Source: Chloroflexota bacterium (GTDB lineage: Bacteria; Chloroflexota; UBA11872). From it: a stretch of 64,000 bases of DNA. This document shows, piece after piece, positions 1 to 64,000 of this stretch. Under the pieces are notes generated by a model. The model was not told the origin of the DNA. It searched no databases and saw nothing but the letters and a program-made list of their open reading frames with translations. The translations under genes and the position numbers were made by a program. Each line of letters opens with the position of its first letter. Positions within the stretch are counted from its first letter, which is position 1. The stretch spans positions 1-64,000 of the forward strand of contig JAJDUU010000009.1 of NCBI GenBank assembly GCA_022826485.1. Reading direction: 5' to 3'.

Positions 1-975
1 GGCAACCAGCAACCCGTCGCTGCGGTGGAGCGCGCACCCGACGATCACGTCGGTCAGGTGCCTCTCGGCCTCCAGCTCGGCGGCCACAGTGACCGTGTCG
101 CCCGGGAGCACGGTGTATTGCTCGGGGCCGTTGGCGCTCTCGCGAAGGACCGCCGCCCGAATTCTCAGGTCGCTGGGGGCGTCGGGTTCGCGCTGAACCG
201 CGGTTGCATCGTCGGGGGTCGCGCCCCCTTGCATGTACTGCACGTAGTCCTGGATCACCTGGTTGGGATCGCCGGCCTGACGCACCTTGCCCCGATCCAG
301 CCAGATCACACGGTCGCAGAATCGCCGCACCTGGATGGGATCGTGGGAGACGAGCACCATCGTGCGGCCGCGGCGCTTGATGCCGGCCAAGGCCGCGTAG
401 CACTTGGCGGCGAAGTGCGCATCGCCCACGGCCAAGACCTCGTCGATCAGCAGAATCTCCGGGTCGACGTGGATGGCGATGGCGAATCCCAACCGCATGA
501 ACATGCCGGACGAGTAGTGCTTGACCGGCGTATCGATGAACTGCTCAAGCTCGGCAAAGGCCACGATGTCGTCATACATGGCCTGGATGGCGCGCCGGTT
601 GAGGCCGAGAAACGAACCGTTGAGGAACACGTTTTCGCGCCCGGTGAGGTCCGGGTGCATGCCGGCGCCGAGCTCGAGCAGCCCGAACACCCGACCACGC
701 GCGGCGACCTGGCCCTCGGTGGCCTGAATCGTTCCGGCGAGCAGCTTCAGGATGGTGCTCTTGCCCGAGCCGTTCGGCCCGATGATGCCCAGCGTCTCGC
801 CGGGCGCCACGGCGAGACTCACGCCATCGAGCGCCCAGAACTCCTCGTGCTCCATGGGCCGCCGGCCCAGCATCGCCAGCGCCATGCCCTGAAAGGTGCG
901 GGCCGCTTCGTGGCGAATGACGAACCGCTTGCGGACATCGCGGAGCTCGATGGCGGGCGGCTGCGGGTCCGGCAC
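1..975 (-). CDS. ABC exporter ATP-binding protein, Wzt/TagH-like (3' end outside window)
   Basis: ATPase half of a polysaccharide ABC-2 exporter, expected on the cytoplasmic face with the permease encoded just upstream. The ORF track misses it because it runs off the window; I translated it by hand. It starts at GTG (VPDPQPPAIELRDV), 6 nt after the permease stop, and 325 codons are visible. Walker A GPNGSGKST, signature YSSGM, Walker B ILLIDE and the switch His in VLVSHD are all present, so the NBD looks active. After about residue 245 a C-terminal extension begins (DAPSDLRIRAAVLRES). It resembles the start of a Wzt-type carbohydrate-binding domain, which in that family recognises the glycan end. 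The substrate cannot be told from here. Confidence 0.9.
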   Translation of the reverse strand, partial: MPDPQPPAIELRDVRKRFVIRHEAARTFQGMALAMLGRRPMEHEEFWALDGVSLAVAPGETLGIIGPNGSGKSTILKLLAGTIQATEGQVAARGRVFGLLELGAGMHPDLTGRENVFLNGSFLGLNRRAIQAMYDDIVAFAELEQFIDTPVKHYSSGMFMRLGFAIAIHVDPEILLIDEVLAVGDAHFAAKCYAALAGIKRRGRTMVLVSHDPIQVRRFCDRVIWLDRGKVRQAGDPNQVIQDYVQYMQGGATPDDATAVQREPDAPSDLRIRAAVLRESANGPEQYTVLPGDTVTVAAELEAERHLTDVIVGCALHRSDGLLVA

Positions 976-981
976 GACGCG

Positions 982-1824
982 CTACAGCTCCTCGGCGAAG
1001 CGGTGGGCAAAGCGTCGAAATACCCACCAGCCGAAGCCGAGCGCCACCGCCGCCACGACGATGGTGACGATGGTGTGGCGGATGGGGAACGACCCAAACA
1101 TGATGGCGAAGCGGTAGTCGGTGGTCAGCGTGGCCATGGGATTGAGCATGAAGACCCACCGGTGCACGTCGAGCCCGAGAAACGTGACGTTGGGCACAAA
1201 CGAAATGGGGTAGAAGATGGGCGTGAGGAAGAACCATGCCAGCAAGCCGACTTCGACCAGATGCTCCGTATCGCGAAAGAACACATTGGCCATCGCGAGA
1301 ATGAGACTGAGACCCATGACCAGCGCCAGCTGCAACAGCATGATCAAGGGGATCATGAGCATGGCACTCGAATTTCCGACACCGAACAATAGGCCGATGA
1401 GCCAGAAAATAACGAAAGCCAGCACGAAATTTACAAAGCTCGCAAGCACGGCGCTCATTGGGAGCAATTCGCGCGGAAAATAGACCTTCTTGATCAACTG
1501 GGCGTTGCTCGTGATGCTGCGCATGGCCGAGGTGAGCGCCTGCGCGGTGAACAGCCACGGCACCAGCGCGGCCATGAGGAAGAACGGATAGAGATGAATC
1601 TCGTCGTATTGCGCCAGGACCTGGAAGACAAGGGTGAAGACGGCCATCATCAGCAGCGGATTGAGCAGGGACCAGGCGAAGCCGAAGATTGACCCGCGAT
1701 AGCGCACCTTGAGGTCGCGCACGACGAGGTTGCGCAGCAGATCGGTATAGTCCGCGACCTCTCGGACAGCGCCCCACACACGTCGCGCCCTGGACATCTC
1801 GAGCGAGGCGGCGGCGCGTGCCAT
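982..1824 (-). CDS. ABC-2 type polysaccharide export permease (Wzm/TagG-like)
   Basis: Inner-membrane permease partner of the downstream ATPase; such pairs export O-antigen, teichoic-acid-like or other glycans. The protein has an N-terminal amphipathic stretch (YTDLLRNLVVRDLKVRYRGS) typical of ABC-2 exporters and about six hydrophobic segments, for example FVLAFVIFWLIGLLFGV and LMIPLIMLLQLALVMGLSLIL. The track start is a GTG at 1869. I prefer ATG 1824 (MARAAASLEM) because GGAG lies 6 nt upstream of it, giving 280 aa, close to the family norm. The stop is 6 nt before the ATPase GTG, so the two are an operon. It diverges from the MBL-like gene at 1947. Confidence 0.88.
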   Translation of the reverse strand: MARAAASLEMSRARRVWGAVREVADYTDLLRNLVVRDLKVRYRGSIFGFAWSLLNPLLMMAVFTLVFQVLAQYDEIHLYPFFLMAALVPWLFTAQALTSAMRSITSNAQLIKKVYFPRELLPMSAVLASFVNFVLAFVIFWLIGLLFGVGNSSAMLMIPLIMLLQLALVMGLSLILAMANVFFRDTEHLVEVGLLAWFFLTPIFYPISFVPNVTFLGLDVHRWVFMLNPMATLTTDYRFAIMFGSFPIRHTIVTIVVAAVALGFGWWVFRRFAHRFAEEL

Positions 1825-1891
1825 GCGGTTCTCCATGCGCGTGCTAGGCGGCTCGCGGGCGCATCTCACGCCCGGATTGGACCGTGCTCCA

Positions 1892-1900
1892 TGCTACAAT
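1892..1900 (+). promoter_or_regulatory. Candidate extended -10 promoter for the MBL-like/pyrG block
   Basis: TGCTACAAT fits the extended -10 form TGnTATAAT (5 of 6 in the hexamer) and lies 47 nt before the ATG at 1947. There is no convincing -35 at 17 nt; TTGGAC at 1877 is only 12 nt away. Seen in sequence, activity inferred. Confidence 0.45.
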
Positions 1901-1946
1901 CCGCCGGTTCTGGGGCTCCCAGCGACACAGCCATCATCGGAGGGGG

Positions 1947-2582
1947 ATGGACGTTACGTGGGTTGGAGGCGACTGTTTTCGCCTCCGCGGCCGTGACGCT
2001 TCCGTTCTCACCGACCCACACACCAGCGGCATCAGGCAGCGCTCCGCCATGCCCAAGGCGGACGTGGTGACGCTCAGCGAATCCGTCGGCGATAACTGGT
2101 CCAAACTGCCGACGCGGCGCACCGATAGCACCCGGCCCGCGTATCGCGCCGACGGTCCGGGCGAATACGAGGTGGCGGGCGTGTATGTGCACGGTGTGCC
2201 GGCCCCCGCCCAAGCCGAGCAACGGACGACGCTGTTCACGATCGACGTCGACGGCGTATCGGTTGGGCACCTGCCCGAGCTGGCGGGCGTCCCGGTGGAC
2301 GCGCTCTTGGATGAACTGGGCACGATTCACGTCTTGTTGATCGGCGTGCGCAGCGGCGACGGATTCCTCACGCCCGACCAGATCATCAAGACCGTCTCGC
2401 GCATCGAGCCAAACATCGTGATTCCCTACGGCGAGGACGACCTCGCCGGCGGCGAGGCGGCCTGGCGCCTGGTGGCGCGCGAGCTCCACGGCGCGGCACC
2501 CATGGCGGACAGCAACCTGAACGCCAACCGACGTCAACTGCCCGATCCCGTCGACGTGCGTATGCTCGAACGCAGGAACTGA
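1947..2582 (+). CDS. Metallo-beta-lactamase-fold protein (UlaG-like), metal site lost
   Basis: 211 aa starting at ATG 1947 behind GGAGGGGG; the 21 upstream residues of the track ORF are discarded. The pattern of the UlaG-like MBL family is clear: TWVGGDCFRL at the start, LTDP, then GPGEYEVAGVYVHGVP, and near the end ILL..V then IEPNIVIPYGEDD. In the family the segment after ADVV carries HxHxDH and the final strand ends in a His (IPMHY-like). Here these read TLSESVGDNW and IPYGED, so every metal-binding His I would expect is gone. It is probably not a hydrolase; a structural or regulatory role is a guess. It ends 6 nt before pyrG, so they are likely cotranscribed. Confidence 0.8.
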   Translation: MDVTWVGGDCFRLRGRDASVLTDPHTSGIRQRSAMPKADVVTLSESVGDNWSKLPTRRTDSTRPAYRADGPGEYEVAGVYVHGVPAPAQAEQRTTLFTIDVDGVSVGHLPELAGVPVDALLDELGTIHVLLIGVRSGDGFLTPDQIIKTVSRIEPNIVIPYGEDDLAGGEAAWRLVARELHGAAPMADSNLNANRRQLPDPVDVRMLERRN

Positions 2583-2588
2583 GGGAAC

Positions 2589-4286
2589 GTGACGAGCGAC
2601 GGAGCGGCAGGCGCCGGGCGGGCGGCGGGGCAGCGGTCCCAGCGGCAATACATCTTCGTAACCGGCGGCGTTGTCTCGGCCATCGGCAAGGGCGTGACCG
2701 CCGCCAGCATCGGTCGCATGGTCAAGAGCCGCGGGCTGCGCGTGTCGATCATGAAGCTCGATCCGTATATCAACGTGGACCCCGGCACCATGAGCCCCCT
2801 CGAGCACGGGGAAGTGTTTGTCACGGTCGACGGCGCCGAGACCGACCAGGACCTGGGTCATTACGAGCGGTTCGTGGACGAGAACCTGACCGGGGCCAGC
2901 AACCTCACGACCGGCGGGGTCTACGACCGCGTGATCACCCGTGAGCGGCGGGGGGACTTCCTGGGCGGCACGATTCAGGTGATCCCGCACGTGACCGACG
3001 AGATCAAGGCGCGCATTCGAGACGTGGGCGACGGCGACGATCCCGACATCGTGATCGTGGAGGTCGGCGGCACGGTGGGCGACATCGAGAACATTCCGTT
3101 TCTCGAGGCGCTGCGGCAGCTGCGCCGCGAGGTCGGCATGCGCAACGTGCTGTTCGTGCACGTGACGCTGGTGCCGCGGCTCGGATCGACGCTCGAACTC
3201 AAGACCAAGCCCACCCAGCACAGCGTGCGGGAGCTGCGAAGTATCGGCATTCAGCCGGATGTGGTGGTCTGCCGCTCGGACGACGAACTCACGCCGGAGC
3301 TGGTCGACAAGATTGCGCTGTTTGCCGACGTTGAATCGCGGGCCGTGATTTCGAACCCGGAGGTGGCGTCCATCTACGAAGTCCCGCTGGTCCTGGAAGA
3401 GGCGGGCCTGGGGGCCTTCATCACCGAGCACTTCGGCCTCGGCGACGTGACGCCGGATCTCGACGAGTGGCGCGCCACGGTGGATGCATCGCTGGATCGC
3501 ACCGTGCCCGAGCTCGAGATCGCCATCGTCGGCAAGTACATCTCGCTGCCCGACGCCTACCTGAGCGTGGTGGAGGCGGTCCGCCACGCCGGCATTGCCT
3601 GGAAAGTCCGGCCGGTCATCCGCTGGGTCGATTCGGAAGAGCTCGAGGACCGCGATCCCCATGACTTGCTGGCCGGGGTCGCGGGCATCATCGTGCCGGG
3701 CGGATTCGGACCGCGGGGCATCGAGGGCAAGATCATGGCGGCCCACTACGCGCGCACGCACAAGGTGCCGTACCTGGGGCTCTGCCTGGGCATGCAGGTG
3801 GCCGTGATCGAATTCGCGCGCAAGGTGCTCGGCACCGACGATTGCACCAGCATCGAGTTCAACCCGGACACGGCGCATCCGGCGATACACCCGATGCCGG
3901 AGTACTATCACGTGGCCAACAAGGGCGGCTCGATGCGCCTGGGCGCGTGGCGCTGCGACCTGGTGGCCGGCACGCAGGCCCAGCGCGTCTACGGCGCCGC
4001 CAGCATCGAAGAACGACACCGGCACCGCATGGAAGTCAACAACAACTACCGCGATATCCTGCGTTCGCAGGGCATGACCCTCAGCGGCCTGTCGCCGGAC
4101 GGCGCACTGGTGGAGATCGTGGAGTTGGACCACCATCCATGGTTCGTCGGGTGCCAATTTCATCCGGAGTTCGCCTCGCGGCCGACACGCCCGCATCCGC
4201 TGTTCTGGGGATTCCTGGAGGCGGCGGTGCGGCACGTGGAAGGTCGGCATCCCGTGCCAGAATCGGTGCCAGAGGTGACCGGCTGA
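2589..4286 (+). CDS. pyrG: CTP synthase
   Basis: Converts UTP to CTP using ATP and glutamine, the last step of pyrimidine nucleotide synthesis. 565 aa from GTG 2589. The N-terminal synthetase domain opens with YIFVTGGVVSAIGKGVTAAS after a 20-residue Gly/Ala/Arg-rich extension. The C-terminal class I glutaminase domain has the nucleophile Cys in GLCLGMQ and the His/Glu pair in FHPEF. It is slightly longer than the usual 530-550 aa because of the N-terminal tail. It follows the degenerate MBL gene by 6 nt and lies 92 nt before purA. Pyrimidine genes of the UMP pathway are nearby but in a separate transcription unit with its own attenuator. Confidence 0.97.
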   Translation: MTSDGAAGAGRAAGQRSQRQYIFVTGGVVSAIGKGVTAASIGRMVKSRGLRVSIMKLDPYINVDPGTMSPLEHGEVFVTVDGAETDQDLGHYERFVDENLTGASNLTTGGVYDRVITRERRGDFLGGTIQVIPHVTDEIKARIRDVGDGDDPDIVIVEVGGTVGDIENIPFLEALRQLRREVGMRNVLFVHVTLVPRLGSTLELKTKPTQHSVRELRSIGIQPDVVVCRSDDELTPELVDKIALFADVESRAVISNPEVASIYEVPLVLEEAGLGAFITEHFGLGDVTPDLDEWRATVDASLDRTVPELEIAIVGKYISLPDAYLSVVEAVRHAGIAWKVRPVIRWVDSEELEDRDPHDLLAGVAGIIVPGGFGPRGIEGKIMAAHYARTHKVPYLGLCLGMQVAVIEFARKVLGTDDCTSIEFNPDTAHPAIHPMPEYYHVANKGGSMRLGAWRCDLVAGTQAQRVYGAASIEERHRHRMEVNNNYRDILRSQGMTLSGLSPDGALVEIVELDHHPWFVGCQFHPEFASRPTRPHPLFWGFLEAAVRHVEGRHPVPESVPEVTG

Positions 4287-4378
4287 GGGTCGCCGCCGCT
4301 CGACCCCGCTAAGACGATCATGTACTGCAGGACCCGGCGCACGTGGCAGTGCGCGCCCCGCCCGCGAGAGGACACCCG

Positions 4379-5677
4379 ATGAGCACCTTGGCCGTGATCG
4401 GCGCACAGTGGGGCGATGAAGGCAAGGGCAAGATCGTGGACCATCTGGCGGAGCGTGCCGACCTCGTGATCCGGTTCCAGGGTGGCAACAACGCCGGCCA
4501 TACGATCGTGAACGACTACGGCACCTACGCGCTGCACCTGCTGCCGGCCGGCGTGTTCCACGCGGGCACGGTGAACCTGCTGGGACCGGGCACCGTGGTG
4601 AATCCCCAGGCGCTGATCGACGAGATGCGCGAGGTCGGGGAGGCCACCGGCGTCTCGTTCGACACGTTCAAGATCGCCGAGCGCGCGCACGTGGTGATGC
4701 CCTATCACATCGCGCTTGACGCCGCCGAGGAGCAGCAGCGCGGCGAGCTGGTGCAGGGAACCACGCTGCGCGGCATCGGACCATGCTATGCCGATAAGGC
4801 CGCACGATCTGGGGTGCGGATCGGCGACCTGCTGGACGCCGACTACCTGACGACGTGGCTGCCGAGCATCCTCGAACCGAAGAATCGGCTGCTGAGCGAG
4901 GCCTACGGGCTGGAGCCCCTGGACCCGAGCGCGCTCATTGATGAGGCCCTGGCGTGGGGCGAGGCGCTGCGCCCCCACGTGGTGGACTCGCTGCCGTTGA
5001 TTTCCGAAGCCCTGCGCGAGAAGCGCAACATCGTGCTCGAAGGCCAGTTGGGCGTGATGCGCGATCTGGATTGGGGCCACTATCCCTACGTGACGTCGTC
5101 CAGCCCTTCCGCGGCGGGCGCCTGCATCGGCGCGGGCATTCCTCCGAAGGCGCTGGACAAGGTGCTCGGGATCGCGAAGGCGTTTACGTCCTCGGTCGGT
5201 GAGGGTCCGTTCCCCACGGAGCTGACCGGCAGCACCGGCGACCGCTTGCGCAACGTGGGTGCCGGGGAATACGGCGCCTCGACCGGGCGACCGCGGCGCT
5301 GCGGCTGGTTCGACGCGGTGCCGGTGCGCACCGCGGGCGCGCTGAGCGGGGTCGATGCCCTGGCGCTGACCAAGATCGACGCGCTGGACGGATTCGAGCA
5401 GCTGCGCGTCTGCGAGGGCTACATGGTCGATGGCCGGCGCGTGGACCTGGCGCCCGATACGCACGCGCTGGGCCGTGCTCGTCCGATCTACCGGGACGTG
5501 CCTGGCTGGATGTCCTCCACCGAGGGCGTGAGCGACTACGACGCGCTGCCGCCGAACGCCCAGCGGTATGTCCGAACCATTGAAGAGGTGACGGGTATTC
5601 CGGTGGCGCTGGTGGGCACCGGCCAGCATCGGACGGCCGTCGCGACGCGTGATCCGGCGTTCAGCCTGGCGGGCTAG
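4379..5677 (+). CDS. purA: Adenylosuccinate synthase
   Basis: Joins IMP and aspartate with GTP to make adenylosuccinate, the first committed step to AMP. The protein is 432 aa, the standard length, if ATG 4379 (MSTLAVIGAQWGDEGKGK) is used; the track extends 12 residues upstream to a GTG. The GTP/Mg loop GDEGKGK, the IMP-binding GNNAGHT, and GEGPFPTE near residue 280 are all present. The 92-nt gap from pyrG contains a GGGTCG/CGACCC hairpin (4287-4306) without a T-tract, so I do not call it a terminator. The gene may share the pyrG transcript. Confidence 0.97.
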   Translation: MSTLAVIGAQWGDEGKGKIVDHLAERADLVIRFQGGNNAGHTIVNDYGTYALHLLPAGVFHAGTVNLLGPGTVVNPQALIDEMREVGEATGVSFDTFKIAERAHVVMPYHIALDAAEEQQRGELVQGTTLRGIGPCYADKAARSGVRIGDLLDADYLTTWLPSILEPKNRLLSEAYGLEPLDPSALIDEALAWGEALRPHVVDSLPLISEALREKRNIVLEGQLGVMRDLDWGHYPYVTSSSPSAAGACIGAGIPPKALDKVLGIAKAFTSSVGEGPFPTELTGSTGDRLRNVGAGEYGASTGRPRRCGWFDAVPVRTAGALSGVDALALTKIDALDGFEQLRVCEGYMVDGRRVDLAPDTHALGRARPIYRDVPGWMSSTEGVSDYDALPPNAQRYVRTIEEVTGIPVALVGTGQHRTAVATRDPAFSLAG

Positions 5678-5715
5678 GCAAAACTCAATCCACGCACGGG
5701 CAATGGCTCACATTC

Positions 5716-5787
5716 AGTCCGTCATTCCCGCGAAGAGCCTGCCCCGTACTCGATACGGGGCGGGAATCCACCCCCGCAAGTCAACCG
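5716..5787. repeat. Palindromic intergenic repeat A, copy with an expanded hairpin
   Basis: Shares GTCCGTCATTCCCGCGAAG, GCGGGAATCCACCCC and CAAGTCAACCG with copies at 31219, 54181 and 63224. Between the arms it carries an extra perfect inverted repeat GCCCCGTA-CTCGA-TACGGGGC that the others lack, making a longer stem. It sits right after purA and could form an RNA hairpin at the transcript end. With the pyrR leader it accounts for the 371-bp gene-free stretch 5678-6048; I see nothing else between 5788 and 5890. Confidence 0.85.
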
Positions 5788-5898
5788 CAAAATCGCGCGA
5801 GTGCCCGCCGGCGCCGAGTCTCCGTACGGCGCTCAAAATTGTGGATAAGTCGCCCACTACCAAACCGCAATCCGCGTAGGGTCACGGACCGGAGCGGC

Positions 5899-5904
5899 TA
5901 TACT
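5899..5904 (+). promoter_or_regulatory. Candidate -10 element of the pyr operon
   Basis: TATACT lies immediately upstream of the leader. A start about 5-7 nt downstream would place the transcript 5' end at the AGGGCCC arm used by the attenuator. No good -35 was found. Confidence 0.5.
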
Positions 5905-5906
5905 TC

Positions 5907-5943
5907 AGGGCCCTTTAATCCGTTCCAGCGAGACGGAAAGCGG
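5907..5943 (+). promoter_or_regulatory. PyrR-binding/antiterminator segment of the pyr leader
   Basis: CCGTTCCAGCGAGACGGAAAGCGG matches the general form of PyrR-binding loops (CCAGnGAG...AAG between short complementary arms, here CCG/CGG). Just upstream, AGGGCCC (5907-5913) is perfectly complementary to GGGCCCT (5979-5985) in the terminator, giving a 7-bp antiterminator pairing. In the known mechanism, PyrR with UMP holds the binding hairpin and lets the terminator form. The position directly upstream of pyrR agrees. The fold was judged by eye. Confidence 0.75.
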
Positions 5944-5977
5944 CAGACCGCCGACGTCGTGTGTCGGGCGCGGATCG

Positions 5978-6001
5978 AGGGCCCTTCGTGGCCCTTTTTT
6001 T
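5978..6001 (+). terminator. Intrinsic terminator (attenuator) before pyrR
   Basis: Stem AGGGCC/GGCCCT with loop CTTCGT followed by seven T, ending 47 nt before the pyrR start. Its 5' arm can alternatively pair with 5907-5913. This is the off-switch of the PyrR-type attenuator. Confidence 0.85.
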
Positions 6002-6048
6002 GTGCCCCGAGCACGCGGCCCGGAGGACGAAGACATAGGGAGGTGGGC

Positions 6049-6624
6049 GTGGCAGCGGCGCAGCGCCGCGTGGTGATGTCGGCGGCCGACATGGGTCGCG
6101 CGATGTCCCGCATTGCCCACGAGATCATCGAGCGAAACCGCGGCGCGGCGTCGCTCGTCCTCGTCGGCATTCCACGGCCGGGCCCCGTGCTGGCGGAGCG
6201 CCTAGCCAGCCTCATCGAGACGATCGAGGGCCGGCAGGTGCCGACCGGCGCCGTGGACCCCACGATGCACCGCGACGATTTGGACCGCCGGTCCATAGGT
6301 CCGCCGGTGCATCCCAGCCACATTCCGGTGGACGTGACCGATCGCACCGTGGTCCTGGTGGATGACGTGCTCTACACCGGCCGCACGCTGCGGGCGGCGC
6401 TGGACGCGCTGAACGACTTTGGCCGGCCGCGCACGATTCAATTCGCCGTCATCGTCGACCGCGGCCATCGTGAGCTGCCGGTGCGCGCCGACTTCGTTGG
6501 CAAGAATCTCCCGACCGCGGACGACGAGCGGGTGACCGTGCGCGTCCAGGAGCTCGACGGAGAGGACGCCGTGCACATCGAGCGCGTGGTGAGCCCTGCG
6601 CAGGAGGCCACCGCTGCAACGTAA
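6049..6624 (+). CDS. pyrR: PyrR: pyr operon attenuation protein / uracil phosphoribosyltransferase
   Basis: RNA-binding regulator of the pyr operon that also belongs to the PRTase fold. 191 aa from GTG 6049, which has AGGGAGG 5 nt upstream; a GTG two codons earlier is the alternative. The track start at 5839 lies upstream of the attenuator and is not credible. The PRPP-binding signature VVLVDDVLYTGRT is intact, and the N-terminal SRIAHEIIERN and SIGPPVHP segments fit PyrR. The leader structure upstream matches its expected target. The downstream pyrB start probably overlaps its 3' end. Confidence 0.95.
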   Translation: MAAAQRRVVMSAADMGRAMSRIAHEIIERNRGAASLVLVGIPRPGPVLAERLASLIETIEGRQVPTGAVDPTMHRDDLDRRSIGPPVHPSHIPVDVTDRTVVLVDDVLYTGRTLRAALDALNDFGRPRTIQFAVIVDRGHRELPVRADFVGKNLPTADDERVTVRVQELDGEDAVHIERVVSPAQEATAAT

Positions 6625-7552
6625 GCACCTGCTGGACGTGAGCGACTTCACCCGCGACGAGTTCGCGGAGGTCCTGGACACCGCCGAACGCATGCACGCG
6701 GTGCTGGAGCGCCCCATCCGACGCGTGCCGACGCTGCGCGGGACCACGATCGCCAACGTGTTCTACGAGCCCAGCACGCGCACGCGGGTGTCGTTCGAGC
6801 TGGCGGGCAAGAACCTGAGCGCGGACGTGGTGAACATTGCCGCCTCGGGCAGCAGCGTGGAGAAGGGTGAGTCGCTGATCGACACCTTCCAGACCATTCA
6901 GGCGCTCGGCGCGGACATCGTGGTGGTGCGCCACTCGCGCGCGGGCGCGCCGGAGCTGGCCTCGCGCCACCTCGACTGCGGCGTGATCAACGCCGGCGAC
7001 GGCACCCGCGGCCACCCGACGCAGGCGCTGCTGGACCTCTACACCGTGCGACGCCGGCTGGGCGACGTGGAGGGCCGCAAGATCGTCATCGTGGGGGACA
7101 TCCTGCACAGCCGGGTGGCGCGCTCAGGCATCTGGGCCTTCGCGCGCATGGGGGCGGAGGTGGTCTTGAGTGGGCCGCCGTCTCTGCTGCCCGACACCAT
7201 GGAGGCGCTCACCAACGGCACGGGCGACGTGCGCATCGAGCATGACCTGGACGGCGCGATTCAGGGCGCCGACGTGGTCATGGCACTGCGCGTGCAACGC
7301 GAGCGCATGCAGGCCGGTCTGCTGCCGGACTTGCGCGAATATGCCCGCCGCTGGTCGGTCAATCCCGCGCGGCTCGAGCGCGCCCAGCGCCACGCGCTGG
7401 TAATGCATCCGGGACCGATGAACCAGGGCGTCGAGATCTCGCCGGCGGTGGCCTACAGCGAGCAATCCGTGATCGAGGAGCAGGTGGCGAACGGCGTGGC
7501 GGTGCGCATGGCGGTGCTCTACCTCCTGCTCACCGGGGAGGGACGGCGATGA
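6614..7552 (+). CDS. pyrB: Aspartate carbamoyltransferase catalytic subunit, probable CTG start
   Basis: Transfers carbamoyl phosphate to aspartate, the first committed step to UMP. The track starts at GTG 6638, but no Shine-Dalgarno precedes that. CTG 6614 has AGGAGG 6-7 nt upstream and adds LQRKHLLDV, the HLLD-type N-terminus usual in this family, giving 312 aa and a 11-nt overlap with pyrR. Carbamoyl phosphate loop FYEPSTRTRVSFE and HPTQALLD are intact. The C-terminal motif reads HPGPMNQGVEI where HPGPMNRG is common, so Gln replaces Arg. No pyrI regulatory subunit is present. The last bases overlap the next ATG (ATGA). Confidence 0.93.
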   Translation: MQRKHLLDVSDFTRDEFAEVLDTAERMHAVLERPIRRVPTLRGTTIANVFYEPSTRTRVSFELAGKNLSADVVNIAASGSSVEKGESLIDTFQTIQALGADIVVVRHSRAGAPELASRHLDCGVINAGDGTRGHPTQALLDLYTVRRRLGDVEGRKIVIVGDILHSRVARSGIWAFARMGAEVVLSGPPSLLPDTMEALTNGTGDVRIEHDLDGAIQGADVVMALRVQRERMQAGLLPDLREYARRWSVNPARLERAQRHALVMHPGPMNQGVEISPAVAYSEQSVIEEQVANGVAVRMAVLYLLLTGEGRR

Positions 7553-8161
7553 GCGGCTATGCGGGATCCGGACCGCGCGAGATCCTGCCGGGCCTGACGC
7601 ACTGGTCGGTGGGTTGGCACCGGTATTCGCTGGAGTCCTTCGCCATCGAGCAGCCGTCCGGCTGCGTGCTGATCGACCCCAGCGACTATCCCCCGCACAG
7701 CATCGGCGCCATCGAGCGCCATGGGGTGAGCGACATCCTGATGACGAACCACTTTCACGAGCGGGCGGCGGCCATGCTGCGCGGACGGTTCGGCGCCAAA
7801 GTCTGGGCGCCGGAGGGAGACATCGGCGAGCTTGAATCGGTTGAGCCCGATCACGTGTACAACGCCGACACCGAACTGCCGGCCGGGCTGCGGGCGATCG
7901 CGCTCGGGACGATCACCGACGGCGAGCACGCGCTGCTCTGGCCCGAGAATCGCGGGGTGCTGATGGTGGGCGACGCGCTGGGAACCACGAGCTATTGGAC
8001 GCACAACGAAGGCCAGGTGGGCGCGCATCCGCGAGCGCGCCCGCCGCACGCGCTCCTGGGCTTGCTGGACCTGCCGTTCACCTCGCTGACCGTGGGGCAC
8101 GGCGAGCCGATTCTCGATGTGGCCAAAGAGGCCGTGCGCCGCTACCTGACTGAGGCCCTGG

Positions 8162-8169
<8 letters not shown>
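7549..8169 (+). CDS. MBL-fold-like protein embedded between pyrB and pyrC
   Basis: 206 aa, overlapping pyrB by ATGA and pyrC by 8 nt, so it is translationally coupled within the pyr operon. The fold resembles the metallo-beta-lactamase superfamily: SFAIEQPSGCVLIDPS, then VSDILMTNHFHERAAAML, then GVLMVGDALG and SLTVGHGEPIL. The expected HxHxDH reads HFHERA, so the Asp/His part of the metal site is missing, though other His and Asp positions remain. Predicted soluble, without a signal peptide. The function is unknown; its tight coupling suggests a link to pyrimidine synthesis, which is inference. Confidence 0.8.
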
Positions 8170-9509
<1,340 letters not shown>

Positions 9510-9520
<11 letters not shown>

Positions 9521-10712
9521 GCCCGCCGCGCTGGCGCTGGCCACGGGCGACGTGTTCTTCGGCTACGGCTTTGGGAGCAGCGAGCCGGGCGAGGGCGAGG
9601 TGGTCTTCAACACCAGCATGACGGGCTATCAGGAAATCACGACCGACGCGTCCTATCGCGGGCAGATCGTGACGCTGACCTATCCGTTGATCAACAACTA
9701 CGGCGTGAACGCCGATGACGTGGAGTCGCGACGTCCGTGGATCGCGGGGCTCGTCGTGCGCGAGTTGGCGCCGACATCCAGCAACTGGCGCGCGGACGGT
9801 GGGTTGGGCGGGTTTCTGGCAGAGCACGGCATTGCCGGGATCATGGGCATCGACACGCGCTCGCTGGTGCGGGTGATCCGCCGCACGGGTCCGGCGCCCA
9901 GCCGGCTGGTCCGCGCTCCCCACGACGTGTCCCGTGGCGCCTCGACCTTCCACTGGCTGCGGGGAGCGCATCCGGGCGCCGCAGCCTGGGCCGAGAGCCA
10001 AGTTGAGCGTGCGCAGGACTTGCCTCCCTACGACGACCAGCCGTTCGTTTCCGAAGTCACCGTCCCCGAGCCGTTTACCGCCACCAGCGCGCCGTGGGCG
10101 CCCTGGCCGGAGCCGCGGCGGCGAGATCGGGAGCCGCGCATCGCGCTCCTGGACATTGGCGTCAAGACGAACATCGTGCGCTCGCTCGCCCGCCGGGGCG
10201 CCGAGGTGCACGTGCTGCCCTACGGCTCCACCCCAGGGGATATTGCCGCGCTGCAGCCCGACGGCGTGGTCGTGGGCAATGGACCGGGTGATCCCGTGCA
10301 GGCCGACCGGGCCGTCGAAACCGTCCGCGCCATGATCGGCCGCTATCCGCTGATGGGCATTTGCCTGGGACATCAGGTCCTGGGGCTGGCGATCGGGGCC
10401 ACCACGAGCCGCCTGCCCTTCGGCCACCGCGGGGCGAACCACCCGGTGCAGGACCTGACGGATGGGCGGGTGCACATCACGTCGCAGAATCACGGCTTTC
10501 AGGTGGACGCGGAGTCGATTCCGGCCGACAGCGGCTTCGCCGTGAGCCACGTGAATCTGAATGACGGCTCGGTCGAGGGCCTGAGCCATGAGCGCCTGCC
10601 GGTGTTTTCCATCCAATACCACCCCGAGGCCAGTCCGGGACCGCAAGACAACCAGTACCTATTCGACCGGTTCCTGGATGCGATCGAGGGCGTGGGCGGG
10701 CAGGCAGCTTGA
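9510..10712 (+). CDS. carA: Carbamoyl-phosphate synthase small subunit (glutaminase)
   Basis: Supplies ammonia from glutamine to CarB. 400 aa. The N-terminal domain has TGDVFFGYGFG and VFNTSMTGYQEI; the C-terminal class I glutaminase domain has nucleophile Cys in GICLGHQ, a conserved SQNHGF, and YHPEASPGP carrying the catalytic His and Glu. Starts at ATG 9510 inside the end of pyrC. carB follows after 27 nt. Confidence 0.97.
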
Positions 10713-10739
10713 CGGCGTCGGCGGCCCGAGGACGCGTGA

Positions 10740-13700
10740 GTGGCTGACCTCGAGAGCGTGCTGGTGATCGGCTCGGGGCCGATCGTGATCGGGCAGGCGG
10801 CGGAGTTCGACTACGCCGGGACGCAGGCCTGCAAGGCGCTGCGCGAGGAGGGCGTGCGCTCGATCCTGGTCAACTCGAACCCCGCCACGATCATGACGGA
10901 CGAGGGCATCGCTGATCGGGTGTACATCGAGCCCATCACGCGCGACGTGCTGGCGCGGGTCATCGAGCGGGAACGGCCGCAGGGGCTGCTGGCGTCCATG
11001 GGCGGACAGACGGGCCTCAACATGGCCGTGGAGCTTGCCGAGGCCGGCATCTTGGAGGCGGCGGGCGTGCGGATTCTGGGCACGCCGCTGGAAGGGATCC
11101 AAGACGCGGAGGACCGGGAACGATTTCGGGACTTGATGCGGCGCATCGGCGAGCCGGTGCCCGAGAGCCGCACGGTGACTTCGCTGCCCGAAGCCTGGGA
11201 TTTCGCCCGCTCCTGCGGCTTCCCCCTGGTGGTGCGCCCGGCCTACACGCTGGGCGGCACGGGCGGTGGCTTCGCGCGGCATGAGGACGAGTTCGAAGCG
11301 GTGGTGAACGCCGGGCTGCAAGCGAGTCCCATCGGCCAGGTGTTGGTCGAGCGCTCACTGGCCGGATGGAAAGAGGTCGAGTACGAGGTGATGCGCGACG
11401 GCGCCAACAACTGCATCACCGTCTGCAACATGGAGAACTTCGATCCGATGGGCGTGCACACGGGCGACTCCATCGTGTTCGCGCCCAGCCAAACCCTCAG
11501 CGACAAGGAGTACCAGATGCTCCGGTCGGCGGCGCTGCGGATCATCCGCGCGCTGCGCGTGGAGGGCGGGTGCAACGTCCAATTCGCGCTCGATACCGAC
11601 TCCTTCGACTACGCCGTGATCGAGGTGAATCCGCGCGTGAGCCGGTCATCCGCGCTCGCGTCGAAGGCCACGGGGTATCCGATCGCGCGCATCGCCGCCA
11701 AGATTGCCCTGGGCCGGCGGCTCGATGAGCTGCCCAATCCGATCACCCAGCGGACTTGCGCCGCGTTCGAGCCCGCGCTCGACTACGTGGTGACCAAGAT
11801 CCCGCGCTGGCCGTTCGACAAGTTCGCGCACGCCGACCGGCGCCTAGGCACGCAGATGAAGGCGACCGGCGAGGTGATGGCGATCGAGCGGACCATCGAA
11901 GCCTGCCTCAACAAGGCCGTTCGCGGGCTGGAAATGGGCGGCCGCACGTTGCTCTGGGAGGACCCGGCGTGGGCCAATGACGACGAGGCCATCTGGTGGC
12001 GCATCGACCACGCGCACGACGAGCGGCTGTGGGCCATCATGGCGGCCCTGCGGCGCGGCGCCGAACCAGCGGAGATTGCCCGGCGGTCGCGCATCGACAT
12101 CTTCTTCATCGACAAGATGGCTGGCATCCACGCCATGGAGCGCCGCCTGCTCGACGAACCGCTGACGGCCGACCTGCTGTGGGATGCCAAGCGGATGGGC
12201 TTCTCCGACGAGATGATCGCCGCGCTGGCCGACGACTTGCCGCAGCGCGTGCGGGAGCGGCGCGAGACCTATGGAATCACCCCGGTTTACAAGATGGTGG
12301 ATACGTGCGCGGCCGAGTTCGATGCCGTCACGCCGTACTACTGGAGCACCTACGAACACGAAAACGAGGCGCAGCCGGAGGCCGATTCGCCGGCGGTGGT
12401 GATCGGCAGCGGACCGATTCGGATTGGCCAGGGCATCGAGTTCGACTACTGCTCGGTGCACGCGGCGTGGGCCTTGCAGGCGGCGGGACGCGCCAGCGTG
12501 ATGATCAACTCGAACCCGGAAACCGTGAGCACCGACTTCGACTCGTCCACGCGGCTCTATTTCGAGGCGCTCGACGTGGAGAGCGTGGCCGACGTGCTCG
12601 CCAACGAGGGCCAGCGCGCCGGGATGCCGCCCGCCATCGCGCAGTTTGGCGGCCAGACGGCCATCAACCTGGCCGAGCCGCTCTACACGCTGGGCCATGA
12701 GATTGCGGGCGGCGGCCCAGGAAGCATCGACGAGGCGGAGGATCGGGCCAAGTTCGACCGGTTCCTCGAACGGCTGGGGCTGCTGCGTCCGCCGGGGGCC
12801 ACGGTGACGCGCATGCGCGACGCGGTGACCGTGGCGGAGCAGCTGGAATACCCGGTGCTCGTGCGCCCGTCCTATGTCCTGGGCGGGCGGGCCATGGAGA
12901 TTGTCGACAACCGGGCGGAACTGGAGCGCTATATCCGGGAGGTCACGCAGCCGTCGCCGGAACGCCCGGTGCTGGTCGACAAGTACCTGGAGGGTCGAGA
13001 GCTCGAAGTCGACGCGATCTGCGACGGCACGGACACCCTGATTCCCGGGATCATGGAACACATCGAGCGGGCCGGCGTCCACTCCGGCGACAGCTTTGCG
13101 GTGTATCCGCCGGTCACGGCCTCGGAGGCGACGCAGCAAGCGATCCTGGACGCCACGCGGCGAATCTGCGCGGGGCTGGGCGCGCGCGGGCTTGTGAACG
13201 TGCAGTACGTGGAATACGACGGCGACGTCTACGTGCTGGAGGTGAATCCACGCTCCAGCCGCACGGTGCCGTTCCTGAGCAAGGCCACGGGGATTCCCAT
13301 GGTGCGGCTGGCGATGCAGACGCTGTTTGGCGCCTCGCTGCGGGAGTTGGGTTGGGAGCCGGGCCTGGCGCCGGTGTCTCCCCTGGTGGCCGTGAAGGCT
13401 CCGGTGTTCTCGATGGCCAAGCTCTCGGGCGTTGACACCTATCTCGGCCCGGAGATGAAGAGCACGGGCGAAGTGATGGGCGTGGATCGCGCGTTTCCGC
13501 CGGCCCTGCTGAAGGCCATGATCGCGGCCGGCAACGCGCTGCCGCCCGACGGCGACGTGCTGCTCTCGATCGCCGATCGCGACAAGCCGGCGGCGGTCGA
13601 CATCATCCAACGCTTGGACAAGCTGGGGTATGGGCTCGCCGCGACGGAGGGCACGGCGCGCCTGATCCGCGACCTTGGGTTTCGGGCTCGCACGGTGGCC

Positions 13701-13961
13701 AAAATGCGCGCCGGCACGCCGAACGTGGAGCAGTTCATTCGCTCGGGGAGCAGCGTGCTGGTGGTCAACACGCTGACGGGCGGACGGCAGACGCTGCAAG
13801 ACGGCCACTACCTGCGGCGGGCGGCCGCGGAGACGCGCACGCCCTGCCTCACCACGCTGGAGACGGTGCACACGCTGCTGGATGCGCTGGAAACGACGCG
13901 CGGCACGTTCGACGTGCGCACGATCGACGAATACCGCGGCGCCCCAATGGCGACCGCGTGA
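10740..13961 (+). CDS. carB: Carbamoyl-phosphate synthase large subunit
   Basis: Makes carbamoyl phosphate for the pyrimidine and arginine pathways. 1073 aa, the standard length, from GTG 10740. Two homologous halves begin with LVIGSGPIVIGQAAEFDY and VVIGSGPIRIGQGIEFDY, each followed by an ATP-grasp domain (TLGGTGGGF; YVLGGRAMEI). The last 130 residues form the MGS-like allosteric domain (GTARLIRDLGF, NTLTGGR). The stop overlaps the pyrK GTG. Confidence 0.98.
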   Translation: MADLESVLVIGSGPIVIGQAAEFDYAGTQACKALREEGVRSILVNSNPATIMTDEGIADRVYIEPITRDVLARVIERERPQGLLASMGGQTGLNMAVELAEAGILEAAGVRILGTPLEGIQDAEDRERFRDLMRRIGEPVPESRTVTSLPEAWDFARSCGFPLVVRPAYTLGGTGGGFARHEDEFEAVVNAGLQASPIGQVLVERSLAGWKEVEYEVMRDGANNCITVCNMENFDPMGVHTGDSIVFAPSQTLSDKEYQMLRSAALRIIRALRVEGGCNVQFALDTDSFDYAVIEVNPRVSRSSALASKATGYPIARIAAKIALGRRLDELPNPITQRTCAAFEPALDYVVTKIPRWPFDKFAHADRRLGTQMKATGEVMAIERTIEACLNKAVRGLEMGGRTLLWEDPAWANDDEAIWWRIDHAHDERLWAIMAALRRGAEPAEIARRSRIDIFFIDKMAGIHAMERRLLDEPLTADLLWDAKRMGFSDEMIAALADDLPQRVRERRETYGITPVYKMVDTCAAEFDAVTPYYWSTYEHENEAQPEADSPAVVIGSGPIRIGQGIEFDYCSVHAAWALQAAGRASVMINSNPETVSTDFDSSTRLYFEALDVESVADVLANEGQRAGMPPAIAQFGGQTAINLAEPLYTLGHEIAGGGPGSIDEAEDRAKFDRFLERLGLLRPPGATVTRMRDAVTVAEQLEYPVLVRPSYVLGGRAMEIVDNRAELERYIREVTQPSPERPVLVDKYLEGRELEVDAICDGTDTLIPGIMEHIERAGVHSGDSFAVYPPVTASEATQQAILDATRRICAGLGARGLVNVQYVEYDGDVYVLEVNPRSSRTVPFLSKATGIPMVRLAMQTLFGASLRELGWEPGLAPVSPLVAVKAPVFSMAKLSGVDTYLGPEMKSTGEVMGVDRAFPPALLKAMIAAGNALPPDGDVLLSIADRDKPAAVDIIQRLDKLGYGLAATEGTARLIRDLGFRARTVAKMRAGTPNVEQFIRSGSSVLVVNTLTGGRQTLQDGHYLRRAAAETRTPCLTTLETVHTLLDALETTRGTFDVRTIDEYRGAPMATA

Positions 13962-14761
13962 AAGCGATCCAGGAGACGGCGCGCGTCATCCGCAACGAGC
14001 GGATCACCAAGCGTCTGTGGTGGTGCACCTACGAGTCGCCGGGCATCGCCGCGACGGCGCGCGCCGGGCAGTTTGCCCACGCGCTGTGCGGCGACCCCTG
14101 GAGCTTCGATCCCATGCTGCGGCGGCCGTTAAGTTTCAGCCGCGTGGACCAGGCGGAGGGTCGCATTGCGTTCCTGATCGATGTCGTCGGTCGGGGCACC
14201 GACTGGCTCGTGCGTCAGGACCCCGGCGCCGAGATTGATCTGCTCGGCCCGCTGGGGACGTGGTTCGAGTGGCAACCGGATTCCACGCGCGCGCTCTTCG
14301 TTGGCGGAGGCATCGGGCTGGCGCCGCTCCTGGTGATGGCCGACGGCGCTGCGGCCGGCGGCGTGGAGTCCACCATTCTGTGCGGCGCGCGGGATGCGGC
14401 GGGCGTGACCCCGGCGGACTGGATTCCCGAGCGGGCCACCTATCTGACCGCCACCGACGACGGCTCGCAGGGGCACGCGGGCGTGATCACCGATCTCGTG
14501 CCCAACTGGTGGGACTGGGCGGAGCAAGTCTTCGTCTGCGGTCCAACGCCCATGCTAGAGGCGATATCGACGCTGAGCGAGAGCCTCGGACTACGCCGGG
14601 GCCAACGCCCCGTCTTCGCGTCGCTCGAAGCGCGCATGGGTTGCGCCGTCGGCGTGTGCTACTCATGCGTTGTCCGGACCACGCATGGCGTGAAGCGTGT
14701 GTGTAGGGACGGGCCAGTCTTTCGTCAAGACACACTCTCGTGGCAATGGACCCACGATTAG
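13958..14761 (+). CDS. pyrK: Dihydroorotate dehydrogenase electron-transfer subunit
   Basis: Iron-sulfur flavoprotein that passes electrons from class 1B dihydroorotate dehydrogenase to NAD. 267 aa. An N-terminal FAD-binding barrel (RRPLSFSRVD), the NAD-binding GGGIGLAPLL and FVCGPTPMLEA, and a C-terminal 2Fe-2S motif CAVGVCYSC plus a distal Cys in VCRDGPVF are all present. It overlaps carB by 4 nt. The catalytic partner pyrD, normally adjacent, does not follow: the next 200 bp are non-coding and of visibly lower GC. Confidence 0.92.
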   Translation: MKAIQETARVIRNERITKRLWWCTYESPGIAATARAGQFAHALCGDPWSFDPMLRRPLSFSRVDQAEGRIAFLIDVVGRGTDWLVRQDPGAEIDLLGPLGTWFEWQPDSTRALFVGGGIGLAPLLVMADGAAAGGVESTILCGARDAAGVTPADWIPERATYLTATDDGSQGHAGVITDLVPNWWDWAEQVFVCGPTPMLEAISTLSESLGLRRGQRPVFASLEARMGCAVGVCYSCVVRTTHGVKRVCRDGPVFRQDTLSWQWTHD

Positions 14762-14960
14762 AGCACCCGACAGCACACCAATTGCCGCAATGCAAGGTGG
14801 CAAGAAGCTACCGAACACGGTGCTGTCACTGATCTGCCTGGTATTGCCACGATTACGCTTCGGATAGATTCAACTCTGGTCCGAACCTTGCATCCGACGA
14901 TCAGAGTGTGCCATGATGCCGCGATCGAACTCGTATTGTTCTACAGGAGCGGAGAGTCAG

Positions 14961-15221
14961 ATGGAGCTCAAAGAAGTTGTATCTTCCAGCGACTGGCAGC
15001 AGCGACCGCAGCGATCACGCCGCATCAGCCCTGAGATTCGCAAGATCGTCGACCGTCTAGATAAGACGACGCGTGGCGAATGGGTAGTGATTAGCCTGAC
15101 GGAACAGGAAAAGAAGCGTCAGCCCACGATTCGCGGCCGGATTCAGTCGGCTGCCGCGCAGTCGGGCTTCAAGGTGAAGTTTGAAATGCGGGCGGGCGAC
15201 CTGGGCGTTCAAAAAGCCTAA
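14961..15221 (+). CDS. Small hypothetical protein (86 aa)
   Basis: I do not recognise this gene. ATG 14961 follows GGAGCGGAGAG; the track adds 16 unconvincing residues upstream. The product is basic and charged (RPQRSRRISPEIRKIVDRLDKT), with WVVISLTEQEKKR and a basic C-terminal half (GRIQSAAAQSGFKVKFEM), so nucleic-acid binding is possible but unproven. No membrane segment. Its surroundings (14762-15250) look poorer in GC than the flanks, which may mark transferred DNA. It is convergent with the gluconate-dehydrogenase-type genes and shares a hairpin with them. Confidence 0.6.
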   Translation: MELKEVVSSSDWQQRPQRSRRISPEIRKIVDRLDKTTRGEWVVISLTEQEKKRQPTIRGRIQSAAAQSGFKVKFEMRAGDLGVQKA

Positions 15222-15229
15222 GCCAATAT

Positions 15230-15250
15230 CGACGGTCTTTAGCCGTCGAA
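15230..15250. terminator. Hairpin between convergent genes
   Basis: TCGACGG-TCTTTAG-CCGTCGA is a perfect 7-bp stem exactly between the stop of the 86-aa gene and the stop of the convergent dehydrogenase subunit. There is no strong T-tract on either side, so it is a possible bidirectional terminator only. Confidence 0.5.
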
Positions 15251-15251
15251 A

Positions 15252-15710
15252 TTAAATCCGACGCCAGGTTCGGTTTCGCTGTCGCACCCCATCGAGCAGG
15301 TCGGGGTCGAACGGTCGTGCTTTGGTGAAACCATCGGGCTGTGGATTTTCGGGTGTGAATCCCACGGCACGGCGCACTTCGGGGCTGGTGTAGTAGACGT
15401 TGAATGTCTGCTTGACCAGGGCGGTAAATGCGTCGGGTTCGGCCGCCTCAACGGCTCGCAAGATTTCGGGTCGAGCCTGCGGCTCGACGGCGAGGAATCC
15501 GCACGATCCAGCGGCGATATCGATGGCTTGCAATGCCTCGAGGATCGTCCGGCGCAGGTCCGGGGTATCGGCGAGGACGGCGTCAAGGCGCTGAGCGCCG
15601 CCGGATTCGCCGGCTCCCGGGCGGTCCCCTTCCGGCGGAATGATCACGTCGAGGACGGCCGTCGCGAGGCGCGATTGCTCGTCGGTCAGGAACCGCGGGT
15701 CGGCGCTCAT
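15252..15710 (-). CDS. Gluconate 2-dehydrogenase subunit 3-like protein
   Basis: Small partner of membrane-type GMC dehydrogenases. 152 aa from ATG 15710, which overlaps the GMC stop (ATGA); the 11 upstream residues of the track ORF are dropped. FLTDEQSRLATAVLDVIIPPEGDRPGAGESG is the typical start of this family, and the FNVYYTSPEVRRAVGF region also fits. In well-studied systems this subunit carries a Tat signal; none is seen here, so the complex may be cytoplasmic or exported by other means. No cytochrome subunit is adjacent. Confidence 0.85.
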   Translation of the reverse strand: MSADPRFLTDEQSRLATAVLDVIIPPEGDRPGAGESGGAQRLDAVLADTPDLRRTILEALQAIDIAAGSCGFLAVEPQARPEILRAVEAAEPDAFTALVKQTFNVYYTSPEVRRAVGFTPENPQPDGFTKARPFDPDLLDGVRQRNRTWRRI

Positions 15711-17323
15711 GCCACGATCTCGCGACGGTTGGCGCTCATCCACTTCGCGGTGCGCAACGCCAGGGCTTGAATGGTGCTGGTGGGGTTGACCGGCGCCCCG
15801 GTGACGAAGAGGCTGGCGTCAACCACGAATAGGTTGGGCACGTCGTGGGCGCGCCCCCAGCGGTCCACGACCGAGGTCTCCGGATCGTCGCCCATGCGCG
15901 CGGTTCCCATGAGGTGCCAGCCCGACTCGGGCACGCAGGGCAGCTCCCGGACCTCATGTGCGCCGCACGTTTCGAGGAGCTCGCGCGCCCGCGCGACCAC
16001 GAAATCGATCGCGCGCTGGGTGTTATCGCTGAGCGTGTAGCTGATCTTGGGCGCCGGGATGCCGTGGCTGTCGGTGAGGGTGTCGTCGAGCGTGACCCGG
16101 TTGTGAAGCTCGGGGAGATCCTCGGTCATCGCGGTGATCGACAAGGTGCGACCGAGACGGTTTCGCATCACGCGATGATGATCGGCGCCCCAGGGCACGC
16201 GGTGCGCCGTGAATCCTCCGAGCGCCGTGGTCAGCGGCCCGAAGTCGTGATGCAACTGCATCTGGCAGCCGCGAACGAAGCCCCGCGACGGGTCGGACTC
16301 GTAGAACTCCTGACAGTGGAGCAACACGCCCAGCGGACCCTGATAGCCCTCGAGGTGCTCCTCGAACTCGCCGCTCACGAATCCAATTGGATGAAACATG
16401 AGGTTGCGGCCGACATAGCCGCTTGAATTGGCCAGTCCGTGCGGGAAGAGCGCCGATGCGGAGGTGAGGAGCAGGCGCGGGGTGCCGACGCCGTTGCAGG
16501 CCACCACGACCGCGCGCGCGGCCTGATGCCGCGCCACGCCGTCCCGGTCGTAGTAAACGGCGCCGGACGCGCGGCCACGGGTATCGACGGTGATCTCGCG
16601 CACGCGAGCGTGCGTGATGAGGCGCGCGCCAAGGTCGAGGGCCTTGGGCCAATAGGTGACATGGGCGCTCGACATGGCGCCGTTGGGGCACCCCAGGTCG
16701 CAGGGGCCGCAACGGTTGCACACCTCGCGGCCGTCGCCGTACGGGGCCGTCAGCAGGGCGCCGTCGGCGGGCCACCAGTGCCAGCCGAGCTTCTCGAGTC
16801 CCTCGATGAAGACGTAGGCGGCGCGATCGAGGGCGACCGGCGGCAGCGGCCGCGGGCCGCGCGGCGGATTGGCGGGATCGCCGTTGAGCCCGGCCACGCC
16901 GACGTTGATGTCGTTCTCTTCGTAGAAGGGCTCCAGGTCCTCGTAGACGATGGGCCAATCGTCGGCGACGCCGTCGAGCGTGCGGACACGAAAGTCCGAG
17001 GGGCGAAATCTCGGAAAGTGACCCGCCCAGTGGATGGTGCTGCCGCCCACGGCGTTGAACATGAGCGGCGAGATGGGCGTGTCGGCGTTGTTCAGCGGGT
17101 AGTCCTCGGGTCGTCCGCGCACGTTGGGATCGTTGGAGAAATCGGTCTGCCGGTGGACTTCCCAGTCCGGCAGCTCGTGCGGATAGTCGGTCCGATCCAG
17201 CCACCCGCCCTGCTCCAAACAGGTGACCTTGATGCCGTCTCGGGCGAGCGACCAGGCGACGGCCGCCCCGGACGCGCCGGCGCCGATGATGAGGACATCG
17301 GTGGCGTCGTGGTCGTGAGACAT
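15707..17323 (-). CDS. GMC-family FAD-dependent oxidoreductase (gluconate/glucose dehydrogenase type)
   Basis: Oxidises a sugar or alcohol using FAD. About 538 aa from ATG 17323 (MSHDHDATDVLIIGAGASG); ATG 17353 is the alternative, and the much longer track start is antisense noise. N-terminal Rossmann motif GAGASGAAVAWSLA; a mid-protein Cys cluster CNRCGPCDLGCP such as binds a 3Fe-4S centre in FAD-linked glucose and gluconate dehydrogenases; C-terminal GWHLMGTARMGDDP with the catalytic-region His and APVNPTSTIQALA. No signal peptide. Coupled to the small subunit downstream. The substrate is unknown. Confidence 0.88.
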   Translation of the reverse strand: MSHDHDATDVLIIGAGASGAAVAWSLARDGIKVTCLEQGGWLDRTDYPHELPDWEVHRQTDFSNDPNVRGRPEDYPLNNADTPISPLMFNAVGGSTIHWAGHFPRFRPSDFRVRTLDGVADDWPIVYEDLEPFYEENDINVGVAGLNGDPANPPRGPRPLPPVALDRAAYVFIEGLEKLGWHWWPADGALLTAPYGDGREVCNRCGPCDLGCPNGAMSSAHVTYWPKALDLGARLITHARVREITVDTRGRASGAVYYDRDGVARHQAARAVVVACNGVGTPRLLLTSASALFPHGLANSSGYVGRNLMFHPIGFVSGEFEEHLEGYQGPLGVLLHCQEFYESDPSRGFVRGCQMQLHHDFGPLTTALGGFTAHRVPWGADHHRVMRNRLGRTLSITAMTEDLPELHNRVTLDDTLTDSHGIPAPKISYTLSDNTQRAIDFVVARARELLETCGAHEVRELPCVPESGWHLMGTARMGDDPETSVVDRWGRAHDVPNLFVVDASLFVTGAPVNPTSTIQALALRTAKWMSANRREIVA

Positions 17324-17399
17324 CGCGCTGGGCTCGTGGGCGAGACCGCTCATGCTAGCGCGTTGCCGGTGATTGCTGGGGAGGTGGACGTGGGCTATC

Positions 17400-17419
17400 C
17401 CAGGCTGCACGCAGCCTGG
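17400..17419. repeat. Perfect inverted repeat between the 73-aa ORF and the GMC gene
   Basis: CCAGGCTGC-AC-GCAGCCTGG, a 9-bp palindrome, lies 18 nt past the stop of the 73-aa ORF. No T-tract follows on the minus strand. It may be a terminator remnant, RNA processing site or operator. Confidence 0.5.
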
Positions 17420-17436
17420 CCACCGGGCGGACCCGG

Positions 17437-17658
17437 TTAAGTCGCGTCGTCGGGATCGGGCCGGGGGACGGCTGTGCCGCGGCGGCCTTCGAGAACCTCC
17501 ATGGCCAGCAGCACCGTCTCGTAGGCCTCCGTCGCTCGACGGCCGTCGTCGTCGCGAAACTGCGGCGGCAGGCGTTCGAAGTCGCCTTCCGCCATCTGCG
17601 CGACCTTGCGCTGGAGCCAGGCCCGCAGGCGCTCCCATTGATCGGCGCGGGGCTCCAC
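17437..17658 (-). CDS. Small hypothetical protein coupled to cca (73 aa)
   Basis: Function not recognised. GTG 17658 lies 4 nt after the cca stop, which suggests coupling; the track start inside cca is unlikely. The product is acidic and charged (WERLRAWLQRKVAQMAEGDFERLPPQF, then AYETVLLAMEVLEG), probably helical and soluble. It could be a real small protein of the cca operon. Evidence is limited to position, start spacing and protein-like composition. Confidence 0.55.
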   Translation of the reverse strand: MEPRADQWERLRAWLQRKVAQMAEGDFERLPPQFRDDDGRRATEAYETVLLAMEVLEGRRGTAVPRPDPDDAT

Positions 17659-17662
17659 GGCG

Positions 17663-19045
17663 CTAGGAGTTAGCCGCTGCGGCCGGTACGGCGAATTCGT
17701 CGTCAACCAGCTCGCGCGCGATGGCGGTGGCTCCCTCCGTGTCGTCCGGGGCCAGCTCACCGTCGAGCACCAGATTGAGCAGGTGCTGCTTGATGGGCTT
17801 GATCCACGGGCCCGGCGGGCGCTGGAATAGCTCCATGAGCGCGTGGCCGTCGAGCGGACTGTCGAGGGCGGTGACGTCTTGCTCGGCCATCAGGCTGTCG
17901 CAGCGCGCCCGCAGCTCGGCGACGCGGGCGAGACCCGTTTCGATGCGCCGCGGCCGATAGCTGGTGATGTCGGCCCGGGAGAGGGCGATCAGGTTGTCGA
18001 GCTCCTCGCCGGCCTCGCGGATGAAGCGCCGCACCGCGCCGTCCGTCCACGACGGTTCGTAGCCGTTGGCGCGCATGTGCAGCGCCACGATGTGCGCGAC
18101 GCGGTCGGTCAGTCGATTGTCGGCCCGCAGCCGGTCGAGGATGGCGCGCGCCATGCGGGCCCCGACCTCGGCATGGCCGTAGAAGTGCACCCGCCCGCGA
18201 CGCACGGTCTTGGTGGTGGGCTTGCCCACGTCGTGCAGCAGGGCGCCCCAGCGCAGTTCCAACCGGTTCGGCGTCCGGGCGAGCACCCGCATGGTGTGGG
18301 CAAAGACGTCCTTGTGCTCATGACGGTCGTCCTGAACGGTGGACTGCATGGCGATCATCTCGGGAATGACGAAGTTCATCAGCCCGAGCTCCAGCAGGGC
18401 GACGATTGCCAGATGCGGTCGATCCGACGCCATGATGAGGTGCATCTCGGCGCCGATCCGCTCGGCGCTGATCGTTCCCAGGCCGGTGGCCTGGCGGCGC
18501 ATGGCAGCCATGGTGTCGCCGTCGATCGTGAAGCCGAGCTGGGCGGCGAAGCGCACGGCGCGCAGCACGCGCAGCGGGTCTTCGCGGAAGCGGTCGTCGG
18601 GAGTGCCCACGGCCCGAATCACGCGCCGCGCAATGTCGCCGAGTCCGCCCAGCGGGTCGAAGATGCGGCCGGTGGCGATGTCCTGCGTGATGGCGTTTAC
18701 CGTGAAGTCACGGCGGGAGAGATCGCCTTCGAGCGAGCGGCCAAAGGTGACGCTGGGCTTGCGCGAACCGGGTTCGTAGGTCTCCGACCGATAGGTCGTG
18801 ATCTCGACGGGCATGTCGCCGAAGACGGCGCCGATCGTGCCGAAGCGCTCACCGACGGTATAGACGTGGTCGGCGCCGGCGCGGCGCACCAACACCTTGA
18901 TCTCGGGCGGCCGCGCATCGGTGGTGAAGTCCAGATCCGTCGATTCGCGCCCCAGGACGCGGTCGCGCACGGGGCCGCCGACCAGATACAGGGCAAACCC
19001 CGCCCGCTGAAAGGCTTGCGCGAGGCGCCCGATGGGATTATTCAC
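17663..19045 (-). CDS. cca: CCA tRNA nucleotidyltransferase / poly(A) polymerase family with HD domain
   Basis: Adds or repairs the 3' CCA end of tRNAs. 460 aa. N-terminal class II nucleotidyltransferase head: LYLVGGPVRDRVLG with the metal-binding DLDF, ERFGT, then RRDFTVNAI and the RFREDPLRVLRAVRFAAQLGF neck. A downstream HD-type segment has DVFAHTMRVL and LLHDVGKPTT with H and HD ligands, as in HD-containing CCA or A-adding enzymes. Whether it adds CCA or only A cannot be told by eye. It follows the VWA operon by 15 nt. Confidence 0.93.
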   Translation of the reverse strand: MNNPIGRLAQAFQRAGFALYLVGGPVRDRVLGRESTDLDFTTDARPPEIKVLVRRAGADHVYTVGERFGTIGAVFGDMPVEITTYRSETYEPGSRKPSVTFGRSLEGDLSRRDFTVNAITQDIATGRIFDPLGGLGDIARRVIRAVGTPDDRFREDPLRVLRAVRFAAQLGFTIDGDTMAAMRRQATGLGTISAERIGAEMHLIMASDRPHLAIVALLELGLMNFVIPEMIAMQSTVQDDRHEHKDVFAHTMRVLARTPNRLELRWGALLHDVGKPTTKTVRRGRVHFYGHAEVGARMARAILDRLRADNRLTDRVAHIVALHMRANGYEPSWTDGAVRRFIREAGEELDNLIALSRADITSYRPRRIETGLARVAELRARCDSLMAEQDVTALDSPLDGHALMELFQRPPGPWIKPIKQHLLNLVLDGELAPDDTEGATAIARELVDDEFAVPAAAANS

Positions 19046-19060
19046 AGGTCTGAAACGATG

Positions 19061-21709
19061 CTAGGCGCGCTGTCGGAAGCGCGGCAGGCGGCGCAGCGAA
19101 CGAAGCGCCGTACGCAGCGATTCTACACGCTCCCGAAGCTGTTCCCAGACCTCACGCGGCGTGCCCCGAACCCGGCGCACGCCGACGTCGGCAACGGCGC
19201 ACAGCAGGCCAAGCGTGAGAAACAGCGGCCATCCGAGCGGCTGCCCCCCGGGCGTGGCGCGCAGGGCGGTGCGCGCGAGGTCCGTTGGCGTCTCGACCAT
19301 TTCGCCCCCGGTGGCCGCCGCGATGCGGCGCAGCGTGGCCATGTCCGGCTCGATGCTGCGAAACTCCGCCCGCGCCGGAACCACGAGCGATGTCTGGCTG
19401 CTCGCGACGAGCGCGCCGTCGGCCCGTTGCTCGATCCGGACCTCGTAGACGCCGGGCGGAGGACTGGCCGTGTCGAGGGTGTAGCGGCCGGGCGCCGTCT
19501 GGCCGGCGACGAACTCCAGCGTCCGACCCTCCGGAGAGATCAGCCGCACGGTGGTGTCGAGCCCGTTCCGGAAGCTCCCGTCAGCCTCGAGCGAGTCGAT
19601 GGTGATCGTGGTGCGCTCGGCCGATGCCTCCACGGCCGGAAAGAGACCCTCCGCGAGCGTCCCGTCGGGCGGCGGCATGACCCAATCCACCGCCTGGCGC
19701 AGATAGGCGCCGAACATGGGCCATTGGGACCATTCCGCGGCCCAATTCCCACCCAGATCCGAGGTCCAGGCCACGGCGCGACCGAGGCCAAACTGCCACT
19801 GCGCCAGGATTGGATCGTTGCTGTCGGAGGCCAGCACGACCTCGGCGGTGGGCTTGGCTCGGGTGCGCACGTATCCAGTGAGATTGGGCAGCGCTTGCCC
19901 CTGGAGCTCGCCGGCAAATACCGGGCTTGGGGTCTGGAGCCGCGGCTGGAACTCCCGCTCGACGATGGCGAACTCGCCGGCCAACTGGGTCTCTTGGGTC
20001 AGGACCCGCGGCAGATCGCTGGCCGTGGGCGCGAAGTAGTAGCGTCCATTGCCGATCCGCGCCACATCGGCCAGCAATTCCTTGTCCGCGTCCTCCCCGA
20101 TGGCGATTGACGAGACGGTGATGTCGCGCCGGCGCATCGAGCGGGCCATGGCGTCGAAGTCGCCGCGGTGCACCTTGCCGTCCGTCAGCATGATGACGTG
20201 CTTGACCGAGGCGTCGACGCGTTGCAGTCGCTCGCGGGCGGTGTACATGGCCAGGAAGAGGTTGGTCAGCTCACCGATCTGAATGCGCTGGATGGCATCG
20301 ACGACGTTCGAAAAATCGGCGACGCTTTCCATGGCGCGGGGCGGGACGATCCACTGCGTGTCTTCGTCGAAGGCGACCACACCGATGATGTCGCCCTCGT
20401 CGAGCAGCTCCACGGCCTCCACCGCCGCCTCGATGGCCAGATCGATCTTGACCTTTTCGTCGGGCGTCTCCCGCGACATGCTCGACGATCGATCGATCAG
20501 CAGCACGATGGCCAGGCGTGGATCAGGCCGCGCCTCGGTCGGGTTCGACCAGACCGGAAGCACCTCGTCCAGCGCCGTGCCTTCATATTCCCCGGCGGCG
20601 AAGCTCGCCGGGCCGCCGGTCACCACGAGGCCGTAGCCGTCGCGCACGTAGTCCCGCAGGGACTCCATCAGGCTGGGACTCAGCGACGCCGCGGCGGTGT
20701 CGGCCATGACCACGGCGTCGAACTCCCTGAGCGCCGCGGTGTCGACGTCCTCCGGGAGGACCGGGGTGATGTCAAGTCCGGATGCCGCGAGCGCGCCCTG
20801 GACCGCGGGCGCCACGGCGTCGCCGACGAGCAGAATCGATCCCGCGGGCTGCACCCAGGTGGCTGCCTCGGCCACGTTGTTGGCACGGCGGACGTCGGCG
20901 TCTTCGAGCAGCTCCGCGCGCAGGCGGTGAAAGCCGTCGGGGAGCCCGGTGAGGTCCGTGATGAACGTCTGGCGACCGGGTCGAAGCTCGACCGGGGCGT
21001 CGCTGAGCAGGGTTGCGCCGCTCCACAGCCTGAGCCGCGCGGTTGTCAGCCGGCCCGAGACGACGGTGATCTGCGCCTGCGCCGCGGCGCCCCGGCGCAT
21101 GGCCTGGGGCGCGTCGAGCGCTTCAATGGCCAGATCGGTGCCGGCTTCACCGGCCACCGGCATGGGCGAGACGGGGATGCCGCGGGCGACGGCGGCGTTG
21201 ATCGCCGCGTCGAGATTCCCGGCCGTCGGGTTGCCGTCGGTGACGAGCACGACCCGGCCCTCACGATCCGCGGGCACCAGCGCCAAGGCCGCCGAGAGGC
21301 CCTGCGCCAGGTCGGTTGCGTCGGACGGCAACGCGGCGGTGAGGGCCGGGGCCTCCTCCAAGCGATCGGGTGAGGCCAGCACCGCGGCGCGACCGGCGAA
21401 TTGGACCACGCCCACCGGAGTGTCCGCGCTGAATGCCCGGGCAAAGTCTTCGACCTGCCCCATGACAAGCGTCTGATGGGCGAGCGGCACGCTGGCCGAG
21501 GTGTCAACCGCGAAGACGGTGACCGGTGGTCCGCTGCCGCCCCCAGGCCCGGCCAGCGCGAGCACGATAGCCGCGATGGCGACCGCGCGCAGAACCGCGG
21601 CAATGGACGTGCGCCGGCGCGAGAGCCGGGCCCGGCTCGCGTGCGTCATCCAGACGCTGAGCGGGATGAGCGCCAGAAACGCGAGCAGCCAGATGCGGTC
21701 CAGCGTCAT
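19061..21709 (-). CDS. Large membrane-anchored VWA-domain protein
   Basis: About 882 aa from ATG 21709 (MTLDRIWLLAFLALIPL), 4 nt after the preceding stop. Two N-terminal membrane segments, then a VWA-like domain with MIDAS DTSAS (residues about 65-70), an intermediate Rossmann-like region (ILLVGDAVAPAV; GLVVTGGPASF) as in glutamine-amidotransferase-like VWA proteins, then a second VWA domain with DRSSSMS and LTDGKVH. A C-terminal membrane segment (WPLFLTLGLLCAVADVGV) is followed by a basic tail. It is the last gene of a MoxR-DUF58-VWA cluster, which in other bacteria acts in envelope or stress functions with a MoxR AAA chaperone. Confidence 0.85.
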   Translation of the reverse strand: MTLDRIWLLAFLALIPLSVWMTHASRARLSRRRTSIAAVLRAVAIAAIVLALAGPGGGSGPPVTVFAVDTSASVPLAHQTLVMGQVEDFARAFSADTPVGVVQFAGRAAVLASPDRLEEAPALTAALPSDATDLAQGLSAALALVPADREGRVVLVTDGNPTAGNLDAAINAAVARGIPVSPMPVAGEAGTDLAIEALDAPQAMRRGAAAQAQITVVSGRLTTARLRLWSGATLLSDAPVELRPGRQTFITDLTGLPDGFHRLRAELLEDADVRRANNVAEAATWVQPAGSILLVGDAVAPAVQGALAASGLDITPVLPEDVDTAALREFDAVVMADTAAASLSPSLMESLRDYVRDGYGLVVTGGPASFAAGEYEGTALDEVLPVWSNPTEARPDPRLAIVLLIDRSSSMSRETPDEKVKIDLAIEAAVEAVELLDEGDIIGVVAFDEDTQWIVPPRAMESVADFSNVVDAIQRIQIGELTNLFLAMYTARERLQRVDASVKHVIMLTDGKVHRGDFDAMARSMRRRDITVSSIAIGEDADKELLADVARIGNGRYYFAPTASDLPRVLTQETQLAGEFAIVEREFQPRLQTPSPVFAGELQGQALPNLTGYVRTRAKPTAEVVLASDSNDPILAQWQFGLGRAVAWTSDLGGNWAAEWSQWPMFGAYLRQAVDWVMPPPDGTLAEGLFPAVEASAERTTITIDSLEADGSFRNGLDTTVRLISPEGRTLEFVAGQTAPGRYTLDTASPPPGVYEVRIEQRADGALVASSQTSLVVPARAEFRSIEPDMATLRRIAAATGGEMVETPTDLARTALRATPGGQPLGWPLFLTLGLLCAVADVGVRRVRGTPREVWEQLRERVESLRTALRSLRRLPRFRQRA

Positions 21710-21713
21710 GGCG

Positions 21714-23552
21714 CTAGCGAAGCCCACGCACGCGGTGGAACCACCACCACTCGGCGATCAGGAAGAACAATGCCAGCGCGGCTAGGATCGGCCAGAGTTC
21801 GAAGGATTCCGGCACGCCCGCGGTTGCGCCGGCGGCAGGCGACGCGGCGCCCGTCATCGTCTGTGCGAATCCGGCGCCGACCTCGCCCTCGGGCGGCTCG
21901 ACCACCAAGCGCGTCTGCGCCAGCACCTCGCCCTCGCGGTATTGCCGCACCACATAGGTGCCGATCTCTCGCACATCGAGCATCGCGGGAGCGGTGACCG
22001 GGAAATCCGATCGAGCACCGCTTGGATGCACCACGGCCAGCTCGTCGGCCTGCGGATGCGCGATCAATTGCGCCGGCCGGTCGGGCGTGAGCGGCAGGTC
22101 GTCGCCGCGGGGATTGAACGGATCGGACCACTGCAGGACGTTGCTCCAGAACACCGGATACCAGGGCGCGATGGTGGCGCTCGGGGCCAGCAGATCGAGC
22201 CCAATGAGCACCAGCCGCTTGCGCTGCACGACGCCGTGGGCGAGCACGGCGCCACCGTCGACGTCCAGGTCCACGGCAAGCTCGGGCGGCGCCCGATAGC
22301 GCCGGGTCTGGGAGAGGGCCATATCCAGGGGGTCCACGTGTCGGAGGAGCGCGCTGTCCCGGGCGGCGCGGGGCGCCGATTCCAATGCGGGCAGCTCTTG
22401 CACGCCGAGCGCCTCGATATCCGGCGGACCCACCAGCACCACCGAGGTGTTGGGCAAGATCTCGGGCAGCCATCCCTGGAACACGTAGATGTCGTGCGGG
22501 CGCTCGGTGTCGAACTCGGCCGGGGTACCTGCCGCGGCCGTGACCCTGGCCGTCGCTTGCAGGGCGCGAACGATCGGCTCGGTTTCCTCGCCGACAACCA
22601 GGACGCGGAGGTTCCGCGGATCGCTCAACTCCGCGAACGCGGTGTTGTCGAGCGCCAGACCGTCGCCATCGCGCACGACGGTGGCCGAATAGCCGGGCGC
22701 CGCGCCGAGATCGTCGATGAGCAGGGTTTCACGGGCGCGGGGCGCGATGGTCAGTTGGCGTTCGGCAACGCCGATGCCGGCGGCCTCGATGCGCACGGCA
22801 ACGTCGGCCGCGCGCGTGCCATCGTTGCGGACCACAACCAGACCCTGGACGCCGCGCGCCTCGGCGAATTCACGGCGTACCGCGAACTGCTCCAGGGCCA
22901 CGTTGGCCGCGTCCCCGGCCACGATGAACGCCGTCACGTCGGCGTAGGCGCGGCCCGGCGGCAGCTCGAAGGCGCCGTCGCTGAACAACGCGACCATGCC
23001 GCCGGCGGCGGGCGGCGCCAGGGACAGCGCGATGTCCAGGGTGGCCGGGATCGCGCCCTCGGCGGCGGTTGGCCGAATGCCGTCGATCGCGGCCTCGATC
23101 TCGAAGCGGTTGGCGCTTTGCGTCACCAGGGGCCGCGGCGCGCCCCCGGCGCTGAGCACCGACACGCGCACGTCGGCGGGCAACTCGCGCACGAACCCGA
23201 TGGCCTGATCCTTGGCGGCTTCGATCCGGGGGCGGCCCACGTCGTCGATCTGCATGGACATGGACGCGTCCACGACCACCGCCACCGGCGGTCCAACCGC
23301 CCGCGTGCTCGTGCATTCCGGCCGCGCTAGCGCCAAAGCGAGGGCGGCGACGACAAGCAGTTGCAGAATCAGCAGCAGGTGGCGCTTGAGCCAGTCGAGC
23401 CACGATTCGTCGCGCTCACGCTGAAGCGTCCGCTGCCACAGCAGCAGCGAAGCCACGGCCAGGCGTTGCCGCTTGGGCCGGAGGAGATAGAACAGGCCGA
23501 TGAGCGCCATGAGCGCCAGCCATCCGAACGCGAGCGGCGCGGCCCAGGTCAT
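21714..23552 (-). CDS. BatA-type VWA membrane protein
   Basis: 612 aa from ATG 23552 (MTWAAPLAFGWLALMALIG), which overlaps the DUF58 stop (ATGA). The N-terminus has the BatA arrangement: membrane segment, basic RPKRQRLAVASLLLWQRTL, a second membrane segment LLLILQLLVVAALALALARPE, then a VWA domain with MIDAS-like DASMSM. The middle holds beta-rich repeats (LVVVRNDGTRAADVAVRI) and the end a single membrane anchor (ILAALALFFLIAEWWWFHR). Most of the protein is predicted outside the membrane. Likely works with the adjacent MoxR ATPase. Confidence 0.85.
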   Translation of the reverse strand: MTWAAPLAFGWLALMALIGLFYLLRPKRQRLAVASLLLWQRTLQRERDESWLDWLKRHLLLILQLLVVAALALALARPECTSTRAVGPPVAVVVDASMSMQIDDVGRPRIEAAKDQAIGFVRELPADVRVSVLSAGGAPRPLVTQSANRFEIEAAIDGIRPTAAEGAIPATLDIALSLAPPAAGGMVALFSDGAFELPPGRAYADVTAFIVAGDAANVALEQFAVRREFAEARGVQGLVVVRNDGTRAADVAVRIEAAGIGVAERQLTIAPRARETLLIDDLGAAPGYSATVVRDGDGLALDNTAFAELSDPRNLRVLVVGEETEPIVRALQATARVTAAAGTPAEFDTERPHDIYVFQGWLPEILPNTSVVLVGPPDIEALGVQELPALESAPRAARDSALLRHVDPLDMALSQTRRYRAPPELAVDLDVDGGAVLAHGVVQRKRLVLIGLDLLAPSATIAPWYPVFWSNVLQWSDPFNPRGDDLPLTPDRPAQLIAHPQADELAVVHPSGARSDFPVTAPAMLDVREIGTYVVRQYREGEVLAQTRLVVEPPEGEVGAGFAQTMTGAASPAAGATAGVPESFELWPILAALALFFLIAEWWWFHRVRGLR

Positions 23553-24442
23553 GCCAGCACGCGGTGCGCCCGCAGTCGCCGGAGGAGCACCTCCTCGACC
23601 GACCAGTCCGACTCGATGGGGATGTAGCGCACATGCCGCCGGTGGCAGAACGCCTGCATGTCGTTGATCCACTCCGCCACGGTGGCCCGAAAGGCCGCCA
23701 GGAGCGCCGAGTCGCCGTAGAGCTCGAGGCTGGCGCCACTCTCGACATCAACGAGCTCGACCTCTTCGGCGAAGTCCGCCTGCACGCCCTGCCCGTCGAG
23801 CACGTGAATGACGACGAGCTCATGGCCTCGCTCGACGAGCATGCCGATGGCCTGGGTGGCGTCGTCGGCGAGCAGGTCGGATATCAGCACGGCCACGCCG
23901 TGCGGCCCGCCGCGGGCGGCATGGTCGCGCGCCGACGCCTCCAGGCGGGTGGGGCCTTCAGGTGACGAGGATTCGAGAAAGTCGTAGAAGCGGCCCGCCG
24001 CCGCGCGGCCCTGCTGAGCCGGAAAGTGATGCTGGGCATCGCCGCCGATGAGCGTTGCGGCCAGATAGTCGTGGCTGGTGAGCGCCACCCAACCGAGCGC
24101 CGCCGCCAGACGCTGAGCGATTTCGAACTTCGGCGGCCTGCCGGTGGCCATGGACGCGCTCGCATCCAGGAACAGGTGGACGACGAGCGTCTCCTCGGAT
24201 TCGCGGACCTTTACGAATAGCTCGTCGCTGCGGGCGTAAACGTTCCAGTCGATTTGCCGGAAATCGTCACCCGGCGTGTAAGACCGATAGTCGGCGAACT
24301 CGATGGACGAGCCGGACTTGCGGCTCCGGCGGCCACCCGTATGTAGATGTCCGTGGGGCCGATTGGAGACGACGGTGAGGCGCTCGAGCTGGGCGCGCAG
24401 TCCGACCTCCGGAGCGAAGGCCGGTCCGGCCCGCCGGGCCAC
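23549..24442 (-). CDS. DUF58 domain protein
   Basis: 297 aa, soluble. Hallmark DUF58 segment RRSRKSGSSIEFADYRSYTPGDDFRQIDWNVYAR, followed by a VWA-like fold with VHLFLDASASM and AVLISDL. Starts at GTG 24442, 6 nt after the MoxR stop, and overlaps the next gene. In this widespread gene pairing DUF58 is the standard companion of a MoxR ATPase; the molecular role is not settled. Confidence 0.92.
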   Translation of the reverse strand: MARRAGPAFAPEVGLRAQLERLTVVSNRPHGHLHTGGRRSRKSGSSIEFADYRSYTPGDDFRQIDWNVYARSDELFVKVRESEETLVVHLFLDASASMATGRPPKFEIAQRLAAALGWVALTSHDYLAATLIGGDAQHHFPAQQGRAAAGRFYDFLESSSPEGPTRLEASARDHAARGGPHGVAVLISDLLADDATQAIGMLVERGHELVVIHVLDGQGVQADFAEEVELVDVESGASLELYGDSALLAAFRATVAEWINDMQAFCHRRHVRYIPIESDWSVEEVLLRRLRAHRVLA

Positions 24443-24448
24443 GCTGCC

Positions 24449-25447
<999 letters not shown>

Positions 25448-25456
25448 GCTGGCACC

Positions 25457-27013
25457 CTACGGCGTGGAGAAGTAGCGGTCGAGGAGGATTTGCCGGTCCG
25501 CCGGCAGCGCGCGGCTCATGTCGGGACGCCCCACCGCCGTGCCGCGATTTCCGGCCGACGGCTCGAACTCGCGCGACACGTCGGTGCCCAGCTCGAGCAC
25601 GGGCCGCATGACGGTCTCCTGGCCCTCGGCGGTCGGATCGATGGGCACGGTTTCGAGCTGGCCCTGGGCGTCCAGGCGTTGATCGGCGGCCAGGCCCTCG
25701 ATGTTGGCGGGAACCTCCTGGCCCTCGGCGGCCGAGCCGCCCAGACCGCCACCTGCGCCCGCCCCCTGATCGAGCATGGCCGCGTTGCCGTCACCGGCCA
25801 TACCGCCCTCGCCCGACATTGCGGCGTCATCCAGCGCGGACTCGCCGGGCAGTCCGGCGCCCGCCCCGGTATCGGCGAGCATTTCGGCCAGCTCGGATTC
25901 GAGGGCCGCAAGCTCCTGCTGCATGGCCGTGTTGCCAGCTACCGATTCCTCGACGGCTTCAAGCATGCTGGCCAGCTCCTCGAAGCTGGAGCGGGCATCG
26001 CTGAGGCGACCGCTCTCCAGGGCGTCGGCCAGGTCTTGCAGCGGCTCGGCCAGGCGCGGATCCGCGGCAGCGGCCGCGGCGGATTCGCCGAAGCGCTCGC
26101 CAAGCTCCTCGCGCTGGGCCGAGCTCAACTGCGAAAGCTCGGCGGCGAGGCGGCGGAGCTCCGCCGCGGCAGCGGCGTACTCGCGATTGCCAAGCTCGCG
26201 GCCGAGCCGCCGTCCCTCGTCCGACAGACGGAGGTGCTGTGAGGCTTCATTGAGGGCTTGCTCCGCCGCCCCGGTTTCGGGGTCCATCTGGGCGCGCAGC
26301 TCGTCGATGGCGGCCTGCATGCGCTCGATCTCGGCGGCGGTGGCCGGATCGATCGCAGTCGCCGAATCCCCCGGCGCCGCTGCAGCCGGAGCCGCGCCAT
26401 CCGAGAGTTCGGCGCTCCCCGACTCGAGGGCCAGCGGCGGGTTGATCGTGCGCCAGAACGGGCTGAGCGCGAGCACCGCCACCCAGCCCGCAAGGGCGAC
26501 GGCCGCCAGCGCCAGGACCAGGAGGTCGCGCCTGGCGACGCCGTAGGGCATGGCGCGACCGGGATTGAGCCGGTCCGCCGCCTCCAGCGCGTCGGCGTGC
26601 TGCAACTCGCGCACGTCGGGATCGACGTTGCGAAGCTCGGCGATAGCCGTCGAAAGACGCTCGTGCAAACCCGCGCGGTGGTCGTAGGCCAGCGCGACGT
26701 CGTGGGGCGCCGGCACATGGAGCGTGACCGCGCCCAGGACGGCCACACCGGCCAGCGCGAGGGCAACGCCGGACGGGATCAGAAGGTCGGGGCCGCCAAG
26801 CCATGCGGCCGGGACGGCGATGATGAGCGCGCCGGCGATGACCACGGCGACCAGGCGCGGCACCAGGGCCAGCGCGCGGGCGCGTTGGCGGCGGCGCGCC
26901 AACTGCAGCAGCCGCAGGCCGAGCGCCTTCCGGCCGTAGGCCGTCCCGCGAAAGCTGGGCCGCGGCAGCGCGAAGCCCGACCAGGCCGCCCGGCGAGCGC
27001 TGGCGTTGATCAT
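25457..27013 (-). CDS. Membrane protein with long Ala/Glu-rich helical region
   Basis: 518 aa from ATG 27013 (MINASARRAAW). Two close N-terminal membrane segments (LVAVVIAGALIIAVPAAWLGG; IPSGVALALAGVAVLGAVTL) and a third near residue 175-195 (LLVLALAAVALAGWVAVLAL). It continues as a long acidic, alanine-rich helical or coiled-coil stretch (IERMQAAIDELRAQ, AELRRLAAELSQLSS, LESELAEMLADT), then a Gly/Ala-rich linker and a short conserved-looking tail (LPADRQILLDRYF). Similar proteins precede MoxR in several phyla. The helical part probably faces the periplasm, but the topology is not certain. First gene of the MoxR cluster. Confidence 0.75.
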   Translation of the reverse strand: MINASARRAAWSGFALPRPSFRGTAYGRKALGLRLLQLARRRQRARALALVPRLVAVVIAGALIIAVPAAWLGGPDLLIPSGVALALAGVAVLGAVTLHVPAPHDVALAYDHRAGLHERLSTAIAELRNVDPDVRELQHADALEAADRLNPGRAMPYGVARRDLLVLALAAVALAGWVAVLALSPFWRTINPPLALESGSAELSDGAAPAAAAPGDSATAIDPATAAEIERMQAAIDELRAQMDPETGAAEQALNEASQHLRLSDEGRRLGRELGNREYAAAAAELRRLAAELSQLSSAQREELGERFGESAAAAAADPRLAEPLQDLADALESGRLSDARSSFEELASMLEAVEESVAGNTAMQQELAALESELAEMLADTGAGAGLPGESALDDAAMSGEGGMAGDGNAAMLDQGAGAGGGLGGSAAEGQEVPANIEGLAADQRLDAQGQLETVPIDPTAEGQETVMRPVLELGTDVSREFEPSAGNRGTAVGRPDMSRALPADRQILLDRYFSTP

Positions 27014-27083
27014 CCGAACTCCGGTCGATGCCGGGCGTGCGGCGCGCCGCGGACGACCGCTGCCGCGCGGGCCGGACACACGC

Positions 27084-27102
27084 CCTGCCCCGGCGGGGCA
27101 GG
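27084..27102. terminator. GC-rich hairpin after recN
   Basis: CCTGCCCC-GGC-GGGGCAGG, an 8-bp perfect stem in the 100-bp gap between recN and the coiled-coil gene on the same strand. No T-tract follows, so termination is uncertain; it may separate the two transcription units. Confidence 0.45.
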
Positions 27103-27113
27103 TAGCAGGGAGC

Positions 27114-28889
27114 CTAGCATCGGCTCACGGCCGCCTCTGTAGCGTATCCGTCGGATCGGTCGGCCTGGCCGGCGTCCTTCCACGCCGTCGCGTCGGCCAA
27201 CAGATCGCGCGCCACGCGCCGGCCGGCGGACGTGCGGCTGCCGCCCATGGCCGCGATTTCCTCGACCACGGCATCACGGTCGAGCCGTCGCACGTTGGTG
27301 ATCGTGCCCGCCGCCCCCTCGCGCTTCTCCACCACGAAGTGCGTGTCGGCGAAGGCGGCGACCGATGGCAGGTGGGTCACGCACAAGACCTGGTGGGCCT
27401 GCGCCAACCTGGCCAGCTTTTGCCCGACGACGTCGCCGCTGCGACCGCCCACGCCCACGTCGATCTCGTCGAAGATCAGCGTCAGCGTCTCGTCGGCGGC
27501 GGCGAGCGCCGACTTGAGCCCGAGAAGAATGCGCGACATCTCCCCGCCGGACGCAACCGCGGCCAGCGGCCGCACCGGCTGCCCGCGGTTTACGCTGAGT
27601 TGCATCTCGCCCGCGTCCACGCCCGTTCGATCGAACGCCACCGGCTCCTCGCCAGCGTCGATCACCAGCCCAGCGGGATCGGGCCGCGTGTCCAGCGGAA
27701 ACTCCACGGCGGCGTCGGGCAGGTTCAGCTCCGCGAGCTCGGCGGCGATCACACGCGTCAGCCGTCTGGCGGCGGCCAAGCGATGCGCCCGGAGGTCGGT
27801 CGCGGCGCGCGCGAGGTCAGTTTCGAGCGCGGCTTGCTCGGCGGCGAGTCCGCGCCGCCGGTCGTCGGCGGCCCCCAGCTCCGCCAGCTGCCGACGGGCG
27901 TCGTCGGCAAACGCCAACACATCGGCCAGCGAGTCGCCGTACTTGCGCTTGAGCGTGTCGAGCAGGTCGAGCCGCGCGTTGATTTCCTCCAGCCGGGCCG
28001 GATCCGATTGGATGTCGGCGGCATATGCGGCAATGGACTGCGCCGCGTCCGAAATGACGGCCTGCGCCTCGGCGATCTGATCCGCCGCGGGCTTTACCGC
28101 CGGATCGAGGTCGGCGATCTCGGCGAGGGCCGCCATCGCCTCGCCCAGGCGGTCCACCGCCGCCCCGGCGTCGTCGCCCGTCAGGAGCCGCTCGGAGGCG
28201 CCGGCCAACTCGCGCAGGCGCTGCGCGTTGGCCAGTACCTGACGTTCGACGCGCAGCGCCTCGTCTTCGTCGACCGACAGGCCCGCGCCGTCGATCTCGT
28301 TGATTTGAAACGACAGCAGGTCGATCAGACGCGCGGTCTCGCGGGCGTCCCGCCGCAGCTCCGCGTCTTCGGCCTCGAGGGCGCGCCAGCGATCGACGAG
28401 TTGCGCGACCGCCTGGCGCTGGCCGGCATGACCGCCGTAGCGATCGAGGTATTCAAGCTGACGCGAGGCGCGAAAGAGCGACTGGTGCTCAACCTGCCCG
28501 TGGATGTCGATCAGCTGCGGTCCCAGCTCGGCGAGGGCTCGCACCGGCACGGCGCGTCCGTTGACACGCGCCACCGAGCGCGCCACGCCGTCGACGACGA
28601 CCTCGCGGGAGATGAGCAGCGACTCGTCGGATTCGATGCCATACGCCTCCAGCGTGGCGGAAAGGGCGGCGCCGGCCGGCGGCGCGAAGACGCCGTCCAC
28701 GTAGGCCGCCTTGGCGCCGGCGCGCACGTCTTCGGGCCGGGCGCGGCGACCGAGCAGCAGGTCGATTGCGTCGATGAGAATCGACTTGCCCGCACCGGTT
28801 TCACCGGTGAAGACGTTGAATCCCGGCTCGAGCGCAAGCTCGACCGCGTCGATCAGGGCCAGATTCTGCACGCGCAGCCGGAGCAGCAC
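27114..28889 (-). CDS. recN: DNA repair protein RecN
   Basis: SMC-like ATPase that acts at double-strand breaks. 591 aa from GTG 28889 (LLRLRVQNLALIDAVELALEPG), 5 nt after the nadK stop; the track start at 30020 reads antisense through nadK and tlyA. Walker A FTGETGAGKSIL, long coiled-coil middle, signature PLAAVASGGEMSRILLGLK, and Walker B LIFDEIDVGVGG. The C-terminus is about 30 residues longer than usual (DATAWKDAGQADRSDGYAT), otherwise standard. Part of the tlyA-nadK-recN operon, a very common arrangement. Confidence 0.96.
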   Translation of the reverse strand: MLLRLRVQNLALIDAVELALEPGFNVFTGETGAGKSILIDAIDLLLGRRARPEDVRAGAKAAYVDGVFAPPAGAALSATLEAYGIESDESLLISREVVVDGVARSVARVNGRAVPVRALAELGPQLIDIHGQVEHQSLFRASRQLEYLDRYGGHAGQRQAVAQLVDRWRALEAEDAELRRDARETARLIDLLSFQINEIDGAGLSVDEDEALRVERQVLANAQRLRELAGASERLLTGDDAGAAVDRLGEAMAALAEIADLDPAVKPAADQIAEAQAVISDAAQSIAAYAADIQSDPARLEEINARLDLLDTLKRKYGDSLADVLAFADDARRQLAELGAADDRRRGLAAEQAALETDLARAATDLRAHRLAAARRLTRVIAAELAELNLPDAAVEFPLDTRPDPAGLVIDAGEEPVAFDRTGVDAGEMQLSVNRGQPVRPLAAVASGGEMSRILLGLKSALAAADETLTLIFDEIDVGVGGRSGDVVGQKLARLAQAHQVLCVTHLPSVAAFADTHFVVEKREGAAGTITNVRRLDRDAVVEEIAAMGGSRTSAGRRVARDLLADATAWKDAGQADRSDGYATEAAVSRC

Positions 28890-28894
28890 GCGAC

Positions 28895-29758
28895 CTAGGC
28901 GTCCGAGTTCGAGGGCCGCGCCAGCTGATGGGGAACGCGCCAGCGCAGCTTCTCGGCCAGCGTGGCATAGAAGTAGGTGCGCGATTGCACCCGCGCGAAC
29001 TGCGCGATGTGCTCGGATGCGCGGCACACCACGCGGTCGCCGGCGTCCAGCAAGTATTGGGTCTGGCCGTCGATCGACAACGTGGCCTCGTGGGTGGTGC
29101 GCACGCCGATGTCGATGGTGACGTCCCGCCCCACGACGATCGAGTTGGCCGGCGTGAGGAACGGCGCGATGGGAGTGACGACAAGCTCGCGGACCTCGGG
29201 GTGCAGGATCGGTCCTCCAGCGGCCTGGGTGTAGCCGGTGGTGCCGGTGGGCGCCGCCACGATCACGCCGTCGGCGGTGTAGGTGGTGAGCTCGGCGTCG
29301 TCGATGCGCACCTCGATCTCGATGACCCGGGCGATGCGTCCGCGGCCCACCACCACGTCGCCGGCGGCAATGCCGCGAGCCTCGGCGCCGCCGGCGCCGG
29401 TGTGGGTCCAGTCGATGAGCAGCCGGGGCTCGATCCAATAGCCGCCCGCCACGAGGTCCGGGAGGCACGCGTCGAGGTCGGCGCCGCTGAATTCCGTGAG
29501 AAACCCGATGCGTCCGTAGTTGACGCCGGCACAGGGCACGCCATAGGGGGCCGCCGTGCGCGCGGCGCGCAGCACGGTGCCGTCGCCGCCGAAGGTCAGA
29601 ACGAGATCGGAGCCCTCGATCGGGTCCGGCATGTCGACGATTTCGAACGACGACGACGCCCAGGCATCGACGCCAAGCTCTCCGAGCCGCTCGCGAACGC
29701 GGTCCGCATGGCGAACCGACGCGGCGATATGAGGTTGGTACAGCAATCCAACGCGCAT
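28895..29758 (-). CDS. nadK: NAD kinase
   Basis: Phosphorylates NAD to NADP. 287 aa from ATG 29758 (MRVGLLYQPHI); the GTG at 29785 would add nine residues. GGDGT motif in LTFGGDGTVLRAA, and the second conserved segment reads VIVAAPTGTTGYTQAAGGP, a slight variation on the usual GSTAYSLSAGGP. Between tlyA (30 nt upstream) and recN. Confidence 0.93.
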   Translation of the reverse strand: MRVGLLYQPHIAASVRHADRVRERLGELGVDAWASSSFEIVDMPDPIEGSDLVLTFGGDGTVLRAARTAAPYGVPCAGVNYGRIGFLTEFSGADLDACLPDLVAGGYWIEPRLLIDWTHTGAGGAEARGIAAGDVVVGRGRIARVIEIEVRIDDAELTTYTADGVIVAAPTGTTGYTQAAGGPILHPEVRELVVTPIAPFLTPANSIVVGRDVTIDIGVRTTHEATLSIDGQTQYLLDAGDRVVCRASEHIAQFARVQSRTYFYATLAEKLRWRVPHQLARPSNSDA

Positions 29759-29788
29759 GGCTGGGCCCGTGGTGGGCTTTGCCACATT

Positions 29789-30529
29789 TTAGTGGGGCGG
29801 CGGCCAGGGTGGCGCCAGGTGCACGAACGTCTCGTGATTGCCGCCCACACCAGGCACCGGGCTGGGGCATGTCGCGACCGCGACGTAGCCGGCGCCGGCC
29901 AGCCAAGCTTGGAATTCGCGCAGGACCGCGTCGCGCTGCTCCGGGCTCTTCACCACGCCATCCGCGGGCACACGCCTTCCCGGCAATTCGAACTGTGGCT
30001 TCAGGAGCAGGATCATCCATTGCGCCGCCGGCGCCGCGCGGACCAGGGAGCCGAGCACGTCGCGCAGGCGGATGAAGGCCAGGTCAACGACCACGGCGTC
30101 TACGGGTGGCTCGATAGCGTCGACTTCCCTGATGTCGGCGCCTTCGCGGACGTCGACGCGCGGGTCGTTGCGCAGAGCCGGAGCGAGTTGGCCGTGCCCA
30201 ACGTCGACGGCGACCACGTGCGCGGCGCCGCGCTGGAGGAGTACGTCGGTGAAGCCGCCCGTCCCGGCGCCGACATCGAGCACACGCCGGCCACCTGGAT
30301 CCAGGCCGAATGCATCGAGAGCGAAGGCCAGCTTGCGCCCACCGCGTCCCACGTAGCGCGACGCCTCCGGGTCCACCAGGATGGCGGCGTCGGACGCCAC
30401 GGCGCGGCCGGGTCGTCGGGCCGGGGCGCCGTCGAGCCGCACGAAGCCGTCACGCACGTACTGGCGCGCCTGGGCTCGCGTGGGCGCCAGTCCGCGACGG
30501 ACCAGCTCGACGTCCAGCCGGCGCTTCAC
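29789..30529 (-). CDS. tlyA: TlyA-family rRNA 2'-O-methyltransferase
   Basis: 246 aa from GTG 30529. N-terminal S4-like RNA-binding domain (RRLDVELVRRGLAPTRAQARQYVRDGFVRLDG) and a FtsJ-type methyltransferase domain with SAM motif VLDVGAGTGGFTDVLLQRGA, then KPQFELPGR. In the family it methylates 16S and 23S rRNA; many are annotated as hemolysin A. 9 nt after hisB. Confidence 0.93.
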   Translation of the reverse strand: MKRRLDVELVRRGLAPTRAQARQYVRDGFVRLDGAPARRPGRAVASDAAILVDPEASRYVGRGGRKLAFALDAFGLDPGGRRVLDVGAGTGGFTDVLLQRGAAHVVAVDVGHGQLAPALRNDPRVDVREGADIREVDAIEPPVDAVVVDLAFIRLRDVLGSLVRAAPAAQWMILLLKPQFELPGRRVPADGVVKSPEQRDAVLREFQAWLAGAGYVAVATCPSPVPGVGGNHETFVHLAPPWPPPH

Positions 30530-30538
30530 CGGCCGCGG

Positions 30539-31138
30539 CTAGGTTTCGAGGGTGCCCTTGGTGCTGGGCACCTGGCCCTCGCGGCGCGGATCGAGCGCGG
30601 TGGCCGCGTCGAGGGCGCGCGCCAGCGCCTTGAAAATGGCTTCGGCCTTGTGGTGGTCGTCACGCCCGGCCAGCAGCCGCACGTGCACCGCCGCCCCGAG
30701 GTGGCGAGCGAGCGACCCGATGAAGTGCTCGATGAGCGACGTCTCGAGGTCGCCGATCGCGTCCTGCTGAAACTCCGCGTCGAACGACAGGTGGTCGCGC
30801 CCGGCCAGGTCCACCGCGACGTGGGCCAGCGCCTCGTCCATGGGCACGGTGGCGTCGGCCATGCGCGCGATACCCACGCGATCCCCGAGAGCGTCGTGCA
30901 GCGCCTTGCCCAGGGTGATGCCGACGTCTTCGGCCGTGTGATGCCCGTCGACGTTGAGGTCGCCGGTTGCCTGGACGTGGAGGTCGAACATGCCGTGCTT
31001 GGCGATCTGGGCCAGCATGTGGTCCAGGAACCCGATGCCCGTGGAGCCCTCGAAGCGGCCCTCGCCGTCGATGTCCACGGAAACCGTGACGTCGGTCTCG
31101 TCCGTTGTTCGCTGGACGGAGGCGGTGCGGTCAGCCAA
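30539..31138 (-). CDS. hisB: Imidazoleglycerol-phosphate dehydratase, TTG start
   Basis: Sixth step of histidine synthesis. 199 aa, single-domain form. Metal-binding motifs GFLDHML, DGHHTAEDVGI, and near the end GRDDHHKAEAIFKALARAL are intact. The start is TTG 31138, preceded by AGGGGGG about 8 nt upstream. No other his gene but hisD is near, and repeat A lies between the two. Confidence 0.95.
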   Translation of the reverse strand: MADRTASVQRTTDETDVTVSVDIDGEGRFEGSTGIGFLDHMLAQIAKHGMFDLHVQATGDLNVDGHHTAEDVGITLGKALHDALGDRVGIARMADATVPMDEALAHVAVDLAGRDHLSFDAEFQQDAIGDLETSLIEHFIGSLARHLGAAVHVRLLAGRDDHHKAEAIFKALARALDAATALDPRREGQVPSTKGTLET

Positions 31139-31218
31139 TGCGGGCGCCCCCCTGGTGCGTTTGTTGCCGCGCCATTGTAGTCACGGGCCGACGGAGTTCT
31201 TGGTAGTGGGCGACTCTA

Positions 31219-31266
31219 AGTCCGTCATTCCCGCGAAGGCGGGAATCCACCCCTCCAAGTCAACCG
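31219..31266. repeat. Palindromic intergenic repeat A, simple form
   Basis: GTCCGTCATTCCCGCGAAGGCGGGAATCCACCCC with the core hairpin TTCCCGC-GAAG-GCGGGAA, followed by CAAGTCAACCG as in the 5716 copy. Lies between hisD and hisB on the minus-strand transcript. Confidence 0.9.
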
Positions 31267-31309
31267 ACGAGTCCCGGGCGCCTGCCGGTGGTGGGTCACG
31301 ATCTGGCGC

Positions 31310-32650
31310 TCAGAGGTCGGAATCGCCCACTTCCCGATCCTGGCGGCGCTCGGCGGCCCGCGCGTGGCCTTCCAGCCGTTCCGCCCGCGCCATGCGGGCG
31401 GCGACCGGGGCCAGGCGCTGGGAGTCTTCCGCCCCAAGCCGCACCACGCTCATGGACTTGAGAAACGCGTAGACCCCGCACGGCGACGCGAAGCGCGCGG
31501 TGCCCCCGGTGGGCATGACGTGACTGGGACCGGCCACATAGTCGCCGTGGACCTCGGGCGAGCCCGCGCCGACGAACACGCCGCCGGCGTTGCGCACGCC
31601 TTCGAGCAATCGCTCTGGATCGTCCACCAGCAGGCAGAGATGCTCGGGCGCGTATTCGTTGGCCAGCGTCACGGCCTCGTCTAGATTCGCCACGACGCCC
31701 ACGCCGCCGCGCGCGGCAAAGCTGTCGGCCGCGATGTCGCGACGGGGAAGCGACGCCAGTTGGCGCTCGATCTCGTGGGCGATTCGGGTAGCAAGCGCGG
31801 CAGTGTCCGTGAGTGCGATGGGGCTGGCCGGACCGCCGTGCTCGGCCTGGGCGATGAGGTCGGCCGCGACATCGGACGGATCGGCGGTCGCGTCGGCGAT
31901 GACCAGGGTCTCGGTCGGTCCCGGCAGCACGCTCACGCCGGTGAGGCCGAACACCTCACGCGTCGCCAGGACCACCCAGGCGTTGCCAGGGGCTACGACC
32001 GCGTCGCAACGGGGCACCGACGCCGTGCCCACGGCCATGGCGGCAATGGCCTGCGCACCGGAGACCAGGAACACCCGATCGACCTCGGCCGCGTGCGCCG
32101 CAAGGGCGATGACGGGATCGATGCCATCCTCGGCGGCGGCCGTGCAGACCACGATCTCGCGCACGCCGGCCACGCGGGCCGGGATGGCCGTCATGAGCAC
32201 CGACGAGGCCAGCGGACCGGAGGCGCCGGGAATGTGGATCCCGGCGCGATCCACGGGCGTCCAGCGCTGCCCCACGCCGCTCGACTCATCGAAGAAGTCC
32301 GTTGGCAGCTGGCGCTGGTGAAAGGCGCGGATGCGTTCGGCGGCGATTTCGAGGTCGGCCGCCAGGTCGGGCGGAGCCTGGGCGCACGCGTCGGCAAGCT
32401 CCTCCGGGCTGACCTCGAAGCGCGAAGGAATGTGGTCGCCGACCTTGGCGGCGATCTCTCGCAGCGCGGCGTCGCCGTCGGTTTGTACGCGCTCGACAAC
32501 CCTGGCGACGAACTCCCGCGGGCTCAGCGACTCGCCAAAGACCGCCGATGCACGCTGCCGCGCCGCCTCGTCGACGACGGCCAGCTCACCGTGCCTGGCG
32601 ATCAGCTCCCGGCGCACGGCGTCGGCGCCGTGAACGATGCGAATGTTCAC
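31310..32650 (-). CDS. hisD: Histidinol dehydrogenase
   Basis: Last two steps of histidine synthesis, NAD- and zinc-dependent. 446 aa from GTG 32650. Visible family segments: VDRAGIHIPGASGPLASSVLMTAIPARVAG, SGAQAIAAMAVGT, LPGPTETLVIADATADP, IAQAEHGG, and the catalytic NEYAPEHL with its Glu/His pair, then HGDYVAGPSHVMPTGG. The C-terminal 30 residues are extra and charged (AERLEGHARAAERRQDREVGDSDL). 30 nt after dtd. Confidence 0.96.
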   Translation of the reverse strand: MNIRIVHGADAVRRELIARHGELAVVDEAARQRASAVFGESLSPREFVARVVERVQTDGDAALREIAAKVGDHIPSRFEVSPEELADACAQAPPDLAADLEIAAERIRAFHQRQLPTDFFDESSGVGQRWTPVDRAGIHIPGASGPLASSVLMTAIPARVAGVREIVVCTAAAEDGIDPVIALAAHAAEVDRVFLVSGAQAIAAMAVGTASVPRCDAVVAPGNAWVVLATREVFGLTGVSVLPGPTETLVIADATADPSDVAADLIAQAEHGGPASPIALTDTAALATRIAHEIERQLASLPRRDIAADSFAARGGVGVVANLDEAVTLANEYAPEHLCLLVDDPERLLEGVRNAGGVFVGAGSPEVHGDYVAGPSHVMPTGGTARFASPCGVYAFLKSMSVVRLGAEDSQRLAPVAARMARAERLEGHARAAERRQDREVGDSDL

Positions 32651-32680
32651 GGCTGATCCGCGCCGGTGATCGTCGGTGGA

Positions 32681-33148
32681 CTACGCACGACGACGCGCGA
32701 TGTGCCGGTCATGGCTATCCAGAATGATGGTGACCGGACCCTCGTTGACCAACTCGACATCCATCGCGGCCCCAAACTCGCCGTAGCTTACGGGGACGCC
32801 CAGGGCGTCGAGGGCCGCGCCAAATTCCTGGACCAACGGCTCCGCGACCGCCGGCTCGGCCGCACCGGTGAAGCTGGGTCGCCGGCCCTTCCGCGTTTCG
32901 GCGATCAGCGTGAATTGCGACACCACGAGCACGGTGCCGGCCGTGTCGAGCACCGAGCGATTCATGCGCCGGTCCGCGTCCGCCATGATGCGCAGATTGG
33001 CGACCTTCTCCGCGAGATAGCGCACATCGTCGGGACCATCGCCCTCCGCCGCGCCCACCAGCGCCAGGAATCCCGGACCAATGGCCGCCACCTCGCGGCC
33101 GGCGACGGATACGCGCGCTCGCGAAACTCGTTGGATGACGACGCGCAT
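32681..33148 (-). CDS. dtd: D-aminoacyl-tRNA deacylase
   Basis: Hydrolyses D-amino acids, and glycine on tRNA-Ala, from mischarged tRNAs. 155 aa. MRVVIQRVSRARV start, the SQFTL active-site motif and the C-terminal NEGPVTI motif (Gly-cisPro) are present. Between the FmdB-like gene (12 nt gap) and hisD. Confidence 0.96.
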   Translation of the reverse strand: MRVVIQRVSRARVSVAGREVAAIGPGFLALVGAAEGDGPDDVRYLAEKVANLRIMADADRRMNRSVLDTAGTVLVVSQFTLIAETRKGRRPSFTGAAEPAVAEPLVQEFGAALDALGVPVSYGEFGAAMDVELVNEGPVTIILDSHDRHIARRRA

Positions 33149-33160
33149 GGAGACCGCGCC

Positions 33161-33520
33161 TCAATCGGACGCGGCGCCCTTGGCCGGCTCGGCCTTTGCG
33201 CCGGACTTGGCCGCGGCCGGCTCCTTCGCCGGAGTCTCTTTGGTCGCGCCATCCTTGGCCGGCTTGTCCGCCGCGTCCTTGCCGGAGTCGCCGGACTCAG
33301 CGGGCGCCTTGCCGTCTTCCTTGAACTTGTTCTTCTCGGCGCTGGGGCGGCTGTCGGTGGCGTACCAACCCTCGCCCTTGAAGATGATGCCGGCCGGATG
33401 AAAGATCTTGCGCACGCGGCCGGCGCACTCCGGACACTGCGTCACGGGATCGTCGCTGAACTTCTGCACCAACTCGAAGTTGTGGCCGCACGCGGTGCAC
33501 TCGTACTCGTAAGTCGGCAC
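33161..33520 (-). CDS. FmdB-type zinc-ribbon protein with Lys/Ala-rich tail
   Basis: 119 aa. The N-terminal 42 residues form a FmdB/CxxC-CxxC regulatory-type zinc ribbon (MPTYEYECTACGHNFE ... QCPECAGRVRKIFHP). From residue 55 on the protein is a low-complexity Lys/Ala/Asp/Pro tail with AK and PAK repeats, probably disordered. FmdB proteins are widespread; the role is not firmly known. First gene of the dtd-hisD run. It diverges from the 33792 gene; the 271-bp gap holds a promoter candidate for the latter. Confidence 0.88.
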   Translation of the reverse strand: MPTYEYECTACGHNFELVQKFSDDPVTQCPECAGRVRKIFHPAGIIFKGEGWYATDSRPSAEKNKFKEDGKAPAESGDSGKDAADKPAKDGATKETPAKEPAAAKSGAKAEPAKGAASD

Positions 33521-33746
33521 GCGGCAGCGCTCCTTGAGGAAGGTTTGAGCCGCCGGGCGTTATCGATCCGTGGCGGCGCAGGCGGAATTATACGAACGCG
33601 CCGATCCGCCCTGACGTTCGATCGCGCGGGCGGGCGACTGCCGGGGCGTGCCGGTTGCGGCCTGCGGGAGGTCCCTGGCCCACGGCTGAGCGTCGAGTTG
33701 CCTCGGTCAATCGGCACGTTTCACACCGATCGCGGGAAAGGGCGGG

Positions 33747-33755
33747 TGCTAGGAT
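33747..33755 (+). promoter_or_regulatory. Candidate extended -10 promoter
   Basis: TGCTAGGAT (TGn plus TAGGAT) 37 nt before ATG 33792, in the divergent intergenic region. No clear -35. Confidence 0.4.
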
Positions 33756-33791
33756 TGGCGGCCAGCGACAAGCGGTAGCGGGTCGGTGTCC

Positions 33792-34127
33792 ATGCGGTGT
33801 CCCGAGTGCAGCCATCAGAACACTGAGGGCGCCTGGCTATGCATCAACTGCGGCGAGAAGCTGCCTCGACCGGAGACGGCTGAAGCCGATTTGAGTTCCG
33901 AGACGGCCGCCCCGGACGAGTCCGGTCGATTCGCGCCGAAGATCAGCGAGAACCTGCGCCGGCTGCGCGAGCAGACCGAGCGCGAGCGCGCCGCGTCGGA
34001 GCGCCGCCCGCGCAAAGCCGCCCCGAGCACCCCGTCCACCAGCCTGCTGGGATTGCCGTTGACGGTGTGGGCCGCCGTGGCCATCCTCATCATCGCCTTC
34101 GTCATCGTCGTCTCGAACCTGCAGTAG
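33792..34127 (+). CDS. Zinc-ribbon membrane protein (111 aa)
   Basis: N-terminal zinc ribbon with CPEC and CINC (MRCPECSHQNTEGAWLCINCGEKLP), a charged helical linker (ENLRRLREQTERERAASERRPRK) and one C-terminal membrane segment (LTVWAAVAILIIAFVIVVSNL). Tail-anchored architecture with the ribbon in the cytosol. GTG 33786 is the alternative start. The exact role is unknown. The next gene's best start overlaps its 3' end. Confidence 0.8.
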   Translation: MRCPECSHQNTEGAWLCINCGEKLPRPETAEADLSSETAAPDESGRFAPKISENLRRLREQTERERAASERRPRKAAPSTPSTSLLGLPLTVWAAVAILIIAFVIVVSNLQ

Positions 34128-35266
34128 CGTCCCGCAGTCCCCTTTTCGAGTCGCTTCGCCGGCGCATTGCCGCGGAGGGTCCGATCTCGTTCGCGGACTT
34201 CATGGCGTCCGCGCTTTACGACGAGCGGCACGGGTTCTATAGCCGAGCGCCATCGCGGGCGGCCGATTACTTCACCAGCGTTACGGTGCACCCGCGGCTC
34301 TTCGGCACGCTGCTGGCGCGGCACCTCGACGACGTGTGGACGGCGCTGGGGCAACCCCGGCCGTTCCGGGTGGTGGAGCTTGGCTGCGGGGACGGCACAC
34401 TCGCCCGCCAGATCGAGTCCGCCGCGCAGGAACTCCAATGGCGCGAGCACCTCAGCTATATCGGCGTCGAGCGTTCCGCCGCCGCCCGCACCCACGCTCG
34501 CGAACGGGCGTCCGCAGCCGAGTTTGTCGAATCGTTGGACGCAATCGACGCCGGGCCGTCGGCCGCGATTCTCAGCAACGAGCTGTTCGACGCCCTGCCC
34601 GTGCGGCTGCTGCAGCGCGAGGGGGACGATTGGGTCGAGCTTCGTGTGACGTGCGGCGACGACGCTCTTGCCTTCGAACCGGCGCCGGCGGAAGCCACGG
34701 CCGCGAGGTATGCACGGCGCCATGGCCAGTGCGTGCCGGACGGCGGAGTGATCGAGATGCGCGAGGGAGTGGCCGACATCTACGCCGGAATTCAACGCAT
34801 CGCGCGCCGCTGGGTCATGACCACCATCGACTACGGGGGCCTCGCGTCCGAAGTCCATGGCCCGCGGTTCCCCCAAGGAACGATGCTGGCGTACCGCCGG
34901 CATCGCGCCTCGGACGACGTGCTGGCCGATCCCGGCGCCTCCGACCTGACCGCGCACGTAAACTTCTCAGAACTCATCGACGCGGGAACGTGCGCCGGGG
35001 CCATGACGGCTCACCTGGGCACGCAGGGAGACTTTCTTACGGCACTGGGAATCGGCGAGCACTTGCCGGCGGTGCAGCGCCGTCCGAACCTATCGGTTGC
35101 GGACTATTCGCACGAGCGCGACGCCGTCTTTCAGCTCGTTTCCCCCACCGATCTTGGAAGGTTTCGCGTGCTGGTGCAGGCTCGCGACGCAGTGATCGAC
35201 CGTTTGCGCGGACTGGGGACAGCCGCAGCCGCGCCACAGCCCGCCACCGGGAAGGACCACGGATGA
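34067..35266 (+). CDS. MidA/NDUFAF7-like SAM-dependent methyltransferase
   Basis: About 399 aa as tracked. COG1565-type features: LFESLRRRIAAEGPISFADFMASALYDERHGFYS at the N-terminus, SAM motif RVVELGCGDGTLARQI, then SNELFDALPVRL, and TIDYGG. Mitochondrial homologues methylate an arginine of complex I; the bacterial target is not known. The start is uncertain: the only in-frame start before the conserved N-terminus is GTG 34067, overlapping the zinc-ribbon gene by 61 nt; ATG 34201 would cut conserved sequence. It overlaps aspA by ATGA. Confidence 0.88.
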   Translation: MGRRGHPHHRLRHRRLEPAVASRSPLFESLRRRIAAEGPISFADFMASALYDERHGFYSRAPSRAADYFTSVTVHPRLFGTLLARHLDDVWTALGQPRPFRVVELGCGDGTLARQIESAAQELQWREHLSYIGVERSAAARTHARERASAAEFVESLDAIDAGPSAAILSNELFDALPVRLLQREGDDWVELRVTCGDDALAFEPAPAEATAARYARRHGQCVPDGGVIEMREGVADIYAGIQRIARRWVMTTIDYGGLASEVHGPRFPQGTMLAYRRHRASDDVLADPGASDLTAHVNFSELIDAGTCAGAMTAHLGTQGDFLTALGIGEHLPAVQRRPNLSVADYSHERDAVFQLVSPTDLGRFRVLVQARDAVIDRLRGLGTAAAAPQPATGKDHG

Positions 35267-36678
35267 CGACACGGACCGAAACGGACCCCCTGGGCGATCT
35301 GGAAGTTCCGGCCGACGCGCTCTACGGCGTGCAAACGCAGCGCGCGGTCGACAACTTCGACATCAGCGGCATCGGACCGCATCCCGCGTTCGTGTGGGCG
35401 ACGGTGGTGGTGAAGAAGGCCGCGGCCATCGCCCATCGGCGCACGGGCCGGCTCGAGGCTGGGTTGGCGGACGCGATCGTGCAAGCGGCCGACGAAGTCT
35501 TGACCGACGGGCTGCACCAGGACCAATTCGTCGTCGACGTCTTCCAGGCCGGGGCCGGGACTTCGCACAACATGAACGCGAACGAGCTGCTGGCCAACCG
35601 CGCCAACGAGCTGCTGGGCGGCGAGCGCGGCGCCTACGCGCCGGTGCACCCCAACGACCACGTGAACATGGCCCAGTCGACCAACGACATCATTCCCACG
35701 GCCATCGCCCTCGCCGCGCTGAAGCTGCTGCAAGACCTCTATGTGTCATTGGACGGTCTGGCGGAGGCGTTCGACGAGAAGGCCCGAGATTGGGACGGGA
35801 TCGTGAAGTCGGGCCGCACCCACCTGCAGGACGCGACGCCGGTGCGGTTGGGCCAGGAGTTTGGGGCGTACGCGGAGGCCATCCGTCGCGACGCGGCGTT
35901 CATTCGCGACGCCGAGGCCCAGGTGCAGGAGCTCAGCCTCGGCGGCACCGCCGTCGGCAGCGGCTTGAACGCCGAGCCGGAGTATCAGGTGCAGGTGATC
36001 GACGTCATCGGCGAGATCACGGACCTCGACGTGCGCCGCGCGGAGAACCTCTTTTACTCGATGCAGAGCATGGCGCGGTTCGCCATGCTGTCGGGAGCGC
36101 TGCGCGCGCTGGCCATCGACCTGAGTCGCATCGCCAACGATTTTCGGCTGCTGGCCTCAGGACCCCGCACGGGCATCTCCGAGCTACGGCTGCCGGCGTT
36201 GCAGCCGGGGTCGTCGATCATGCCCGGCAAGGTGAATCCGGTGATGGCCGAGTGCCTGAACATGGTCTGCTTCCACGTGTTCGGCAACGACGCCGCCATC
36301 CAGTGGGCCGCCGAAGCGGGGCAACTGGAGCTGAACGTGATGATGCCGTGCATCGCCTACAACCTGTGCCAGTCCATCGAGGTCTTGGCGAATGCGACGC
36401 GGGCGTTCGACACGCGCGCGGTTCGCGACCTGGAAGTGGACGAACGCATGCTGCGCTTCTGGCTGGAGCGGAACACCATGCTGGCGACCGCCCTGGCGCC
36501 GCGGATCGGCTATGCGGCCGCCGCGGAGATCGCCAAGGAGGCCGTCGCCACGGGCGAAGGCGTGCCCGAGGTCGCGGCGCGGCTGACCGACGTCCCTCCC
36601 GACGAGCTGGCGGAGGCGCTGGATCCCACCCCCATGACGGAGGCCGGCGTGCGGGCGGGCGGCGGCGGAGGCGGCTAG
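35263..36678 (+). CDS. aspA: Aspartate ammonia-lyase (aspartase/fumarase superfamily)
   Basis: 471 aa from ATG 35263. Superfamily signature GSSIMPGKVNPV with the catalytic-loop Ser, plus THLQDATPVRLGQEF. I favour aspartase over fumarase C because the substrate segment reads AGAGTSHNMNANE and HPNDHVNMAQSTND rather than GSGTQTNMNVNE and HVNLSQSSND. Aspartase interconverts aspartate with fumarate and ammonia. The C-terminus ends in a Gly run. A fumarase function cannot be excluded. Confidence 0.85.
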   Translation: MTTRTETDPLGDLEVPADALYGVQTQRAVDNFDISGIGPHPAFVWATVVVKKAAAIAHRRTGRLEAGLADAIVQAADEVLTDGLHQDQFVVDVFQAGAGTSHNMNANELLANRANELLGGERGAYAPVHPNDHVNMAQSTNDIIPTAIALAALKLLQDLYVSLDGLAEAFDEKARDWDGIVKSGRTHLQDATPVRLGQEFGAYAEAIRRDAAFIRDAEAQVQELSLGGTAVGSGLNAEPEYQVQVIDVIGEITDLDVRRAENLFYSMQSMARFAMLSGALRALAIDLSRIANDFRLLASGPRTGISELRLPALQPGSSIMPGKVNPVMAECLNMVCFHVFGNDAAIQWAAEAGQLELNVMMPCIAYNLCQSIEVLANATRAFDTRAVRDLEVDERMLRFWLERNTMLATALAPRIGYAAAAEIAKEAVATGEGVPEVAARLTDVPPDELAEALDPTPMTEAGVRAGGGGGG

Positions 36679-36683
36679 CGGCC

Positions 36684-36735
36684 CGTTTGCCCTGAGCCAG
36701 TGCCGTTCGTGGTGAGCCTGTCGCACCACAAGTGG
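36684..36735. repeat. Degenerate intergenic repeat (VRQAHHERH-type)
   Basis: TGCCCTGAGCCAGTGCCGTTCGTGGTGAGCCTGTCGCACCACAA resembles the common repeat with CCCTGAGC..GTTCGTGGTGAGCCTGTCG; its reverse frame yields VRQAHHERH, a known signature of this repeat in metagenomes. It lies just after aspA. Only one copy was noticed in the window. Confidence 0.6.
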
Positions 36736-36800
36736 CGCCGGCCCTGCGCCGACCGGGATTGGCCCATGTCCCGGCGTCGCGCGAAATTCGTTCCAAGAAT

Positions 36801-36819
36801 TGTGGCGGCGAACGCCACA
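36801..36819. promoter_or_regulatory. Perfect inverted repeat upstream of the RRM gene promoter
   Basis: TGTGGCG-GCGAA-CGCCACA, a 7-bp palindrome, ends 5 nt before the candidate extended -10 element, so it overlaps the -35 region and could be an operator. If transcribed it would be a GNRA-like loop hairpin. Confidence 0.5.
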
Positions 36820-36824
36820 TACCG

Positions 36825-36833
36825 TGGTACTGT
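36825..36833 (+). promoter_or_regulatory. Candidate extended -10 promoter of the RRM gene
   Basis: TGGTACTGT (TGn plus TACTGT). A start near 36840 gives a 5' leader of about 120 nt before ATG 36961, long as for many cold-shock genes. Confidence 0.45.
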
Positions 36834-36845
36834 TTCCGAGGTGTC

Positions 36846-36863
36846 AGGTTCCGCGTGGAACCT
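36846..36863 (+). promoter_or_regulatory. Perfect hairpin at the start of the RRM gene leader
   Basis: AGGTTCC-GCGT-GGAACCT, 7-bp stem and 4-nt loop, near the predicted transcript 5' end. It may stabilise the mRNA or be a protein-binding site. Confidence 0.5.
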
Positions 36864-36960
36864 GCAACGTTAGATTCTTGGCTGCGACCGCGGAGTGTGC
36901 GGCGGGCAAGGTTGGCGGATCAGGCGAGCGTCGCATGAGTTCCGCGGAAGGTTTAGCTGG

Positions 36961-37320
36961 ATGAATATCTTTGTAGGCAATCTGCCGTTCGTGACGACCG
37001 ATGACGAGCTTCATGAGCTCTTCGCACGTTACGGCGAGATCACTCGAGCCACGGTGATCAAGGACCGCGTGACCGGAAAGTCACGCGGTTTTGGCTTTGT
37101 CGAGATGATGGACGACGAGATGGCTCGTCAGGCCATCGAGGCCCTCAACGGCTCCGACCTGATGGGTCGCGCGCTGACCGTGAACGAGGCGCGCCCGCGC
37201 GAGTCTCGCCCGCGTAGCGGTGGCTACGGTGGCGGCGGCGGCGGTGGCGGCTACGGCGGCGGTGGCGGTGGCTACGGCGGCGGTGGCGGCGGCTACGGCG
37301 GCGGCGGCGGGCGCTACTAG
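36961..37320 (+). CDS. Glycine-rich RRM RNA-binding protein
   Basis: 119 aa from ATG 36961. One RRM (residues 1-78) with RNP2 IFVGNL and RNP1 RGFGFVEM, followed by a tail of (GGYGGGGG)n repeats. This is the architecture of cyanobacterial/plant-like Rbp and GRP proteins, which bind RNA and often respond to cold. The leader carries two palindromes and is long, suggesting post-transcriptional control. The track start at 36895 lies in the leader. Confidence 0.92.
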   Translation: MNIFVGNLPFVTTDDELHELFARYGEITRATVIKDRVTGKSRGFGFVEMMDDEMARQAIEALNGSDLMGRALTVNEARPRESRPRSGGYGGGGGGGGYGGGGGGYGGGGGGYGGGGGRY

Positions 37321-37356
37321 AAGTCCAGCGTCCGGCGTGGGTCCGTTAGATCCGCG

Positions 37357-38466
37357 CTAGCTCCCAAATAGCCCGCGCAGGCTCGTCGCGACGATTCCTA
37401 GGTCGTCGTCGCTGAGCGTGTTGGTCTGAAATGCCAGTTCCGTGCCTTCGACGCGCGCCCAGATCGGCGGATGACATTCGCTAAGGGCCGCGGCGACGGT
37501 CTCGGCAGTGTGCGTGCTTGCTGGGTCGAACGTGACCACGGCGCGCCCAAACTCGGCGTCCGCCCTCGCCGTGATTCCCGAAGTACCGGCGAGCAACTCG
37601 ACCAGGGCGTCGGCGCGGGCGTTGCTGCTGTCGCGGACGGACTCGTAACCGCCGCTGCGCCACTCGCGCAGCGCCTCGAGCACGGCGACGGCTTCCGCTC
37701 GATCCAGCTTGAAGCCGCGGCCGAACGCGTTGCCGCCGTGCAGCTCGAAGCCGATGAAGCCCTGTAACGCCGCCGCGCGGACCAGGTCGCGGCGGCCGCA
37801 GAGCAAGCCGGTGGAGTTCGGCGCGCCGAAGTACTTGGCGCCGAATCCGATCAGGTCGGCGCCGGTGCTCACGACCTCGTTCATAGCTTCCGGCGGGCTG
37901 ACGCTGCCGGCGGCGTCCACGATCACCGGAATGCCCCGCGCGTGAGCCATCGGGATGGCCTCCGACAAGAGCACGCTGCCGCCCCGACCGTCGTACGACG
38001 CCACGAAGAACACCGCCGCCGTGTCGTCGGTGAGGGAGGCTTCCCAGTCCCTTGGCTCGACCACCACGAGCTGCGCCCCCGCCACGCTCGGCATGCGGTC
38101 GTATTCATTGCGCTGCGGAGACTGGATGACCACCTTGTTGCGCATGCCGGTGGTGTCGGGAAGCTGGGCGATGAGCTCCTGGTCGTCGCCGGCCATGCAC
38201 GCCGCGGTGCCCAGCGCCATGGCCGCCGCGCAGCCGGACGTTGGGTACGCCGCCTCGCAGCCCAGAATCTCCGACACCAGGTTGCCCACGCGCGTCAGCA
38301 GTGCGTCCAGATCGACGAATGACGCGTTGGCGGACTCCATGGCGGCCAGCACGCGCGGCGAGAGGCGCGATCCGCCGAGCACTGTCTGATTGCCGCGGGC
38401 GTTGACCACCCGCTCCAGCCCCAAATCGGCATAAACGTCGGCTGTCACAGAGTCGTTGGGCGCCAT
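37357..38466 (-). CDS. SelA-like PLP-dependent enzyme
   Basis: 369 aa from ATG 38466 (MAPNDSVTADVYADLGLERVVNARGNQTVLGGS). The family of SelA-like/D-glucosaminate-6-phosphate ammonia-lyase proteins fits: INARG-like N-terminus, PTSGCAAAMALGTAACMAG, VDAAGSVSPPEA, and the probable PLP-lysine in GFGAKYFGAPNSTGLLCGRRDL. These enzymes act on phosphorylated amino sugars, seryl-tRNA or related substrates; the exact one here is unknown. It diverges from the gamma-glutamyltransferase-like gene. The upper third of the long track ORF is antisense to that gene. Confidence 0.8.
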   Translation of the reverse strand: MAPNDSVTADVYADLGLERVVNARGNQTVLGGSRLSPRVLAAMESANASFVDLDALLTRVGNLVSEILGCEAAYPTSGCAAAMALGTAACMAGDDQELIAQLPDTTGMRNKVVIQSPQRNEYDRMPSVAGAQLVVVEPRDWEASLTDDTAAVFFVASYDGRGGSVLLSEAIPMAHARGIPVIVDAAGSVSPPEAMNEVVSTGADLIGFGAKYFGAPNSTGLLCGRRDLVRAAALQGFIGFELHGGNAFGRGFKLDRAEAVAVLEALREWRSGGYESVRDSSNARADALVELLAGTSGITARADAEFGRAVVTFDPASTHTAETVAAALSECHPPIWARVEGTELAFQTNTLSDDDLGIVATSLRGLFGS

Positions 38467-38589
38467 TTCGGCTCGATTCACGCGGTTGGTCGGCCACCGG
38501 CGATGGTAGGCGATTGCGGGACGGCGTGACACCGAGCGGAGATTGGCGGAGCATTGCGAGTCACCTTCGGCCGACAGGAATCCCGAGCC

Positions 38590-40155
38590 ATGCCCACCCC
38601 CTCCGGCGGCCGACCGGCCGTGCGGTCGATGCGCGGCATGGTGGCGTCGGCGCACCCGCTGGCAACCGTCGCCGGCGTGCGGCTGCTCATAGCCGGTGGG
38701 AATGCCTTCGACGCCGCGGTGGCCACGGCGGCGGCGCTGGGCGTGGCAGAGCCCTACATGTCCGGCCTCGCCGGCATGGGCGTGGCCTGCTGCTACGTGG
38801 CCGATGAACGGCGCGTCCGCGCGCTCGATTTCGTGCCGCCGGTGCCGCGCCGGCTCCAGACGGACTCCAGGCGCGAGGCGGAGCCAGCCAGCGCCGCCCA
38901 GACGGCGGGAACGCCGGGGAACCTGGCCGGGTGGTGGGCGTTGCTCGAGCGCTACGGGAGCAAGTCGCCGGCGGAAGTCTTGCAGCCGGCCATCGAGCTT
39001 GCGCGCGATGGCTATCCGATCTCCCCCTTCGCCGTCGAGTTCTATGAGATTTGCATCGAGCGCCACGCCGCTCAAGAGGAGTGGCTGGATGTATTCGCGC
39101 CCGACCGCGTGGCGCCCTCCGCCGGCTCGGTGCTGCGGCAACCCGACCTGGCGGCAACGCTGGAGCAATTCGTCGCCGACGGACCGGACGCCCTATACAA
39201 CGGTCCGCTGGGTGCGGCGCTGGCGCGGCACGTGCAGGCCCAGGGCGGATGGATCGGCGAGGACGACCTGCGTGAGGTCCGGCCCCGCTGGACCGAGCCG
39301 CTGGCCACGCCATTCAAGGGCACCCACGTGCACACGCCGCCGCCGACCAGCGAGGGCATCCAGATGCTGCTCACGCTGCGCATTCTGGAGGACGATCTGG
39401 CAGCCGGCGACGAGCCGGCGTACCTGGACGCGCTGGTGCGGGCGATCCGAGTGGCGGCGACAGCGCGGATCCGGCACACGAACGCGCCGCGCGACGAGCT
39501 GATCGGGTTGCTGTCCGACGAAGCTATTGCGCGCATGCGCGCGGAGGCGGCAGCCGCCTTTTCAAGCCGCACCAGCGACCGGGGCGAAGTCCACCCGCCG
39601 CAGCACACCACGGCCCTGGCCACTGGCGACGCCGAGGGAAACCTGGTTTGCCTGACGCAGAGCCTGGGCGGCAAGTTCGGTTCGGGGCTGGTCGTGCCGG
39701 ACACGGGAATCGTCTTGAACAACCTACTGGAGTGGGGCGACCGCGACCCGAGCAGCCTCAACCATTTGTCCGGCGGCCGGCCGCTGTCGCTGCCTCTGGC
39801 GCCGACGATCGTGACTCGTGGGGGCGAGCCGCGGCTGGCGCTCGGCACGCCGGGCAGCTACACGATCTGCCAGGCCCAGGCGCAGGTGTTGGTGGGCATG
39901 CTGGCCGGCGGCCTGGACGTGCAATCGGCGATCGAGTCGCCGCGCCTGCATGCCCACGACGGCGGCCTGGTCAAGATCGAGTCCCGCGCCAGGCCGGCCG
40001 TGGTCGAGGCGCTGCGAGCGCGCGGTCACCGGGTGGAGCCGGCCGAGTCGTTCGACCAGGGGATGGGCGGGATGCAGGGCGTCGCGCGGTCCGCGTCCGG
40101 GTGGCTGGAGGGCGGTGCCGATCCGCGGCGCGAGGGCTACGCCCTGGGCGTGTGA
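38590..40155 (+). CDS. Gamma-glutamyltransferase-family protein
   Basis: 521 aa from ATG 38590. Ntn-hydrolase family: MVASAHPLATVAGVRLLIAGGNAFDAAVATAAALGVAEPYMSG at the start, AGTPGNLAGW, and the self-cleavage/nucleophile Thr region HTTALATGDAEGN, then LGGKFGSGLVVPDTGIVLNN and GTPGSYTICQ. No signal peptide is visible, though many relatives are exported. It may be a glutathione hydrolase or an acylase-type relative. Its downstream neighbour is convergent. Confidence 0.85.
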   Translation: MPTPSGGRPAVRSMRGMVASAHPLATVAGVRLLIAGGNAFDAAVATAAALGVAEPYMSGLAGMGVACCYVADERRVRALDFVPPVPRRLQTDSRREAEPASAAQTAGTPGNLAGWWALLERYGSKSPAEVLQPAIELARDGYPISPFAVEFYEICIERHAAQEEWLDVFAPDRVAPSAGSVLRQPDLAATLEQFVADGPDALYNGPLGAALARHVQAQGGWIGEDDLREVRPRWTEPLATPFKGTHVHTPPPTSEGIQMLLTLRILEDDLAAGDEPAYLDALVRAIRVAATARIRHTNAPRDELIGLLSDEAIARMRAEAAAAFSSRTSDRGEVHPPQHTTALATGDAEGNLVCLTQSLGGKFGSGLVVPDTGIVLNNLLEWGDRDPSSLNHLSGGRPLSLPLAPTIVTRGGEPRLALGTPGSYTICQAQAQVLVGMLAGGLDVQSAIESPRLHAHDGGLVKIESRARPAVVEALRARGHRVEPAESFDQGMGGMQGVARSASGWLEGGADPRREGYALGV

Positions 40156-40158
40156 CGC

Positions 40159-41169
40159 CTACTCGTGGTCGTGGTGGTGCGCGGACTCCGCGTAGTGCTG
40201 GGCCAGCACGTCCCCGCCAAAGTCGTTGGTGAAGTCGCGCCACACCGAGTGAATATGGTTCGCGCCGTCCTGCGTATTGTCGTATTCGATCAGAAACGTC
40301 GATCCGACGACGGCGTAATAGTGACCGTGACCCGGCTCTTGGGGGCCGGCCCAGGCGAAGGTGACGGGGTCCAGGCCGGCGCCTTCGATGTCGCGCCAGG
40401 CGTTGGCGGCCAACTCGCCGGCGGAGCGGTCGACGTAGTGCCGGATGAGCCGCACGAGCTGCTCGCGCGGGGCCTGCGCCATGTCACCCAAGACAAGCCC
40501 ACGCGGCGCCATGCCGGGCTGAATCGCCCGGTAGTTCTTGGTGAGGATGTCGTCGGGCGCCTGCGGATCGACCACGGCGACGCGGCGCTGGTCGGGCGTG
40601 AGCTGCTCGAGCAATCCGCGCGCCAGATCTTCTTCCACTGACAGGATGCGCAGTCCCTTCTCGGGGCCGTGGCGCACTTCGGCCGGGTTGGCGCCGAAGA
40701 AGAGCGGCACGCACGCCAGATGCGCCTGCGCGACGACGGTGATGTGCGTCAGCAGGTGATGGCCGCACACGCGCCAGGCCCAGCGGTCGTCGCCGGGCCG
40801 GCCAAAGACGCTGAGGTGGTAGTTCTCGGGATCTCGCAGCCAGCGCTGGGGAGGACCTTGCATGCGCTCCCACTCGTCGAGGATGGTTTCCAGCGCCATG
40901 ATCTGCCGGGCCTGGCGCCAGCCGCGCGGGCTGAGCCCGGTGGCCACCAGATCCAGGGCCGCCCGCCGCTGGTCCGGCTGCATGTCTTTGAGCGACAGGC
41001 CGCGCCGCGGCACCGGCGTGTAGTGCCAGACAAAGCGCTCGTCGCCGACGAACGGGAACATGGCCTCCGCCCGCCGGGCGTCGTCGAGCAAGGACAGGAA
41101 GTCGCTCGCCGCCGCCATCATCGCCGACGCCGCCTGGGGCGCGAACGACGTGACGGCCGCCGCGGTCAT
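40159..41169 (-). CDS. DUF3500 family protein
   Basis: 336 aa. Matches DUF3500 by RFVWHYTPVPRRGLSLKDMQPDQR, LSVFGRP, HHLLTHITV, and the C-terminal HGHYYAVVGSTFLIEYDNTQDGANHIHSVWRD, ending in a His-rich AHHHDHE. The repeated His and Asp suggest metal binding, not proven. It starts in an ATGA overlap with ribH, so it is translated with the riboflavin operon. No signal peptide is obvious. Confidence 0.88.
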   Translation of the reverse strand: MTAAAVTSFAPQAASAMMAAASDFLSLLDDARRAEAMFPFVGDERFVWHYTPVPRRGLSLKDMQPDQRRAALDLVATGLSPRGWRQARQIMALETILDEWERMQGPPQRWLRDPENYHLSVFGRPGDDRWAWRVCGHHLLTHITVVAQAHLACVPLFFGANPAEVRHGPEKGLRILSVEEDLARGLLEQLTPDQRRVAVVDPQAPDDILTKNYRAIQPGMAPRGLVLGDMAQAPREQLVRLIRHYVDRSAGELAANAWRDIEGAGLDPVTFAWAGPQEPGHGHYYAVVGSTFLIEYDNTQDGANHIHSVWRDFTNDFGGDVLAQHYAESAHHHDHE

Positions 41170-41696
41170 AGCTCGGCGGCGGGAACCACCGGACGGCCCT
41201 GGCGAACTGCGGCCAGCACGCGCGCCATCTCGATGGCGGCGAGCGCGGCATCGCCGCCGCGGTTGCCGGCGCGCGACCCGCTGCGATCCACGGCCTGCGC
41301 CAGCGTCTCGGCGGTCACGACGCCGTAGATCACGGGCGTTCCAGTGTCCAGCGCGGCACGGGCGATGCCCCGGGCCGACTCCTGGGCCACATGGTCGTAG
41401 TGGGTGGTCTCACCGCGAATGATGCATCCCAGGCACACCACGGCGTCCACGTCGCGGGAGGCGATGAGCTCACGCGCCGTGATCGGCAACTCCATGGCGC
41501 CGGGCACCCAGGCGACGATGACGTCCTCGTCGGCCACGCCATGCCGGCGGAGCTCGCGCCGGCAGGCGCGGAGCAGGTGCGTGGTGAAGAACTCGTTGAA
41601 GCGAGCGGCGACGATGCCCACCGAAAGCCCCGCGCCGTCGAGCGGTGGCTCGATGACTTCGCCGTCGGTCATCGTCGGTTCTTGATCAGACGCCAT
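41166..41696 (-). CDS. ribH: Lumazine synthase
   Basis: Condenses the pyrimidine intermediate with DHBP to lumazine. About 176 aa from ATG 41696, overlapping the ribBA stop; ATG 41672 is possible. VGIVAARFNEFFTTHLL, VPGAMELPITA, LGCIIRGETTHYDHV (with the catalytic His) and GVVTAETLAQAVDRSG are characteristic. The C-terminus overlaps DUF3500. Confidence 0.95.
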   Translation of the reverse strand: MASDQEPTMTDGEVIEPPLDGAGLSVGIVAARFNEFFTTHLLRACRRELRRHGVADEDVIVAWVPGAMELPITARELIASRDVDAVVCLGCIIRGETTHYDHVAQESARGIARAALDTGTPVIYGVVTAETLAQAVDRSGSRAGNRGGDAALAAIEMARVLAAVRQGRPVVPAAEL

Positions 41697-42885
41697 GGCC
41701 CATTCGCTGTCGCTTGGTCTCCAGGTACCGCTGATTATGCTCCCCCGGCTCAACGGTTAGTGGAATCTGCTCGACCACGTGGAGTCCGTAGGCGCGGAAG
41801 CCCTCGGTCTTCTTGGGGTTGTTCGTGAGCAGCCGCAACTCCCGCAGGCCGAGATCGCGCAGGATCTGGGCGCCGACGCCATAGTCGCGCAGGTCGACAG
41901 CGAAGCCGAGATGGCGGTTGGCCTCGACGGTGTCGAGGCCGTCGTCCTGCAGCTGATAGGCGTGGAGCTTGTTGGCCAGCCCGATCCCCCGTCCCTCCTG
42001 GCGCATGTAGAGCACGACGCCGCGGCCTTCGGCCTCGATGCGCCGCGTGGCGGCGGCGAGCTGGTCGCCGCAGTCGCAGCGCAGTGAGCCAAACGCGTCG
42101 CCGGTGAGGCATTCGGAATGCACCCGCACCAGCGGAGGGCTTCCGCCTGCGACCGAGCCCTTCACCAGCGCCACGTGGTCTTCGTTCGTGGTGGTATCGC
42201 GGAAGGCGATCGCTCGAAACGTCCCGGCGACCATCGGCAGCGAAGCCTCCGCGCCTCGGATCACGACGCGCTCATTGAGCCGGCGGTGGCGCACGAGCTC
42301 GCTGATCGAGATCGACGGGATGTCACGGTCCGCGAGAAGCTCGAGGGCATCCGCCGGTCGGGCGGCGCGGCCCTCCGGCGTGTGCAGCGCGGTGAGCACG
42401 GCCACCGGCTCCAGCGAGGCCATACGCGCCAGGTCGATGGCGGCCTCCGTGTGGCCAAAGCGGCGGAGCACACCGCCGCTGCGTCCGCGCAGCGGCGCCA
42501 CGTGACCCGGCTGGCGAAACGCCGCGGCGTTGCGCGACGGGTCGGCCAGGGCGCGGATGGTACCCACCACGCCCTGCAACGAGCCGGGCTGCGGCGGTTG
42601 GTCGATCAGGTCCACGGTGACGGTGAATGCGACCGAGCGGGCGCCGTGATTGGCCGGCGACTCGAGCATGAGCGGGATGCCGAGCGCGTCGAGCCGCTCC
42701 GGCGCCACGGGGACGTGGAGTTGGCCGGTGGTCAGGGCGCGCATTTCCGCCAGGGCCGCCTCGGTGAGGGTCGAGCCGGCGGTGACAAGGTCCACGTCGG
42801 GCGGATCGCGGCCGTCGTCCACGACCGCCGCGATGCCGCCTGCGGCGATGTGGCCGATGACGGTCTCAGTCTCGGTCGCGGTCAT
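41686..42885 (-). CDS. ribBA: RibBA: GTP cyclohydrolase II with a degenerate DHBP synthase domain
   Basis: 399 aa. The C-terminal RibA domain looks complete: zinc ligands in SECLTGDAFGSLRCDCGDQL, RQEGRGIGLANKLHAYQLQ, and LRLLTNNPKK. The N-terminal RibB domain keeps QPGHVAPLRGRSGGVLRRFGHTEAAIDLA, but the acidic metal/substrate loop DDEDRENEGD reads DDGRDPPDVD, the TGISAADR segment reads LQGVVGTIRA, and the Glu of the CEL motif is replaced (VAVLTALHT). The RibB half is therefore probably inactive, and DHBP must come from another enzyme. It overlaps ribE (ATGA). Confidence 0.9.
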   Translation of the reverse strand: MTATETETVIGHIAAGGIAAVVDDGRDPPDVDLVTAGSTLTEAALAEMRALTTGQLHVPVAPERLDALGIPLMLESPANHGARSVAFTVTVDLIDQPPQPGSLQGVVGTIRALADPSRNAAAFRQPGHVAPLRGRSGGVLRRFGHTEAAIDLARMASLEPVAVLTALHTPEGRAARPADALELLADRDIPSISISELVRHRRLNERVVIRGAEASLPMVAGTFRAIAFRDTTTNEDHVALVKGSVAGGSPPLVRVHSECLTGDAFGSLRCDCGDQLAAATRRIEAEGRGVVLYMRQEGRGIGLANKLHAYQLQDDGLDTVEANRHLGFAVDLRDYGVGAQILRDLGLRELRLLTNNPKKTEGFRAYGLHVVEQIPLTVEPGEHNQRYLETKRQRMGHGV

Positions 42886-43541
42886 TCCTCCGTCTCCACG
42901 TCCAGAAGCCCCGATGCCTGGAGCTGCGCGCGGCTGAGCGCGGTCTCGCGCGGCATCACGGTCATGGCGCGCTCGACGTACTTGGCCAGCACGTCCACCT
43001 CGAGGTTAGCGCGATATCCGACCTCGGCGAATCCCAGCGTCACCAACGCTCGGGTGTGGGGAATCAGCGCCACACGGAACTCGTCGGCGGACGCGTCGAC
43101 CACGGTGAGGCTCACACCGTCGAGGGCGACAAAGCCCTTGGGAACGATATGGGCGGCGTGGTCGGGCGGCAGCGTGAATGTCACAAGCTCGCTGGCTCCC
43201 TCAGGCTCCCGCCTGGTGACAGTGCAGGTGACGTCCACGTGTCCCTGCACGATGTGTCCGCCGAAGCGGCCGTCGGCCGGCAGCGAGCGCTCGACGTTCA
43301 CGGCATCGCCGATTTCGAGGGCGCCCAGATTTGTGCGGCGGAGCGTCTCCGGCACGACCTCGACGGTCATGCGTTCATGCTCGATCTGAACCGCCGTGAG
43401 ACAAACGCCGTTGACGGCGACGCTGTCGCCGACGGCCACGCCGTCGGCGAGCACCGGCGAGGCGATCACCAGGCGGTGCACGGCCCCGCTGGAATCGATC
43501 TCGGCCACTTCACCCAACGCCTCGACAATGCCGGTGAACAC
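42882..43541 (-). CDS. ribE: Riboflavin synthase alpha chain
   Basis: Final step: dismutates two lumazines to riboflavin. 219 aa from GTG 43541, two lumazine-binding repeats: MFTGIVEALGEV ... NGVCLTAV, TLRRTNLGALEIGD and GHIVQGHVD ... ALDGVSLTVVDA. Starts 3 nt after the ribD stop. Some authors call it ribC. Confidence 0.95.
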   Translation of the reverse strand: MFTGIVEALGEVAEIDSSGAVHRLVIASPVLADGVAVGDSVAVNGVCLTAVQIEHERMTVEVVPETLRRTNLGALEIGDAVNVERSLPADGRFGGHIVQGHVDVTCTVTRREPEGASELVTFTLPPDHAAHIVPKGFVALDGVSLTVVDASADEFRVALIPHTRALVTLGFAEVGYRANLEVDVLAKYVERAMTVMPRETALSRAQLQASGLLDVETEE

Positions 43542-43544
43542 GAT

Positions 43545-44693
43545 CTAGCCGTCCTGGGCCGCCGGGCGACGGCCCCGCACCATGATGTCGGGCCCAAGCT
43601 GCCGGACGTCAGGCTCGTCGAGCGTCCACGGCAGGATGCGACCGATGTCGGCCGGGGGATCCAGCGCGGGAACGCCCGGACCCATCACGCGCGGCGCGAT
43701 GAAGACCACGGCCTCATCGACGAGGTCAGCCGCAAACAGCGCGCCGAGCAGCCGCGACCCGCCCTCCACGAGCACGTGGGCCAAGCCGCGCGTGCCGAGG
43801 TGCGTCAGCGCATCGGCCAGGTCTATCCGGCCGTCCGGCCCGCCGGCGACGCGGGCGACCTCGGCGCCGGCGCGCGCCAGCCGGGTGCGGTCGGCGGGGG
43901 ACTCGCGCGAGGCCATGACCAGGGTCGACCCGACTTCGCCGAGCATGCGCGATTGTGTGGCCAGCAACGCCGCCGAATCCATCACGACGCGAAGCGGCTG
44001 CCGTCCATCGGCCGGCGCCGGCCGCACGGTGAGCCGCGGGTCGTCGATGCGCGCGGTGGCCGACCCGACGACGATGGCGTCCACCCGATCTCGCAAGCGG
44101 TGGGCCGCGGCCCTGGCCGCGGGGCCGGAAATCGGTTCGCCGCCACGAGGGCCGGCGATCTTGCCGTCGAGCGTCATCGCCCATTTTGCCGTGACGAACG
44201 GCCGACCGCGCGTGACGAGGGTGGTGAACGGCGCAATGAGCGCGTGTGCCTCACGGTCGAGCAGACCGACCTCCGAGGCGATGCCGCCGGCAGCCAGCGT
44301 CTCCAGGCCGCTTCCCGCTACGTTTGGGTTGGGATCGCGCGTACCGACGACCACGCGGGCGATGCCCGCGCGCTGAACGGCTTGCGTGCAGGGAGGGGTC
44401 CGCCCCACGTGATTGCAGGGCTCCAGCGTCACGACGAGGGTGCCGCCCCGAGCCTGCGGCCCCGCCGCGGCGAGCGCCGTGACCTCGGCGTGCGGACCGC
44501 CGGGCGGGGCGGTGGCTCCCTCGCCAACCACGCGGTCACCCTGCAGGACCACGGCGCCGACGGGCGGGAGGGGACTGGTGCGGCCGCGCACGGCGCGCGC
44601 CAGGTCGATGGCCCGGTGCATCGCACGCGCCAGGGTCTGCCGGTCGGTTGCGGTCAGCGAGTGGGTGGGCGTCGTAGTGCCCGACGATGTCAT
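43545..44693 (-). CDS. ribD: Bifunctional pyrimidine deaminase/reductase
   Basis: Second and third steps of riboflavin synthesis. 382 aa from ATG 44693 (MTSSGTTTPTHSL); the long track ORF above it is not coding. N-terminal zinc deaminase: GGPHAEVTAL and TLEPCNHVGRTPPC. C-terminal reductase: FVTAKWAMTLDGKIA, LVEGGSRLLGALF. First gene of the rib operon; I looked for an FMN riboswitch upstream and found none. The leader instead contains a 132-bp MITE-like element that reaches to within 9 nt of the ATG. Confidence 0.95.
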   Translation of the reverse strand: MTSSGTTTPTHSLTATDRQTLARAMHRAIDLARAVRGRTSPLPPVGAVVLQGDRVVGEGATAPPGGPHAEVTALAAAGPQARGGTLVVTLEPCNHVGRTPPCTQAVQRAGIARVVVGTRDPNPNVAGSGLETLAAGGIASEVGLLDREAHALIAPFTTLVTRGRPFVTAKWAMTLDGKIAGPRGGEPISGPAARAAAHRLRDRVDAIVVGSATARIDDPRLTVRPAPADGRQPLRVVMDSAALLATQSRMLGEVGSTLVMASRESPADRTRLARAGAEVARVAGGPDGRIDLADALTHLGTRGLAHVLVEGGSRLLGALFAADLVDEAVVFIAPRVMGPGVPALDPPADIGRILPWTLDEPDVRQLGPDIMVRGRRPAAQDG

Positions 44694-44701
44694 CCTGGTG
44701 C

Positions 44702-44833
44702 GAAAGTCCTTTACGAACTCCTCCGTCATTCCGGCGGAAGCCGGAATCCAGTCCGGTCGAACCTGGCGGCGTGCTGGATGCCCGGCGTAGGGGCGGATTC
44801 GTAGCCCGCCCCACCGACGTCTACAAACGTCTC
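44702..44833 (+). mobile_element. MITE-like element B, older copy (132 bp)
   Basis: Same length and clearly homologous to the element at 54201-54332 on the other strand: shared core CTCCGTCATTCCGGCGG and GCCGGAATCCAGTCCGGTCG, AACCTGG, and end CAAA-GTCTC. Its termini have decayed (GAAAGTCC..., ...CAAACGTCTC), and no target duplication is visible. It fills the ribD 5' region. With it the 306-bp gap 44694-44999 holds only the promoter candidate at 44906; I see nothing else. Confidence 0.75.
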
Positions 44834-44905
44834 CGCGGCGAGACGGCGGCAATGCCGGCGCGGCACCAACCGTTACTCCGCGAAACGCCAAGACCTCAAG
44901 GCAAC

Positions 44906-44911
44906 TATAGA
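44906..44911 (+). promoter_or_regulatory. Weak candidate -10 for the HAD-coaE unit
   Basis: TATAGA in the stretch GGCAACTATAGACC, about 90 nt before ATG 45000. No convincing -35. Confidence 0.3.
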
Positions 44912-44999
44912 CCGGGGCCGACGGTGACTTTGAACACGTGCTCGGCTGCGGCTCGTGTGGGACATTGCCGCTGCGTCGCTCCAGGGCCGCGCCATATCG

Positions 45000-45704
45000 A
45001 TGCCAGGCCAAGCTCCAACCGCGCAAGCCGCCGCGATCTTCGACTTCAACGGCACCCTCGTCACGGGCGAGGTGTGGCAGGCCATTGAGTCCTGGATGGG
45101 CGGACGCAGCACGTGGAAACGCCGCAAGGCCAGGATGATCGCGCGTCAGCTGCCAGTCATCCTCGCGAGCAAGGTCGGCCTGGTGAGCGCGGATTTCATG
45201 GTGCGCCGTTGGATGCCCGCGGCCTGGTCGACGGTTCGCGGGATGGACGAACGGGAGCTCGCGGCCCTGGTGCAGCATGCGTGGGAAACCGTCTTTCGCC
45301 CGTCCCTGCGGGAGCAGGTGGCGGAAGTGGTGCGCCGGAGCAAGTCGGACGGCCATTGCACCGCCCTGGTGTCCGCCACCTATGAGCCGTTCCTGCAGCC
45401 GGTGCGGGAGGCGCTGGGGTTCGACGTGGTGATCGGCACGCGGGTGGAGGTTCTCGACGGTCAGGTGACGGGTCGGGTGCTGGGCGACACGGTGACGGGC
45501 CCGGAGAAAGTGCGCCGCGTGACGACCATGGCGCAAGACGCCGATCCGCCCATCGACCTGAAGCGCAGCGTGGCCTACGCCGACACCGAGCGGGACCTCG
45601 ACCTCTTGCAGCTCGTGGGCAACCCCGTGGCGGTGTGGCCCAACGATCGCCTCCACCAGATTGCTCGGCGGCAGAAGTGGCCGATCATGCGCGACGCGGG
45701 ATAG
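45000..45704 (+). CDS. HAD-superfamily hydrolase, phosphoserine-phosphatase-like
   Basis: 234 aa from ATG 45000 (MPGQAPTAQAAAIFDFNGTLV); the track start adds 15 doubtful residues. Motif I is DFNGT, with Asn where the second Asp (acid/base) usually stands; motif II is LVSATYEPF; Lys in GPEKVRRV; motif IV YADTERDLDLL. The helical cap after motif I fits the HAD-IB/SerB-type group, whose known substrates are phosphomonoesters such as phosphoserine or lipid phosphates. 3 nt before coaE. Confidence 0.8.
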   Translation: MPGQAPTAQAAAIFDFNGTLVTGEVWQAIESWMGGRSTWKRRKARMIARQLPVILASKVGLVSADFMVRRWMPAAWSTVRGMDERELAALVQHAWETVFRPSLREQVAEVVRRSKSDGHCTALVSATYEPFLQPVREALGFDVVIGTRVEVLDGQVTGRVLGDTVTGPEKVRRVTTMAQDADPPIDLKRSVAYADTERDLDLLQLVGNPVAVWPNDRLHQIARRQKWPIMRDAG

Positions 45705-45707
45705 GCC

Positions 45708-46328
45708 ATGGCCGCGCATCCGGTCTGGGGACTCACCGGCAATATCGGCGCGGGCAAGTCAACCGTTGGCGGCATGCTGCGCGAGCTTGGCGCGCGAGTG
45801 ATCGACTCCGACGCGACGGTGCGCACGCTGCTGGAGTCGGACGAGGCCGTGATGCGGGAAGTGCGCGCCGCCGTTCCGGCGGCCCGACGACCCGACGGCG
45901 GCATCGACCGCGCCGCCGTGGCGCGGGAGGTATTCGCGGACCGCGGGAAACTCACGGTGCTGCAGGACCTGCTGTACCCATCCGTCGGCAAGGCGACCGA
46001 GGCGCTGCTGGCGGAGGCCACAAACGCACCCGTGACGTTCATCGAGGCCATAAACGTGGTCGAAGGGCCATCCGGGAGTCGCCTGGAGGGGTTGTGGCTC
46101 GTCGAGGCCGATTCGGAGGTGCTGGTCGAACGCGTGGCCGCGAGCGGGCGTCTTTCAGTCGCCGAAGTTCAGGCCCGCCTGGCGATGCAGGCCGGTCCCG
46201 AGGCGAAAGCCGAGGCGTTTCGGGGACTCCGCCCGGGGCGACCGATCGTGCGAATCAGCAACAACGGCTCGCTGGAGGAGCTGCGGACCCAGGTGACCGC
46301 CCGCTGGAACGATCTGCCGGCCGGTTAG
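45708..46328 (+). CDS. coaE: Dephospho-CoA kinase
   Basis: Last step of coenzyme A synthesis. 206 aa, ATG 45708. P-loop GLTGNIGAGKSTV, the substrate Asp in VIDSDATVRTL, and the LWLVEADSEVLVERV segment are typical. The usual HP motif region reads LLYPSVGKATEALL. Its stop overlaps the convergent 60-aa ORF by 3 nt. Confidence 0.92.
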   Translation: MAAHPVWGLTGNIGAGKSTVGGMLRELGARVIDSDATVRTLLESDEAVMREVRAAVPAARRPDGGIDRAAVAREVFADRGKLTVLQDLLYPSVGKATEALLAEATNAPVTFIEAINVVEGPSGSRLEGLWLVEADSEVLVERVAASGRLSVAEVQARLAMQAGPEAKAEAFRGLRPGRPIVRISNNGSLEELRTQVTARWNDLPAG

Positions 46329-46507
46329 TCGCGAGCGATCTCGCTGGGGGAGTTGTCGGGCTCGGTTTCCTGGGAGAGGCGGCTGCGCCATTTGCCCCGC
46401 ATGTAGAACAGCGACAGGATTTCCTGCGGCGATAGTCCCTTGTCGGTCAGATCGCGGACTTCGCGGCGGATGCGATTGGATCGTTGGCGGGTGTCTTCCT
46501 GCCCCAT
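46325..46507 (-). CDS. Small hypothetical protein (60 aa)
   Basis: Not in the track as a separate ORF. ATG 46507 with GGAG upstream gives MGQEDTRQRSNRIRREVRDLTDKGLSPQEILSLFYMRGKWRSRL... The product is charged and helical; QRSNRIRREVRDLTDKGLSPQEIL looks like a conserved small-protein pattern, but I do not recognise a family. It faces coaE with overlapping stops, and thrC lies downstream on the same strand after the next gap upstream. Confidence 0.5.
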   Translation of the reverse strand: MGQEDTRQRSNRIRREVRDLTDKGLSPQEILSLFYMRGKWRSRLSQETEPDNSPSEIARD

Positions 46508-46632
46508 CCTGTGGAACTCCCACGCCTGGTCGGCGGCACAGCCAGCGCGACCCGATATTAAGGCGGCGCGCCAAGCGCCAGCAAGTACCGGTACCCGCCA
46601 TGCGGCGCGCCCGCGAACTGGGCGATTTCGGC

Positions 46633-47697
46633 CTAGTTTGACCACCCCAGCACGCGGGTCACGGCATCGAGCTCGGGGGGCGTCGTGATCGGGTCGTCGG
46701 ACTCGCGCAGGGCGGTGTCCGGGTCTTTGAGTCCGGTGCCGGTGAGCACGCACACCACGCGGTCGGCCGAGGTCGAGCCGCCCGCGCGTCGTTGCAGCAA
46801 TCCGGCAACGCCGGCGGCCGAGGCGGGCTCGATGAACACACCCATCTCCTGGGCGAGCAGCCGATAGGCCTCGGCGAGCGCCGACTCGGGGACGGCTTCG
46901 ATCGATCCGTCGGAGGCGTCGCGCGCGGCCGCCGCTTCTTTCCAGTTGGCCGGATTGCCGATGCGAATGGCGGATGCCTGGGTCACGGGGTCGTCGATGG
47001 GATGCCCGAGCACCATCGGCGCCGCGCCCTCGGCCTGGAATCCGCGCAGCACCGGGGTCTGCGTCGCCCGCCCAGCCTCGCGATAGCCAACGAACCCGCG
47101 CCAGTAGGCAGCGATGTTTCCGGCGTTGCCCACCGGCAGGTACAGCTCGTCCGGCGCATCGCCCAGGGCGTCCACAATCTCGAACGCCGCCGTCTTTTGT
47201 CCCTCCAGGCGATGCGGGTTGACCGAGTTCACCAGAATCACGCCTTCGCGTTCGGCCAGCCGGCGCACGATGCTCAGCGCGTGATCGAAGGTGCCGGTTA
47301 CGGCCACGACGCGCGCCCCGAACATGCGGGTCTGCGCCATCTTCCCCGAGGCGGTGGAGTCGTTCGGGACCACGCACACGGTCATGACGCCGGCGCGGGC
47401 GCCGTAGGCGGCGGCCGACGCGGCCGTATTCCCGGTAGAGGCGCAAATCAGCGCGCGCGCGTTGGCCTCGAGCGCCTTGGCCACCGCCACCACCATGCCC
47501 CGGTCCTTGAAGGACCCGGTGGGATTGCAGCCTTCGAGCTTGAGCCAGACCTCGCGAATGCCGGTTCGAGCCTCCAGGACGGGCGCGCGGACGAGTGGGG
47601 TGCCGCCCTCGCCGATGGTGAGGTCGGGGGCGCCGTCCGCGAAGGGCAGGAACTCGAGGTAGCGCTCGATGACGCCCGCCGGGACGCTGAGCGTCAT
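46633..47697 (-). CDS. thrC: Threonine synthase
   Basis: PLP enzyme making threonine from phosphohomoserine. 354 aa. PLP-Lys in LEGCNPTGSFKDRGM, CASTGNTAASAAAYGARAG, LPVGNAGNIAAYWRG, and IEPASAAGVAGLL near the C-terminus. Short form, as in many Gram-positives. Starts in an ATGA overlap with hom. No threonine attenuator was seen here, unlike upstream of thrS. Confidence 0.95.
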   Translation of the reverse strand: MTLSVPAGVIERYLEFLPFADGAPDLTIGEGGTPLVRAPVLEARTGIREVWLKLEGCNPTGSFKDRGMVVAVAKALEANARALICASTGNTAASAAAYGARAGVMTVCVVPNDSTASGKMAQTRMFGARVVAVTGTFDHALSIVRRLAEREGVILVNSVNPHRLEGQKTAAFEIVDALGDAPDELYLPVGNAGNIAAYWRGFVGYREAGRATQTPVLRGFQAEGAAPMVLGHPIDDPVTQASAIRIGNPANWKEAAAARDASDGSIEAVPESALAEAYRLLAQEMGVFIEPASAAGVAGLLQRRAGGSTSADRVVCVLTGTGLKDPDTALRESDDPITTPPELDAVTRVLGWSN

Positions 47698-48995
47698 TCG
47701 AGGAGGTCTTCGATGCGGATTACGCTGGCGACTTCCGGCACCACGTCAAGCTCGGTGATGCGCTTGATCGCCGGCCGCCAGTCAGCCTCACGGGCGTCGT
47801 GGGTGAGCAGCACGAGCTCGGCGCGCCGGGCATCGGGGTCGACTTCTTTCTGCAGCACCGAGGCGATGCTGATGGCGTGCTCACCGCAGATGGCCGCGAT
47901 GCGCGCCAGAACGCCGGGGCGATCCTTGACCCAGAGGCGCAGGTAGTAGCGCGAGAGCACCTCTTCGATGGGAAGCACGCGCACCGGCTGGTCCAGGAGA
48001 ACGGGAATCCGGTTGTGGGCCGTCCGGCGGATGTTGTGCCCGAGGTCAATGAGGTCGGAGACGATGGCGCTGGACGTGGGCTCGGGACCGGCGCCGCGGC
48101 CCATGAACATGGCGCGTCCCACGAGGTCGCCGGAGATGCGCACGGCGTTGTAGACGCCCTCGACCTGCCCCAAGAGAAAGTCGCGCTGCACCAGCGCCGG
48201 ATGGACGCGGGCTTCGATCGTGTCGCCCCGGCGCTTGGCGATGGCCAGCAGCTTGATGCTGTAGCCCAACTCGGCGGCGTAGGTGAAGTCGGCCTGGGTG
48301 ATCTGCGTGATTCCTTCGCGAAAGACATCTTCCGGAGCGACGCGACTTCTGAATGCCAGCGTCGCGAGAATGGCCAGCTTGAAGGCCGTGTCGTGGCCCT
48401 CGACGTCGTTGGTTGGGTCCGGCTCGGCGTAGCCCAGCTGCTGCGCCTCGGCCAGCGCGTCGCCATAGCTCCGGCCGTGCTCGGCCATCTGGGAGAGGAT
48501 GTAGTTGGTGGTGCCGTTGAGAATGGCGTGGACTTCCTCGATCTCATTGGCCGCCAGGTCCTGTCGAAACGGGCCGATGAGCGGGATGCCGCCGCCGACG
48601 CTGGCCTCGAAATAGAGATCGAGTCCGCGATCGGCGGCCAGCTGCAACAGGTCGACGCCGTGCGCGGCCATGACCTCTTTGTTGGCGGTGACGACGTGCT
48701 TGCCGGCTTCGAGCGCGCGGCGCAGGTATTGCTGCGCGGGCTCGACGCCGCCCAGAACTTCAACGATGACGTCGACGCTGGGGTCGTCGATCACCGACGC
48801 GGCGTCGGTGGTCAGGCGATCCGAGGGGATGGAGGCATCGCGCGGCTTGTTGGGATCACGCACGAGCGCGCGCTGAACGGTGATCGTACGTCCAAGCTGC
48901 CGCTCGAGCATGGCGGCACGGGCGTGAATGTGGCGCGCGACGGCCGAGCCGACGTTGCCGACGCCAAGGAGGCCAAGGCCTATCCCGCTGGACAT
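47694..48995 (-). CDS. hom: Homoserine dehydrogenase with ACT domain
   Basis: Reduces aspartate semialdehyde to homoserine. 433 aa from ATG 48995 (MSSGIGLGLLGVGNVGSAVA); the 42 residues above in the track are rejected. Rossmann motif GLLGVGNVGSAV, KHVVTANKEVMAAHG, FEASVGGGIPLI, NGTTNYILSQM, GYAEPDPTNDVEGHDTAFKLAILA. A C-terminal ACT domain (YYLRLWVKDRPGVLARIAAICGEHAISIASV) implies threonine feedback control. No aspartokinase is fused. Confidence 0.96.
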   Translation of the reverse strand: MSSGIGLGLLGVGNVGSAVARHIHARAAMLERQLGRTITVQRALVRDPNKPRDASIPSDRLTTDAASVIDDPSVDVIVEVLGGVEPAQQYLRRALEAGKHVVTANKEVMAAHGVDLLQLAADRGLDLYFEASVGGGIPLIGPFRQDLAANEIEEVHAILNGTTNYILSQMAEHGRSYGDALAEAQQLGYAEPDPTNDVEGHDTAFKLAILATLAFRSRVAPEDVFREGITQITQADFTYAAELGYSIKLLAIAKRRGDTIEARVHPALVQRDFLLGQVEGVYNAVRISGDLVGRAMFMGRGAGPEPTSSAIVSDLIDLGHNIRRTAHNRIPVLLDQPVRVLPIEEVLSRYYLRLWVKDRPGVLARIAAICGEHAISIASVLQKEVDPDARRAELVLLTHDAREADWRPAIKRITELDVVPEVASVIRIEDLLE

Positions 48996-49074
48996 TCGTG
49001 GCTCACCCCAGCCCGCAGCACCCCGACGGGAGGCGGCAGAGGCAGAATACCCGGCGCTCGCGGCGCGCGGGGCG

Positions 49075-49752
49075 CTACCTGGTCTCGGCGGGCCTGTTTC
49101 CGGGGCGGCGGCCGGCGCCATTTGGGGCTAGGCGATGGGCAAAACGCAGGCCCACGTCGTTGGAGGGGTAGTACTGCTCGTCGTAGCCCGTGAGCGCAAA
49201 GCCCGCGGCCTGGAGCGTGCGAATGGCGGGGAAATTGCGGGACTGGACGGTGGCGCAGAGGGCGCGGCGCCCGCCGGCGCGAGCCGCCTCGACCGCCGCT
49301 CGCGCCAGCCGAACCCCGAGCCCGCGCCGGCGGGCGTGGTGCCGAACCGCCAGCATCCACAGCGTGTCAACGGCGCGCGCGGCGTCGGGCACGACCAGGG
49401 CGAACCCATCGACGTCGCCACCGGCCTCGCCCACTATCAGGGATCCCTGCTCCGGTTGGGGCGGATCCGCCGACCCTCCCCATAGCGGATCGCGCAGGGT
49501 GATGGTGCGTGGGAGACGCACTCGCGCGAAGCCGACCATGGGCACGTCGGCCTGCACGCTGGTTTGCAATTGCCACACATGGTCGGTCTCGTAGGACACG
49601 TCCATGGCCAAACACGCCGCCCAATCGGAGGCCGTGCCGAGACGCACGACGCTGCTCGGCGTGGAATCGCGGGCGCGGACGGGACGGCGTAACGTGGCGT
49701 ATTCCGGCGGAGGGGGACGGGCGTCGTCGGCAGCCACGGTCCCCCAGGTCAC
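49075..49752 (-). CDS. GNAT-family N-acetyltransferase
   Basis: 225 aa from GTG 49752. Acetyl-CoA loop in VRHHARRRGLGVRLARAAVEAAR, preceded by DTLWMLAV and followed by CATVQSRNFPAIRTLQAAGFALTGYDEQYY, the ordinary GNAT arrangement. An N-terminal 40-residue extension is of doubtful value. The substrate is unknown. It lies between hom and the CinA-like fusion, with a 193-bp gap that contains part of repeat C. Confidence 0.82.
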   Translation of the reverse strand: MTWGTVAADDARPPPPEYATLRRPVRARDSTPSSVVRLGTASDWAACLAMDVSYETDHVWQLQTSVQADVPMVGFARVRLPRTITLRDPLWGGSADPPQPEQGSLIVGEAGGDVDGFALVVPDAARAVDTLWMLAVRHHARRRGLGVRLARAAVEAARAGGRRALCATVQSRNFPAIRTLQAAGFALTGYDEQYYPSNDVGLRFAHRLAPNGAGRRPGNRPAETR

Positions 49753-49919
49753 AACGGCGCAGGCACGGATGGCCGATGGTACCCGGTGCGGTCGGGATCG
49801 CCTTGACCGAGGCCCGGTCCGCCCCTGCCCGTTGCCACAGTCCTTCAGCGGGGTTTAGGACGTTTTCCACCTGCTGATGACTTGCCCCGACCCACCAATT
49901 TCACTCTCGACCCACAAGC

Positions 49920-50003
49920 TGTCATTTCGAGCGAAGCGAGAAATCTCAGGGGCCACGGCCGTGCTCCGGCGCTCTAGATTCCTCACTGCGTTCGGAACGA
50001 CAC
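49920..50003. repeat. Palindromic repeat C, copy 1, overlapping a CDS end
   Basis: TGTCATTTCGAGCGAAGCGAGAAATCTC ... TAGATTCCTCACTGCGTTCGGAACGACA. Its ends are imperfect inverted repeats, and it is homologous to 54374-54456. Bases 49946-50003 encode the last residues of the CinA-like fusion (RSERSEESR, a well-known translation of this repeat type). Confidence 0.85.
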
Positions 50004-51133
50004 TTTGGGGCGCTTCGATTACGCAGCTCGGTCGACGAGATGTCGACTCGGACCTCCGAGGCGGGTATGGCGTGAAACATGCCGGCGGCGGACGGCGGCA
50101 CCTGCAGGTCGTCGAGGCGAACGAGTCCTTGGCCCACGCGCCGCTCCGCCACATGGAAGCGGGCGCCCAGCTCGCGCAGCTCCGTCAGGGCCTGCGCCAT
50201 AGCCTCCGCGCCACCGTAGTAGCGGGGCTCCAGGATGCGGGCGGCGGTGTCGGCGCCCACCGCGAACGCCGTGCCCGGCAGCAGACGGGCTTTCTCGACG
50301 AAGGTCGGCGCGTTCGTGACCACCACCGGCGCGTAACGCGGAACCCGCGCGACCCGCGCAACGAGCTCGTCGGCCGAGAGCGCGGGCTTGTCGACGTTTG
50401 CGATGGATATCTCGTAGGCCGCCTGCCCGGCCGTGCGGCGGCGGGCGGCCGCCAGCAGCGCGTCGTGACCCTCGTGCAGCGGGTTGAACGACCCGGGCAC
50501 CACGATGCCGGGCAGCGCTCCTCCCGCGCTCACGCGGCTGTCAATGTGATCGACCGTGGCCCAGGGCTGCTCACCGCCTGCGACGACGTCCCGGTAGTGC
50601 GCCAGCGCGGTCGCGCCTGTCTGCAAGCGCTCATCCGAATGGAGCTCGATGTCGATTCCGCCGCCGACCATGGCCTCCGCCAGCGTGCCCAGGATGACCC
50701 CTTCGGCAATCGCCTCCTCGTCCGCGCGCGTGCGGGCGTTCTTGCGTAGCCGGACCGTCGACTCCCAGCACTGAAAGCCGTCGACGACCGCCACGTGGAC
50801 GCGGTGGGAGCCCTTGCGCTCGCGGTCGGTGGCCAGGGCGGCGGTGGCGCCGAGCCCAAGCACCGGCAATTGGGGCGACTCGCGCAGCCGCAGCGCTCGC
50901 CGATAGACGGCCTGGGCTAGCTCACGCGCGGTTTGCGGCGAGCAGCGCGACGCCGGCTCCGCCCCAAGCAGCTCCGTGAGCGCGCGGCGTCCATATGGCA
51001 CCTGCGCTTCCAGCACCGTGCGCGACGCGCCGGGGCGGGTCAGCAGGCGCGGGATGACGCCCGAGCCGCCGCCGGTGACCGCCAGCGCCACCATGGCTCG
51101 CGATGAACGGATCGCGGCTACCGCCGTCTCCAC
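49946..51133 (-). CDS. CinA-C-like / nicotinate-nucleotidyltransferase-like fusion
   Basis: 395 aa from GTG 51133. Residues 1-165 resemble the CinA C-terminal (NMN deamidase-type) domain in outline, with VALAVTGGGSGVIPRLLTRPGASRTVLEA. Residues 205-380 form a nucleotidylyltransferase fold with IVVPGSFNPLHEGHDALLAAA (the HxGH motif), a VGADTAARIL segment and VDISSTELR (compare ISST.R). A similar two-domain layout exists in eukaryotic proteins of unknown function. The last 19 residues are encoded by repeat C, so the natural end was probably near STELRNRS. Function is likely in NAD or nucleotide metabolism, inferred. Confidence 0.8.
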   Translation of the reverse strand: METAVAAIRSSRAMVALAVTGGGSGVIPRLLTRPGASRTVLEAQVPYGRRALTELLGAEPASRCSPQTARELAQAVYRRALRLRESPQLPVLGLGATAALATDRERKGSHRVHVAVVDGFQCWESTVRLRKNARTRADEEAIAEGVILGTLAEAMVGGGIDIELHSDERLQTGATALAHYRDVVAGGEQPWATVDHIDSRVSAGGALPGIVVPGSFNPLHEGHDALLAAARRRTAGQAAYEISIANVDKPALSADELVARVARVPRYAPVVVTNAPTFVEKARLLPGTAFAVGADTAARILEPRYYGGAEAMAQALTELRELGARFHVAERRVGQGLVRLDDLQVPPSAAGMFHAIPASEVRVDISSTELRNRSAPKCRSERSEESRAPEHGRGP

Positions 51134-51148
51134 CGCGCGGCGTCCGTG

Positions 51149-51514
51149 CTAGCCGAGGTCCACGTAGACGCGGCCGTCGGCGACGCGAGCGGGATAGGTC
51201 CTCACGCGGGCGCGCTCGGTAGCGTGCAGCGAGCGGCCGGTGCAGAGGTCGTATTGCCAGCCATGCCAGGGGCAGCGGAGCACGCGCGAATCCGGATCGA
51301 GGACGATAGGCGCGCCGGCCGCGGCGGCGGTGACGTGGTGGCACAGCGTGCCGCTCGACAGAGGCGCGCCCTGGTGGGCGCAGGTGTCGCGCAGGGCATA
51401 GACCTCGTCGTCCCAGCGGACCACGACGATGGCGTGGCGTCCGACCTGCACGCGGCGCGCGCCGCGCTCGCCAAAGTCGGCGAGCGCCCCCACGTCATGC
51501 GCGGTCGAAGTCAT
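51149..51514 (-). CDS. Rieske-type 2Fe-2S ferredoxin
   Basis: 121 aa from ATG 51514, overlapping the amidohydrolase stop by 20 nt. Rieske ligands CAHQGAPLS and CPWHGWQYD, a C-x-H and C-x2-H pair, intact. Such stand-alone Rieske proteins supply electrons to oxygenases or nitrite reductase-like enzymes; no oxygenase is adjacent here. Cytoplasmic, no signal peptide. Confidence 0.9.
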   Translation of the reverse strand: MTSTAHDVGALADFGERGARRVQVGRHAIVVVRWDDEVYALRDTCAHQGAPLSSGTLCHHVTAAAAGAPIVLDPDSRVLRCPWHGWQYDLCTGRSLHATERARVRTYPARVADGRVYVDLG

Positions 51515-52604
51515 AGAACGCCGCCGCGTTGCCGGCCATGATGCCCTCGCGCATGTCGTCGGGGACGATGGGGGGAACCGCACGGTCGGGCGCGTCGAAG
51601 TCCCAGTGCGGATAGTCGGTGGCGAACATGAGGAAGTCGTCGCGGCCGAGCATGTCCATGATCTGCAGCAGGTGGCGCGGATCGTCCGGCTCCTCCATCG
51701 GCTGCGTGGTCGCTCGGAAATGCTCGCGGATGTACTCGCTGGGCAGCTTCTTGAGCCACGGAATCTCGTCGCGCAGCCCCTTGTAGTTCTTGTCGAAGCG
51801 CCACATCAGCGCCGGCAACCAGGCAAAGCCGCCCTCGACCAGCGCCACGCGCAGATCGGGGAAGGTCTCGAACACACCCTCGGCCACGAGGCTGAGCACC
51901 TGGGCCTCGAAGGCCTGCGGCATGCCCGTGTGGTCCTCGATGTAATACGACGGCCAGCCGGTGGCGGTGATCGGGCCGGGATCGCCGCCGAAGTGAATGC
52001 CCAGCGGCAGCCCCATGTCGCTGGCCGCGGCGAGGATGGGGCGATAGCGCCGGCGGCCATAGGGCTCGACGGCGCGGACGATCAGGAGCAGTTGCACGAA
52101 CCGCGGGTCCCGACCGGCGCGGCGAATCTCGGCGGCGGCCGCGTCGGGATCCTCCGTGTTGACGACGATCGATCCGCGCCAGCGGGGGTCGTGGTCCAGC
52201 CAGCGCGCCGCGGTCAACTCGTTCACCGCACGCGCGATCGCGTTGGAGAAGTCGAGATTGCGCAGCGCCGACACGGCATACAGCGGATTGAGAATGGCGG
52301 CCTCGATGCCCCAGCCGTCCAGGAGCTGGTCGCGGGCAAAGTCGGGATCGCCGCCGGGCAATAGCCCGCTGGGCGGGAAGGAGTCTCGGCGGGCCGCATA
52401 CTCGTAAAGTCGCGGGAAAACGTTGCCTCCCGGCCCGTCGAATCCCGATTGCTCGATGTAGGCATGCCAGCGCCTCGCCATGAACGGCAGCAGCTCGTCG
52501 ATCGAGTTGACGTAGTTGTGGACATCGGCGTCGATGAGCTTGAACTGTGTCTTGGCGTGCGAATCGGTGCGGGCGTCGGCTTCAGGTAGCGCGGTGGTGA
52601 CCAT
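51495..52604 (-). CDS. Amidohydrolase-2 family protein
   Basis: 369 aa, ATG 52604 with AGGAGG 6 nt upstream. TIM-barrel features: FKLIDADVHNYV at strand 1 (Asp-x-His), LGIHFGGDP, RVALVEGGFAWLPALMWRFD, and MFATDYPHWDFD at the last strand with the metal Asp. Strand-1 motif DxH rather than HxH is usual for the ACMSD-like subgroup that includes decarboxylases and hydratases of aromatic or related compounds. Coupled with a Rieske ferredoxin, so a catabolic role is likely; the substrate is unknown. Confidence 0.87.
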   Translation of the reverse strand: MVTTALPEADARTDSHAKTQFKLIDADVHNYVNSIDELLPFMARRWHAYIEQSGFDGPGGNVFPRLYEYAARRDSFPPSGLLPGGDPDFARDQLLDGWGIEAAILNPLYAVSALRNLDFSNAIARAVNELTAARWLDHDPRWRGSIVVNTEDPDAAAAEIRRAGRDPRFVQLLLIVRAVEPYGRRRYRPILAAASDMGLPLGIHFGGDPGPITATGWPSYYIEDHTGMPQAFEAQVLSLVAEGVFETFPDLRVALVEGGFAWLPALMWRFDKNYKGLRDEIPWLKKLPSEYIREHFRATTQPMEEPDDPRHLLQIMDMLGRDDFLMFATDYPHWDFDAPDRAVPPIVPDDMREGIMAGNAAAFYDFDRA

Positions 52605-52661
52605 GGCGGGCCTCCTTGGCCCCGATGGTGAGCGCGGGCGGCGCTGTCGTCAAGATTTGGC

Positions 52662-54170
52662 CTAATCCAGGCCGTAAATCTCGCCGTATTTGCGGGACAG
52701 GTGGTGCATGAGAGCGTCGACGCCGATGGGGGCGCCGGTGACGCGCTGCACGAGCTCCGCGGCGGTGAAGACCCGGCCGTGGCGATAGATGGAGTGGCGC
52801 AGCCAGTCGAGGAGCGTCGCCAGGTCGCCGCGGCGAATGCGCTCGGGCAGGTCGGGAAGCGCGCGGCGGGCCGCGGCGAACACCTGCGCGCTGATGAGAT
52901 TGCCCAGCGTGTAGCCCTGAAAGGCGCCGCCGACCGTGCCGTGGAACCAGTGCACGTCCTGCAGCACGCCGTCGCGGTCGTCCGGGGGCTCGACGCCCAG
53001 ATCGCTTACATAGCGCGCGCGCCAGGCCTCGGGCAGGTCGCGCACCGCCAGCCGCCCGTCGAGCAGCTGCAGCTCCAGGTCGAAGCGCAGCATGACGTGC
53101 AGGTTGTAGGTGACCTCGTCGGCGTCGGTGCGAATTAGCGACGGCTGCACGTAGTTGATCGCGGGATAGAAGTCATCCAGCGGCACCGTGCCGAGCTGGT
53201 CCGGGAAGGTTGCTTGCAGGTGCGCGAATTGTCCTTCCCAGAAATCCCGGCCGCGCCCCACGAAGTTTTCCCAGAGACGCGATTGGCTCTCGTGCATGCC
53301 GTTGGAGGCGCCGTCGCCCAGCGGCGTGCCCTCGAATACGGGATCGACGCCCAGCTCGTAGAGCGCGTGGCCGGCTTCGTGCATGGCGCTGAAGAGGTGC
53401 TCGCCGAGGAAGTGCTCGTCGGCCCGGACGGTGATGCGCACGTCATCCGAGGCGAAGGTGGTCATGAAGGGATGCGCGGTGTCGTCGATCCGGCCGCGCT
53501 CGAAGTCGAACCCCATCAGCGCGACCACGCGACGGGCGAAATCGCGCTGGGCGCTGATGGGAAAGTGCCGGCGCACGGCGGAATCGTCGTTCCCACCTGC
53601 CGCGGCGATCCGTCGCAGCAAGGGAACCAGCCGCGCTCGCAGCTCCGCGAAAAGGGCCGATATCTCGGAGGCGGTCATGCCCGGGTCCTGGCGGTCGATC
53701 AGCGGATCGGCGACGTGCCGCGCGTTGGGGGTGAAGTTCGAGAGCTGCCGGCTGAGGTCGAGCGTGCGTTCGAGCACGGGCCGGACGGCGGCGAAGTCGT
53801 TGGCGGGCCGCGCCTTGATCCAGGCGGCGTATGAGGCTGCCGCATGCTCCTCGAGCTCGGCGGCGAAGTCGGCCGGCACGCGCACGTCGCGTTCGTAGTC
53901 GCGCCGCGCGACGCGAATCAACGCCGCGTCGGGATGCTCCGGCGGCAAGCTGTCGGCATGTGGCTGCAGGTCGTCGAGCAGGGTGCCGATGGCGGCGTCG
54001 GTGAACGCGGCGTGGGCCAGCCGTTCGAGCGTGGCGATGTGCCGCCCACGGGAAACGGCGCCCTTCGGCGGCATGTAGGTGGTCTGGTCCCAATGGAGCA
54101 CGCAGGCCGCCGCGCGCAGATCGCCGACTTCGCACAGGCGCCGGCGCAGGTCGTCAAGCTTGGGGTTCAT
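52662..54170 (-). CDS. Metallocarboxypeptidase, M32 (Taq) family
   Basis: 502 aa, the family length, ATG 54170 behind GGAGG. Zinc motif HEAGHALYELG (HExxH) with the downstream Glu in HESQSRLWENFVGR. N-terminal VLHWDQTTYMPP is also typical. Acts as a cytosolic carboxypeptidase that trims peptides. Separate from its neighbours by spacers; a repeat cluster lies upstream of it. Confidence 0.94.
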   Translation of the reverse strand: MNPKLDDLRRRLCEVGDLRAAACVLHWDQTTYMPPKGAVSRGRHIATLERLAHAAFTDAAIGTLLDDLQPHADSLPPEHPDAALIRVARRDYERDVRVPADFAAELEEHAAASYAAWIKARPANDFAAVRPVLERTLDLSRQLSNFTPNARHVADPLIDRQDPGMTASEISALFAELRARLVPLLRRIAAAGGNDDSAVRRHFPISAQRDFARRVVALMGFDFERGRIDDTAHPFMTTFASDDVRITVRADEHFLGEHLFSAMHEAGHALYELGVDPVFEGTPLGDGASNGMHESQSRLWENFVGRGRDFWEGQFAHLQATFPDQLGTVPLDDFYPAINYVQPSLIRTDADEVTYNLHVMLRFDLELQLLDGRLAVRDLPEAWRARYVSDLGVEPPDDRDGVLQDVHWFHGTVGGAFQGYTLGNLISAQVFAAARRALPDLPERIRRGDLATLLDWLRHSIYRHGRVFTAAELVQRVTGAPIGVDALMHHLSRKYGEIYGLD

Positions 54171-54180
54171 GAGTCCTCCA

Positions 54181-54350
54181 GTCCGTCATTCCCGCGGAGG
54201 GAGACCTTTGCATAAATCTGTAGGGGCGTGTCTCAGACTCGCCCGACGCGAAGCATCTGGCGCGCTTCCAGGTTCGACCGGACTGGATTCCGGCCTCCGC
54301 CGGAATGACGGAGGGGTTTACGCAAAGGTCTCCGGAGGCGGGAATCCACC
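54181..54350. repeat. Palindromic repeat A, copy interrupted by a MITE
   Basis: The left arm GTCCGTCATTCCCGCGGAGG (54181-54200) and the right arm CGGAGGCGGGAATCCACC (54333-54350) reconstitute repeat A exactly once the 132-bp insert and one copy of CGGAGG are removed. With repeat C it fills most of the 322-bp gene-free stretch 54171-54492. Confidence 0.88.
54201..54332 (-). mobile_element. MITE-like element B, 132 bp, with TIRs and TSD
   Basis: Perfect 11-bp terminal inverted repeats GAGACCTTTGC ... GCAAAGGTCTC and a 6-bp direct repeat CGGAGG on both sides. It is inserted inside repeat A. There is no ORF inside, so mobility would need a transposase in trans. Homologous to 44702-44833 in opposite orientation. 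Confidence 0.85.
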
Positions 54351-54373
54351 TCTCCATGACCCGCACCCCCTTT

Positions 54374-54456
54374 CGTCCTTCCGAGCAACGCGAGGAATCT
54401 AAGGGGCGCGGCGCCTGCGCCAACGTCTTTAGATTCCTCACTGCGTTCGGAATGAC
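54374..54456. repeat. Palindromic repeat C, copy 2
   Basis: CGTCCTTCCGAGCAACGCGAGGAATCTAAGG ... TTAGATTCCTCACTGCGTTCGGAATGACA, homologous to 49920-50003 and ending 37 nt before the surE stop. Its inverted halves can form a long imperfect hairpin. Confidence 0.85.
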
Positions 54457-54492
54457 AGATCTGCCGTTTGGAATGCCAGTGCTACGTCTCCC

Positions 54493-55320
54493 TCATGGGG
54501 CCGAGGCGTCGGCCGCGGGCCTGACGGCCGGCGAAAACGCTCGGGCGATGGCGGGCCAGGGGGCATCGCGCATGACCTGCGCCGTGAACGGATCGGTGAC
54601 GCACACCGACACCGCGCCGGCCTTCAGCGCCGCCGTCTCGTCATCGTCGGATCCAGGACCGTCGAAGATGTTGCCGTAGCGCACGCGAACCGTGATGCGC
54701 TTGCCGTCGACGATCGGCGGCTCTGTGAGGCGCAGGCTCTCGAACAGTGTGAATCGCGCGGGCCGCGTGAGCCGCGCCGGCTCCGTGGCCGCGAAGCCCT
54801 TGGGGGTATTGAGATTGACCAGCAGCGGTTGTTTCAGGACGCCGTGCGCATTGGCGGCCGCGACGAAGCGCGCCACGGCGGCGGCGATGGCCCGCTTGTC
54901 CTCCTCGGGCGATTGCGGGGCGTGGGACACGGCGATGCCGGTGAACCCGCGATCGAGCGCCACGCGCGCCGCGCCCATGGTTCCCGAGCTCACATAGCCC
55001 TGCACGCCGGTGTTCCAGCCGGGATTGATGCCGGACACGATGACGTCCGGCTCGCGGTCGAAGCCAATGGCGCATCCCAAGGCCGCCAGGTTGGCCGGCG
55101 GAGCATCCGCCGTGAAGGCGGGAACGGTCGTGCGGATGCCGTCCGGCGGCGCGGCGCGCTGCAAATCGAACTCAGGCGTCAGCGCCACGGACATGCCGGC
55201 GCCGCTGTAGTTGCGGTCCGGCGCGTAGACCCGAACCTCGCCCAGCGGCTCCAGCGCCTCCGCCAGCGCCCAGAGACCCCGGTCCTGGATGCCGTCGTCG
55301 TTCACGACGAGGATTTTCAT
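54493..55320 (-). CDS. surE: 5'/3'-nucleotidase SurE
   Basis: Removes phosphate from nucleoside monophosphates. 275 aa from ATG 55320. Metal-binding MKILVVNDDGI, then YAPDRNYSGAGMSVAL, VSGINPGWNTG and YVSSGTMGAARVAL, all family motifs. The C-terminus ends near repeat C. Separate from the ABC genes upstream by 92 nt. Confidence 0.94.
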   Translation of the reverse strand: MKILVVNDDGIQDRGLWALAEALEPLGEVRVYAPDRNYSGAGMSVALTPEFDLQRAAPPDGIRTTVPAFTADAPPANLAALGCAIGFDREPDVIVSGINPGWNTGVQGYVSSGTMGAARVALDRGFTGIAVSHAPQSPEEDKRAIAAAVARFVAAANAHGVLKQPLLVNLNTPKGFAATEPARLTRPARFTLFESLRLTEPPIVDGKRITVRVRYGNIFDGPGSDDDETAALKAGAVSVCVTDPFTAQVMRDAPWPAIARAFSPAVRPAADASAP

Positions 55321-55412
55321 ATCGGCGGCCAAACGCTCTGCCCGTGCTGCCGGGCGCACAGTAGCCGACCGCTCACGAAACTGCCGCGCATGCTCGCCGC
55401 CCGCCGTCCTGC

Positions 55413-57194
55413 CTAGGCCGGGCTCGACGCTTCACCGCGAAGCAGCTGGAGGTCGCAGAGCCGGCGGTAGTGGTCGTTGCGCGCGTAGAGCTCATCGTGC
55501 CGGCCGGCGTCCCGCACGCGCCCGCCGTCCAGGAAGACGATGCGGTCGGCCTGACGCACGGTGGCGAGCCGATGTGCGATCACCAGCGTGGTGCGGCCGG
55601 CGGAGGCCCGCTCCAAGCCCTGCTGCACCAGCCACTCGGACTCGGCATCGAGCGACGACGTGGCCTCGTCCAGAACCAAGATTCGCGGGTCGCCGACAAT
55701 CGCGCGAGCGATGGCGATGCGCTGCACCTGCCCACCCGACAGCCTCACGCCGCGCTCGCCGATGTTGGTGTCGTAGCCATGCTCCAGGGCGGTGATGAAG
55801 TCATCGGCGTTTGCCAGCACCGCGGCCCGGCGGACATCGGCCTCGGAAACCGTCTCGCGACCCAGCGAGATGTTCTCCAAGACCGACCCATCGAAGAGCG
55901 TGGCGTCCTGGAACACCACGCCAATGCTCTGTCTCACCGACGCCGCGCTGGCGTCGCGAGTGTCCTGTCCGTCGATCTCAATCCGACCCGAGCGCGGCTC
56001 GTAGAACTTGAGCAAGAGACTGATCAGCGTTGATTTGCCCGCGCCGCTCGGTCCGACCAGGGCCACCCGCTCACCAGGTGAAGCCGCGAACGACACCTGG
56101 TTCAGCACGTCGTCTTCGCCGTAGGAGAATCCGACATCCCTGATCTGCAGCTCGCCCCGCGTCACCGACAACGAACGTCCGGTCGATTCGTCGACTTCTC
56201 GCGGGGTGTCCAGGAACCCAAACACCCGGCGCGAGGTACCCAGCACGACCTGGATTTGGACGAACTCGTTCAACACGTTGCGCACCGGACCGCCGACCTG
56301 CAAGAGGTACTGGCCGGAGGCCACGAGGAAGCCGACGGCCACCGTTCCGGCAACCACCGCGTCGGCCAGGAAGGCCCAGATCGCGATCAGCGCCGCCCAG
56401 TAGGCCAGGTGCGCCGTTCGGCCCAAGCTTCCGAGGAGCGCCACCCGAACGCGAGCGCGCCACAGGGTTCGGGTCTCGGCATCGAGTCGCTCGCCCGCCC
56501 AGCGTTGCCGGTTGAAGGCCTTCACGTCGCGGGCGCCGCCGACCAGCTCTGTCATGACCGCCGAAAGGCGTCCCATCGCGTTTTGCACGCCCCGACCGGC
56601 GGCCTGGGTCCGCCCCCGGACGCGCGTCGCCATCAGCGCGTGAATCGGAAGCGTGGCGACGGTGATCAGTCCCAGCCGCCAGTCGATGACGAACATGATG
56701 ACCAGATAGCCGGGCAATCGCAGCGCATTGGCGCAAACCACCGACACCGCATGCAGGTAGACGGTGGAGATCACGGCCGCGTCGGCGGTGAGATGCGACA
56801 CGACGTCGCCCGTCCGCCGCCCGCGCAGATCGCCGATGGGAATGCGTTGGGCCTGTTGCAGCACCTCCTGGCGCATCCGCGACATCGCGCCCTCGGCCGC
56901 CCGGGTGTGAAACCAATGCCCGAAGACGGCGGCGAGCCCCAGCGCGACCCCGCAGCCGGCGATCCCCAGCAGCGTGGGAATCAACAAGCCCCGGTCCTGC
57001 TTGCCGAAGACATCGTCGATGAGGACGTGCAGCAGCCAGGGCCGAGTGAGCAGGACGGCGGAGTTTCCGGCGGTCATGGCCGCGGCCCCGGCGTAGTCGA
57101 GGCGCCAGCCGCGCAGATAGCCCCACAGCCGCGAGGCGATCTCGCGGTCGGAGATCGCCGGCGGCGCAGCCACGCCGGTCGCCGACGCGGTCAC
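55413..57194 (-). CDS. ABC half-transporter (TMD-NBD), second of a pair
   Basis: 593 aa from GTG 57194. N-terminal six-helix exporter TMD and C-terminal NBD: Walker A VGPSGAGKST, signature VRLSGGQVQR, Walker B ILVLDEATSSLD and switch IAHRLAT, all intact. Starts 22 nt after the companion gene, so the two probably form a heterodimeric exporter, though each NBD looks active. Substrate unknown (lipid, peptide or drug). Confidence 0.88.
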   Translation of the reverse strand: MTASATGVAAPPAISDREIASRLWGYLRGWRLDYAGAAAMTAGNSAVLLTRPWLLHVLIDDVFGKQDRGLLIPTLLGIAGCGVALGLAAVFGHWFHTRAAEGAMSRMRQEVLQQAQRIPIGDLRGRRTGDVVSHLTADAAVISTVYLHAVSVVCANALRLPGYLVIMFVIDWRLGLITVATLPIHALMATRVRGRTQAAGRGVQNAMGRLSAVMTELVGGARDVKAFNRQRWAGERLDAETRTLWRARVRVALLGSLGRTAHLAYWAALIAIWAFLADAVVAGTVAVGFLVASGQYLLQVGGPVRNVLNEFVQIQVVLGTSRRVFGFLDTPREVDESTGRSLSVTRGELQIRDVGFSYGEDDVLNQVSFAASPGERVALVGPSGAGKSTLISLLLKFYEPRSGRIEIDGQDTRDASAASVRQSIGVVFQDATLFDGSVLENISLGRETVSEADVRRAAVLANADDFITALEHGYDTNIGERGVRLSGGQVQRIAIARAIVGDPRILVLDEATSSLDAESEWLVQQGLERASAGRTTLVIAHRLATVRQADRIVFLDGGRVRDAGRHDELYARNDHYRRLCDLQLLRGEASSPA

Positions 57195-57216
57195 TGCTCG
57201 CAACCCTTGCCGTGGA

Positions 57217-58977
57217 TCATGCGTCGCGCCCCTCCGTGGCCGGTTGCATCTGCCGGTCGCACAGGTCGCGGTAGAGATCGCAGCGTTCGTAGAGTTCCCC
57301 GTGGCGTCCGACGTCCAGCACGCGCCCCTCGTCGAGCACGACGACTTGGTCCGCCTGATGCACGGTGGACAGCCGGTGGGCGACGACGATCGTGGTCCGT
57401 CCCTCGCGGGCGCGTTCCAGGCCCTGCAGCACCAGGTGCTCCGATTCGGCGTCGAGCGCGGACGTGGCCTCGTCGAGCACCAGCACGCGCGGATCGCCGG
57501 CGATGGCGCGCGCGATGGCGATGCGCTGCGCCTGGCCGCCCGACAGGCGCAGGGCGCGCTCGCCGACCTGGGTGTCGAAGCCGTCCCGCGTGGCCTTAAC
57601 GAAGTCGGTCGCGGCGGCAATGTCGGCGGCCCTGGCGACCTCGCGCTGCCCAATGCCTTCGCGTCCGAAGCCGATGTTGTCGGCGATGGATCCATGGAAG
57701 AGGACCGGGTCCTGGAACACGACGCCGACGTGCCGGCGCACCTCCGTCGCGCTCGCGGACCCGGTGTTTTGCCCGTCGAGCCGGATTTCACCGGCGCTTG
57801 GCTGGAGGAATCGCAGCAGCAGGTTCACGACGGTCGACTTTCCCGCGCCGCTCGGACCCACGATGGCCGTCGTCGAGCCGCCCGGCACGTGGAATGACAC
57901 GTCCCGTAGCACCGGCGTATCAGCTAGGTAGGCCGCGCTGACGCCGCGAAACTCGATGTCGCCGCGGGTCACGGCCAGCGACGTGCCATCGCCCGCGTCG
58001 TCTTCCGCCGGCGTGTCCAGAAACCCGAAGAGTCGCCGCGCGGCGCCGACGGCGTGCAGCAGGTCCACATACGCCATGGTCAACGGCGTGACTTCACGGT
58101 TGAGCCATGAGAGATAGCCCGCCAGCGCCAGGGCGAACCCAATGGTCACCTCGCCGCCGAAGATCGGCTCCGCCAGCACGAGGAAGATGCCGGCGTAGAC
58201 GATCCAGAAGATGGTCGTGGTCACCCAGGTCCAGCCGACGATGAATCCCTGATAGACCCGCGCATCGCGCAGCGCCAACAGCAGGCGCCGCAGCCGTTCG
58301 AGCGACCAGGCCTGCCGATTGAACGCGCGGATGTCGCGCATGCCGGCGATGAGCTCGGTGGCCAGGCCGCCCAGCTCGCCGGTCGCGGATTGGACGCTCT
58401 GCGCGGCGCGCACGTGGTGCCCCTGGCGGAGCCGCGGCAGCAGCATGTACAGCGGCACGAGCACGGCGGCGAGCACGCCGAAGCGCCAGTCGATGATCGC
58501 CACGACGATGACGATGCCGAGAACGGAAATGGCGGCGGCGAGTCCGTTGCCGTAGGCGTTCTCGTAGGCCTCGGCGATCGCGGCCGAATCGGCGGTGAAG
58601 TGGGTCACCGTGTCGCCCGTGCGGTGCCCGCGAAAGTACGCGAGCGGCAGTCGCAGCACCTGGTCCATCAACGCTCGCCGCAGGACGTTGGCGGCCTGCT
58701 CGCCGGCACTCGTGAAGAGGTAGTTGGCGGCCACACCGCCAACCGCTCCCGCGATCGCCAGCGCGCCGATGGCAATGAGCAGCGGCGGCAGCAGGCTCAG
58801 GTCGCCGCCGATGGCAACATCGTCCACCAGGGCCTTGAGCAGCAGCGGCGCTGGAAGCTCCGCGCCAACCGTGACCAGCGAGGCCACCACGGCACCCAAC
58901 TGCGCCTTCCAGTGCGGGCGCAAATAGGACGCCATGCGGCGAACCGTGCGCGGGATGTTCTCGTTCGGCTGACTCAT
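57217..58977 (-). CDS. ABC half-transporter (TMD-NBD), first of a pair
   Basis: About 586 aa from ATG 58977 (MSQPNENIPRTVRRMASYLRPHW); ATG 59007 would add ten residues. Exporter-type TMD with six hydrophobic helices, NBD with VGPSGAGKST, LRLSGGQAQR, VLVLDEATSALD and VAHRLST. Pairs with the downstream gene. The 78-nt gap to thrS has no clear terminator. Confidence 0.88.
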   Translation of the reverse strand: MSQPNENIPRTVRRMASYLRPHWKAQLGAVVASLVTVGAELPAPLLLKALVDDVAIGGDLSLLPPLLIAIGALAIAGAVGGVAANYLFTSAGEQAANVLRRALMDQVLRLPLAYFRGHRTGDTVTHFTADSAAIAEAYENAYGNGLAAAISVLGIVIVVAIIDWRFGVLAAVLVPLYMLLPRLRQGHHVRAAQSVQSATGELGGLATELIAGMRDIRAFNRQAWSLERLRRLLLALRDARVYQGFIVGWTWVTTTIFWIVYAGIFLVLAEPIFGGEVTIGFALALAGYLSWLNREVTPLTMAYVDLLHAVGAARRLFGFLDTPAEDDAGDGTSLAVTRGDIEFRGVSAAYLADTPVLRDVSFHVPGGSTTAIVGPSGAGKSTVVNLLLRFLQPSAGEIRLDGQNTGSASATEVRRHVGVVFQDPVLFHGSIADNIGFGREGIGQREVARAADIAAATDFVKATRDGFDTQVGERALRLSGGQAQRIAIARAIAGDPRVLVLDEATSALDAESEHLVLQGLERAREGRTTIVVAHRLSTVHQADQVVVLDEGRVLDVGRHGELYERCDLYRDLCDRQMQPATEGRDA

Positions 58978-59085
58978 AAGACTTCGGATATTCGCATTTC
59001 GAACCATCGCCGGAACCGCCCGACCGCCGGGCCCGGAACGGGCTTCGCTAGCGCCGGGGATTCCCCGGACGGTCGGTCGGCACTG

Positions 59086-60852
59086 CTAGCCGTCGGCATC
59101 GAAGCCGAGCGTGTCGTGCGCGCGTGACGCGACGACGGGTTGCACGGCATTCAGGAAGTCGTCCAACGGCATGCCCTTGAGGTCCTCGCCGGTGCGGAGA
59201 CGGACGGAGACGTGTCCCGCGGCAATGTCGCGGTCGCCGGCGACGAGCATGTAGGGCACCTTCTGGAGTTGGGCGTCGCGGATCTTGCGGTTCATGCGTT
59301 CGGACCGCGCATCGAGCTCGGTGCGGAGCCCCGCGGCACGCAGTTTCTCGACCACGCCTTGGCCATATTCCGCGTGGCGGTCGGCAATGGGGATCACCAC
59401 GGCCTGCACGGGCGACAGCCAGACCGGGAACGCTCCGGCGAAGTGCTCGATGAGGATGGCCGTGAAGCGCTCGATCGTCCCCATGATGGCGCGGTGGACC
59501 ATCACGGGACGCTCGCGGCTGCCGTCGGCGGCCTCGTAGCTGATGTCGAACCGCTCCGGCAGATTGAAGTCCACCTGGATGGTCGTGAGCTGCCAGGTGC
59601 GGCCGATGGCGTCGACCAGATGCACGTCAATCTTGGGTCCGTAGAAGGCCGCCTCGCCCGGGACGCGGCGGTACTCGAGGCCGTGGCGGTCCAGGGCCTC
59701 GACCAGTCCCCCCTCGGCCAGCTCCCATAGCTCGTCGTCCCCGGCGTATTTGTCGCGCTCGTCGTCGGCGCGCACGCTCACGTCGATGGCGTAGTCCGCA
59801 AACCCGAACGTGCCCAGGATCATCTGGGTGAGGTCGATGACCCCGCTAACCTCGTCCACGAACTGGTCCCGACGGCAGAAGATGTGGGCGTCGTCCTGCG
59901 TCATGCCGCGCACGCGCAGCGCCCCGTGCAGCGTGCCCGAGCGCTCGTAGCGATACACGGACCCCAGCTCGCCCAGTCGCAGCGGCAGGTCGCGGTAGCT
60001 CCGCGTGCCCGACGCAAAAATCTGCACGTGGAACGGGCAGTTCATGGGCTTGTTGATGAAGGTCTGGTTCTCCAGCTCCATCTCCGGGAACAGCCCATCA
60101 GCGAAGAACTGCGTGTGCCCGCTGGTTTCCCACAGCTCCTTGCGGCCGATGTGGGGCGAGTAGACGAGGTCGTACCCGCGTCGCCGGTGCTCGACGCGCC
60201 AGAAGTCCTCCAACGTCTCGCGGATCACCCCGCCCTTGGGATGCCACAGCACCAAGCCCGCGCCGACCAGCGGGTTGAAGGAGAACAGGTCGAGCTGGCG
60301 CGACAGCAGGCGATGGTCGCGCTTCTTGGCCTCTTCGAGCCGTTGCAGATGCGCCTTGAGCTCGGCCCGCGTGGGAAAGGCCGTGCCGTAGATGCGCTGC
60401 AACTGCGGCCGCCGCTCGTCCCCGCGCCAGTAGGCGCCGGCTATGGACAGGAGCTTGTAGGCGCCGATCTCACCCGTCGATTCGACGTGGGGCCCGCGGC
60501 AGAGGTCGACGAAGGGACCGGACGTATACGTCGTGAGCGTCTCGTCCGGCGGCAGGTCGTCGATGAGCTCGATCTTGAACGACTGTCCCTGCTCGCGGAA
60601 TTGGTCGAGCAACTCCGAGCGCTCGTGCTCCGCGTACTCGAAGGGATAGTCCGCCGCCACGTGCTTGCGCATCAGCGCTTCGAACTGCTTCAAGTCGTCG
60701 GGCGTGAGCGCGCGCGGCAGCAGGAAGTCGTAGTAGAAGCCGTCGTCCGTGGGCGGTCCGATGCCGAGCTCGGCGTCTGGAAAGACGTCGAGCACGGCTG
60801 TGGCCAGCACGTGCGCGGCGGAGTGCCGCATGCGGGAGAGCGCGTCGTTCAT
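59086..60852 (-). CDS. thrS: Threonyl-tRNA synthetase lacking the TGS domain
   Basis: Charges tRNA-Thr. 588 aa, shorter than the usual 640 because the N-terminal TGS (N1) domain is absent; the protein opens at the editing domain with RMRHSAAHVLA (HxxxH) and DLCRGPHVEST (Cys/His of the editing site). Class II motifs: NQTFINKPMNCPFH with the zinc Cys, YRYERSGTLHGALRVRGMTQDDAHIF, MVHRAIMGTIERF. A C-terminal anticodon domain is present. It is preceded by a leader ORF and terminator (60899-61029). AAGGA is found 11 nt before the ATG. Confidence 0.95.
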   Translation of the reverse strand: MNDALSRMRHSAAHVLATAVLDVFPDAELGIGPPTDDGFYYDFLLPRALTPDDLKQFEALMRKHVAADYPFEYAEHERSELLDQFREQGQSFKIELIDDLPPDETLTTYTSGPFVDLCRGPHVESTGEIGAYKLLSIAGAYWRGDERRPQLQRIYGTAFPTRAELKAHLQRLEEAKKRDHRLLSRQLDLFSFNPLVGAGLVLWHPKGGVIRETLEDFWRVEHRRRGYDLVYSPHIGRKELWETSGHTQFFADGLFPEMELENQTFINKPMNCPFHVQIFASGTRSYRDLPLRLGELGSVYRYERSGTLHGALRVRGMTQDDAHIFCRRDQFVDEVSGVIDLTQMILGTFGFADYAIDVSVRADDERDKYAGDDELWELAEGGLVEALDRHGLEYRRVPGEAAFYGPKIDVHLVDAIGRTWQLTTIQVDFNLPERFDISYEAADGSRERPVMVHRAIMGTIERFTAILIEHFAGAFPVWLSPVQAVVIPIADRHAEYGQGVVEKLRAAGLRTELDARSERMNRKIRDAQLQKVPYMLVAGDRDIAAGHVSVRLRTGEDLKGMPLDDFLNAVQPVVASRAHDTLGFDADG

Positions 60853-60898
60853 GGGAGAGATCCTTCGTCAGGTGAGGGGCGGGCCGAAACCGGCCGGG

Positions 60899-60927
60899 AA
60901 AATAAAATCGCCCGGCGGTGCCGGGCG
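60899..60927 (-). terminator. Intrinsic terminator (attenuator) in the thrS leader
   Basis: On the minus strand CGCCCGGC-ACC-GCCGGGCG then ATTTTATTTT, ending 47 nt before thrS. Strong stem plus U-tract within a leader points to attenuation rather than an operon end. Confidence 0.82.
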
Positions 60928-60929
60928 TG

Positions 60930-60970
60930 GCCCCCGCGGCGCGGCGCGCTTGCCGCGGCCCAGCGGGGGC
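60930..60970 (-). promoter_or_regulatory. Second leader hairpin overlapping the leader-peptide stop
   Basis: GCCCCCGC (60970-60963 on the minus strand) pairs with GCGGGGGC (60937-60930) around a GC-rich interior. The first arm begins at the last base of the leader ORF stop codon, so ribosome position would govern whether it forms. CTGGGC just downstream could alternatively pair with GCCCGG of the terminator. Pairings judged by eye. Confidence 0.6.
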
Positions 60971-61029
60971 TAGGCAGTGACGCGGATCTCACGCAGTGGC
61001 GTGCAAATGCTTCGACTGCAAATGACCAT
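60970..61029 (-). CDS. thrS leader peptide (19 aa), putative
   Basis: ATG 61029 to TAG 60970 encodes MVICSRSICTPLREIRVTA. It holds two Thr codons, one of them the second-last sense codon, and two Cys codons. There is no usable Shine-Dalgarno, but TAGCAT (TANNNT) stands 6 nt before the ATG, which fits a leaderless transcript. The ORF is followed by two hairpins and a U-tract, then thrS, the layout of ribosome-mediated attenuation. Too short for the track. Inference from layout; translation is not shown. Confidence 0.6.
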   Translation of the reverse strand: MVICSRSICTPLREIRVTA

Positions 61030-61035
61030 GGCGGG

Positions 61036-61041
61036 ATGCTA
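61036..61041 (-). promoter_or_regulatory. Candidate -10 (TANNNT) for the thrS leader
   Basis: TAGCAT directly after the obgE stop and 6 nt before the leader ATG. Spacing suits transcription starting at or near the ATG. No -35 found. Confidence 0.4.
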
Positions 61042-62340
61042 TCACAGCCCTTCGGCCTCCCATTCGAACTCCAACTCGCCGATCACGACGGTGTCTCCGG
61101 GCTCGGCGCCGGCCTTCTCCAAGCGCGCGGTGACGCCGCTGCGGTCGAGGCGGCGCTGGAAATAGTCGACGGCGTCCGGCGTGTCGAGCTTGAGCTGTCG
61201 CGCCAGCCGCTCGAGCACAGGGTCCCGGATGACGTAGGCCCCGTCGGCGCGACGAAACAGGCGCGGGGCATCGTGCACCGGTTCGGGGCGCAGCACGGGC
61301 GGGGCCGTCGGCTGGGGACGGGCCGGCTCCGGAGCTTCGGCCAGCGTGCCCAACGTGCGCTGAATCAGCGTCGCGATCCCGTCGCCGGTGGCCGCCGACA
61401 CCGCCACCGGCTCGCTCCCGCGCGTGCGGCACTCGGCGGCAAAGTCGCTCCACCCGGCGCGCGATTCGGCAAGGTCGATTTTGTTGAAGGCCACGATCTG
61501 CGGTCGCGACTCGAGGCCGGCGCCGTGGCTTGCCAGCTCGTGATCAATGGCGTCCAGGGCTTCGAGCGGCGGTCGCTCCAGGCCCGAGCCGTCCACCACG
61601 TGAATGAGCACGCGCGAGCGCCTGGCGTGGCGCAGGAATTGGGCGCCGAGACCGGCTCCCTCGCTGGCGCCCTCGATCAGCCCCGGCAGATCGGCGACGA
61701 CCAGGTGCGTGTCGCTGGCGACGACGACGCCTAGGACGGGTTGCAGCGTGGTGAAGGGATAGGGCGCAACCTTCGGCCGGGCGTCGCTGAGACGGGTCAA
61801 GAGCGAGGACTTGCCGGCGTTGGGCGCGCCCACGAGACCGACGTCGGCGATCAACTCGAGCTCAAGACGCAGATGGCCTTCGTCGCCGTCCGCGCCCCGT
61901 AGGGCAATGTCGGGCGCCGTGAAGCGCGACGACTTGAACCGCGCGTTGCCGCGTCCACCCTGCCCGCCGTGGGCGACGACCTCGACCTGGCCGACCTCCA
62001 CCAGGTCGTGGAGCACCTGCGAGGTCGCATCGTCGTACACGACCGTGCCGAGCGGGACGTCGATGGCGGCGGGCTTGCCGTCCCGTCCCTGGCGCAGGCT
62101 GCGCTGGCCAGGCGCCCCGTTGCCGGCGATGAAGCGATGGCGGTATTGCAGGTGCGTGAGGGCATGCAGGTTCTCGCGCGCCCGGATCAGCACGTCGCCG
62201 CCGCGACCGCCGTCCCCACCGTCGGGTCCGCCCAGCGGCACGTGCTTCTCGCGGCGGAAGCTCGCCGCGCCGTCGCCGCCGCGCCCGGCGCGCACGTAGA
62301 CGCGGGCCTGGTCGAAGAAGTTTGCCGTGGAGTCAGGCAT
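61042..62340 (-). CDS. obgE: GTPase Obg/CgtA
   Basis: Ribosome-associated GTPase. 432 aa from ATG 62340 (MPDSTANFFDQARVYVRAGRGG). Glycine-rich Obg fold GRGGDGAASFRREKHVPLGGPDGGDGGRGGDV, G1 GAPNAGKSSLL, G3 DLPGLIEGA, G4 NKID, and a C-terminal OCT domain (AYVIRDPVLERLARQLKLDTPDAVDYFQRRLDRSGV). The stop is just before the thrS leader. obgE and thrS may be partly cotranscribed. Confidence 0.95.
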   Translation of the reverse strand: MPDSTANFFDQARVYVRAGRGGDGAASFRREKHVPLGGPDGGDGGRGGDVLIRARENLHALTHLQYRHRFIAGNGAPGQRSLRQGRDGKPAAIDVPLGTVVYDDATSQVLHDLVEVGQVEVVAHGGQGGRGNARFKSSRFTAPDIALRGADGDEGHLRLELELIADVGLVGAPNAGKSSLLTRLSDARPKVAPYPFTTLQPVLGVVVASDTHLVVADLPGLIEGASEGAGLGAQFLRHARRSRVLIHVVDGSGLERPPLEALDAIDHELASHGAGLESRPQIVAFNKIDLAESRAGWSDFAAECRTRGSEPVAVSAATGDGIATLIQRTLGTLAEAPEPARPQPTAPPVLRPEPVHDAPRLFRRADGAYVIRDPVLERLARQLKLDTPDAVDYFQRRLDRSGVTARLEKAGAEPGDTVVIGELEFEWEAEGL

Positions 62341-62426
62341 GGAATCGGCGCGGCGAAGGCACGGGGCAATTCTGCCGCACAAGGCACCGGGCTAAACTCA
62401 GACCACCGCACGCCGACGGAGACCCC

Positions 62427-63128
62427 ATGCGCATCCTGGCCCTGGCCGCATCGCCCGGCGACGCCGAAATGTGCTGCGGCGGCACGCTGGCGCGCGTGGT
62501 GGCGCTGCGGGGCGCCGTGGCGATCTGCACGCTGGGGAACGGCAACAGCCTGGGCGGTGAATTGCCGCCGCGGGAGCTGGCCGAGACGCATCGCGCCGAG
62601 GCGGAGGCCGCGGCTGAATCCCTGGGCGCGAAGCTGTTCTGGTTCGGCCACTCGGATTTCAGCGTGGCCAACGACGCCGTGACGCGGATGCAGTTGGTCG
62701 AGGTGCTGCGCACCTTTCGGCCCAACGCCCTGCTGACGCCTGCGTCGGTGGACGCGCACCACGACCTGCGCGACGTGTGGCGCCTGGCACTCGACGCGGC
62801 GCAGATTGCGGCTGCGCCGAGCGCCCGCACCGACCAGGACCCACTGGACGCTCCGCCCGCGGTGTTCGCCTATCAGCCGCGATGGTTCGAAGGCTTCACG
62901 CCCGACACCTACGTGGACGTGAGCGACACGATCGACGCAAAGCAGGCGGCGATCACGCAACTCAAGACGCTCGCGCAGTGGTACCTGACGCAGCGGGGCA
63001 TCGACATCGCCGAGGCTGCCGAGACGGTGTCGGCGTATCGCGGACTCCAGGCCGGCGTGGACTTTGCCGAGGCCTTCGCGGTGACGCCGATCGCCGGAGG
63101 TTCGGCGATCACGCGCATTCTGCCGTAG
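62427..63128 (+). CDS. PIG-L deacetylase-fold protein, metal site lost
   Basis: 233 aa from ATG 62427. The PIG-L/MshB fold is recognisable: RILALAASPGDAEMCCGGTLARV, a REAEAEAAAESLGA-type helix, RPNALLTPASVDAHHDLRDV. The family motif AHPDD reads ASPGD and HPDH reads HHDL, so two zinc His and the catalytic Asp are replaced. It is probably not an N-acetylglucosamine deacetylase. TAAACT 38 nt upstream may be its -10 element. A lone gene diverging from obgE. Confidence 0.82.
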   Translation: MRILALAASPGDAEMCCGGTLARVVALRGAVAICTLGNGNSLGGELPPRELAETHRAEAEAAAESLGAKLFWFGHSDFSVANDAVTRMQLVEVLRTFRPNALLTPASVDAHHDLRDVWRLALDAAQIAAAPSARTDQDPLDAPPAVFAYQPRWFEGFTPDTYVDVSDTIDAKQAAITQLKTLAQWYLTQRGIDIAEAAETVSAYRGLQAGVDFAEAFAVTPIAGGSAITRILP

Positions 63129-63161
63129 CTTCCCCGGCGTGAAGCGACCGTTGCGCACCCA

Positions 63162-63258
63162 CCTGTCGTTCCCGCCCCTCGCTCCGTCATTCCCGCCCCC
63201 CGCTCCGTCGTTCCCGCCCCTTACTCCGTCATTCCCGCGAAGGCGGGAATCCACCCCC
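63162..63258. repeat. Tandem 21-bp half-units ending in repeat A
   Basis: Three imperfect 20-21 bp units of the type CTCCGTCRTTCCCGCCCC (63162, 63182, 63203) lead into a full repeat A hairpin CTCCGTCATTCCCGCGAAGGCGGGAATCCACCCCC (63224-63258). The units repeat the left half of repeat A only. Confidence 0.85.
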
Positions 63259-63329
63259 CAGCCAACCTGGACCGCCCATTGGGTTCCGCGCGTCCCTCCC
63301 GCGTCTCACCTGGTGTTGCCAAGATCTCC

Positions 63330-64000
63330 GTGAACGGACCGACCGACAGCCGGCGGTCGCTCGAACGGTTGTTCGGCGCGGGCGGCAGCTTGGCGCGGTT
63401 GCTGCCCGAATACGAGACCCGCGCGTGCCAACTCCAGATGGCCGAGTTCGTGGAAGGCGCGCTGGCCACCGGACAGCATGCGCTGGTGGAGGCCGGCACG
63501 GGCACCGGCAAATCGCTGGCCTATCTGGCGCCGCTGCTGCGTTCGAAGTCGCAGGCCATCGTGAGCACGGCCACCAAGGCGTTGCAGGATCAGCTCTGGT
63601 TCCACGATCTGCCCTTGGCGGTGCGGCTCACGGGCGTGTCGCCGGTCGTGGCGCGCCTGAAGGGCCGCGCCAACTATCTGTGCCTGCTGTCGCTGGATGC
63701 CCAGGCGCGCATGCCGGACGCGGCAGTCGTGGGACACATGCCCCAGGTGCGAGCCTGGGCGGAGCGCACGACCAGCGGCGACATGGACGAGCTGGGCGAG
63801 GGCGCAACGCCGGTGGTGCGGGCGGCGCTCACACGGGGAACCGAGACCTGTGAAGGCCGCCTGTGCCCCTATGTACGCGAGTGCTGGGCCGAGAAGGCGC
63901 GCGCGCAAGCCGCCGACGCCCAGATCGTGATTTGCAATCACCACCTGGTGCTGGTGGACGCCAAGCTCCGGTCGGTTGGCGACGATGACGGAACCGGCAT
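63330..64000 (+). CDS. DinG-type ATP-dependent helicase (3' part outside window)
   Basis: Absent from the track because it runs off the end. GTG 63330 opens NGPTDSRRSLERLFG and 223 codons are visible. Q/Walker A VEAGTGTGKSLAYLAPLL, motif Ia STATKALQDQLW, then four cysteines NYLC ... ETCEGRLCPYVRECW for the XPD/DinG 4Fe-4S cluster, and IVICNHHLVLVD. Fe-S cluster helicases of this group unwind DNA with 5'-3' polarity. Whether it carries an N-terminal exonuclease can be excluded; there is no room for one. Confidence 0.88.
   Translation, partial: MNGPTDSRRSLERLFGAGGSLARLLPEYETRACQLQMAEFVEGALATGQHALVEAGTGTGKSLAYLAPLLRSKSQAIVSTATKALQDQLWFHDLPLAVRLTGVSPVVARLKGRANYLCLLSLDAQARMPDAAVVGHMPQVRAWAERTTSGDMDELGEGATPVVRAALTRGTETCEGRLCPYVRECWAEKARAQAADAQIVICNHHLVLVDAKLRSVGDDDGTG

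Follow-up and report, generated by a model that had tools for sequence, protein, structure and literature searches.

A 132-bp MITE in the loop of a Chloroflexota REP palindrome and the palindromic targets of its IS5-type relatives

Within a 64,000-nucleotide stretch of contig JAJDUU010000009.1 of a Chloroflexota bacterium (hereafter the window), a short element, B, interrupts a dispersed palindrome, A. The locus raises the question of whether one repeat fell into the other by chance or whether the palindrome is a preferred target, and, if it is a target, which transposase might have moved B and what that transposase might recognize.

Element B and the Palindrome It Interrupts

Element B, a 132-bp MITE on the plus strand at 54201–54332, is bounded by perfect 11-bp TIRs, GAGACCTTTGC on the left (54201–54211, plus strand) and GCAAAGGTCTC, as read on the plus strand, on the right (54322–54332, minus strand), with a 6-bp TSD, CGGAGG, directly outside both (54195–54200 and 54333–54338). 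No transposase ORF was found within 54201–54332, and the short length, the TIRs, the TSD and about 40 relatives in the same genome are those of a MITE. A 12-bp TIR (GGAGACC..GGTCTCC) with a 4-bp TSD fits the window copy equally well; however, copies with a different outer base, such as that at C51:22356 (T-GAGACC..GGTCTC-T within CTCTCCC-TCGAT-GGGAGAG), favour the 11-bp parse.

When joined, the flanks of B read CGTC-ATTCCCGC-GGAG-GCGGGAAT-CCA, and the insertion point is exactly the loop of this CGTC-1/dRS3-type REP palindrome, which has the CGTC tag, 8-bp stem starting with AT, 4-nt loop and CCA tail of CGTC-1 REPs. The left half of A (CGTC tag, stem ATTCCCGC and loop) lies at 54184–54200 and the right half (CGGGAAT and the CCA tail) at 54339–54348, both on the plus strand and both with an intact orthologue in three congeners; the left TSD copy is the loop GGAG together with the closing C-G pair. 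The inverted ends, the CGGAGG duplication and the restoration of repeat A on joining the flanks had all been described in the initial annotation, and each was recovered here. Uninterrupted copies of A with a GAAG loop are found at 31228–31245 and 63232–63249, and intact dispersed A (TTCCCGC-type) occurs at 85 genome sites, compared with 0 for the control. The relation between A and B is reciprocal, since an A-like palindrome, A' (ATTCCGGC-CTCC-GCCGGAAT), lies within B at 54287–54306; intact A' (TTCCGGC-N4-GCCGGAA) is present at 164 genome sites. B is flanked by two minus-strand genes, one starting at 54170 and the other ending at 54493, which we take, from their sequences, to encode an M32-type carboxypeptidase and SurE.

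Relatives of B and a Candidate Transposase

Genome-wide, the TIR motif GGAGACSTTTGY was counted at 85 places and its reversed control at 2, and the pattern TIR-N80-110-TIR was found at 10 sites, against 0. Some relatives of B match the window copy at 98–99% identity, and two other copies are 100% identical to each other. The homologue that the initial annotation had placed at 44702–44833 is real (104 of 136 aligned columns identical; score 161 vs. 31 ± 9 for shuffles), with the qualification that it is an older copy on the minus strand, retaining the TIR GAGACGTTTGT at one end and eroded at the other, and lies outside palindrome A.

MITE types with the common TIR measure 122, 132, 144–155 and 201 bp, and those that differ from B in their interiors (201, 144–146 and 154–155 bp) are found at C15:8927-9127, C17:49977, C21:18477, C44:9426, C30:186803 and C47:81815. 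Identical TIRs around different interiors indicate that one end sequence is common to several non-autonomous families. At four contig ends (L065:1-141, L063:1798-2000, L096:1-176 and L066:1-275), another element, starting TGTGTCCAGACCGG... or TGTGTGCAGACCGG..., apparently lies inside a second same-TIR MITE type. Many assembly breaks are located approximately 130–280 bp inside copies with GAGACCTTTGC-type ends, and therefore the true copy number is above that in the assembly.

A complete IS of 1190 bp (L073) is present at C24:16891-18080, starting with GAGACCTTTGCATAAATC and ending with TTCAAAGGTCTC, and is inserted within the loop of a palindrome A with the TSD CCTTCG. Its transposase exceeds the cut-offs of DDE_Tnp_1, DUF772 and the curated NCBIfam model NF033581 (transpos_IS5_4; 275 bits vs. 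a cut-off of 140), and its residues D146, D231 and E282, invariant across ten relatives, are consistent with a DDE triad, placing the element in the IS5 family (IS5_4). Assignment to the IS1182 family was rejected, the model score of 185.5 bits being below the cut-off of 270.

The left TIR of this IS is the same as that of B at 11 of 11 bp and the right TIR at 10 of 11. We hypothesize that B is a non-autonomous member of an IS5-type group that has IS5_4 transposases and 11-bp ends of the GAGACCTTTGC type, and that the transposase of the C24 IS, or of an earlier copy, would bind the common TIRs and mobilize B in trans. The shared ends and target suggest such mobilization, although the two elements are similar over no more than about 18 bp at one terminus and 10 bp at the opposite one, so that the true parent of B may be a lost relative. 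A different, unseen transposase, from a lost or unassembled IS with GAGACCTTTGC ends and the same target preference, would accord with a similarity that ends just past the termini, with the several MITE types that have a common TIR, and with an assembly that breaks at repeats and from which copies may be missing. We think this possible but rather unlikely, since the ends and target of the C24 IS match those of B, and the sole other such transposase in the assembly (G000:C48:36876-37418, L213) is broken, with one in-frame TAG, and only about 40% identical; apart from this broken copy, no transposase of the C24 type was found elsewhere in the assembly.

Insertion into Palindrome Loops

The stretches of the same genome that were examined contained 56 TIR-bounded pairs, and 39 of these have a TSD measuring 5 bp or more. 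In 33 of the 39 insertions, which are not statistically independent, both TSD edges abut a perfect stem 4 bp or longer, vs. about 0.7% of random positions. In the other 17 pairs a recognizable TSD was absent, some pairings being spurious, nested or decayed. The TSD is 6 bp in 34 cases, mostly at 4-nt loops (CGAAGG, CGGAGG, CCTTCG), while the remaining own-genome lengths rest on few targets: 5 bp at three (CACTG, CCCAG, TCGAT) and 7 bp at two (CTTCCAG, CTGGAAG), the latter with 5 unpaired nt without the T-A pair and a 3-nt loop if this extra pair is counted. TSDs of 5, 6 and 7 bp thus go with loops of 3, 4 and 5 nt, that is, the loop plus its closing pair. In this genome, in congeners and in other hosts, the target stem is retained and the loop duplicated after insertion. 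The nesting is not a matter of chance: the element group as a whole prefers the REP loop as its target, the main point that the initial annotation missed.

In our model, B would be joined to palindromic repeats with CCC...GGG half-sites around a 3–5-nt centre, by two strand cuts symmetric about the palindrome axis and usually one base pair into the stem from the loop. Cuts in this position would duplicate the loop and its closing pair as the TSD, and TSD length would therefore track loop length. The half-sites would presumably be recognized by the transposase protein, and the form of the target may be either duplex DNA or an extruded hairpin. Taken together, we consider it very probable that B is a MITE of an IS5-type group, moved in trans by a transposase sharing its TIRs into CCC...GGG palindromes, with a TSD set by the loop.

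Related IS in Other Bacteria and Inverted TSDs

A scan of bacterial genomes with the transposase of the C24 IS as query yielded 80 loci, with hosts among Chloroflexota, Bauldia, Rhodospirillales, Sphingomonas, Rhodopseudomonas, Bradyrhizobium and others. The IS in other hosts, which include alphaproteobacteria besides these genera, likewise lie in palindrome loops, and a stem 4 bp or longer borders the TSD in 41 of the 45 that have one (37 of 41 unique targets). Their targets include GCTTGC or GCAAGC in CTCTCCC...GGGAGAG, CTCAAG in CCCCC...GGGGG, and GCGAAGGC in a CGTC-type REP like palindrome A.

In Bradyrhizobium DOA9 and CCBAU 51765, 9 of the 29 copies listed, about a third (L151, L155, L166, L172, L177, L152, L159, L163 and L180), have the two TSD copies in opposite orientation, one the reverse complement of the other (GCAAGC/GCTTGC). 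Four Bradyrhizobium genomes were searched, and some of the copies with inverted TSDs lie at sites that are empty in relatives. L151 and L155 show a reciprocal flank swap and are products of recombination between IS copies, whereas the flanks of L172 and L177 are contiguous in relatives, as an intact TT-loop palindrome. One TSD was therefore inverted at the site in the latter cases, and recombination between copies was rejected as the source of all inverted TSDs. In situ inversion could result from hairpin-templated repair, from gene conversion between copies, or from quasipalindrome correction after insertion.

Separately, in a Chloroflexi MAG (L105:2400-2440), the left end of an IS of the group is found within the CRISPR-repeat palindrome CCCCGC-GTGT-GCGGGG; the right flank is mismatched, and the site has therefore been rearranged.

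Sequence and Structure in Target Choice

Palindromes A and A' are alike in size, have similar loops and are one base pair apart, and their predicted DNA hairpin energies are nearly equal (−8.9 and −8.7 kcal/mol, respectively). However, 70 element junctions lie on A arms and only 2 on A' arms. Set against 85 and 164 intact sites, this contrast gives a Fisher p of about 1e-10 to 1e-13, and it remains at about 1e-10 or smaller when the 70 junctions are counted as 35 elements and 40 A' copies, assumed to be inside elements, are removed. Among window hairpins of at least 7 bp, 49 of 56 have arms without CCC/GGG, whereas nearly all insertions are flanked by CCC-type and GGG-type arms. Since A' is almost never used despite nearly equal predicted stability, the CCC/GGG half-sites matter; A' may, alternatively, postdate the transposition activity. 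Two palindromes so nearly alike, with only one of them used as a target, allow sequence to be separated from structure in palindrome targeting.

There may also be a structural component in targeting, since the cut position is constant relative to the loop. A more specific proposal, which we offer tentatively and consider unlikely, is that the IS5 subgroup enters extruded hairpins or cruciforms, preferring those with CCC/GGG, and cuts where the stem meets the loop, TSD length being set by the loop, in which case the inverted TSDs of Bradyrhizobium would be fossils of loop repair on hairpin strands.

Recognition of structure only, in which any extruded hairpin or cruciform would be recognized whatever its sequence and cut at the loop, is improbable. 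It would account for the constant place of the cut and for TSDs that lengthen with the loop, as well as for the several unrelated palindrome families used as targets; the loop-duplicating pathway for cruciform insertion was predicted by Wan et al. (PMC5678879), and the in situ inverted TSDs in Bradyrhizobium would suit repair on a hairpin. Against it stand A', which has a TTCCGGC stem and the same loop set as A, and the many CCC/GGG-free hairpins in the window, compared with insertions confined nearly always to CCC/GGG-type arms. With 70 junctions in A and 2 in A', hairpin shape alone was rejected as a sufficient target.

The Orthologous REP in Congeners

With the two joined flanks of B as query, the orthologous locus was recovered in five of five congeners. 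Palindrome A is intact and uninterrupted there in G001, G004 and G005. In G003, the contig starts within a transposase gene and reads ...ATTCAAAGGTCTC|CGGAGGCGGGAATCCACC, which places an autonomous IS at the same junction as B here; a MITE and a full IS at the same base-pair position in an orthologous REP would most simply represent separate insertions. G002 has a decayed B-like copy at about the same place, and the insertion history of the locus is accordingly partly ambiguous. Occupied and empty orthologous sites are evidence of past mobility only. One REP that is empty, occupied by a MITE or occupied by an IS across sister genomes amounts to a natural experiment in target choice.

The claim that B inserted into A, A being the older, holds for the locus at 54201–54332, given the congeners with an empty site, and that of recent mobility agrees with the 98–100% identical copies and the three congeners without the insertion. 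The initial annotation had proposed looking for other copies with matching ends, for a transposase gene with such ends and for an empty site in relatives; these were found, respectively, in the same genome, in the C24 IS and, intact, in three congeners.

A composite A-B-A unit that moved or recombined as a whole, with no independent insertion of B, would explain why many B copies match the query together with A halves, but it is hardly credible and was rejected. B also lies in the unrelated targets CCTTCCCC-CTTCCAG-GGGGAAGG and GCTCC-CCCAG-GGAG, with a TSD that fits each; in congeners A stands alone at the orthologous locus; G003 has an autonomous IS at the site that B occupies here; and the TIRs terminate inside A.

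Relation to Known Systems

The element group resembles IS5-family IS (NF033581) and their MITEs in its short TIRs, its DDE residues and its same-ended non-autonomous derivatives. Known IS5 subgroups generally have fixed TSDs, of lengths other than the loop-following ones described here, whereas the TSDs of this group are 4–8 bp long and follow the loop of the palindromic target.

REP-targeting IS are known, including IS1397, ISKpn1, ISPsy8, IS621, ISPpu9, ISRm22 and ISNm1106, and REP-specific IS families include IS3, IS110, IS4, IS256 and IS5 members (PMC1525189). The present group likewise inserts into repetitive extragenic palindromes; it differs in that its targets are a Chloroflexota CGTC-type REP and several other palindrome families, and in that one group shows the habit in many hosts and has it in common with its MITEs. 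IS1272 (IS1182 family) is "stem-loop replacing", removing the stem-loop without generating a TSD, and its authors drew the loop-duplicating outcome as "pathway c" (PMC5678879). Like IS1272, the group has a DDE transposase and uses palindromes of unrelated sequence; unlike IS1272, it preserves the stem and duplicates the loop, which is the "pathway c" outcome. Identity as a stem-loop-replacing IS was therefore rejected, the target stem being kept and a TSD present.

Palindrome A is like CGTC-1 REPs and Neisseria dRS3 in its tag, its AT-starting 8-bp stem, its 4-nt loop and its CCA tail. CGTC repeats were surveyed in five phyla, Chloroflexi not among them, and their associations with transposases were only fortuitous (PMC3733652). 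Unlike the surveyed repeats, A occurs in Chloroflexota and serves as an IS/MITE landing site; CGTC-type REPs, described without an associated transposase, are thus used as insertion targets by a widespread IS5 subgroup. REP targeting would tend to hold insertions in intergenic space.

REP-targeting IS, with IS5 members among them, are thus already known, and the MITE itself is ordinary. What looks new is the rule that TSDs are loop-sized, as seen across one IS5 subgroup, together with its breadth and the A/A' contrast; no description of the rule for IS5_4 elements was found in the literature searched, which lay mostly outside subscription journals.

Near B, at 54375–54457, lies a distinct dispersed repeat, about 83 bp long and bounded by inverted ends (AGCAACGCGAGGAATCTAAGG...CTTAGATTCCTCACTGCGTTCGGAATGAC); it has dozens of copies, with about 75–93% identity, in this genome and in congeners.

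Follow-up and report, generated by a model that had tools for sequence, protein, structure and literature searches.

In Streptomyces lividans TK24, RNA-seq revealed a leader gene, thrL, upstream of thrS; it is leaderless and encodes 18 residues with two threonines (PMC8079986). Leaders of leuS, trpS and alaS of S. lividans were described as well (PMC8079986), and classical attenuators had been predicted earlier for trpS and leuS of Streptomyces (PMC1262725). T-boxes have been described in Chloroflexi, and in Firmicutes thrS is under T-box control (PMC3766115, PMC2494555). In a literature search that covered only a minority of subscription papers, we found no thrS leader peptide in Chloroflexota. 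A switch of the kind proposed below is thus known, Streptomyces having a similar one at thrS; the present one is in another phylum.

Here we describe a candidate of this kind in a window of 64,000 nucleotides from the MAG of an uncultured Chloroflexota bacterium, in which all features of the locus lie on the minus strand. The regulated gene would be thrS (59086-60852; Pfam PF07973, PF00587 and PF03129), encoding threonyl-tRNA synthetase, and the upstream gene is obgE (61042-62340; PF01018, PF01926 and PF09269). For this ThrS, Pfam shows the second additional, core and anticodon-binding domains only; the TGS domain gave no Pfam match, and the protein is without an N-terminal TGS. Between the two genes we found, in minus-strand order, TGTGATAGCAT, the leader ORF, hairpin A, hairpin T, a U-tract and 46 nt containing the Shine-Dalgarno sequence AAGGA (60861-60865) of thrS, which follows. 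By sequence and conservation, TGTGATAGCAT (61036-61046) is a putative extended -10 promoter that overlaps the obgE stop codon: the TGA is at 61044-61042, TAGCAT is at 61041-61036, and TGTGA lies just 5' of TAGCAT. The leader ATG at 61029 is 6 nt downstream of the -10 element and 12 nt past the obgE stop. A reading of the locus from the sequence alone (the sequence-only reading) had noted a TANNNT 6 nt before the ATG and suggested leaderless transcription; TAGCAT is this element, and its spacing fits a predicted leaderless transcript that would start at the A of the leader ATG or an adjacent base. Since the obgE stop is so close to the leader ATG, re-initiation at this ATG on obgE read-through transcripts is possible.

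The leader ORF (60970-61029, stop included), recognized by its sequence and its ATG-to-ACT spacing, has 19 codons and encodes MVICSRSICTPLREIRVTA. As the sequence-only reading stated, threonine is at codons 10 and 18, which we found to be ACG and ACT, respectively. The latter (60976-60978) is the proposed control codon. ACT is rare in this genome, making up 22 of 615 Thr codons (3.6%) in window ORFs with GC3 above 0.75, and the three neighbouring genes do not use it in any of their 78 Thr codons. Nevertheless, each of the 19 loci with the leader has ACT shortly before the CCCC of hairpin A, within a conserved core, NNC-ACT-NNC, after which the CCCC follows. Because ACT is rare yet invariant while the flanking codons vary, the pattern suggests that a rare codon has been selected, or else that the bases as such are constrained. 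The peptide between the start and the control codon is poorly conserved among relatives, which would be expected if the control codon alone matters.

The ATG-to-ACT distance is 51, 48 or 45 nt in three lineages and changes in whole codons only. The ORF, which would be translated in the mechanism proposed below, is kept in frame in 16 of the 18 loci of the window's family. The chance that an open ATG lies in frame at the observed position or 5' of it is ~0.02 in each of the three lineages, values that are not to be simply multiplied since the lineages share ancestry; the start codon of the sister-family leader is uncertain. Within the genus, substitutions in the leader ORF showed no third-position bias (7/4/6 by codon position). 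It had been noted that two Thr codons without a run are atypical for such a leader, and the count of the window peptide is indeed not above chance (P = 0.24). This oddity is partly explained by the relatives, where leaders contain four threonines in the sister genus and three to four in the sister family, and by the invariant codon being the rare ACT. Examples of Thr-rich leaders, each closed by a stop codon, are MRYPSCETPRATRTATI (Thr 4/17), MMRTPPRREPQRGRTATT (4/18) and LNSLQNIPRLKTTITTAPS (4/19), with P ~0.01 each. In the sister-genus leader ORF (for example at L009), AGCTGCGAGACGCCTCGCGCCACACGCACCGCCACT is invariant across nine genomes, synonymous sites included; it contains a 5-pair hairpin, GCGAG-ACGC-CTCGC, 15 nt before ACT, the position expected of a pause hairpin. 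A hairpin within the leader ORF is visible in several species, but with z ranging from +1.2 to -2.3, and the claim of a pause hairpin was dropped.

Downstream of the control codon, the stop codon overlaps the first hairpin, as had been seen before: hairpin A (60930-60970) begins at the G of the TAG, and the CCCC beside the stop codon pairs with a GGGG. We propose from its fold and covariation that hairpin A acts as an anti-antiterminator. Only two bases separate it from hairpin T (60909-60927), a putative terminator stem, CGCCCGGC-ACC-GCCGGGCG, with 8 G-C pairs and a loop of 3, which is followed by the U-tract ATTTTATTTT (60899-60908). The second hairpin with a U-tract before thrS that the sequence-only reading had described is therefore present in the window's species (60927-60899), and the earlier description of the locus proved correct in its details. 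Together, A and T (60973-60899, 75 nt) fold at -51.7 kcal/mol, compared with -39.1 (sd 3.2) for dinucleotide shuffles, giving a z of -4.0 with 0 of 200 shuffles as good. A single terminator-like match is unremarkable here, as 4 were observed in 9 kb and 3.7 were expected; T is the sole one of the four with 8 G-C pairs. In hairpin A, both partners of 3 of 8 base pairs have changed between lineages and 94% of cells are paired, and its covariation score was reached by 0 of 500 shuffles and lost with slid pairings, in an alignment that is a hand-made composite of the two arms and is biased towards the structure. At the position of hairpin T, a stem of differing sequence is kept in the sister genus and the sister family. 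All six genomes examined from the window's genus have the U-tract, as do L024 and L061 of the sister family; it is absent in the sister genus. The order after the ACT core is conserved: first the CCCC of A, then the GGGG with which it pairs and, after a short gap, a CCC at the start of T.

Our search for thrS covered the 41 genomes available for the class, together with further genomes of the phylum. We found the layout in 16 of the 18 thrS loci of the window's family, six from the genus and ten from the sister genus. Of the other two, L020 is without it, and L010 has unrelated sequence there, beside a contig end. In the sister family, three of five loci have it (L021, L024 and L061), and L022 and L023 do not. 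The promoter, TGTG[AC]TA[GC]NNT, is retained in the 16 family loci and the three sister-family loci, with the ATG 6, 7 or 14 nt downstream within the window's family. A tblastn search upstream of thrS in the sister family found no obgE; thus promoter, leader and hairpins travel with thrS and not with obgE. One contig of a same-genus MAG, JAPPNP010000003.1 (RHO3_bin_74), has the locus at the matching position, and a search of genome contigs for the exact REIRVTA-plus-TAG pattern gave only one relevant match, in the same-genus MAG. A further match to this pattern in an Acidobacteriota contig is without the hairpin layout and was rejected. A 36-base match in contig 51, considered as a possible second copy in the genome, was also rejected, since it consists of GC-rich hairpin sequence in a different operon and has no leader. 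Comparison across relatives thus shows the ORF, the ACT codon, both hairpins and the promoter, and the conservation of frame and hairpin that the sequence-only reading had proposed to examine was found for both.

Because the layout, the ACT codon, the frame-preserving lengths and the compensatory changes recur across relatives, the attenuator is well supported, and we conclude that this locus probably is a threonine-responsive leader-peptide attenuator of thrS. In the mechanism that we infer, from translation and stalling through to termination and the threonine response, transcription would start at or beside the leader ATG. When charged tRNA-Thr is plentiful, the ribosome would complete the 19-codon ORF and leave, so that hairpin A, and then T behind it, could form and transcription would end short of thrS. 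Under a shortage of charged tRNA-Thr, the ribosome would wait with the rare ACT in its A site. A ribosome footprint extends to +15, counted from the first P-site base. The footprint of the stalled ribosome would then cover the basal CCCC of hairpin A and open this hairpin, and the freed strands could pair with the 5' arm of T; a GGG next to CCC is found in all loci, and in the two nearest genomes the alternative pairing would be GCYGGGC with GCCCGGC. With T blocked, the polymerase would continue into thrS, giving more enzyme when threonine is short.

The exact form of the switch, which is not as well supported, was modelled in folding tests. In the sister genus, where the switch pairing is GGCG.GGGC-NNN-GCCC.CGCC, the unmasked T hairpin (folded through the tail) has a probability of 0.93-0.99, with 0.58 at L018. 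Under a ribosome mask with ACT in the A site, it was 0.05 or lower in 7 of 9 loci, the exceptions being L016 (0.15) and L017 (0.96). As a control, such a drop was seen in 5-6% of random pairs of hairpins with matching geometry. We give this result moderate weight as evidence for a switch, because random pairs reach this level and the sister-genus loci are closely related. It also counts against the model that this genus, with the sharpest predicted switch, is the one that has no U-tract. In the window's genus, where T is much stronger, the T hairpin remains under every ribosome mask at equilibrium. The E. coli trp and thr attenuators likewise keep their terminators under every mask, and the equilibrium test is therefore not decisive for the window's genus. 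In a nascent-RNA test, in which the RNA is folded before the 3' arm of the terminator is made, the ACT stall takes pairing of the 5' arm of T (region 3) in the window's sequence from 0.34 up to 0.94; stalling in E. coli trp gives 0.30 to 0.62. L024 of the sister family showed the opposite trend, from 0.82 free to 0.35 stalled. What had been read as a ribosome-mediated attenuator stands as to the leader with its Thr control codon and the conserved hairpins, and the stall may prevent termination, the required pairing being predicted for the window's nascent RNA and not at equilibrium.

With the ribosome at the stop codon, region 3 is paired at 0.68 in the window's species (L003) versus 0.01 in E. 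coli trp and thr. The classical trp/thr geometry, in which a ribosome at the stop blocks the antiterminator, is thus not found in the window's species. This geometry marks the classical subtype and not all leader-peptide attenuators. Since the stop codon precedes region 1 and hairpin A, a ribosome waiting there should, by this model, also antiterminate, unlike in E. coli trp and thr, and termination should need ribosome release.

Another reading keeps threonine sensing by the leader and changes its output, which would be Rho-dependent termination or mRNA decay before thrS, the hairpins serving to protect or to pause. The sister genus, which retains the ORF, ACT and hairpin A yet is without the U-tract, fits this idea, as do the Streptomyces thrS leader, which is likewise reported to lack a U-tract after its hairpin (PMC8079986), and the suggestion of Rho for Actinobacteria leader peptides without terminators (PMC1262725). 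The strong stem with a U-tract in the window's whole genus and in two sister-family loci argues against it, and we regard it as unlikely, though worth keeping in mind. More radically, the structure might be an ordinary obgE terminator with a strong upstream hairpin, the ORF being fortuitous and thrS constitutive. GC-rich DNA forms hairpins easily, and the Thr count of the window peptide is not significant. Nevertheless, sister-family thrS genes without obgE upstream still have the promoter, ACT, hairpin A and a terminator, and in three lineages the ORF begins close to where transcription is predicted to start. Furthermore, a consensus promoter scan from hairpin T to thrS found no promoter-like site, although the same scan also misses the extended -10 element. 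Taken together, these observations make an obgE terminator quite improbable.

The hairpins could also be an operator bound by threonyl-tRNA synthetase through tRNA mimicry, with no need for leader translation. E. coli thrS is autoregulated through an RNA operator. In the loci studied here, the loops of A and T keep no Thr anticodon and their sequences vary freely between lineages, and both hairpins are located far 5' of the thrS ribosome site, which is not where an E. coli-type operator lies; we consider this explanation very improbable indeed.

The absence of a T-box at the window's thrS, claimed earlier, is borne out by an Rfam search: RF00230 gave no match at the gathering threshold and none up to E = 10 in 60800-61200, and no other Rfam family was found in the obgE-thrS spacer. 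The same search detects T-boxes at trpE of the window's genome and at thrS of other families. At trpE, the T-boxes of the window's genome and three relatives (L068, L069, L070 and L071) score 66-76 bits, below the gathering score, which indicates that the lineage has T-boxes, though not at thrS. In these genomes, hom, trpE and pheS had no evident leader peptides. In the other families, thrS T-boxes carry GGGTGGAACCRCG, with Rfam matches at L025, L037, L039, L045 and L056, some below the gathering score. L025 has T-boxes at 3286-3527 (minus strand), upstream of thrS, and at 3741-4028 (plus strand). A tRNA gene lies just upstream of its thrS T-box, and tRNA genes also precede thrS in L027, L045 and L056.

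In a further family of the class (L026, L028 and L030-L032), thrS is preceded by a leader whose peptide keeps the stretch RCIARIT. This leader lies about 300 bases upstream of thrS and has a GTG start, the peptide MYRxxGFxxxxRCIARIT and Ile-Thr-Thr-Thr (ITTT) codons. Its pairings are ATCACC with GGTGAC, GACGAGAGG with CCTCTCGT, and CCTCTCGT with ACGAGAGG, the last followed by a U-run. Region 3 is paired at 0.80-1.00 when the ribosome is stalled at Thr and at 0.39-0.51 when it is at the stop. By these modelled pairings, this thrS leader is a textbook attenuator of the classical 1:2, 2:3, 3:4 type. A similar locus (L035) is on a contig of a sister-genus genome, G014, where two contigs (C12 and C22; L035 and L036) carry two extra thrS-like genes, one with a leader of the further-family type; these extra genes are probably bin contamination.

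A more specific view of the attenuator is that it belongs to a stop-proximal type, in which the single rare ACT and the stop codon together set the dwell time of the ribosome, and that thrS control in this class has switched between the T-box and at least two attenuator builds. We put this forward tentatively, as a possibility that is rather doubtful. If it is true, the leader would respond to slow decoding at ACT, perhaps along with slow termination, and not to a run of Thr codons. A single rare codon beside the stop seems to carry the sensing, and changing one base can probe it. With this attenuator, Chloroflexota would join the groups in which a tRNA synthetase gene is controlled by leader-peptide attenuation. 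A small clade with either a T-box or a leader peptide at the same gene would allow the replacement of RNA sensors to be studied.

Compared with known systems, the window's leader is like S. lividans thrL (MKRVRPFLETTPGFVPAR, PMC8079986) in its gene, its leaderless start (predicted here), its short peptide with two threonines and a hairpin downstream. The S. lividans leader differs in having one hairpin and no U-tract, adjacent Thr codons and an unrelated peptide, whereas the window, in another phylum, has two hairpins with a U-tract and one invariant ACT before the stop. The thrL-thrABC leader of gamma-proteobacteria (RF00506) shares with the window's leader Thr codons and, as proposed here, alternative hairpins and a terminator, but it regulates biosynthesis and has eight Thr codons, while the window leader precedes thrS. 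In addition, a ribosome at the stop of thrL leaves region 3 free (0.01), whereas in the window the stop precedes region 1. E. coli pheM-pheST resembles the system proposed here as leader-peptide attenuation of an aminoacyl-tRNA synthetase gene, and differs in its Phe codons, sequence and phylum. The T-box (RF00230) controls thrS, as proposed for the window's leader, in other families of the phylum and class, and trpE in the window's genome; it binds uncharged tRNA directly, and the window spacer is without one.
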